DNA from: a virus
IMG/VR virus record: IMGVR_UViG_3300035670_001046
Coordinates: 1-27,547 of that record
Length of the DNA stretch: 27,547 bases
Direction: 5' to 3' (one strand)
Below the pieces are notes generated by a model. It was not told where the DNA came from and did not search any database. It was given only the letters and a program-made list of their open reading frames with translations. The position numbers were made by a program, and so were the translations under genes. Positions 1-27,547 of the stretch are shown here, in pieces (position 1 is the first letter of the stretch; each line of letters opens with the position of its first letter).

Positions 1-58
1 CTGATATTTCACTATTGTGACGGGCGATATCGGAATTGATACTGATTGACTTTTTCAT
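1..58 (-). CDS. N-terminal fragment of a small early-type gene, cut by window edge
   Basis: The ATG at 58 opens a frame (MKKSISINSDIARHNSEIS...) that runs off the left edge, so only about 19 residues are visible and no family can be named. The start is supported by a purine-rich leader just upstream and by the conserved box and hairpin in 59-128 that also precede three other minus-strand genes. It is probably the next gene of the operon that begins near 843. Confidence 0.55.
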   Translation of the reverse strand, partial: MKKSISINSDIARHNSEIS

Positions 59-128
59 CTTTTTCTCTTTTTCTTTTCTATGATCCTACCAAACTTTTTC
101 GCCACCACAACCCCCCTTGTGGGGAAGA
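59..128 (-). promoter_or_regulatory. Intergenic cassette 1: hairpin + AAAAGTTTGGTAG box + purine-rich leader
   Basis: Read on the minus strand after the stop of the 129-245 gene. It has a perfect 6-bp hairpin (CCACAA, six G, TTGTGG; 105-122), the 13-mer AAAAGTTTGGTAG (86-98), then an A/G-rich ribosome-binding leader. The same order occurs at 246-316, 498-571 and 1456-1525. The hairpin half is nearly identical to that in 498-571. It has no clear U-run, so terminator activity is uncertain; the box could be a promoter or an RNA processing signal. Confidence 0.6.
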
Positions 129-245
129 TCACAAATCTTCAAGATAGTTGTGAATCGCACAGCCTACCTCATGCACAAGGTACGAAACGAACGCGGCAAA
201 CGAAAGCATACCAACAAGAAAAAACCAATCGCTGTAGTGAAGCAT
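129..245 (-). CDS. Small single-pass membrane protein, 38 aa
   Basis: The frame starts MLHYSDWFFLVGMLSFAAF and ends NYLEDL. Residues ~6-25 are almost wholly hydrophobic and aromatic, followed by a short polar tail with one Cys and two His. This fits a single membrane-spanning segment. The start has a purine-rich AAGAAAGAGG leader ~7 nt upstream and the conserved cassette of 246-316. No family is recognised. By position and size it could be an early host-takeover or membrane-acting peptide, but this is only inference. Being a short ORF, it is supported mainly by context. Confidence 0.55.
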   Translation of the reverse strand: MLHYSDWFFLVGMLSFAAFVSYLVHEVGCAIHNYLEDL

Positions 246-316
246 AATCAACCCTCTTTCTTTTCTACGATCCTACCAAACTTTTCTGGCCGCATCAATC
301 CCCATGATAGGGGATA
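246..316 (-). promoter_or_regulatory. Intergenic cassette 2: hairpin + AAAAGTTTGGTAG box
   Basis: On the minus strand: hairpin ATCCCC-TATCAT-GGGGAT (298-315), then the box AAAAGTTTGGTAG (273-285), then a GAAAGAGG leader for the 129-245 gene. The hairpin is of a different sequence type from cassettes 1 and 3 but matches cassette 4 at 1456-1525, because 273-385 is a duplicate of 1483-1594. Confidence 0.6.
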
Positions 317-385
317 TTAGATAGCCTCACCGTCATCAAATCCGGGAATGTAATCAACGTCCAATCGCTCGATATAGTGAGTATC
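273..385. repeat. Direct repeat copy A (113 bp), matches 1483-1594
   Basis: This segment and 1483-1594 are the same sequence with a 1-nt indel and a handful of mismatches. The repeat covers the conserved box, the hairpin and the last ~23 codons of the 1526-1744 gene (minus strand, ending YIPGFDDGEAI then stop). In this copy that coding tail is orphaned: the matching frame has a TAG just upstream at about 395-397, and the overlapping 354-497 gene reads through it in another frame. It is a recombination scar that shuffled a gene end plus its downstream cassette. Confidence 0.85.
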
Positions 386-497
386 TGCCGCCTAGGCTGT
401 ACAGATATATACCCCCGCCCATATGTTGTACAAACGTAGCCGAATATCCGTGGTGAGCAATAAGGCTGTGAAGTGTATTGTATACCTGATTCGTCAT
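354..497 (-). CDS. Hypothetical small protein, 47 aa, possibly chimeric
   Basis: The frame starts MTNQVYNTLHSLIAHHGYS and ends SLYRAIGR. The ATG at 497 lies 8 nt after a GAGAG purine leader identical to that of neighbouring genes, which decides the start over the longer frame on the same strand (starting 534), which would read through this leader. The last ~10 codons lie inside the 273-385 repeat, in a different frame from that used by the parental 1526-1744 gene, so the C-terminus was created by recombination. It is aromatic and glycine-rich near the end. No family is recognised. Confidence 0.55.
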   Translation of the reverse strand: MTNQVYNTLHSLIAHHGYSATFVQHMGGGIYLYSLGGRYSLYRAIGR

Positions 498-571
498 GTC
501 TTTTTCTCTCTTTCTTGTTTCTTGATTCTACCAAACTTTTCTATCGCCACAACCCCCCTTGTGGGGAAGAA
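498..571 (-). promoter_or_regulatory. Intergenic cassette 3: hairpin + AAAAGTTTGGTAG box + GAAAGAGAG leader
   Basis: On the minus strand: hairpin CCACAA-GGGGGG-TTGTGG (547-564), box AAAAGTTTGGTAG (528-540), then AAGAAAGAGAG before the ATG at 497. An alternative CCCC-ACAA-GGGG pairing overlaps the first hairpin, so two mutually exclusive folds are possible. It is nearly identical to the cassette in 59-128. Confidence 0.6.
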
Positions 572-790
572 TCACTCTTCGATCACAACCCTTTCCAGTT
601 CGATAGGACCGTTGTCCTTGTAGGACTGCGGAATCTTTGAGAGGGCTTCACCCTCACTGATTCCACCAACCTTACCGATACGCTTACCATTCTGGTAAAC
701 GATCCACAGGTTGGTACGAACATGACGATGGCGGTTTGACCGCTCATTACGATAGGACCGAAGGGCTGAACTGTAACGACTCATTCTCAT
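572..790 (-). CDS. Hypothetical basic small protein, 72 aa
   Basis: The frame starts MRMSRYSSALRSYRNERSN and ends LERVVIEE. The N-terminal ~28 residues are strongly basic (Arg/His-rich); a likely beta-strand segment follows (NLWIVYQNGKRIGKVGG), then an acidic tail. The start at 790 is preferred because GAGAG lies 7 nt upstream, as in sister genes. A longer frame from 841 would begin inside the promoter element at 817-843; the similarity there to the other operon is nucleotide-level promoter conservation. It is first gene of its operon. A nucleic-acid binding role would suit the charge pattern but is not shown. Confidence 0.65.
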   Translation of the reverse strand: MRMSRYSSALRSYRNERSNRHRHVRTNLWIVYQNGKRIGKVGGISEGEALSKIPQSYKDNGPIELERVVIEE

Positions 791-816
791 TCTCTTTCTC
801 TCTTTCTTTCTTGTCT

Positions 817-843
817 CTATATAATGCACTTCCCGTGCCATTC
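817..843 (-). promoter_or_regulatory. Conserved promoter-like element, TGGCAC-N5-GTGCA (copy 1)
   Basis: On the minus strand GAATGGCACGG.. GTGCATTATATAG lies 27 nt upstream of the 572-790 start and recurs at 1770-1797 before the 1526-1744 gene. TGGCAC-N5-GTGCA keeps the GG-N10-GC spacing of sigma-54 (-24/-12) promoters with one mismatch (GTGC for TTGC). The following TATATA could instead be a sigma-70 -10, but no good -35 is present in both copies. Confidence 0.6.
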
Positions 844-864
844 ACCAAAAAATCTTTTTTTCTT

Positions 865-1075
865 CCTAAGTCCTTATGTAGCAACACTTTACAACATTCT
901 CATTTTGAGACGGGGGTGTGCCGAGGTGAGGCATTTTGCTACAGGTGACGCATTTTGCTACAGCATTTTGCTACACCACCTTTGGGGTCGCCGTAAGTTG
1001 TTGTGGCGCAAGGGTTTACGTCGAGCGGGGCGGACCGATTTTGTCGTAAGTCCTTATGGCACAAGGGTTTACGCT
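865..1075. promoter_or_regulatory. Repeat-rich regulatory module, copy 1
   Basis: Upstream of the 817-843 element and homologous to 1838-2005. It holds a dyad TCTCA-TTT-TGAGA (898-910), three GCATTTTGC iterons (931, 950, 963), and two ~30-bp units with CGTAA...TTACG ends (992-1020 and 1044-1073), with a weaker third at ~865-892. The iterons are cores of an ideal palindrome TGTAGCATTTTGCTACA. The arrangement suits binding of a dimeric regulator or an initiator. The last unit overlaps the 3' end of the 1069-1269 gene. Confidence 0.7.
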
Positions 1076-1269
1076 CTAGCGTTCAGTCTGCGAGACTCCT
1101 CCCTATATCTGAACAACAGTTCACGAGCAGACGCGCGTATACCTTCCTTCAGTATTTCACGAACGCTACCGCTCTCATGGGGCAGTCGTACTTGGGCTTC
1201 GTGGAGCCACAATCGTATGGTACTCGTTTCCATACTCTCGAACGACGATTGAAAGTAGTTAGTATCCAT
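1069..1269 (-). CDS. Hypothetical helical protein, 66 aa
   Basis: The ATG at 1269 directly follows the TGA of the 1270-1455 gene (TGAATG), so translation is probably coupled by reinitiation. The protein is predicted mainly helical, with a charged Arg/Glu-rich C-terminal half (SARELLFRYREESRRLNARA). No family is recognised. The stop codon lies in the TTACG repeat unit of the regulatory module, so the gene end and the repeat share sequence. Its reading frame is supported by coupling more than by homology. Confidence 0.55.
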   Translation of the reverse strand: MDTNYFQSSFESMETSTIRLWLHEAQVRLPHESGSVREILKEGIRASARELLFRYREESRRLNARA

Positions 1270-1455
1270 TCAAGCATTCTCCACGATCACGCTCACAACC
1301 TTGTCGGCATACATGGACCGATAGCCCACCGTATCATCGTTGACCAGAATCAACGTTCCCTTGTTCGGAATCTCACGAACGCTAACCAGTTCACCGGTGA
1401 ACGATTCGCCAGTACTATAGACCACACTCAACCTATCACCAACATTGAAAACCAT
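1270..1455 (-). CDS. Hypothetical small beta-rich protein, 61 aa
   Basis: The frame starts MVFNVGDRLSVVYSTGESF and ends VVSVIVENA. Alternating hydrophobic residues with VGD, TGE and NDD turns suggest a small beta-barrel of SH3/KOW or Sm-like size; this is shape reasoning only. The start is set by AAGAAAGAGAG 5 nt upstream and by the conserved cassette 1456-1525. It is second gene of the operon that begins at ~1797 and is followed without a gap by the 1069-1269 gene. Confidence 0.65.
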   Translation of the reverse strand: MVFNVGDRLSVVYSTGESFTGELVSVREIPNKGTLILVNDDTVGYRSMYADKVVSVIVENA

Positions 1456-1525
1456 CTTTTCTCTCTTTCTTGTTTATTGATTTTACCAAACTTTTCCGCC
1501 GCATCAACCCACATGATAGGGGATA
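1456..1525 (-). promoter_or_regulatory. Intergenic cassette 4: hairpin + AAAAGTTTGGTA box + GAAAGAGAG leader
   Basis: On the minus strand after the 1526-1744 stop: a CCCC..GTGGG hairpin weaker than in cassette 2 (1505-1524), AAAAGTTTGGTA (1484-1495), and AAGAAAGAGAG before the ATG at 1455. Box and leader align with the three other cassettes. Confidence 0.6.
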
Positions 1526-1594
1526 TTAGATAGCCTCACCGTCATCAAATCCGGGAATGTAATCAACGTCCAATCGCTCGATATAGCGAGTATC
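1483..1594. repeat. Direct repeat copy B (112 bp), matches 273-385
   Basis: Here the repeat is in its coherent context: the end of the intact 1526-1744 reading frame, its stop, hairpin and box. It is therefore the likely donor of copy A at 273-385. Differences are a 1-nt indel near 1497, two substitutions in the hairpin and one in the coding part. Confidence 0.85.
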
Positions 1595-1744
1595 CAACCG
1601 ATGGTAACATCCGTCAGAATCGCACACCGTAACCGATCCGTCGTTATTCACGCTCTCGACCCGATAGGCCACAACGTCCTCATTATCCACACCCCACTCT
1701 TCAATCGATGCGACCCAATCACCAACCACAAAACCGTTTGCCAT
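1526..1744 (-). CDS. Hypothetical acidic small protein, 72 aa
   Basis: The frame starts MANGFVVGDWVASIEEWGV and ends YIPGFDDGEAI. It is very acidic, with VGDWV, DGSVTV and CDSDGCYHRL segments that suggest short beta strands. Acidic, compact early proteins are common among phage DNA-mimic or inhibitor proteins, but nothing specific supports that here. The start at 1744 has GAGAG 7 nt upstream; the frame open from 1795 would begin inside the 1770-1797 promoter element. It is first gene of its operon, and its last codons are duplicated at 273-385. Confidence 0.65.
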   Translation of the reverse strand: MANGFVVGDWVASIEEWGVDNEDVVAYRVESVNNDGSVTVCDSDGCYHRLDTRYIERLDVDYIPGFDDGEAI

Positions 1745-1769
1745 GATTTTTCTCTCTTTCTTTGTTGTC

Positions 1770-1797
1770 CTATATATATGCACACGCCGTGCCATTC
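1770..1797 (-). promoter_or_regulatory. Conserved promoter-like element, TGGCAC-N5-GTGCA (copy 2)
   Basis: On the minus strand GAATGGCACGG.. GTGCATATATATAG, 25 nt upstream of the 1526-1744 start. It is near-identical to 817-843, with GG-N10-GC spacing kept. See that entry for the sigma-54 versus sigma-70 readings. Confidence 0.6.
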
Positions 1798-1837
1798 GAG
1801 AAAAAAAATACGATTTTCCATAACCCCTTGAAAAATA

Positions 1838-2005
1838 TAGGGTTACAGCATTCTCAATTTGAGACGGTGGTAAGGATCACTGTAGCATTTTGCGTCACAC
1901 TGTAGCATTTTGCACAGCATTTTGCTCCACCACCTTTGGGGTCATCATAAGTCGTTACAGAGTAAGCACTTACGTCGAGCGGGCGGATCAATGTTGTCAC
2001 AAGTC
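1838..2005. promoter_or_regulatory. Repeat-rich regulatory module, copy 2
   Basis: The gene-free stretch 1798-2233 holds this module. It has a dyad TCTCA-ATT-TGAGA (1852-1864), three GCATTTTGC iterons (1885, 1905, 1917), the shared CCACCTTTGGGGTC block (~1928-1943), and a degraded ATAAGTCGTTACAG..CTTACGTCGAGCGGG unit (~1947-1984). Order and spacing match copy 1. G+C falls sharply after ~2030, where a GGGGG-T6 run (2024-2035) marks the passage to the AT-rich part. Confidence 0.7.
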
Positions 2006-2050
2006 TAGTTCCCATAAATACTTAGGGGGTTTTTTCATTTTCTTATGGTT

Positions 2051-2066
2051 TGGCACAGATTTTGCA
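2051..2066 (+). promoter_or_regulatory. Perfect sigma-54-type -24/-12 motif
   Basis: TGGCACAGATTTTGCA is TGGCAC-N5-TTGCA, an exact match to the sigma-54 consensus. It points right, ~168 nt before the 2234 gene. Together with the two minus-strand TGGCAC-N5-GTGCA elements it makes three such sites, all within 1.25 kb of each other. No enhancer-binding protein gene is visible in the window. Confidence 0.45.
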
Positions 2067-2164
2067 GAAAACCGGCGGTGGTCTAAACATAGTAAGCCAA
2101 AACTAACACAAATGTCTTACCTAAACTATAATGATCATCCTATTTACTAATAATAAATTTTATA

Positions 2165-2192
2165 TTGACACTAGATTCTAAGCAATTATTAT
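2165..2192 (+). promoter_or_regulatory. Sigma-70-type promoter TTGACA-N16-TATTAT
   Basis: TTGACA at 2165-2170, 16-nt spacer, TATTAT at 2187-2192, 42 nt before the 2234 ATG. The same hexamer pair and spacing recur at 4519 and 15940. Confidence 0.75.
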
Positions 2193-2233
2193 ATACTAAA
2201 GCATCAATTCTTATATCACAGGAATACTAAATC

Positions 2234-2833
2234 ATGAAACTAGATAGCAAAATAAGTGTTCAGCCACCACCATACTCTGATCATAACGGCAAAATAACTC
2301 ATCCTGAACCCATACAAACAGACACTTTATATATTACATATGTAGATAATCCACAAGACAGAATAATTCATGCTGATATAGAAAAATTTGATTTGCCGCT
2401 AATTCTATATTCTGACCATGAGTACGACGAACTTGGAGATTGGACAAAAAAACAACTTAATGATAGAATCAAATTTCTATTAGGAGACAATCCTAGTAAG
2501 GTTTTGAGAAAATTGTTTAATCCAACAATGGAAGAAAATCCACACTCTCCTGGCACAGTATTGTCCACAATGATAAAAAGTCTTGGTATTCATATGAGTG
2601 ATAGTTGTTCATGCAAAAGACATGCTCTAGCAATGAACGAACAAGGTAACGATTGGTGCGAACAAAATATTGATACTATTGTTGGTTGGCTAAGAGACGA
2701 AGCTAAACGACGAGGATTACCATTTGTTGATATGATCGGTAGAATAATGGTAACTAGAGCTATTAAGAAGTCTCGCAAACTATTAGCTAATCAACCAGTA
2801 CCAGACAACGACGAAGATTTAGACAAAGAGTAA
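2234..2833 (+). CDS. CxC...WCEQN protein, paralogue 1 (199 aa), unknown function
   Basis: The N-terminal ~45 residues carry a PPPYSD motif and a beta-type segment (LYITYVDNP). The C-terminal half holds CSCKRHALAMNEQGNDWCEQN followed by IDTIVGWLRDEAKRRGLPF (residues ~125-165). The two close Cys, the His and the later Cys could bind a metal. It is clearly homologous over its full length to the 7875-8447 protein. Similar small proteins sit beside terminase genes in environmental phages, as I recall them, but no function is established. It has its own promoter at 2165 and a usable AGGA site upstream. It ends 2 nt before the convergent 2835-3254 gene. Confidence 0.85.
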   Translation: MKLDSKISVQPPPYSDHNGKITHPEPIQTDTLYITYVDNPQDRIIHADIEKFDLPLILYSDHEYDELGDWTKKQLNDRIKFLLGDNPSKVLRKLFNPTMEENPHSPGTVLSTMIKSLGIHMSDSCSCKRHALAMNEQGNDWCEQNIDTIVGWLRDEAKRRGLPFVDMIGRIMVTRAIKKSRKLLANQPVPDNDEDLDKE

Positions 2834-2834
2834 A

Positions 2835-3254
2835 TTACATAAACATAAAATTACCGTGAATTTTAAATCCTAGTTTTTTATAGAAATCTACTAGATTATT
2901 TTCACAACTTAATTTTATTCTATAACAGTCATTATTTTTTGCTAAATCTATACAATATTTAATAATAGTTGATGCGTATCCAGCATTTCTAAAGCTAGGA
3001 TGAGTACCAACATCCTCTATATGCATACATAAATTTTGATATCTTAACTTTTGTTCCATAATAACGGTAGCTGTTGATACTATCCTACTATCGTCGTTTA
3101 CCATAACAAAAGTTAGTATATTAGATGGTCTGTTCTCTAACACATATTTAATATCTTCTATTGAACTCAACTTAGTACAATGATTATTTAGATCTTTAAC
3201 ACAATCTATATAATCTTGTATATTATCCGTAGCTTCTAAAAGTTTAATATTCAT
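2835..3254 (-). CDS. GNAT acetyltransferase, GNA1-like (glucosamine-6-phosphate type)
   Basis: 139 aa. HIEDVGTHPSFRNAGYAST (residues ~78-96) is the GNAT motif A with the R-x-x-G-x-A acetyl-CoA loop, and DCYRIKLSCEN...FYKKLGF matches the end of the domain. HIEDV plus L/V-SCEN..FYKKLGF is the pattern of glucosamine-6-phosphate N-acetyltransferase (GNA1), which makes GlcNAc-6-phosphate for UDP-GlcNAc. The gene overlaps the fucose synthase stop by 4 nt (ATGA), so the two are co-translated, consistent with sugar-nucleotide work. It could also acetylate another amino sugar; family certain, substrate not. Confidence 0.8.
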   Translation of the reverse strand: MNIKLLEATDNIQDYIDCVKDLNNHCTKLSSIEDIKYVLENRPSNILTFVMVNDDSRIVSTATVIMEQKLRYQNLCMHIEDVGTHPSFRNAGYASTIIKYCIDLAKNNDCYRIKLSCENNLVDFYKKLGFKIHGNFMFM

Positions 3255-4168
3255 TTTTTATTAGCCCCGTACCACTCTATAGTTTCTTTTAATCCAGCAT
3301 CAAAACTTACCTTTGGTTCCCAATCTAATATCTTTTTGGCGCGTGACACGTCCAAAAATCTTCGTGGTTGACCATCTGGCTGATCACTATTCCAAGCTAT
3401 ATTTCCATCGTATCCAACAAGTGTTTTTATTTTTTCTGCTAAATCTTTTATTGTTATTTCAACACCACTGCCCAAATTAATAGGCTTAGTATCAGTATCC
3501 ACACTCAAGCTTTTTACTATAGCCTCAGCAGCATCATCCACATATAAAAATTCTCGTGTGGCACTTCCGCTTCCCCAACATTCTACCTCGGTATCGTTAT
3601 TTTGTTTTGCATCAATAAACCTTTTAATCAAAGCCGGAATAACATGACTACTACCAGGATCAAAATTATCATTTGGTCCGTATAAATTACAAGGAAGTAA
3701 TACGCAACCATTTAGATCATATTGATTTTTATAAGCTTCTATCATAACATAAAGAGCTTTTTTAGCTATTCCGTACGGAGCATTAGTTTCTTCAGGATAG
3801 CCGTCCCACAAACTATCTTCACTAAAAGGAACCGGAGTATATTTAGGATAACTACAAACCGTTCCTATCTGCACAACCTTTTGTACATCAAAAAATCTAC
3901 AATTTTCAATAACATTTAATCCCATCATCATGTTTTGATAAAAAAATGATCCTGGATTAACCCTATTCGCCCCTATTCCACCAACCACAGCAGCACAGTG
4001 TATCACAGCATCTGGCCGATATCTATCAAAAGCATCCTTAGTTTGTCTAGGATTACACAAATCAAAATTTCGTGATCCGAATGTTATACCATCATAACCT
4101 TGGTCTTTTAAAACTTTCATAATTTTAGACCCTAAAAATCCATTGCCACCAGTAACTAAAACTTTCAT
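3251..4168 (-). CDS. fcl: GDP-L-fucose synthase (3,5-epimerase/4-reductase)
   Basis: 305 aa, the usual length for this short-chain dehydrogenase. It converts GDP-4-keto-6-deoxy-mannose to GDP-L-fucose using NADPH. Visible are the Rossmann motif GGNGFLG (7-13), VVGGIGAN (61-68), YGIAK with Tyr132 and Lys136, and HVIPAL (His175, matching the catalytic His of the E. coli enzyme). By my alignment Cys105 is kept, while the E. coli Ser107 position is Thr103. Start: AAGGAAAAATAAT before the ATG. The partner GDP-mannose dehydratase is at 6144-7136 on the other strand. A terminator lies just upstream (4195-4222), so its promoter is unclear. Confidence 0.92.
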   Translation of the reverse strand: MKVLVTGGNGFLGSKIMKVLKDQGYDGITFGSRNFDLCNPRQTKDAFDRYRPDAVIHCAAVVGGIGANRVNPGSFFYQNMMMGLNVIENCRFFDVQKVVQIGTVCSYPKYTPVPFSEDSLWDGYPEETNAPYGIAKKALYVMIEAYKNQYDLNGCVLLPCNLYGPNDNFDPGSSHVIPALIKRFIDAKQNNDTEVECWGSGSATREFLYVDDAAEAIVKSLSVDTDTKPINLGSGVEITIKDLAEKIKTLVGYDGNIAWNSDQPDGQPRRFLDVSRAKKILDWEPKVSFDAGLKETIEWYGANKK

Positions 4169-4194
4169 ATTATTTTTCCTTATGTTATATGGTT

Positions 4195-4222
4195 AAATAA
4201 AAAAGGGGCAACTTAATGCCCC
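4195..4222 (-). terminator. Intrinsic terminator after the 4256-4492 gene
   Basis: On the minus strand GGGGCA-TTAAGT-TGCCCC (4205-4222) is followed by TTTTTTATTT. It has a six-base-pair GC-rich stem with a T-run, a good Rho-independent terminator. It separates the HTH gene from the sugar genes. Confidence 0.85.
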
Positions 4223-4255
4223 AATTTTATAATGATCTAATTTAAAACTTTATGT

Positions 4256-4492
4256 TCAACCATTATCATTTGATGATGCAAACGATGCGGGCATTGAGGC
4301 GTTTTTATTCTTTGGTTGACGACCTCGTGGCTTTTGAATACCAAGTTTGCGCCTTTGTCGTCGCACCATAGGAGTAGTAATACTACTATTTGTTATTTGA
4401 CTCAATCTTACAGCAATCTCATCATCAGAAATAACATTAAAATTATCACGGATAAAATCCAATTCAACCTGACCCCATTTTCTGTAGCTCAT
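4256..4492 (-). CDS. Small HTH DNA-binding protein, 78 aa, AT-hook-like tail
   Basis: The start at 4492 (MSYRKWGQVELDFIRDNF...) has GGGGAG at a good distance, so the longer frame from 4537 is not used. Residues ~3-52 form a three-helix, SANT/homeodomain-like HTH (VELDFIRDNF, SDDEIAVRLSQ, TTPMVRRQRRKLGI). A basic KPRGRQPKNKN segment close to an AT-hook core follows, then a Ser/Ala/Asn tail. The same xIR[DE]Nx..SxDxIAxxL signature occurs at the start of the 5321-6151 protein. It is probably a transcription regulator acting at the divergent promoter region 4493-4582. Confidence 0.75.
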   Translation of the reverse strand: MSYRKWGQVELDFIRDNFNVISDDEIAVRLSQITNSSITTPMVRRQRRKLGIQKPRGRQPKNKNASMPASFASSNDNG

Positions 4493-4518
4493 TTTATTCT
4501 CCCCATATAGTGTAAATA

Positions 4519-4546
4519 TTGACAATGTGATGATCAACTCTATTAT
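4519..4546 (+). promoter_or_regulatory. Sigma-70-type promoter TTGACA-N16-TATTAT
   Basis: TTGACA 4519-4524, 16-nt spacer, TATTAT 4541-4546, 36 nt before the 4583 start. It drives the plus-strand gene string beginning at 4583. The divergent HTH gene starts at 4492, so this 90-bp gap is a natural target for that regulator. Confidence 0.75.
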
Positions 4547-4582
4547 ACTATAGTTTTGGTTCTTTTAAGCAAGGGGCTCAAT

Positions 4583-4759
4583 ATGATTAATTTTGATTCT
4601 AATATTACCAATCTTACATCTTCGATCTTATCGGTCAAAGCATCAGGATCAATAATTGACCAAATTCAAAATGATCTTAATTTACCAGACGGAGACGACA
4701 TAACTACTCTATTAAATAATGAAGAAAAAAACAAATCAAACTATCAAAGCGGTGAGTGA
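4583..4759 (+). CDS. Hypothetical acidic protein, 58 aa
   Basis: The start at 4583 (MINFDSNITNLTSSILSV...) has AAGGGG 7 nt upstream. Ser/Asn-rich with an acidic, probably helical C-terminal half (DQIQNDLNLPDGDDITTLLN). The end overlaps the sigma-factor gene by 41 nt, so it may act as a translational lead gene. No family is recognised; an anti-sigma or co-factor role would be speculation from position alone. Confidence 0.7.
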   Translation: MINFDSNITNLTSSILSVKASGSIIDQIQNDLNLPDGDDITTLLNNEEKNKSNYQSGE

Positions 4760-5360
4760 CGACGAATTTTTAGCCGTTTTAGACAAAATTACTAAAAGAT
4801 TAGCTCACAAATTTAAATTCGGCTATCATAGCATAGAGGATATGAAACAACAAGCGGCCATATTCGCACTAGAAGGATTAAAAAATTATGATCATAAAAG
4901 GCCCCTTGAAAACTTTTTGTGGACTCATGTGCGAAATCGATTATTTAACTACAAGAGAAACAACTACCAAAGACCCGACAAGCCTTGCTTAACTTGTCCA
5001 TTATACGATGCTGCTTATAAAGTTTCTAACAATCAGTGCTCTAAATTTATTGACAAAAAGGAATGCGAACCATACGCTTCGTGGGCCAAACGAAATGATG
5101 CTAAAAAGAATATTGCTAAACCATCGTATTTTGAAGATCTCAATTTAGCATCATCGCCTAATGGTTCTCACGAACACAACGAGATAGTTAATTTTCTTGA
5201 CAAAAATATTCGCTCAGAACACAGAGAAAGTTATCTAAAACTAAAACACAATCAAAAAATTAACAAGTCCGATCTTAACAAGCTTAAAAAACATATTATG
5301 GAAATAATGGAGGAACACAATTGGAAAACAGCAGAATTCCCAAAAAACGAGGACAACTAA
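4719..5360 (+). CDS. Divergent phage RNA polymerase sigma factor (gp55-like)
   Basis: 213 aa. Residues ~18-80 match sigma-70 region 2: ITKRLAHKF, then SIEDMKQQAAIFALEGLKNYDHKRP and LENFLWTHVRNRLFNYKRN. A four-Cys insertion follows (Cys90, Cys93, Cys107, Cys116; PCLTCP...CSKF...KECEPY), a possible zinc site. A basic and acidic helical C-terminus replaces a normal region 4. Size and reduced region 4 recall T4 gp55, which reads -10-only late promoters. It would redirect host RNA polymerase to phage promoters; the ATGGTGTATA sites at 12703, 17694 and 25834 are candidates. Specific late function is inference; the sigma fold call is from motif reading. Confidence 0.75.
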   Translation: MKKKTNQTIKAVSDDEFLAVLDKITKRLAHKFKFGYHSIEDMKQQAAIFALEGLKNYDHKRPLENFLWTHVRNRLFNYKRNNYQRPDKPCLTCPLYDAAYKVSNNQCSKFIDKKECEPYASWAKRNDAKKNIAKPSYFEDLNLASSPNGSHEHNEIVNFLDKNIRSEHRESYLKLKHNQKINKSDLNKLKKHIMEIMEEHNWKTAEFPKNEDN

Positions 5361-6151
5361 GTTTAGATGAAGAAGCTTATATTCGTGAAAATGTTAATTT
5401 ATTAAGCATAGATGCTATAGCTTCTAATCTTAATCGTCACGAAGGACCAATTAAACGATATATTAATGAAAATAATTTACTAATTGATCCAGAAGACAAA
5501 GCGGCTTATGAAACTCTAAAAGATAAATTACATAGCAAAACCTTTTGGGTAGAAATTACACGTCAGTTTGATGCTGACAGCGGCGAACTCCAATACTTTG
5601 AAGATACCTGGGTTGGACTAATAAAACAGTTTAGAGAAGATGTTTTACCAGCAGAAGAGTTGCAAATTAAACAATTTATCACTATTGATATATTAATTAA
5701 TCGCAGCATGAAAGAACGAAAAAGACACATTAGCGAAACTGAAAAATTACAGAAGCTTGTGGACAAAGAGTATGAAAAAAGTGAGGATCAAAGAGATATA
5801 CCGAAACTGGCTAATCTCGAAACTCAATTGTCGTTTGCCCGCAACAGTATCGCTAATTACACTAATGAATATACCAAACTTCTTAACGAACAGCAAAAAA
5901 TTAGCAAGGATCTTAAAGCTACTAGGGAACAAAGAATAAAAAGAATAGAAGATGGCAAAAGCAGTTGGGTTGGTTTAATACGAATGCTAGAAGACGAAAT
6001 AGTAAGAGAAAAAGAAGGCAAAGAAATGGAAATTCTTGGCATGGCAGCAAACGGAGCCAAAGAAAGAATGCAACAATATCACACTTATCAAGACGAAACT
6101 GTGGACGTACCATTACTAACACCAGAATTTATGGAAAATCACAATGAATAA
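5321..6151 (+). CDS. HTH plus coiled-coil protein, 276 aa; small-terminase candidate
   Basis: It starts at TTG 5321 with a strong GGAGG 7 nt upstream, and overlaps the sigma gene by 40 nt. Residues ~12-54 form an HTH (SLDEEAYIRENVNLL, SIDAIASNLNRHEGPIKRYI) like that of the 4256-4492 protein. Residues ~125-235 are long charged helices of coiled-coil type (KERKRHISETEKLQKLVDKEY). HTH followed by a helical oligomerisation region is the build of phage small terminase subunits, which recognise packaging DNA, but the gene is 2.3 kb from the large subunit and could equally be a regulator. It overlaps gmd by 8 nt. Confidence 0.6.
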   Translation: MENSRIPKKRGQLSLDEEAYIRENVNLLSIDAIASNLNRHEGPIKRYINENNLLIDPEDKAAYETLKDKLHSKTFWVEITRQFDADSGELQYFEDTWVGLIKQFREDVLPAEELQIKQFITIDILINRSMKERKRHISETEKLQKLVDKEYEKSEDQRDIPKLANLETQLSFARNSIANYTNEYTKLLNEQQKISKDLKATREQRIKRIEDGKSSWVGLIRMLEDEIVREKEGKEMEILGMAANGAKERMQQYHTYQDETVDVPLLTPEFMENHNE

Positions 6152-7136
6152 AACAGCTATAATAACAGGCATTACTGGTCAAGATGGCAGCTATCTAGCC
6201 GAACTACTATTGGAAAAGGACTACAAAGTTGTTGGATTATATCGACGTAGTAGTTCGTACCATTTTGAAAGAATATCCAGCATAGTAGATCATCCTAATT
6301 TAACTCTTTTAGAATTTGATCTTACAGATCCTTCCGTAATACTATCCATATTAAAACAATACGAACCAGATGAATTCTATAACCTGGCCGCTATGAGTCA
6401 TGTGGGAACCAGTTTTCACCAGCCATCCACAACGTTTGATATTAATACCATGGGGGTTTTACATATTTTAGAGGGTATAAGAACCACATCATCTGCTACA
6501 AAATATTATCAAGCTAGCACTAGCGAAATGTTTGGTAAAAATTATAGCGTGGATAAAAACAATAACAAATATCAAGATGAAAATACTCCACTAATTCCAC
6601 AAAGTCCGTATGCTGTTAGCAAAGTTGCTAGTCACAATTTGGTACGCATATATCGTGATGCTTATAATATCTTTGCTACTAGCGGCATACTATTTAATCA
6701 TGAAAGTCCGCGTCGTGGTGAAAATTTTCTAACGCGAAAAGTTACCAAATATATTGGCCAATTAGTTAACAATAAAACATCAGACAATTTAAAACTGGGC
6801 AATCTTCAAGCTTATAGAGATTGGGGTCATGCTAAAGATTATGTATATGCTATGTATTTGATGCTACAGCAAGATGTTCCTGACGACTTTGTTGTTTGTA
6901 CCGGTCAAACTCATAGCGTATTAAATTTTGTTATCAAATCTTTTGAGAGTGTGGATCTAGACTACAAACAATATGTAGAAATTGATCCGTCATTATATCG
7001 ACCAGCAGAAGTTGACTATTTATGCGGCCGATCTCTTAAAGCTCAAAAAGTACTAGGATGGATTCCATCAACTTCTTTTGATGATTTAGTTAGCGAAATG
7101 ATACAAAGTGATATTAAAGTTTACGCTAATGTTTAG
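6144..7136 (+). CDS. gmd: GDP-mannose 4,6-dehydratase
   Basis: 330 aa, full length. It turns GDP-mannose into GDP-4-keto-6-deoxy-D-mannose, first step to GDP-L-fucose or GDP-rhamnose/perosamine. Motifs: GITGQDG (9-15, NADP Rossmann loop), GLYRRSS (31-37), NLAAMSHV (80-87), ASTSEMFG (124-131, catalytic Thr/Glu), SPYAVSK with Tyr156 and Lys160, NHESPRRG and RDWGHAKDYV. All key residues are present, so it is likely active. The second-step enzyme is at 3251-4168. It overlaps both neighbours by 8 nt, so it sits in a polycistron with sigma and nuclease genes. Confidence 0.95.
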   Translation: MNKTAIITGITGQDGSYLAELLLEKDYKVVGLYRRSSSYHFERISSIVDHPNLTLLEFDLTDPSVILSILKQYEPDEFYNLAAMSHVGTSFHQPSTTFDINTMGVLHILEGIRTTSSATKYYQASTSEMFGKNYSVDKNNNKYQDENTPLIPQSPYAVSKVASHNLVRIYRDAYNIFATSGILFNHESPRRGENFLTRKVTKYIGQLVNNKTSDNLKLGNLQAYRDWGHAKDYVYAMYLMLQQDVPDDFVVCTGQTHSVLNFVIKSFESVDLDYKQYVEIDPSLYRPAEVDYLCGRSLKAQKVLGWIPSTSFDDLVSEMIQSDIKVYANV

Positions 7137-7407
7137 AAATTATAACGATCCATTATACAAAACTTTTAGACAAGAGGTTAAAAAACGAGATCAATACAAA
7201 TGTCAATGGCCAGGATGTTTAGCATCCAAAAAATTACATGTTCATCATATCAAAAGATGGGTTGATAGCGTTGATTTGAGATATAATATAAATAACGGAA
7301 TCACTTTGTGTAAGTTTCATCACTCTCTTATAGAAGGAAACGAAAACGCATACGAAGCAGTTTTTAGCAAATTAATATCTGATAATAAAAAATCAAATGA
7401 TAAATAA
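7129..7407 (+). CDS. HNH endonuclease domain protein, 92 aa
   Basis: The start at 7129 (MFRNYNDPLYKTFRQEV...) overlaps the gmd stop by 8 nt. The HNH fold is seen as KRDQYKCQWPGC, then LHVHHIKRW, and NGITLCKFHHSLIEG: paired Cys metal ligands (CQWPGC and LCKFH), the catalytic HH pair, and a closing His. Free-standing HNH proteins beside terminase genes in phages often assist packaging or cleavage of DNA; others are homing enzymes. The frame overlaps the next gene (7397) by 11 nt, which favours an integrated operon role over a recent insertion. Confidence 0.82.
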   Translation: MFRNYNDPLYKTFRQEVKKRDQYKCQWPGCLASKKLHVHHIKRWVDSVDLRYNINNGITLCKFHHSLIEGNENAYEAVFSKLISDNKKSNDK

Positions 7408-7885
7408 TGAAGACTTTACGATCATAATAGATACCAGAGAGCAACAACCGTGGTCTTTTGAGGATTATGTTGTTGCTAATAAAAAATTAGATACTGGTGA
7501 TTATAGTATAGAAGGTCTTCAAGACGTTTTTGCTATAGAACGTAAAAAGAGTATAAATGAAATTGCTAACAATATTATCGAACCACGGTTCAAAGATGTT
7601 GTACATAGAATGAGCCAACTTAAATATTCATTTTTCCTATTAGAATTTAGCATGAATGATGTGTTAAACTATCCAGTAGGATCAAATCTACCAAAAAGAA
7701 TGTGGGATAAAGTTAGAATTACTCCAGCATTTATAATGAAGAATATATTAGATTGGCAGCTTAAATATGATATTAAAGTATTATTTTGTAATAATGCATC
7801 TAATGCAGAAAAAGTAGCAGAATATATTATTAAAAGGATTTATCTTATAAACAATAAACCAAAGGAGAACCAAAATGAAACTTGA
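7397..7885 (+). CDS. ERCC4/XPF-type nuclease, 162 aa
   Basis: FTIIIDTREQQPW (7-19), LDTGDYSIEG (31-40) and FAIERKKSINEI (45-56) are the nuclease core of the ERCC4 family, which cuts branched or flapped DNA. It is followed by RFKDVVHRMSQLKYSFFLLE. The usual ERKx3D motif reads ERKx3N here, so one acidic residue is replaced by Asn; the other acidic residues (IIDTRE, TGDY, IERK) are kept. It lacks the HhH tandem and helicase parts of cellular XPF, as in other phage versions. Probably DNA repair, recombination or debranching before packaging. It overlaps the next gene by 11 nt. Confidence 0.82.
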   Translation: MINNEDFTIIIDTREQQPWSFEDYVVANKKLDTGDYSIEGLQDVFAIERKKSINEIANNIIEPRFKDVVHRMSQLKYSFFLLEFSMNDVLNYPVGSNLPKRMWDKVRITPAFIMKNILDWQLKYDIKVLFCNNASNAEKVAEYIIKRIYLINNKPKENQNET

Positions 7886-8447
7886 AAATTCAGTTACCAT
7901 TTATCCACCACCATATACTGATCAAAATAATCAATTAATTAATCCACCACCATTAGTTATGGATTATTTAGATGTTACTTATCATGATAACCCAACCAAT
8001 AAAGTAGTATCAGCTACTGTTAGAAATATTCCTGGTTCATTCATTATTGCAAATGGTATCGATTATGAGAAGCTTGGCGATATTAGTAGATCCACGCTAG
8101 AACAACTATTATATGATAGTATTAAAGACGATACTGCGACCAAACTTAGAAGCAAATTTCCCAAAACCTTAGAAGAATTTCCTAATGGTCCAGGAACTAT
8201 ATTAACAAGTATGATAAGTAGTTTAGGAATAAAGAGCACTCCCAATTGTTCTTGTAGACGTCATGCTATAGAGATGAATGAAAAAGGACCAGACTGGTGT
8301 GAACAAAATTTACCAACCATACTAGGTTGGCTAAAAGAAGAAAGCTCAAAAAGAAATTTGCCATATATTGAGTCTGTAGCATCTATGATAGTAAAAAGAG
8401 CAATAAACACTTCAAAAAGATTAATGAAACAAACAAATAATGGTTGA
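7875..8447 (+). CDS. CxC...WCEQN protein, paralogue 2 (190 aa), next to terminase
   Basis: GGAGAACCAAA gives a good ribosome site. The N-terminus (YPPPYTDQNNQ, LDVTYHDNP) and the C-terminal NCSCRRHAIEMNEKGPDWC then LGWLKEESSKRNLPY are the same architecture as the 2234-2833 protein. Conserved Cys-x-Cys, His and Cys could bind a metal. It overlaps the large terminase start by 8 nt, so it is made with the packaging motor and is the better positional candidate for a packaging accessory or small-terminase role. No biochemical function is known to me. Confidence 0.85.
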   Translation: MKLENSVTIYPPPYTDQNNQLINPPPLVMDYLDVTYHDNPTNKVVSATVRNIPGSFIIANGIDYEKLGDISRSTLEQLLYDSIKDDTATKLRSKFPKTLEEFPNGPGTILTSMISSLGIKSTPNCSCRRHAIEMNEKGPDWCEQNLPTILGWLKEESSKRNLPYIESVASMIVKRAINTSKRLMKQTNNG

Positions 8448-10467
8448 TTTTAAAAGTTTTGATAATGCTTGGCTTGGATTAGGAGACATAAGCGATCTTA
8501 GTATTCCTAATAATCCTATGATTCATAGGACCAAGGAAGATATAGAAAATCCAGACTTGCATCTATTAAGAATTTTAAGAAATCCCTATTACATAGGATC
8601 AACTTGTAAACTTATTTTTAATATAGAACTACACCCTATGCAGACTATGGTTCTACAAGAAATGTGGAATCGTCCTTTTCCTATGCTTATTGGTAGTCGT
8701 GGTTTTAGTAAAAGTTTTCTGTTAGCTCTGTATGCGGTATTAAAGTGTGCTTTCTATCCAGGCACCAAGGTGGTTATAGTTGGCGCTGCTTTTAGACAAA
8801 GCAAAATTATCTTTGAGTATATGGAAAATATGTGGAAAAATAGTCCTATTTTAAGAAGCATATTTAATGGCAATGAAGATGGTCCACGACGAGATGTTGA
8901 TAGATGTACTATAAGACTAGGAGATAGTTGGGCTATTGCTATCCCTTTAGGTAATGGTGATAAAATTAGAGGTTTACGCGCTCATATTATTTTAGCAGAT
9001 GAGTTTAGCAGTATATCTCCAGATATTTATGAGACGGTGGTTTCTGGTTTCGCTGCTGTTAGCGCCAGTCCAATTCAGAATGTTAAAGAAGAAGCTAAAA
9101 AAGCAGCTATGAAATTAGCAGGAGTATGGAGCGAAGAATTAGATACTATTTCTAGAAGAATTAATAATCAAGCAGTAATAAGCGGAACAGCAGATTACGG
9201 CTTTAAGCATTTTGCCCAGTACTGGAAAAGATATAAAAGTATTATAGAAAGTAAAGGAGAAGAAAGAAAACTACGAGAAATTTTTAATGGAGAAATTCCA
9301 CCAAATTTTAATTGGAAAGATTATAGTATTATTCGCATACCATATGAGTTAATACCTAAAGGATTTATGGATGATAAACAAGTAAGTAGAGCAAAAGCTA
9401 CTATTCATGTTGGTATATATAATATGGAATATGCTGCATGTTTTGTGAATGACAGTCAGGGATTTTTTAGAAGAAGTTTAATAGAAAGTTGTGTTACAAA
9501 AGATTATCCAGCAATAACAATTGGTAACAAGCCAGTAGTTTTTGACGCTATAACTCAAGGTAATCCTAATTTACATTATGTTTATGGTATCGACCCTGCT
9601 AGTGAACAAGATAATTTTAGCATAGTAATATTAGAAGTTCATCCGGATCATTCTAGAATAGTATATTGTTGGGCAACAAATAGAAATAATTTTAAAGAAA
9701 GACAAAAGGTTGGACTAGCACAAGAATATGACTTTTATAGTTTTTGTTCTAGAAAAATTAGAGATCTTATGAAAACCTTTCCTCCTATTAGGATAGGAAT
9801 GGATGCTCAAGGTGGCGGTGTTGCGATAGAAGAAGCTTTGCATGATCCTGGCAAGCTTCAAGATAATGAACAACTAATATGGCCAATTATTGATTATGAC
9901 AAAGCAAAAGATACTGATTCTCAACAAGGTTTACACATTCTGGAACTAGTACAATTTGCAAAGGCGGATTGGACAAGTCAAGCTAATCATGGATTAAGAA
10001 AAGATCTAGAAGATAAAATATTGCTATTTCCACGTTTCGATAATCTTACACTTGGCCTCGCTATGGAAAAAGAAGGAAAAAATATCTTAGACGACGATTT
10101 AAATCCATTGTATGATAGCGTTAGCGAATGCATACTAGAAATAGAAGAACTTAAAAACGAATTAACAACAATAGTTATGACTCAAACTAGCACTGGTCCA
10201 CAAGCAAGAGACAGATGGGATACTCCAGAAGTAAAATTACCAAATGGTAAAAAAGGAAGATTACGAAAAGACCGATATAGCTCATTACTAATAGCTAATA
10301 TGATAGCTAGACAATTAAATAGGACCTTACAGTCTCCAAATTACGATATTGTTGGTGGAAACACTAGAGATTTAGTTAATCAACAAAGTAATAAATTATA
10401 CAAAGGTCCAGAATGGTTCACATCAAATGTTAATGATGATGATATTTATCAAGGAATTTATAGATAA
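8440..10467 (+). CDS. Terminase large subunit (DNA-packaging ATPase/nuclease)
   Basis: 675 aa. ATPase domain: a deviant Walker A, GSRGFSKS (85-92), with Ser in place of the Gly before Lys91; Walker B IILADEF with Asp187-Glu188; and a coupling region ISGTADYG (~248-254). Nuclease domain of RNase H-like fold: VYGIDPASEQD (Asp385), RIGMDAQGGG (Asp455) and, near the end, DRYSSLLIANM. It pumps and cuts phage DNA at the portal. It has no separate ribosome site of strength, being coupled to the upstream gene by the 8-nt overlap. The family call is sure; the packaging type (cos or headful) cannot be told. Confidence 0.95.
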   Translation: MVDFKSFDNAWLGLGDISDLSIPNNPMIHRTKEDIENPDLHLLRILRNPYYIGSTCKLIFNIELHPMQTMVLQEMWNRPFPMLIGSRGFSKSFLLALYAVLKCAFYPGTKVVIVGAAFRQSKIIFEYMENMWKNSPILRSIFNGNEDGPRRDVDRCTIRLGDSWAIAIPLGNGDKIRGLRAHIILADEFSSISPDIYETVVSGFAAVSASPIQNVKEEAKKAAMKLAGVWSEELDTISRRINNQAVISGTADYGFKHFAQYWKRYKSIIESKGEERKLREIFNGEIPPNFNWKDYSIIRIPYELIPKGFMDDKQVSRAKATIHVGIYNMEYAACFVNDSQGFFRRSLIESCVTKDYPAITIGNKPVVFDAITQGNPNLHYVYGIDPASEQDNFSIVILEVHPDHSRIVYCWATNRNNFKERQKVGLAQEYDFYSFCSRKIRDLMKTFPPIRIGMDAQGGGVAIEEALHDPGKLQDNEQLIWPIIDYDKAKDTDSQQGLHILELVQFAKADWTSQANHGLRKDLEDKILLFPRFDNLTLGLAMEKEGKNILDDDLNPLYDSVSECILEIEELKNELTTIVMTQTSTGPQARDRWDTPEVKLPNGKKGRLRKDRYSSLLIANMIARQLNRTLQSPNYDIVGGNTRDLVNQQSNKLYKGPEWFTSNVNDDDIYQGIYR

Positions 10468-10521
10468 AAGTGTATTATTAAAGTAATCAAATAGCATTAC
10501 TATTACATTAGAAATAAATAT

Positions 10522-12723
10522 ATGCCCAGAAAACCAAATAAAGAAGACGTTATTAAAAATGCATCATCTATAGGAGAGGATGCTTATGTCACATGGGGAG
10601 AGGATTTATCTAGCAAGCAAGATGCTCTTAAAAGATCATCAGAATCTTTAGATGAGTTTACAGGAATTCAAAATTCTACAGCGGCTTTTGGTGGAGGTAG
10701 AAGATATAGTATAGATTTTTCTAATCTAGACGGTGATACTGGTGGTCGTCCTGGATTAACTCGTAATGACTACTATGCTTTTAGACCAGACGAAGCTGTT
10801 CCTAAAAAGATTAAACTAGTTATCCGAAGAGCAGAAGATATTTATCACCGTGTTGGTTTGGTAAAAAATGTTATTGATCTTATGGGTGATTTTGCTGTAC
10901 ATGGTATTAAATTAGTTCATAAAAATAAAAGAATAGAAAGATTTTATAGACAGTGGTTCAAAAAAATTAATGGCAAAGATCGTAGCGAAAGATTTTTAAA
11001 CAATCTATACAAAACAGGCAATATTGTTATTCATAAACAAACAGCCAAAATATCATTAAAAGTTACTGATAATCTATACAAAACTATTGGATCTCCTGAT
11101 CTTAACGTCAAGCAGATGGATCAATTTAAGATAGAAAAAAAAGAAATTCCTTGGAGATATACTTTTATAGACCCAGTTTATGTTGAGAGTGCTGCCGGGT
11201 CTTTGTCTTCATTTGTTAGTGAAAAAAGATATGAATTAGTTTTACCAGCTACTTTTAGAAAAAATATTAATAATCCAAAAACAGAAGCAGAAAAACAAGT
11301 AGTATCTCTTCTTCCAGAAGCAATAGTATTAGCAGCTAAAACTAAAAGACCATATCCATTGGATCCTGAAAAGACATTAGTTTTTCATTACAAAAAAGAC
11401 GATTGGCAAGCATGGGCATATCCTATGATATATGCTATTATGGATGATATTACGGTTATTGAGAAATTAAAATTAGCAGATATGGCGGCTCTAGATGGTG
11501 CTATAAGTAATATTAGAATTTTTAAATTAGGTAATCTAGAACATAAAATTGCTCCAACAAAAGCAGCAACAGCCAAACTAGCACAAATTTTAGGAAACAA
11601 TGTTGGTGGTGGTACAATGGATTTGGTTTGGGGTCCAGATATTGAATTGTTAGAAAGTAATACTAATGTTCATAATTTTCTTGGAGAAGGTAAATATACT
11701 CCTCATTTAAATGCTATCTATGCTGGTTTGGGAATTCCTCCAACACTTACTGGCACATTCGGAGCAGCAGGAACTACTAATAATTTTATTAGTCTAAAAA
11801 CCTTAACACAAAGATTACAATATGGTAGAGATATGTTGGTTAAATTTTGGGAAGGCGAAATAGAAATTGTACAAAAAGCTATGGGTTTTAGGTATCCGGC
11901 TAAAATAGAATTTGATAGAATGGATCTAAGTAATGAAGATACAGAGAAGGCACTATTAATACAACTAGCAGATAGAAGTCTTATTAGTGATGAGTTATTA
12001 CAGACCAAATTTGGTTTCGATCCAGATATGGAAAAATCAAGACTTAATAGAGAAAGAAAAGAAAGAGATTCCGAAAGAATGGTACAAAAAGCTGGTCCGT
12101 GGCATGATCCTCAATTTGAAAACGCTCTTAAGAAAATATCTTTACAACTAGGAATTGTAACACCAAGTCAAGTAGGATTAGATTTACCAAAGAAAAAACC
12201 AAGCGAAAAAACAGCATTAGAACAAAAAGCAGAACAAGTAAAGTCTCCTTTTGGAGCACCCAAGGTGGCTAACGATCCGTCCTCGGAATCGTTGCCGAAA
12301 GAAGCGGGCGAAGGTAGACCCAAACTTTCAAAAGATACTGAAAAAAGAAAAGACAGAACATTTTCGCCCCAAACCGGCGCCAAACTCCTAATATGGTCAT
12401 CTTCTGCACAAGACAAGATTAGTTCTATAATTAATCCATTAATTTTAGAATATTTTGATAAGAAAAATTTAAGAAGTTTATCTAATGCCGAAAATGAAGA
12501 ATTAGAGAAAATCAAAACGAACATTCTTTTTCAAACGCAACCTTTTGCTAAACTTAATGAAGATAATATAACAGAATATTTATCAGCATCAACTAGTAAT
12601 GATACTAAAACTTTTTATAATTGGTTAAATTTGGTTAAGCTAGAATTATCAAGAGAATTAACGGTTGATGAAATTAAACAAGCTAAATCATCTTTTTACA
12701 CAATGGTGTATAGTACAAAATAA
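10522..12723 (+). CDS. Portal protein, 733 aa
   Basis: It follows the large terminase by 54 nt. Portal-like features: an N-terminal clip/wing region with helices (VGLVKNVIDLMGDFAVHG), the central AYPMIYAIMDDITVIEKLK helix, the LGEGKYTPHLNAIYAGLGIPP segment leading to FISLKTLTQRLQYGRD, and the crown region with ALLIQLADRSLISDELL. The portal forms the dodecameric DNA gate. Beyond residue ~570 is a charged Pro/Lys-rich linker and an extra ~120-residue C-terminal domain. The linker at ~12250-12390 is visibly more GC-rich and uses other codons than its surroundings. There is no evident Shine-Dalgarno before the ATG, and the gap holds no clear promoter. Confidence 0.85.
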   Translation: MPRKPNKEDVIKNASSIGEDAYVTWGEDLSSKQDALKRSSESLDEFTGIQNSTAAFGGGRRYSIDFSNLDGDTGGRPGLTRNDYYAFRPDEAVPKKIKLVIRRAEDIYHRVGLVKNVIDLMGDFAVHGIKLVHKNKRIERFYRQWFKKINGKDRSERFLNNLYKTGNIVIHKQTAKISLKVTDNLYKTIGSPDLNVKQMDQFKIEKKEIPWRYTFIDPVYVESAAGSLSSFVSEKRYELVLPATFRKNINNPKTEAEKQVVSLLPEAIVLAAKTKRPYPLDPEKTLVFHYKKDDWQAWAYPMIYAIMDDITVIEKLKLADMAALDGAISNIRIFKLGNLEHKIAPTKAATAKLAQILGNNVGGGTMDLVWGPDIELLESNTNVHNFLGEGKYTPHLNAIYAGLGIPPTLTGTFGAAGTTNNFISLKTLTQRLQYGRDMLVKFWEGEIEIVQKAMGFRYPAKIEFDRMDLSNEDTEKALLIQLADRSLISDELLQTKFGFDPDMEKSRLNRERKERDSERMVQKAGPWHDPQFENALKKISLQLGIVTPSQVGLDLPKKKPSEKTALEQKAEQVKSPFGAPKVANDPSSESLPKEAGEGRPKLSKDTEKRKDRTFSPQTGAKLLIWSSSAQDKISSIINPLILEYFDKKNLRSLSNAENEELEKIKTNILFQTQPFAKLNEDNITEYLSASTSNDTKTFYNWLNLVKLELSRELTVDEIKQAKSSFYTMVYSTK
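12680..12714 (+). promoter_or_regulatory. Candidate late promoter, ATGGTGTATA site 1
   Basis: AAGCTA (12680) then ATGGTGTATAGT (12703-12714), inside the last codons of the portal gene and ~40 nt before the protease ATG. The ten-base core recurs at 17694 and 25834, again shortly before structural genes and again with AAGCTA upstream. Confidence 0.45.
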
Positions 12724-12750
12724 TAATCAAATCTTTTTGAAAGGTTTATA

Positions 12751-14346
12751 ATGATAATATATCCACAAGAACAAGAAGATGGCTTAACATCAAAAATACT
12801 AGCCTCGTCTTCTATTGCTTATGCTAGTGTTGCAGAGCCATGCTCTCTCAGATTATCATCTAAATCATTTAAAAGTTTAGCATCCTACGATGATAGTGAT
12901 CTATTTTATGTTCAATCTATTCTAGTAACTTCATCATGGAATAAAAATGATGATGTGTTTGATAAGTACGAGGTATGGAACGCTAAACATACTCCAGAAC
13001 ACAAGCCCACAAATCTAGAGCACAACGAAAGTTTAATTGTTGGTCATATAATATCAAATTGGCCTATTACCGAAGATGGACTATTAATAGATCCAGAAAC
13101 CCCGGTAGAAAATTTACCAAATAAGTTCCACATACTTACAGGCTCTGTTATATACAAGGGATTTAGCACTTCCGAACTTAGAGAGAGATCAGAAAAATTA
13201 ATTAGTGAAATTCAAAATGGTACTAAGTTTGTTAGTATGGAATGCTTTTTTAAAGGTTTTGATTATGGAGTAATTAATAAACAAACTAATGAATATAAAG
13301 TATTGAGCAGAAGTGATGAGACAGCTTATTTAACAAAATATCTTAGAGCATATGGCGGTAAAGGTGAAAATAATGATTATAAAATTGGTAGAGTTTTAAG
13401 AAATATTACCTTTACTGGTAAAGGATTTGTTGACAAACCAGCAAACGAAGATAGTATAATTTTTAATAAGAATCTTTTTGAAGAAAATAAAAAAATTGAT
13501 AATCTTCAAGAAAAAAATAACGAAAATGAAAATTTAGGTGTAATAAGTATTCGATTGAATAATCAAATGGAGAATAATACAATGAGTGTAGAACAAGATG
13601 TAACTGAAATCAAAAACAAATTGGTGGCTATGGAAACTTCTTGTCAAGAGGCTGTAGCTGAAGCTAACGCATCTGTTAATTCATTAACCGAAAAAAATAT
13701 TGCACTAGAATCTCAATTACAAACCCAAACTAACGAATTCACAGAAAGAGAAACTGCTATGAAAAAAGAAATCGAAGAAGTCAAAGCTTCTGCTTCAGAA
13801 GAGCTTTTAGCACTCAAAACTTCATTAGAAGCACAAATCTCAGAACTTTCAGAAGCTATTGCAATGAAAAATGAAGAGATGAAGAAAAAAGAAGAAGAAA
13901 TGAAGAAAATGAAAGCAGAACTTGATAGTGCCAACGAAACAGTCGCTGCTTATAAAACAAAAGAAGCAGAAATGGTCAAGAAAGAAAAAATGACCAAAAG
14001 AAAAGCTGCCCTTGTAGATAATGGCGTCGAAGAAGATGCTGCTCTGGCTTTTGTTGAAAAATATGAAAATATCGAAGACGAAGCATTTGATGCTATGGCA
14101 ACTCTTTTTGCTGCTATGAAGATGAAAAAAGAAGACGCTATGAAAATGAAAATGAAAGCAGAAGAAGTTGCAGAAGCAGAAGAGGTTGTTGAACCCAAAG
14201 TAAGTGCTTCTGATCTAGATAATGTTGAAACAGAAAGCGCTATTGATTTAACAGTTGGCTCAGATTCTTCTGAAGAAGAAGAAAATACCACTCGTGCAGC
14301 TCTTGTTGAGTTTGTTTACAGTAAGTTAGGCAAAAAATCCAAGTAA
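12751..14346 (+). CDS. Prohead serine protease fused to scaffold, 531 aa
   Basis: The N-terminal ~240 residues resemble phage prohead proteases of the assemblin type: NLEHNESLIVGHI with putative catalytic His91, and TKFVSMECFF with putative Ser162, then FTGKGFVDKPAN. Residues ~275-470 are a long Glu/Lys coiled coil (for example KNEEMKKKEEEMKKMKAEL), typical of scaffolds, and the C-terminus is acidic with an ARALVEFVYSKLG-like end helix. Protease and scaffold in one polypeptide is known for phages such as lambda (C/Nu3). An in-frame internal start at 13582 would make scaffold alone. The next genes are decoration and capsid proteins. Confidence 0.82.
   Translation: MIIYPQEQEDGLTSKILASSSIAYASVAEPCSLRLSSKSFKSLASYDDSDLFYVQSILVTSSWNKNDDVFDKYEVWNAKHTPEHKPTNLEHNESLIVGHIISNWPITEDGLLIDPETPVENLPNKFHILTGSVIYKGFSTSELRERSEKLISEIQNGTKFVSMECFFKGFDYGVINKQTNEYKVLSRSDETAYLTKYLRAYGGKGENNDYKIGRVLRNITFTGKGFVDKPANEDSIIFNKNLFEENKKIDNLQEKNNENENLGVISIRLNNQMENNTMSVEQDVTEIKNKLVAMETSCQEAVAEANASVNSLTEKNIALESQLQTQTNEFTERETAMKKEIEEVKASASEELLALKTSLEAQISELSEAIAMKNEEMKKKEEEMKKMKAELDSANETVAAYKTKEAEMVKKEKMTKRKAALVDNGVEEDAALAFVEKYENIEDEAFDAMATLFAAMKMKKEDAMKMKMKAEEVAEAEEVVEPKVSASDLDNVETESAIDLTVGSDSSEEEENTTRAALVEFVYSKLGKKSK
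13569..14346 (+). other. Nested in-frame scaffold start inside the protease gene
   Basis: GGAG at 13569-13572 lies 9 nt before ATG 13582, in the protease-scaffold frame (codon 278), exactly between the protease domain and the coiled coil. Initiation here would give a 254-aa scaffold without protease, as for Nu3 within lambda C. The site and frame are seen directly; its use is inferred. Confidence 0.55.
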
Positions 14347-14368
14347 ATTCTTATACGGAGAACTAAAA

Positions 14369-14827
14369 ATGGCTCTAAAACCTGATCGTATCGAATTATT
14401 AACAGATATCTCTTTTTTCATGGCTACTACAGCAGAGCGCGGTGGTGTTGTTAGCGCTGTAACTTCAACAACTGGTGTTGGCGTATCTATGGATGATGCC
14501 AATGCTGTTGTTGCTTACGCCGCTGTGGCATCTGGCGCAAAGCCAGTAGGTGTTCTACTTAATGATGTTGTGAATCTTGATCTTACTCGCCAACACATCA
14601 ATTGGCACAAAGATGAGGTTCAGGTCGGTGGCAAAGTAACACTATTGCGTAACGGCCAAGTTACAACAAATATGTTAGTTGCTGGCATCACTCCATCCGC
14701 TGGAACAGATGCTTATGTTGGTGCTAGTGGCTTGATCGGTACAAGTAGTACCAATGCTGTTAAAGTTGGTCAGTTCTTAAGCGGCAAAGACACTGACGGC
14801 TATGCTAAAGTATCAGTTAACCTATAA
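14369..14827 (+). CDS. Head decoration protein (putative), 152 aa
   Basis: Starts MALKPDRIELLTDISFFM and is rich in Gly, Ala, Thr and Val, with beta-type segments (GGVVSAVTSTTGVGVSMD, GKVTLLRNGQVTTNML). The placement between scaffold and major capsid protein is that of capsid decoration or cement proteins (lambda gpD position; DUF2190-like composition with a GVLLNDVV segment). CGGAG ribosome site 9 nt upstream, very like that of the capsid gene. Codons are more even and GC-richer than in the fibre genes, suggesting selection for high expression. Position is strong evidence, sequence family moderate. Confidence 0.7.
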   Translation: MALKPDRIELLTDISFFMATTAERGGVVSAVTSTTGVGVSMDDANAVVAYAAVASGAKPVGVLLNDVVNLDLTRQHINWHKDEVQVGGKVTLLRNGQVTTNMLVAGITPSAGTDAYVGASGLIGTSSTNAVKVGQFLSGKDTDGYAKVSVNL

Positions 14828-14850
14828 TTTTCATACACGGAGAAATAAAT

Positions 14851-15861
14851 ATGTCAGCCAAAACTGAAAAATTTCAACCAACTCCAGAACTTAGTGATTT
14901 ACTAAAGCGTTCTGGATCAGCTCAACGAGAGGTTGCTTTAGCAGCTAATGCCGAATTTGCAAAAGCCCTAGAACTACCTCTTCGTCAGGGCGTTCTTAAT
15001 GGTGATGTTCTTGATGGTATCTTTGAACCAATTCGTCTTGATCAAAGTGCCACACCAGAGTTTCCTCTTGATTTCTTAGCTCCTGGTACCGAGAAGGACT
15101 TTGTGGCCTACACAATTCCTAACCACGGTTATATTCCAGAGCGTCATGTTGAGGGTGATTATGTTATGGTTCCAACATATGATGTTGGTGCCAGCATTGA
15201 TTATCTCTTAAAGTATGCTCGCGATGCTCGTTGGGACGTTGTTGGTCGTGCTATGGAAGTGCTAGAAGCCTCATTTGTCAAGAAGATGAATGATGATGGC
15301 TGGCACACACTATTGGCCGCTGGTGTTGATCGCAACATTGTTGTTTATGATAGTGATGCCAACGCTAGTCAGTTTACCAAGCGTCTTGTTAGTTTGATGA
15401 AAACTGTTATGAGACGTAATGGTGGTGGTAACTCAACCTCCAATAATAGAGGTATGTTAACTGATCTTTATGTTTCTCCAGAAGCTATGGAAGATATCCG
15501 TAACTGGGGTGTTGATCAAGTTGACGAAGTTACTCGTAGAGAAATCTACACTGCTGCTGATGGTGCTCTTAATCGAGTGTTTGGTGTTAATCTTCATGAT
15601 CTAGATGAATTGGGTGTTGGTCAAGAATATCAACTATTCTATACATCAACTCTTGGTGCTAGTATGCCAGGAAGCGATACAGAAATTGTTGTGGGTCTTG
15701 ATCTTCGCAAGAACGACAGTTTCGTTATGCCAATTCGTCAAGAAGTTCAAATCTTCGAAGATGAAACACTACATCGTCAGAAACGAGCAGGTTTCTACGG
15801 CTGGGCCGAACTTGGCTTTGCTGTTCTAGATAATCGTAGAGTATTAATTGGCTCACTATAA
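14851..15861 (+). CDS. Major capsid protein, HK97-fold, 336 aa
   Basis: It follows the decoration gene with an ACGGAG site. The length and pattern fit HK97-like capsids without a long propeptide: N-terminal helix (LSDLLKRSGSAQREVALAAN), an E-loop-like region (EFPLDFLAPGTEKDFVAYT), spine-helix region (WDVVGRAMEVLEASFVKKM) and a C-terminal P-domain sheet (ETLHRQKRAGFYGWAELGF, VLDNRRVLIGSL). Codon use (many CGT, GGT, AAG, CTT) looks tuned for high output compared with the AT-biased tail genes. A strong terminator follows at 15888. It would be the main shell subunit. Confidence 0.9.
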   Translation: MSAKTEKFQPTPELSDLLKRSGSAQREVALAANAEFAKALELPLRQGVLNGDVLDGIFEPIRLDQSATPEFPLDFLAPGTEKDFVAYTIPNHGYIPERHVEGDYVMVPTYDVGASIDYLLKYARDARWDVVGRAMEVLEASFVKKMNDDGWHTLLAAGVDRNIVVYDSDANASQFTKRLVSLMKTVMRRNGGGNSTSNNRGMLTDLYVSPEAMEDIRNWGVDQVDEVTRREIYTAADGALNRVFGVNLHDLDELGVGQEYQLFYTSTLGASMPGSDTEIVVGLDLRKNDSFVMPIRQEVQIFEDETLHRQKRAGFYGWAELGFAVLDNRRVLIGSL

Positions 15862-15887
15862 TATCTAACTTTTCACGTTAACAATTT

Positions 15888-15916
15888 AAGGGTTGGCTCT
15901 GCCAGCCCTTATTTTG
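15888..15916 (+). terminator. Intrinsic terminator after the capsid gene
   Basis: AAGGGTTGGC-TCT-GCCAGCCCTT (10-bp stem with one G-T pair) followed by ATTTTGT. It lies 26 nt after the capsid stop and ends the head operon. Confidence 0.9.
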
Positions 15917-15939
15917 TATATATACTAGGACTCTATGCT

Positions 15940-15967
15940 TTGACAAACAAAGGATTTGCTTTATTAT
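15940..15967 (+). promoter_or_regulatory. Sigma-70-type promoter TTGACA-N16-TATTAT
   Basis: TTGACA 15940-15945, 16-nt spacer, TATTAT 15962-15967, 21 nt before the endonuclease ATG. Hexamers and spacing equal those at 2165 and 4519, so the endonuclease gene is likely expressed apart from the head genes, possibly early. Confidence 0.75.
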
Positions 15968-15988
15968 AAGTAAACACAAGGAGAAACT

Positions 15989-17689
15989 ATGTTAGAAAAT
16001 ACAAAAACACTACAAAAATACGGATACTCAATAGAATCCCTTAGCTCCGGATCAAGCAAAAAGATAGTAGTAATTTGTGATTATTGTAATAATACATTTG
16101 ACAAATCTTACAAAGCCCGTAATCTTCAAAATAAAGAACTAGACAAAGATTGTTGTGTAAAATGTAAATTTAAGAAAAGAGAAGAGCTTAGTTTATTAAA
16201 GTATGGAGTTAAAAACTCGGCTCAAAGACAAGATGTAAAAGAAAAACTATCAGATTATAATATAGAAGAGCATAAAGAAAGTATTATGGATTTATTAGCT
16301 CAAAATTATAGCATAGTTTATATTAGTAAAAAACTAAATATTCCAAAAACCTCATTAACAAGATACCTAAATCTTCAAAATATCGATACTTATGGAGATT
16401 TACAAAAAAAGAAAGAAAAAACTTTTAAGGAAAAATATGGAGAAAATTATAAAGAACAATTTTTAGAGAAAAGAAAAAATACTAACTTAATTAAATATGG
16501 ACATGATAATCCGTTTGCTAATGATGATATTAAAAGTAAAATTGTAGAAAGTATGAGAATCAAATATGGTAAAGATCATCATATGCAAAGCAATGAAATG
16601 AAACAAAGAGTTAAAATTACTAACTTAAATAAATATGGATGTGAAAATGTTTCTCAGTCTCCAGAGATTCAGGATAAGATTAAAAATACTAATTTAGATA
16701 AATATGGATACTCTCATGCTACCAAACATCCTGATGTTAAAACCAAAATAGTAAACACTATGATAATTAATGGTAATGCCAGATTATTTGACGGTAAAGG
16801 AGCTTCTTTTTGGGCAGAAAAAACGGGCTATTGTTTGAGTAGATTTAATCAACTAATTAATCATTACGGATTCGACGTTGCTAAAAATATGTATAGAACA
16901 GACAGTTACTCAAGTTTAGAACTAAGATTTAAAAGCTTTTTAGATGAGAGTGAATTAAATTATAAGACTCATACTAGATTAAATATTAGTGATAAAACTT
17001 ATATTCCTGATTTTATAATAGATAATTTAATCATAGAAGTAGATGGACTATACTGGCATAGCGATAACTGTAGAGACGACGATTATCACATAAATAAAAA
17101 AATATCCTATGAAAATGCTAATTATGATAGTTTGTTTTTTAGAGAGGATGAAATTAGAGATAAATTTGAGATTGTTAAAAGCATGGTATTGAATAGACTG
17201 GGAAGATCAAATAAGATATTTGCAAGAAAGTGTGATTTAGATAAAATCAATGATAAAGAAGCTGACGTTTATTTTGAAACCAATCATTTAATGGGAAAGG
17301 GTCGTGGAACAACATATATTTTAAGTTTTAAAGACGATGTAGTAGCAGCTTTAAGACTCAAAAGAAATAAAAATAATGATTATGAAATTAGTCGATTTTG
17401 TAACAGTAAATTTTATAGCATAACTGGTGCTTTTAGTAAACTATTAAACTTCGCCATTAAAGATAAACAACCCGATACTATTATGACTTTTATAGACAAG
17501 AGATATGGTAGAGGTCATTATTTAAAAAATTTAGGTTTTGATTATATTCATATTTATCCTAGTTTCAGATGGACAGATGGATTCCAAACTTTTCACAGAC
17601 TAAAATTTTCCGGTAATAGTGGATACAACAACGATCTTTTTAAGATTTATGATTGTGGCCAAGCAAAATACCTATTAAAGCTAAAATAG
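15989..17689 (+). CDS. EDxHD/Vsr-like homing endonuclease (Hef-type), 566 aa
   Basis: Order: an N-terminal zinc-ribbon (Cys30, Cys33, Cys56, Cys59), an HTH (YSIVYISKKLNIPKTSLTRYL, ~107-127), then a repeat region with KYG motifs at ~149, 169, 192, 215 and 238 (20-23-residue units) that probably reads DNA. A Vsr-fold nuclease follows: SSLELRFKSFL (Glu311), YIPDFII (Asp341), IIEVDGLYWHSD (Glu350, His357, Asp359). A C-terminal domain (~400-566) shared with phage Hef-type enzymes closes it. AAGGAG site and own promoter at 15940; strong terminator before it. This is a selfish free-standing element inserted between the capsid and downstream structural genes. Codon use is highly AT-rich. Confidence 0.85.
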   Translation: MLENTKTLQKYGYSIESLSSGSSKKIVVICDYCNNTFDKSYKARNLQNKELDKDCCVKCKFKKREELSLLKYGVKNSAQRQDVKEKLSDYNIEEHKESIMDLLAQNYSIVYISKKLNIPKTSLTRYLNLQNIDTYGDLQKKKEKTFKEKYGENYKEQFLEKRKNTNLIKYGHDNPFANDDIKSKIVESMRIKYGKDHHMQSNEMKQRVKITNLNKYGCENVSQSPEIQDKIKNTNLDKYGYSHATKHPDVKTKIVNTMIINGNARLFDGKGASFWAEKTGYCLSRFNQLINHYGFDVAKNMYRTDSYSSLELRFKSFLDESELNYKTHTRLNISDKTYIPDFIIDNLIIEVDGLYWHSDNCRDDDYHINKKISYENANYDSLFFREDEIRDKFEIVKSMVLNRLGRSNKIFARKCDLDKINDKEADVYFETNHLMGKGRGTTYILSFKDDVVAALRLKRNKNNDYEISRFCNSKFYSITGAFSKLLNFAIKDKQPDTIMTFIDKRYGRGHYLKNLGFDYIHIYPSFRWTDGFQTFHRLKFSGNSGYNNDLFKIYDCGQAKYLLKLK

Positions 17690-17705
17690 CTTTATGGTGT
17701 ATAAT
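17678..17705 (+). promoter_or_regulatory. Candidate late promoter, ATGGTGTATA site 2, with dyad
   Basis: ATGGTGTATAAT at 17694-17705, 46 nt before the 17751 start. A perfect 7-bp dyad AAAGCTA-AAA-TAGCTTT (17677-17693) overlaps the endonuclease stop and abuts the motif. It lacks a T-run, so it is a poor terminator. Confidence 0.5.
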
Positions 17706-17750
17706 AATTTTATCATTATTCTAGTATAATTACCATAAGGAAAATCCTTA

Positions 17751-18155
17751 ATGGCCGCATCAAAATACGATTTTAGTATAGAACAAGGAAGTTCTTTTAA
17801 GCTAAGTTTGGTTTATAAAGATGATAGTGGTAATCCTATTGATCTTACAAATTGGTGTGCTAGATTAATATGGAAAACTAATACTAATGTTACTCAAACT
17901 TTTAGCACAGAGAATATAGATTATAGTGTATATAAATTTAGTATAGAGCCGTTAATTGGTAAAATAACCCTTATGATACCGGCTGGTACAACCAATAGTT
18001 TTCTATTTAATGCTGCAAAATATGACTTGGAATTACAAAGTGATGATGACTTATATGTTGGTGGTGGTAAATATATTATACGATTAATATATGGCACAAT
18101 TAATATTGTTAAACGCTTTAGTCAATCATCTTCGTTATTGGAGTGCGAACCTTGA
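17751..18155 (+). CDS. BppU-like N-terminal-domain tail protein, 134 aa
   Basis: Residues ~6-115 read as a beta-sandwich: YDFSIEQGSSFKLSLVYKD, NPIDLTNWCARLIWKT, KITLMIPAGTT, AAKYDLELQSDD. The 26405-27403 protein begins with the same domain. The pattern resembles the N-terminal domain of baseplate upper proteins that anchor receptor-binding proteins to the tail. AAGGA site 7 nt before the ATG. Stop overlaps the next gene start by 4 nt (TTGA). The role as fibre anchor is inferred. Confidence 0.6.
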   Translation: MAASKYDFSIEQGSSFKLSLVYKDDSGNPIDLTNWCARLIWKTNTNVTQTFSTENIDYSVYKFSIEPLIGKITLMIPAGTTNSFLFNAAKYDLELQSDDDLYVGGGKYIIRLIYGTINIVKRFSQSSSLLECEP

Positions 18156-18379
18156 GCAATTTTACTATAGAAATTTTTGACACTAAAAATATAGTGGAAA
18201 TTGAAACCACTGTTGGAAACATATTAAATAATTTAGAAATTGAAACTAGCAGTGATAGAAGCGTTGAAATAGTATCTGGATCAACAGTTGGTTTTATATC
18301 AGTATCCGATATACTTGGATTAGATGAATATTTATCTAATTTTATAGATGAATACGAAATAGATTGCGGCTCTCCTTAA
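18152..18379 (+). CDS. Small acidic protein, 75 aa, TTG start
   Basis: The best start is TTG 18152, with GGAG 8 nt upstream and a 4-nt overlap (TTGA) with the previous stop; a GTG at 18143 overlaps the ribosome site itself. Starts MSNFTIEIFDTKN and ends EYEIDCGSP. Acidic, with repeated Ile/Val strands. The closing GSP is also the end of the next gene's product (IDGGSP). No family is recognised; it is probably a structural or assembly partner of the fibre that follows. Confidence 0.65.
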   Translation: MSNFTIEIFDTKNIVEIETTVGNILNNLEIETSSDRSVEIVSGSTVGFISVSDILGLDEYLSNFIDEYEIDCGSP

Positions 18380-18414
18380 ATTTCAAACTAAAAACTTTAT
18401 AAGAGGTTATTATC

Positions 18415-20025
18415 ATGGCAGTTCAAACACTACTTCAAGTTCGTAGAGGTACTACTAGCGAATGGATTAATGCTAATCCAACACTAAGTGCCGGTGAATG
18501 GGGCTTGGATACCTCTCTTAAAAAGTATAAAATAGGAGATGGATTAACAGCATGGAATAGTTTACCTTATGCTAGTATATTACCTAATAGTAGCGATCTA
18601 GTAGGAACTAGCGGTATCGGTATTAATTTTTCTGCCACAACAGGAACGCCCGTAACAGTTAGTGTTACTGGAATATTAGCTAGTCAGGTTCTTGATTTTT
18701 CTCAAGCTGTTGATAATGTTATTAATATAGAGAGTATTCAGGATATTGTTGCTAGTGGCGATCATTTAACCACAGGATTTTTAAGAAATGGTACGGGAAT
18801 AGTTATAAATTATGATGATAGTAGTAATTTTGTTAGTATTAATGTTAGCGGATACTCATTACTTAATCATACCCACTCTAGCTCTGATATAACGGATTTT
18901 AATGAAGCCACCCAAGACGCTATTGGAACTAATGCTGGATCAAGCGGATTTTTAAGAAATGGTAGCGGAGTAGCCTGGACTTATGACGATGGTGGCGATA
19001 CATTAACAATTGGTGTTACTGGCATTCCATCATCTTTAATTACAGATTTTGCTAGCGCAGTAAGCGATCAAGTAGATACAACTCTTGCTGCTGGTACTGG
19101 CGTTGTACTAAATTACGATAGTGGAACGGATACTTTAACAATTCATACTAGTGGATATTCATTATTAAATCATACTCATGTTTGGAGTAACATAACTGAT
19201 GCTAGTAGCATTGTTACTACTGGTGAATTAGCATATCTTTCTGGTGTTGTTGCTGGTACTGCTAGCCCCAATCGAGCTGTTGTATTAGATAGTAATAAAG
19301 ATATTAATGGAATTGGAAATATAACCACAACTGGTAATATTTCTATCGGCGGAAATCTTACTGTTCAAGGTACAACAACCACAGTAAATAGTACCACTGT
19401 TGATATTGGAGATAATATAATTCAAGTTAATGTATCTGGTGCTGAAACTCAAGGCGGTTTGCAAGTTTATGATCATGATAACACTATTGCTCGTAGTATA
19501 GTATGGGATATTAGTGATACTAGATGGGAATTTACTGGTGGTAATGTTTATACGTCTGGTGATTTTATTAGTGATAGTTTACAAGTAACATCCACAGACT
19601 TGGTTACTAATCTAAATGCTGATTTATTAGATGGAGAGCACGGTAGTTATTATCGAAATTTTGCTAGCTTAACAGGATTACCAGATCCAATTATTACTGG
19701 AACACTAACTGGAGATGTTACCGGAAGTAGTAGTGTAACATTAACAGATCTTGGTAATGGAACGCTAAGTATTAGCACAACATTATCTGATAATACTGTT
19801 ACTAGTGCTAAAATTGTTAATGGCACTATAGTAAATGAAGATATTAATGCTAGTGCAGCTATTGCTGTGACTAAATTAGCTAGTAGTGGAATAACTTTAG
19901 GTAGCACAAATATTAATCTTGGTCAAACTAGCAGTGTTATTGATGGATTAACAAGAATTAGTGGCGTTAGCGCTCTTAATCCAACTTATATATACTATGC
20001 TGTAATTGATGGTGGCTCGCCATAA
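18415..20025 (+). CDS. Tail fibre with Mtd-like N-terminal domain, 536 aa
   Basis: Residues ~5-50 (VRRGTTSEWINANPTLSAGEWG, KKYKIGDGLTAWNSLPYA) match the N-terminal domain found in Mtd and many fibres. Then come imperfect repeats ending in SGYSLLNHTH (twice) with intervening SSDITDFNEATQ, GSSGFLRNGSG and LNYDSGTDTLTIH units, and a trimeric fibre-like stretch GNISIGGNLTVQGTTTTVNST. Gly/Ser/Thr/Asn-rich, beta-helical or triple-stranded shaft expected. AGAGG site upstream. Part of the adsorption apparatus; the receptor is unknown. No variable-repeat or reverse transcriptase gene is seen. Confidence 0.8.
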   Translation: MAVQTLLQVRRGTTSEWINANPTLSAGEWGLDTSLKKYKIGDGLTAWNSLPYASILPNSSDLVGTSGIGINFSATTGTPVTVSVTGILASQVLDFSQAVDNVINIESIQDIVASGDHLTTGFLRNGTGIVINYDDSSNFVSINVSGYSLLNHTHSSSDITDFNEATQDAIGTNAGSSGFLRNGSGVAWTYDDGGDTLTIGVTGIPSSLITDFASAVSDQVDTTLAAGTGVVLNYDSGTDTLTIHTSGYSLLNHTHVWSNITDASSIVTTGELAYLSGVVAGTASPNRAVVLDSNKDINGIGNITTTGNISIGGNLTVQGTTTTVNSTTVDIGDNIIQVNVSGAETQGGLQVYDHDNTIARSIVWDISDTRWEFTGGNVYTSGDFISDSLQVTSTDLVTNLNADLLDGEHGSYYRNFASLTGLPDPIITGTLTGDVTGSSSVTLTDLGNGTLSISTTLSDNTVTSAKIVNGTIVNEDINASAAIAVTKLASSGITLGSTNINLGQTSSVIDGLTRISGVSALNPTYIYYAVIDGGSP

Positions 20026-20057
20026 TTTATAATACTGGTAGGTTTTGAGGATATTTT

Positions 20058-21713
20058 ATGCCAGTAAATGATTATATTCTATTCAGAAAAGGCTCCAGTA
20101 CAGAATGGAGTAGCGCTAATCCAGTATTAGCTAGCGGTGAACCAGGATTCGATATAACTAATAATATATTAAAAATTGGTGATGGAATTACAACTTGGTC
20201 ATTATTATCTCAAATATCCTCCTCAGATATCTATGTTTATGCTAAAAATACTACTGGTGGTCCACTAACTAAAGGACAAGCTGTTTATATTAGTGGTGCT
20301 CAGGGAGATCATCCTATATTAGCATTAGCTTCTGCCGCATCCGAAAGCTCTTCTAGTAAAACATTAGGATTACTAAAACAAAATTTAGATAATAATGAGT
20401 TTGGATATGTGGTTACGGAAGGCATACTAGGTGGATTAAATACAGACAGTGCCGGATCGGCCGGAGACACTGTTTGGCTTTCTCCGTCAACACCTGGCGG
20501 ATTAGTTTATGGATTATCTAATAAACCAAGTGCTCCTGATCATATGGTATTTATTGGTTATGTGTTAAGAAAAAATACTAATAATGGTACTATCTATGTT
20601 AAAGTACAAAATGGTTTTGAATTAGAAGAATTACATAATGTGGCTATTAGCGGAGTAACCAACGGACAATTTTTACAATATAATAGTGGTAGTGGGTTAT
20701 GGTTAGCTAGTAGTAGTGGTAATTTTACATCACTAAGCGTTAACAATACTGGAGTAAGTTTAAGTGGTCATGCTCATTTAAATACCGATATTACTAATTG
20801 GAATGAAGCTGTTGATGATAGAGTAAATGATTTATTGGTTGGAATTAGTGGAATTAATATTAGTTATAATGATAGCAGTAATATAATCAATATAGCGTAT
20901 ACTGGATCATCTGGTGGCGGCGGAGTAGTAATAAATAATTATTCTGATAATAGATTATTAACTAGTGATGGAACTAGTACCGGAATAGATACTGAAAGTG
21001 GATTAATATTTTTATCTAATGGAAATAAATTAGGAATTGGCACAACTGATCCTTACGGAAACTTAGGATTGAGTAATGGTTATTTTAATAGCACTGGCGA
21101 TTCTCAAAAAAGCTCGCTTACTGTTAGAAATAATACATCAAATAATAGTTCAACAACGCTATATACTGATGGAATTTCTGAAAAATTAGTATTACCAATT
21201 AGCGGTATTTGGAATTTTAATGTTAATTTGGCTTGCTTTAGTAGTACTAATGAAGGCGCTGCTGGTTGGAATTTTAGAGGGTGTATTAAAAGAAATAGTT
21301 CCACAACAGCTTTAATTGGATCAATTATAGAAGAAAATTTTATTGATAGTAGTCTTAATGGAGTAGCAGCAACAGTTGTAGCAAATACTGGAACACATAG
21401 TTTAGATATTAATGTTAATGGTTTAAATAGTAATAATATTCTTTGGACAGCAGGAGTAGATTTGGTTCAAACTCTTTTTAGAGGATCATCAGAGCCATCG
21501 ACTCCTACCCCAACGCCTTCTGTAACAGCTACACCGACTATAACTCCTACTATAACACCAACAGCCACAAATACAATAACACCAACAGTTACAACCAGTA
21601 TAACGAACACGCCCACAGTAACCAATACAACAACACGAACACCAACACCAACAGTTACTCCCACAACTACTCCACCATACATGGGTGGTCAAAAGTATAA
21701 CTTTATTCCATAA
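20058..21713 (+). CDS. Tail fibre/receptor protein with Mtd-like N-terminus and Thr-Pro tail, 551 aa
   Basis: N-terminal FRKGSSTEWSSANPVLASGEPG and ILKIGDGITTWSLL repeat the domain of the preceding fibre. Residues ~58-190 form a separate domain (YAKNTTGGPLTKGQAVYISG to NGTIYVKVQNG) common in fibre proteins. A mid-to-C-terminal beta-sandwich (~340-480) follows. The last ~70 residues are a TPTPTPSVTATPT-type Thr/Pro repeat ending GGQKYNFIP. The repeat is likely an extended, possibly glycosylated linker that presents the C-terminal tip. GAGG site upstream. Function in adsorption is inferred. Confidence 0.78.
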   Translation: MPVNDYILFRKGSSTEWSSANPVLASGEPGFDITNNILKIGDGITTWSLLSQISSSDIYVYAKNTTGGPLTKGQAVYISGAQGDHPILALASAASESSSSKTLGLLKQNLDNNEFGYVVTEGILGGLNTDSAGSAGDTVWLSPSTPGGLVYGLSNKPSAPDHMVFIGYVLRKNTNNGTIYVKVQNGFELEELHNVAISGVTNGQFLQYNSGSGLWLASSSGNFTSLSVNNTGVSLSGHAHLNTDITNWNEAVDDRVNDLLVGISGINISYNDSSNIINIAYTGSSGGGGVVINNYSDNRLLTSDGTSTGIDTESGLIFLSNGNKLGIGTTDPYGNLGLSNGYFNSTGDSQKSSLTVRNNTSNNSSTTLYTDGISEKLVLPISGIWNFNVNLACFSSTNEGAAGWNFRGCIKRNSSTTALIGSIIEENFIDSSLNGVAATVVANTGTHSLDINVNGLNSNNILWTAGVDLVQTLFRGSSEPSTPTPTPSVTATPTITPTITPTATNTITPTVTTSITNTPTVTNTTTRTPTPTVTPTTTPPYMGGQKYNFIP

Positions 21714-21724
21714 CAGAGATATTT

Positions 21725-24694
21725 ATGAGTATTAATTTTAATGATCATGATATTACTACTAGTGGAAATTTAACTGCTAATAGTGGAAATTTTACTAGTT
21801 TAAATATTAATAATAGTAATTTTAATAGTACTGTTAGTGGATTGCTTCCAACCATAGCTAATAGTGGAGATAATAGAGTTCTTACTAGCACAGGAAGCAC
21901 TGTTGGAATTAATGCTGAAAGTAATTTAACTTTTTCTGATTGTGTTTTAACCCTTGGTAGTACTGGTAATGAATCATCTTCAGTAATTCAACTGTACAAT
22001 AGTGATAGTGGAGATACTAATGTAAGTTTAAGATTATTTGATGCAAATAATAATTTAATGGTTTATATTGGTTCAGACGATGACTCCAACTCTAACGAGA
22101 TCACTAGTTTGTATTATCCATTAAATATTAATTCATCTGAAACTTTTACTCTATTCACTAGTAAGAATTTAGATATTTATGCTACAAGTGGAACCACATT
22201 AACTGGTGGAAATTTACGAATAGCTAATCAAACAGCTAGCACAATAGCTAGTTTTGATAGTAATAAAAATGTTACATCCTTAAGTACAGCAACCTATCCT
22301 AGTCTTACAGAATTAACTTATGTAAAAGGGGTAACAAGTGCAATCCAAACTCAGATTGACGACAAGAGTTCCTCGACTCATGTTCACGGCAATATAACAA
22401 ATGCTGGAGCCATAGGCTCTACGGCTAATTTGCCTTTGATTACAACCACAGGAGGCGCTATTACTGTTGGTTCATTCGGTACTGCTGCCAATACTTTTTG
22501 CCAAGGAAATGATAGTAGGCTTTCTGATAGTCGCACACCACTTAGTCATACCCACGGTAATATAACAAATGCTGGAGCAATTGGCTCAACAGCTAATTTA
22601 CCATTGATAACAACTACATCGGGAGCTATTACTGTTGGTTCATTCGGCACTGCTGCCAATACTTTTTGTCAAGGAAACGATAGTAGACTAAGTGATTCTC
22701 GCGCCCCAACAGGAGCCGCTGGCGGCGATTTAACTGGCACATATCCTAATCCTACACTAACTAATACTACGGTAGTTGCTGGAACATATAGAAGTGTTAC
22801 AGTAGATGCCAAGGGTAGAATTACTAGTGGAACTAATCCTACAACAATATCTGGTTATGGAATTACGGATGTTGGTAATGGAACACTCACTTTGAATGTT
22901 TCTGGAACCGGTTTGAGCGGATCAGCTTCTTTTACAGCTAATCAAAGCGGAAATACTACGTTTACGGTAACTTCTAATGCTACGAGCGCAAATACTGGTT
23001 CAACAATTGTGGCGCGTGATGCTTCTGGTAATTTTAGCGCCGGAACAATTACTGCTACGTTGAGCGGTAGTGCTTCAAATGCTACTCAATTAAATGGTAT
23101 AGCAGCAAGCAATTATTTTCGCGTCGATGGAACTTATCCAAATGCTGATATGAATGTTCCAGTAGAAGGTTATTGGCATGTAGCTTCGAATGCGGCAAAT
23201 ATGCCGGAGGCATCTTATGGTCATAGGTGGGACTACGATCACGCCGGTGATGGAAATTGGATTGCTCAATTTTATAGTCCAACTGGTGGAGATGCTGGTC
23301 TTTGGTTTCGTCAGAGAAGAAGTGGCACATGGCAAACATGGCGTAAATTCTTAGATAGTACAACATATAATTCTTACTCACCAACATTAACTGGAACCGG
23401 TGCTAGTGGAACATGGGGAATTAGTATATCTGGTGGATTAACAGGAACAAACATAAATCTTGGTTTTAGTCTTAGTACCGCAACAATATCTTATGGTGGA
23501 CATGCTGGTCCACAAATACAATCACAGGGCGGCGGAGCAGCAATGATGTCGTTTCATAGACCTGGTGCATACGCTGTGAATTTTGGATTAGATTCAGACA
23601 ATGTGTTAAAAGTTGGTGGATGGAGTATGGGAGCTAATGCATATCCTATATTACATAGTAATAATTATAATTCTTATGCACCTACTTTAACTGGTGGTAA
23701 TGCTAGTGGAACTTGGAGTATTAATGTCACAGGAACAGCGGCTGGTGAAACTTTAGCAACTGTTACTGGAAGAGGAGCAAGCACAACAACCAATATTACC
23801 ACTACTGGAGCAGTGTATGCTAATAATTGGTATCGGTCTTATGGAAATAGTGGATGGTTTAATGAAACATATGCTGGTGGAATATGGATGACAGATTCTA
23901 CATGGATTAGAATTTATAATAATAAACAATTTCTTGTTGATAATATTATACAGTCTGGAGCTAGTGTCAGAGCGCCAATATTTTATGATACTAACAATCT
24001 GGGATATTATTTAGATCCTGATAGTACCTCTAATCTCAATAGAGTAAATGCCATAGGATGGGATACAACTGGTAGAAATTATAGTAGAGAATGGATAGAA
24101 TTTACAAATCATAGCGGATTATATTCTCCATTAAATGGGGCACATTTTTATCCTAATAATGCTAGTTATGGAGCTTGGAGAGTAGTCGGAACAAGAAATG
24201 GCTGGGGTGGATTAGAATTTGATAGTACTGGTGCTGGTCAAATCAGTTTGATGATGAATTCTGGTCACACAGGAGTTCATAATAATACTTATGGTTGGCA
24301 GTGGTATTGGACAGGTGGTACGTTTTATGTGAGCAAAGGATCTTATGGTGGTAGTGAAGTTGCGGTTTTGGATTCTTCTAACTTCGCTTCTATCGCTCCT
24401 GTATCTAGTAGAACTTTTAGAGCATGGGGGGTTTATGACGGCACTGCCTCATCAGCAAATCCCGGTGACGGCATTAATATGGGAACAATGACAAGAAGTG
24501 GTACCGCAACTTACACCTGTAATTTTTCAATAACACTACCAAATGCGAATTATGGAGTATTAGTAAGTGGACAAGTAGGTAGTATGGTTACTCAAACTCG
24601 GACTACTACTAGTGTTGTTATAGTTGCTCAAAATTTGAATGGTACTCAAACCCAAGCTACTTATTTTACTTTAGGAATTATAGACACTGTTTAA
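21725..24694 (+). CDS. Large tail fibre, 989 aa
   Basis: Longest gene in the window. It starts directly after the previous stop with an AGAG site. The N-terminal region is Asn/Ser/Thr-rich. Residues ~221-326 are two 56-aa tandem repeats starting HGNITNAGAIGSTANLPLI. A GGDLTGTYPNPTL and VDAKGRIT pair follow, typical of phage and phage-like fibre repeats. Residues ~470-545 (HRWDYDHAGDGNWIAQFYS, RSGTWQTWRKFLDS) match long-tail-fibre modules. The C-terminal ~100 residues (RAWGVYDGT... to IDTV) form a compact tip of a kind common in such fibres. Probably the distal receptor-binding fibre. Confidence 0.82.
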   Translation: MSINFNDHDITTSGNLTANSGNFTSLNINNSNFNSTVSGLLPTIANSGDNRVLTSTGSTVGINAESNLTFSDCVLTLGSTGNESSSVIQLYNSDSGDTNVSLRLFDANNNLMVYIGSDDDSNSNEITSLYYPLNINSSETFTLFTSKNLDIYATSGTTLTGGNLRIANQTASTIASFDSNKNVTSLSTATYPSLTELTYVKGVTSAIQTQIDDKSSSTHVHGNITNAGAIGSTANLPLITTTGGAITVGSFGTAANTFCQGNDSRLSDSRTPLSHTHGNITNAGAIGSTANLPLITTTSGAITVGSFGTAANTFCQGNDSRLSDSRAPTGAAGGDLTGTYPNPTLTNTTVVAGTYRSVTVDAKGRITSGTNPTTISGYGITDVGNGTLTLNVSGTGLSGSASFTANQSGNTTFTVTSNATSANTGSTIVARDASGNFSAGTITATLSGSASNATQLNGIAASNYFRVDGTYPNADMNVPVEGYWHVASNAANMPEASYGHRWDYDHAGDGNWIAQFYSPTGGDAGLWFRQRRSGTWQTWRKFLDSTTYNSYSPTLTGTGASGTWGISISGGLTGTNINLGFSLSTATISYGGHAGPQIQSQGGGAAMMSFHRPGAYAVNFGLDSDNVLKVGGWSMGANAYPILHSNNYNSYAPTLTGGNASGTWSINVTGTAAGETLATVTGRGASTTTNITTTGAVYANNWYRSYGNSGWFNETYAGGIWMTDSTWIRIYNNKQFLVDNIIQSGASVRAPIFYDTNNLGYYLDPDSTSNLNRVNAIGWDTTGRNYSREWIEFTNHSGLYSPLNGAHFYPNNASYGAWRVVGTRNGWGGLEFDSTGAGQISLMMNSGHTGVHNNTYGWQWYWTGGTFYVSKGSYGGSEVAVLDSSNFASIAPVSSRTFRAWGVYDGTASSANPGDGINMGTMTRSGTATYTCNFSITLPNANYGVLVSGQVGSMVTQTRTTTSVVIVAQNLNGTQTQATYFTLGIIDTV
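22385..22702 (+). repeat. In-frame tandem repeat in the 989-aa fibre (168-bp unit)
   Basis: Unit 1 at 22385-22552, unit 2 from 22553 (nearly complete, to 22702). They share almost all codons' amino acids with scattered synonymous changes, one Gly-to-Ser among substitutions. A 168-bp unit keeps the frame, so copies can be added or lost by recombination, changing fibre length. Confidence 0.9.
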
Positions 24695-24713
24695 GATATG
24701 AGAAAGGATTTTT

Positions 24714-25277
24714 ATGACTAATTTTATATTTCCATATGAGGATCATATTAGCACCGGCATAGTATTTAAAGGAGTATCAGAAATAGATGCTATACGCTCT
24801 TCTGTACCTTCTGGAATACCAATTTTTATTTTTAGTGGCGAAAATCATATGGTATTACCAGACAATTATGATGAGATATTTTTTGAAGCATTGATTGCCG
24901 ATTTTACTGATCCTGACGCATACGGAACTGGCATGTCGTATCAAGAACTAATAAAATATAACTCTGATAATAATATTGATAATTCAATAACTATAAGTGA
25001 AATAAATAAGGTTAAAAATAGAACCATAAGTATAAATATGAATAAAGCACGAAACATTTGGAAAGATAAACTACGAACAGACAGAAAGCCACTATTAGAA
25101 GCTCTCGATGTTCAGTATATTAGAGCATTAGAGCGTGGACAAACAGAAACTATACAAAAAATTGTGAAGAAAAAAGAATTTCTAAGAGATATTACAGAAG
25201 ATCCGCGAATAGAAAATGCACAAAATATTAATGATTTAAAAGAAGTAACTATTCCACCAAATTTTATAGAGGAGTAA
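24714..25277 (+). CDS. Putative tail-fibre assembly-like protein, 187 aa
   Basis: AAAGGA site. The N-terminal ~90 residues form a small alpha/beta domain (IDAIRSSVPSGIPIFIFSG). The C-terminal half is helical and charged: KARNIWKDKLRTDRKPLLEAL, DVQYIRALERGQTETIQKI, KKKEFLRDITEDPRIENAQ. A helical tail with LR..R..LL..LD..Y.RALE..LRD occurs in many phage proteins downstream of fibres, often annotated as fibre assembly or chaperone-like. Position after the 989-aa fibre agrees. The specific role is unproven. Confidence 0.55.
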   Translation: MTNFIFPYEDHISTGIVFKGVSEIDAIRSSVPSGIPIFIFSGENHMVLPDNYDEIFFEALIADFTDPDAYGTGMSYQELIKYNSDNNIDNSITISEINKVKNRTISINMNKARNIWKDKLRTDRKPLLEALDVQYIRALERGQTETIQKIVKKKEFLRDITEDPRIENAQNINDLKEVTIPPNFIEE

Positions 25278-25281
25278 TTTT

Positions 25282-25608
25282 ATGAGTTTACCAGTATTAG
25301 CACCTGTTGAGCCAAGCGTAATTCCAGCAAAAACATATGATAAATTGTGGATTCAAGATGTGATGATTAGCGCTCCTCATCCGGCCCAAGATGCCACATG
25401 CTCTGTTAGAATGGTCAAATTCGGAGTATTTGATGGAATTCCAGAAATTGAACCTGGTAATAATGGAATATGGATGAATATTGATGGTATTTTAACAAAA
25501 AGTTTAGAAGACAATGACCTTGCAAATATTATCCAGTCTCTACTATTATATATACAAAAGGTTGGTGTTGAAAAAGGTATTGTGGCACCGCCAGCAAATC
25601 CAGAATAA
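25282..25608 (+). CDS. Hypothetical structural protein, 108 aa
   Basis: GAGGAG site. Starts MSLPVLAPVEPSVIPAKTY; Pro-rich N-terminus, then probable beta strands (DKLWIQDVMISAP, CSVRMVKFGVFD), and a C-terminal helix IIQSLLLYIQKVG. It could be a small virion or tail-tip component by position, 4 nt after the previous stop. No family is recognised. Confidence 0.65.
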   Translation: MSLPVLAPVEPSVIPAKTYDKLWIQDVMISAPHPAQDATCSVRMVKFGVFDGIPEIEPGNNGIWMNIDGILTKSLEDNDLANIIQSLLLYIQKVGVEKGIVAPPANPE

Positions 25609-25619
25609 GGGGAAAAATT

Positions 25620-25805
25620 ATGGAATTAAGTCAAGGTGATATTCAGAATCTTATGGTTGTTATTGATATGGCTACTCAAAGGGGTGTTTTTAAGGCTAGT
25701 GATTTGGTAGCTATTGGTCAACTTTATGAAAAACTAAGTTCTATAAGCAAGAATTTAACTGAACAAAATAATAAAGTTGGATCAAATTCACCAGCTCCAG
25801 CCTGA
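25620..25805 (+). CDS. Hypothetical small helical protein, 61 aa
   Basis: AAGGGG site. Starts MELSQGDIQNLMVVIDMAT; helical, with a Gln/Asn/Ser tail ending SNSPAPA. It lies 11 nt after the 25282 gene, so it shares its transcript. The stop codon falls in the left arm of an inverted repeat whose right arm overlaps the next gene's ribosome site (25801-25864). No family is recognised. Confidence 0.65.
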   Translation: MELSQGDIQNLMVVIDMATQRGVFKASDLVAIGQLYEKLSSISKNLTEQNNKVGSNSPAPA

Positions 25806-25864
25806 AGCGTATTAAGCTAGTTGCTACTTTATAATGGTGTATAAGTTAAATACTAACCTTCAGG
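25801..25864 (+). promoter_or_regulatory. Inverted repeat with ATGGTGTATA site 3 in the loop
   Basis: CCTGAAG (25801-25807) and CTTCAGG (25858-25864) are perfect 7-nt arms around a 50-nt loop holding AAGCTA (25814), TTTATAAT and ATGGTGTATAAG (25834-25845). The right arm covers part of the CAGGGG ribosome site of the 25874 gene. The site may combine a promoter with a translation-gating fold; both uses are inferred. Confidence 0.45.
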
Positions 25865-25873
25865 GGATACTCT

Positions 25874-26392
25874 ATGAGCTGGCAACTAGAAATACCAATT
25901 ATAGTTCGTAGTTTAATTAATGATCTTAGTGATAATCCAACATATAGTGACGAAAGAATCCAGCAACTAATAGTTGTAGCGGCTCAATACGTTACGAGAG
26001 AAGTTAATTTAAATAACGAATATAGTATTAATATTATCAATCCTGATATAATTCCTGATCCTACTCTTTTAGAAAATAAAGATGTGGATTTTATTAGTTT
26101 TGTTGCATTAAAATCGTCTTGCTTTCTAGATCAAAGTAGTTTACGCACACGGGCCGCTACAGAGGGCATTAGGGCCGCATTGGGACCAGCTAATATTAGT
26201 GTTGGTGGCAATAGCTCTTATCAATTTCTTTTAGCTAATGGTCCTTGTAAAATGTATGAGGACCTAAAACTTGATTATGAAATTGGTAATACTACCTTGC
26301 TACGAGGTATTCTTAGTCCGTTTGTTGGTAATAATTTTGATCCGAGTTATTTACGATATCCTGGCGATCATGCTAGAGACCTTTATAGTTAA
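25874..26392 (+). CDS. Head-tail adaptor (gp6-like) candidate, 172 aa
   Basis: AGGGG site. N-terminal helices with IIVRSLINDLSDNPTYSDERI and IVVAAQYVTREV, then YSINIINPDIIPDPT and FISFVALKSSCFL, are the pattern of head-completion adaptor proteins that sit under the portal (head-tail connector, HK97 gp6-type). A C-terminal region (~120-172) is less clear. Finding it after the fibre genes rather than after the capsid gene suggests the module order was rearranged, with an endonuclease and fibres inserted between. Assignment rests on pattern only. Confidence 0.6.
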   Translation: MSWQLEIPIIVRSLINDLSDNPTYSDERIQQLIVVAAQYVTREVNLNNEYSINIINPDIIPDPTLLENKDVDFISFVALKSSCFLDQSSLRTRAATEGIRAALGPANISVGGNSSYQFLLANGPCKMYEDLKLDYEIGNTTLLRGILSPFVGNNFDPSYLRYPGDHARDLYS

Positions 26393-26404
26393 TGGAATAA
26401 TTCT

Positions 26405-27403
26405 ATGGTAGCTGTTAATTATAATTTTCCAATAGAAAAAGGATCTGATTTTCAGATTAATTTTGTATATAATAACAGTTCCGGCGACCCGATAAATCTT
26501 AGTAATAAGTGTGTCGAATTTGGCATACTAGGCGACGACGGATCTATTAGAAAATATTCTAGTCAAGCATTAGCTAATTATGATGTTGATGGATGGAGCA
26601 TAACAGGAGATAATCTCGGAACTATAGTAATAAAATTTAGTGCGGATCATACAAAATCTTTTAATTTTTTAACAGCAGTTTACGATCTTGATGTTAAAAA
26701 TGTCGGAACCATTAAACTTAATAATGTTAGATTGTCTCAAGGAAGTATCAATCTAATAGATAGAAATTTAACTATTGATCCTAATTGTGCAATTAGTTTG
26801 GATCCTTTGGTTGTACAAACAACCAATTTACCAACAACCACAGGCAGCAATATACCAACACCAACACCAACTGTTACAGAAGAAACAGATTTTTGCTTAC
26901 CATATGATTGTGGTCCACTAGATCTATTTTCTGTAGTTTATAATGGCAGTGGTTTAACTATTAATGATTTGTCTACAACAAGCGGTTCTGTTAATGTTAC
27001 GAATACAGGAATCATATCTAATATAGAACTGGCTATTAACAAACTAAATCACTCCAACGTAACAGACTTGGTTTTGTTGTTGTCTCCACCAAGCGGAGAT
27101 AAAATACTACTATCTGCTAATCACAAAATACCGAATTATTCCAATAATTTTAGTTTTATGTTTAGTAACAAAGCTGATAGTAATAAATATTTACATAATA
27201 TATCTAATGGTCAAACTTGTAGAATTTATGATAAAACATCCATTGTTAATTATAATAATGAATCTCTAAATAGTAATTTTGATCATTTATTTAATAGTTC
27301 TGTAACCGGTGTATGGAATCTTATTATAAAAGATACTGATCCAACTAGTAGTGGAAATATTGATTCTTGGAAACTAGTTATAACATATGATAGTAATATT
27401 TAA
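26405..27403 (+). CDS. BppU-like domain + Thr/Pro linker + P-domain protein, 332 aa
   Basis: Residues ~6-130 (YNFPIEKGSDFQINFVYNN, GDPINLSNKCVEFGIL) repeat the domain of the 17751-18155 protein. A PTPTPTVTEE linker with flanking Thr/Asn follows (~140-165). Residues ~175-332 read as a P-domain (Homo B, as after subtilisin-like proteases): IISNIELAINKLNHSNVTDLV, LLLSPPSGDKILL, TGVWNLIIKDTDPT and GNIDSWKLVITYD. In cells P-domains stabilise or bind; here a tail-anchored P-domain could bind the host surface. The ribosome site is weak (GGAA). The domain calls are by eye. Confidence 0.65.
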   Translation: MVAVNYNFPIEKGSDFQINFVYNNSSGDPINLSNKCVEFGILGDDGSIRKYSSQALANYDVDGWSITGDNLGTIVIKFSADHTKSFNFLTAVYDLDVKNVGTIKLNNVRLSQGSINLIDRNLTIDPNCAISLDPLVVQTTNLPTTTGSNIPTPTPTVTEETDFCLPYDCGPLDLFSVVYNGSGLTINDLSTTSGSVNVTNTGIISNIELAINKLNHSNVTDLVLLLSPPSGDKILLSANHKIPNYSNNFSFMFSNKADSNKYLHNISNGQTCRIYDKTSIVNYNNESLNSNFDHLFNSSVTGVWNLIIKDTDPTSSGNIDSWKLVITYDSNI

Positions 27404-27426
27404 TCCTTTCAAAGAAATATAATACA

Positions 27427-27547
27427 ATGAATATAGACAAATCTATAAACACTAATCCTATTAATAATGGTCGTACCACTATTAAAATAGCAAATTCTTT
27501 TCAAGTATTAGATACTAGCAAAGACACAGATCCAGAATTAGCAAGTA
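27427..27547 (+). CDS. N-terminal fragment of a tail-region gene, cut by window edge
   Basis: ATG 27427 opens a frame starting MNIDKSINTNPINNGRTTI and reading to the last base (40 codons). Asn/Ser/Thr-rich like the upstream fibre genes. The ribosome site is poor (AAAGAAAT). Product unknown. Confidence 0.5.
   Translation, partial: MNIDKSINTNPINNGRTTIKIANSFQVLDTSKDTDPELAS

Follow-up and report, generated by a model that had tools for sequence, protein, structure and literature searches.

The 332-aa protein encoded close to the end of the window (the whole stretch of DNA analysed, a 27.5-kb IMG/VR record of 27,547 nucleotides) may well form an appendage that some virions carry at the head-tail (neck or collar) region, with a weak and generic surface-binding function. 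We hold this reading with about even confidence, from domain families, predicted folds, the gene slot and its alternative occupants, the pattern of conservation and analogy with known phage appendages. The N-terminal domain, a beta-sandwich anchor of the LtfC/phrog_1084 kind, would dock copies of the protein around the neck by making or entering a ring where head and tail meet, comparable to that of LtfC at the tip of the T5 tail. Each copy would display one P-domain on a flexible Thr/Pro linker, and this domain would act as a non-catalytic binding head, weak but multivalent, for a common host-surface or environmental glycan or protein. The closest working precedent is the lactococcal neck passage structure (NPS), with its carbohydrate-binding heads on the neck, and an auxiliary surface-binding role is our best guess.

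The gene is an intact open reading frame with an ATG start. The ORF, the Pfam match to PF01483 and the position of the linker agreed with the preliminary description of one 332-aa protein made of an N-terminal domain, a Thr/Pro linker and a P-domain (Table 1). The AlphaFold2 model of the whole protein had a mean pLDDT of 67, with values of about 72-89 across most core strands, and the linker was disordered (pLDDT 28-33 at residues 131-170). Foldseek matches of the full-length model to antibodies and T-cell receptors were rejected as composite two-Ig artefacts, and searches of PDB sequences with the protein, by phmmer and by profile, gave chance matches only.

Table 1 Position of the P gene, its domains and the neighbouring features in the window.
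Feature	Position	Strand	Basis
Two-domain gene: anchor, Thr/Pro linker and P-domain	26405..27403	+	ORF; PF01483; phrog_1084; recurs in viral contigs
Anchor domain, residues 1-122, predicted Ig-like beta-sandwich of phrog_1084/LtfC kind	26405..26770	+	phrog_1084 match; AlphaFold2; Foldseek; hhalign
Thr/Pro-rich linker, residues 129-161	26789..26887	+	Translation; low pLDDT; variable in relatives
P-domain, residues 164-328, furin-type motifs	26894..27388	+	PF01483; Foldseek to furin/Kex2; conserved residues in 28 relatives
Free anchor paralogue, 134 aa, ahead of Mtd_N fibre cassette	17751..18155	+	phrog_1084 E 9e-13; search of own record
Major capsid protein	14851..15861	+	phrog_2522 E 0.0027 (weak); conserved order after portal, protease and decoration-like genes
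Fibre cassette of two Mtd_N fibre genes plus one fibre-like gene (989 aa)	18415..24694	+	PF18454 Mtd_N in 18415 and 20058; tail-fibre and tail-protein PHROGs
172-aa gene just upstream of the anchor-P-domain gene, putative head-tail connector	25874..26392	+	Position only

Residues 213-325 matched Pfam PF01483 (E 1.9e-9, 37.9 bits; the curated cut-off is 21 bits), and alignment of relatives gave full domain bounds of about 164-328. The same family was matched by 23 of 26 relatives at E <= 0.01. In Foldseek searches the P-domain model superposed on furin and Kex2 P-domains with an rmsd of 2.6-3.3 Å over about 165 columns, at 11-14% identity for the best chains (2.6 Å for furin). Both furin-type motifs were found, H....DL...L.PP.G around H216-G231 and W.L...D.D....G.I..W.L at the tail, and residues H216, D221, L236, K241, K277 and G302 were invariant or nearly so in 28 relatives. 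The profile match and the model indicate that residues 164-328 are a true P-domain, with a predicted jelly-roll fold as in furin and Kex2; the P-domain fold that had been suggested for residues 175-332 was thereby borne out.

P-domains classically adjoin subtilases (the Pfam family), and their known role in convertases is a stabilising one. The P-domains of furin, Kex2 and Aeromonas ASP (P_proprotein, PF01483) share with the phage domain the HMM match, the fold and both motifs, but the phage protein has no protease domain and its P-domain is fused to a phage anchor. Every Foldseek match of the P-domain model lay within a protease and, together with the classical association with subtilases, this could mean that the protein assists a protease in trans or serves as a processing signal. 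We consider such a role extremely improbable, given that each phage record held one P-domain gene, fused to the anchor every time and never in a protease frame (open frames of about 333-350 aa). On one contig (L066, the same contig as L007), the P protein was extended at its C-terminus within a frame of 773 aa, and L115 and L116 had a weak, shortened P-domain within a 475-aa protein. Our literature search found no binding function for a P-domain without a protease and no paper on phage P-domains. A viral structure library lists a 612-aa uncultured-phage entry as 'Proprotein convertase, P', so a phage P-domain had been annotated earlier.

Residues 3-115 of the anchor matched phrog_1084 (E 2.9e-9), as did the anchors of 26 out of 26 relatives, and this was the only firm family match. 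The family phrog_3304, 'L-shaped tail fiber protein assembly', was matched by 4 of the 26 relatives (best 3.7e-6) and not by the window protein, and Pfam LtfC gave weak, below-cut-off matches in three members (best E 5e-3). By hhalign, the anchor aligned with 97-98% probability to Circinus gp27 and to a protein of Acidovorax phage ACP17, each of which falls just under the Pfam LtfC cut-off. The preliminary description had called the domain BppU-like, a name that suits its fold but not its sequence family. Pfam BppU_N (PF10651) was matched neither by the window protein nor by 14 anchor sequences at E <= 10, in searches where the controls TP901-1 BppU and NPS both matched, and hhalign gave probabilities of 0.1% to TP901-1 BppU and 25% to NPS. 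Folded alone, the anchor had an AlphaFold2 pLDDT of 86. Foldseek of this model in the PDB matched chains from the baseplates of NF5 and Douge and one from the P74-26 neck, alongside numerous generic Ig folds; since the matches include baseplate and neck chains, the fold alone cannot place the anchor in the virion. Profile comparisons place it in phrog_1084 and, less firmly, near LtfC, with a predicted BppU-like fold. DT57C LtfC/T5 p132 is a 12-copy collar to which the lateral fibres are attached at the tail tip; DALI has linked the fold of this collar protein to BppU-N (PMC10038345, PMC10713586).

Position and domain families make up the whole of the functional signal, and the product could accordingly be a secreted or regulatory non-virion protein located by chance in a morphogenetic operon. 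This is very doubtful, as T5 has a structural member of the anchor family (p132/LtfC) and free anchor paralogues head fibre cassettes in the same genomes. The paralogue in the window, a relative of Circinus gp27, was 34% identical to the anchor domain of the P protein, and a second anchor domain was present in 13 of 16 long records.

The window holds a phage head module with terminase, portal and a weakly matching capsid gene, followed by Mtd_N fibre genes. A homing endonuclease gene lies directly 3' of the capsid gene (15989-17689); it is present in L006 and L040 and absent in L008 and L118. Further upstream, an NAD-dependent epimerase/GDP-fucose-synthase-like gene (3251-4168, minus strand) and a GDP-mannose 4,6-dehydratase gene (6144-7136, plus strand) likely give the phage a pathway to GDP-fucose or a related sugar. 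The product of 4719-5360, a possible phage sigma factor, matches sigma-70 region 2 weakly and contains a cluster of cysteines. An ERCC4-type nuclease domain is encoded at 7397-7885, and two similar proteins, apparently paralogous and each having a PPPY motif close to its start, are encoded at 2234-2833 (199 aa) and 7875-8447 (190 aa).

A search with the P protein found the same two-domain gene in about 20 or more uncultured phage contigs. The combination had been called uncommon, which is true of cultured phages (no tblastn match to the whole 332-aa protein in 50,697 phage records) but not of uncultured aquatic phages, in which it recurs. The 172-aa gene was directly upstream in 20 of the 21 sequences examined. 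The exception was the degraded L032, where the P gene is broken after 45 codons and the adjoining p177 and p218 frames are split too; this contig may contain sequencing errors. In L008, L118, L126 and L135 the 172-aa gene is directly 3' of the capsid gene. The full order in the last three is portal, protease, decoration, MCP, 172-aa gene, P protein, 177-aa gene, 218-aa gene, 308-aa gene and tail tube-like gene, and L008 has the same order apart from small ORFs. Distal-tail genes lie more than 20 kb downstream of the P gene, beyond a very large 4,746-aa gene that we took, by size and position, to be the tape measure. The 172-, 177- and 218-aa neighbours gave nothing significant with PHROG and PDB profiles, nor did hhalign of the 172- and 177-aa proteins to Circinus, Stahl and MaeS genes. 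Gene order is the source of the labels 'connector' and 'tail tube', since no profile matched the genes so labelled, and it is also the source of the neck assignment, the 172- and 177-aa neighbours having no HMM match to known neck proteins. The tail-tube-like gene occurred in two or three tandem copies in L008, L009 and L095.

The 172-aa gene was chosen as bait to avoid selecting on the P-domain; it gave 240 relatives, of which 80 were kept, with 63 distinct next genes. The next gene encoded an anchor with a P-domain in 28 of the 63, and a free anchor in 12, most intact loci then having a fibre of ~1,850 aa. The zinc-motif 177-aa gene followed at once in 17, and the other six were the 177-aa gene with an insertion (three) or other fibre-like genes (three). 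The slot was thus without an extra gene in 20/63 (17 and the three with an insertion). Linkers of ~100 residues were seen in L068, L072 and L076, and pentapeptide repeats were matched in three relatives, probably these same ones. Host assignment through capsid relatives in genome bins was abandoned; the five bins had conflicting taxa (Alphaproteobacteria, two Flavobacteriales, Chitinophagia and SAR202) and likely contain mis-binned phage contigs.

Three known systems resemble this arrangement. Lactococcal NPS is a collar with a BppU-N fold and carbohydrate-binding tips; the tips bind host cells weakly and are not essential (PMC6669499). In the lactococcal 936 phage LP1502b the NPS gene lies between the capsid and major tail protein genes, matching the slot of the P gene; in TP901-1 it adjoins the baseplate genes, so gene order does not always tell the location in the virion. 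The P protein has in common with NPS of 936 phages and TP901-1 a predicted N-terminal beta-sandwich anchor of BppU-like fold, its optional presence and C-terminal binding domains (predicted here), and with NPS of the 936 phage a gene between capsid or head-completion genes and the major tail protein or tail tube. NPS proteins, of 500-900 aa, match Pfam BppU_N in sequence and carry carbohydrate-binding tips on a long coiled coil that is trimeric, whereas the P protein has a phrog_1084/LtfC-like anchor, a short disordered Thr/Pro-rich linker and a P-domain head in 332 aa. T5 p132/DT57C LtfC is likewise a small Ig-like/BppU-N-like protein of a fibre-anchoring family, phrog_3304 being matched by 4 of 26 relatives. 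Unlike the P protein, in which the anchor is fused in cis to the P-domain and encoded at the head-tail junction, LtfC is not fused to another domain and holds a separate fibre at the tail tip. In the Streptomyces phage Circinus, the LtfC-like anchor homologue gp27 is encoded between the MCP and the annotated head-to-tail adaptor, and the next gene product, gp28, has lectin-like and CBM-like matches below Pfam cut-offs. There, anchor and binding protein are separate genes, without a P-domain.

Identity of relatives to the window protein, near-identical copies aside, was 60-83% in the P-domain, 39-64% in the anchor and 21-44% in the linker, and when 28 diverse relatives were compared in pairs, the P-domains resembled each other more closely than the anchors did in 275 of 377. 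The dN/dS values were 0.07-0.22 for the whole gene, 0.07-0.20 for the P-domain where any amino-acid change was seen, and at most 0.28 for the anchor. These comparisons indicate that the P-domain is usually more conserved than the anchor and under purifying selection. As the two-domain gene recurs in more than 20 contigs with such whole-gene values, the combination is not due to chance. One contig (L004) had a near-identical P protein, yet its fibre-like genes were only 64-77% identical. The P-domain is usually conserved where the fibre genes around it vary, a pattern that speaks against a head of variable receptor specificity.

The same data did not support the earlier suggestion of a new receptor-binding head on a baseplate stem. 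In such a tail-tip or baseplate protein the anchor would ring the distal tail and the P-domain would be a host-range head; the anchor fold is indeed known at tail tips (T5 p132, TP901-1 BppU, and the Foldseek matches in NF5 and Douge baseplates), and the TP901-1 NPS gene makes gene order indecisive. We nevertheless judge this unlikely, as the P gene lies in the capsid-to-tail-tube interval apart from the distal-tail genes, is absent from many relatives and encodes a head better conserved than its anchor. A head that is conserved under purifying selection, yet optional in otherwise similar phages, is easier to explain by auxiliary binding to a common ligand than by a part in host range, but a structural cement would explain it too. 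As a cement or decoration of capsid or neck, the P-domain would stabilise the particle as it does the furin protease, without an outside ligand. High conservation, low dN/dS, the adjoining head-completion genes and the stabilising role in convertases are all in agreement with this, but the flexible and highly variable interdomain linker, longer or with pentapeptide repeats in some relatives, suits display better, and in other members the slot has a fibre cassette instead or no extra gene. A purely structural role therefore appears rather improbable, and we retain the surface-binding neck appendage as the preferred reading.

Both halves of the protein, anchor and P-domain, were already known; what is new is that they recur together in one putative neck slot, that an anchor plus fibre can take their place there, and that the linkers are varied, some with pentapeptide repeats. 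We tentatively propose that a large group of uncultured aquatic phages possesses one exchangeable neck slot, which would hold an LtfC-type collar with a P-domain in cis, one with a giant fibre in trans, or nothing, and that the P-domain would be a protease-free class of phage adhesive head binding a widely shared surface ligand. If this is true, the P-domain, known mainly as a stabiliser of furin-like proteases, would gain a second role, that of a phage surface module in its own right. The swapping of a cis head and a trans fibre in one neck slot would make the evolution of phage appendages easy to test, and the model would account for a gene without an assigned function that recurs in many uncultured phages of fresh and marine waters.
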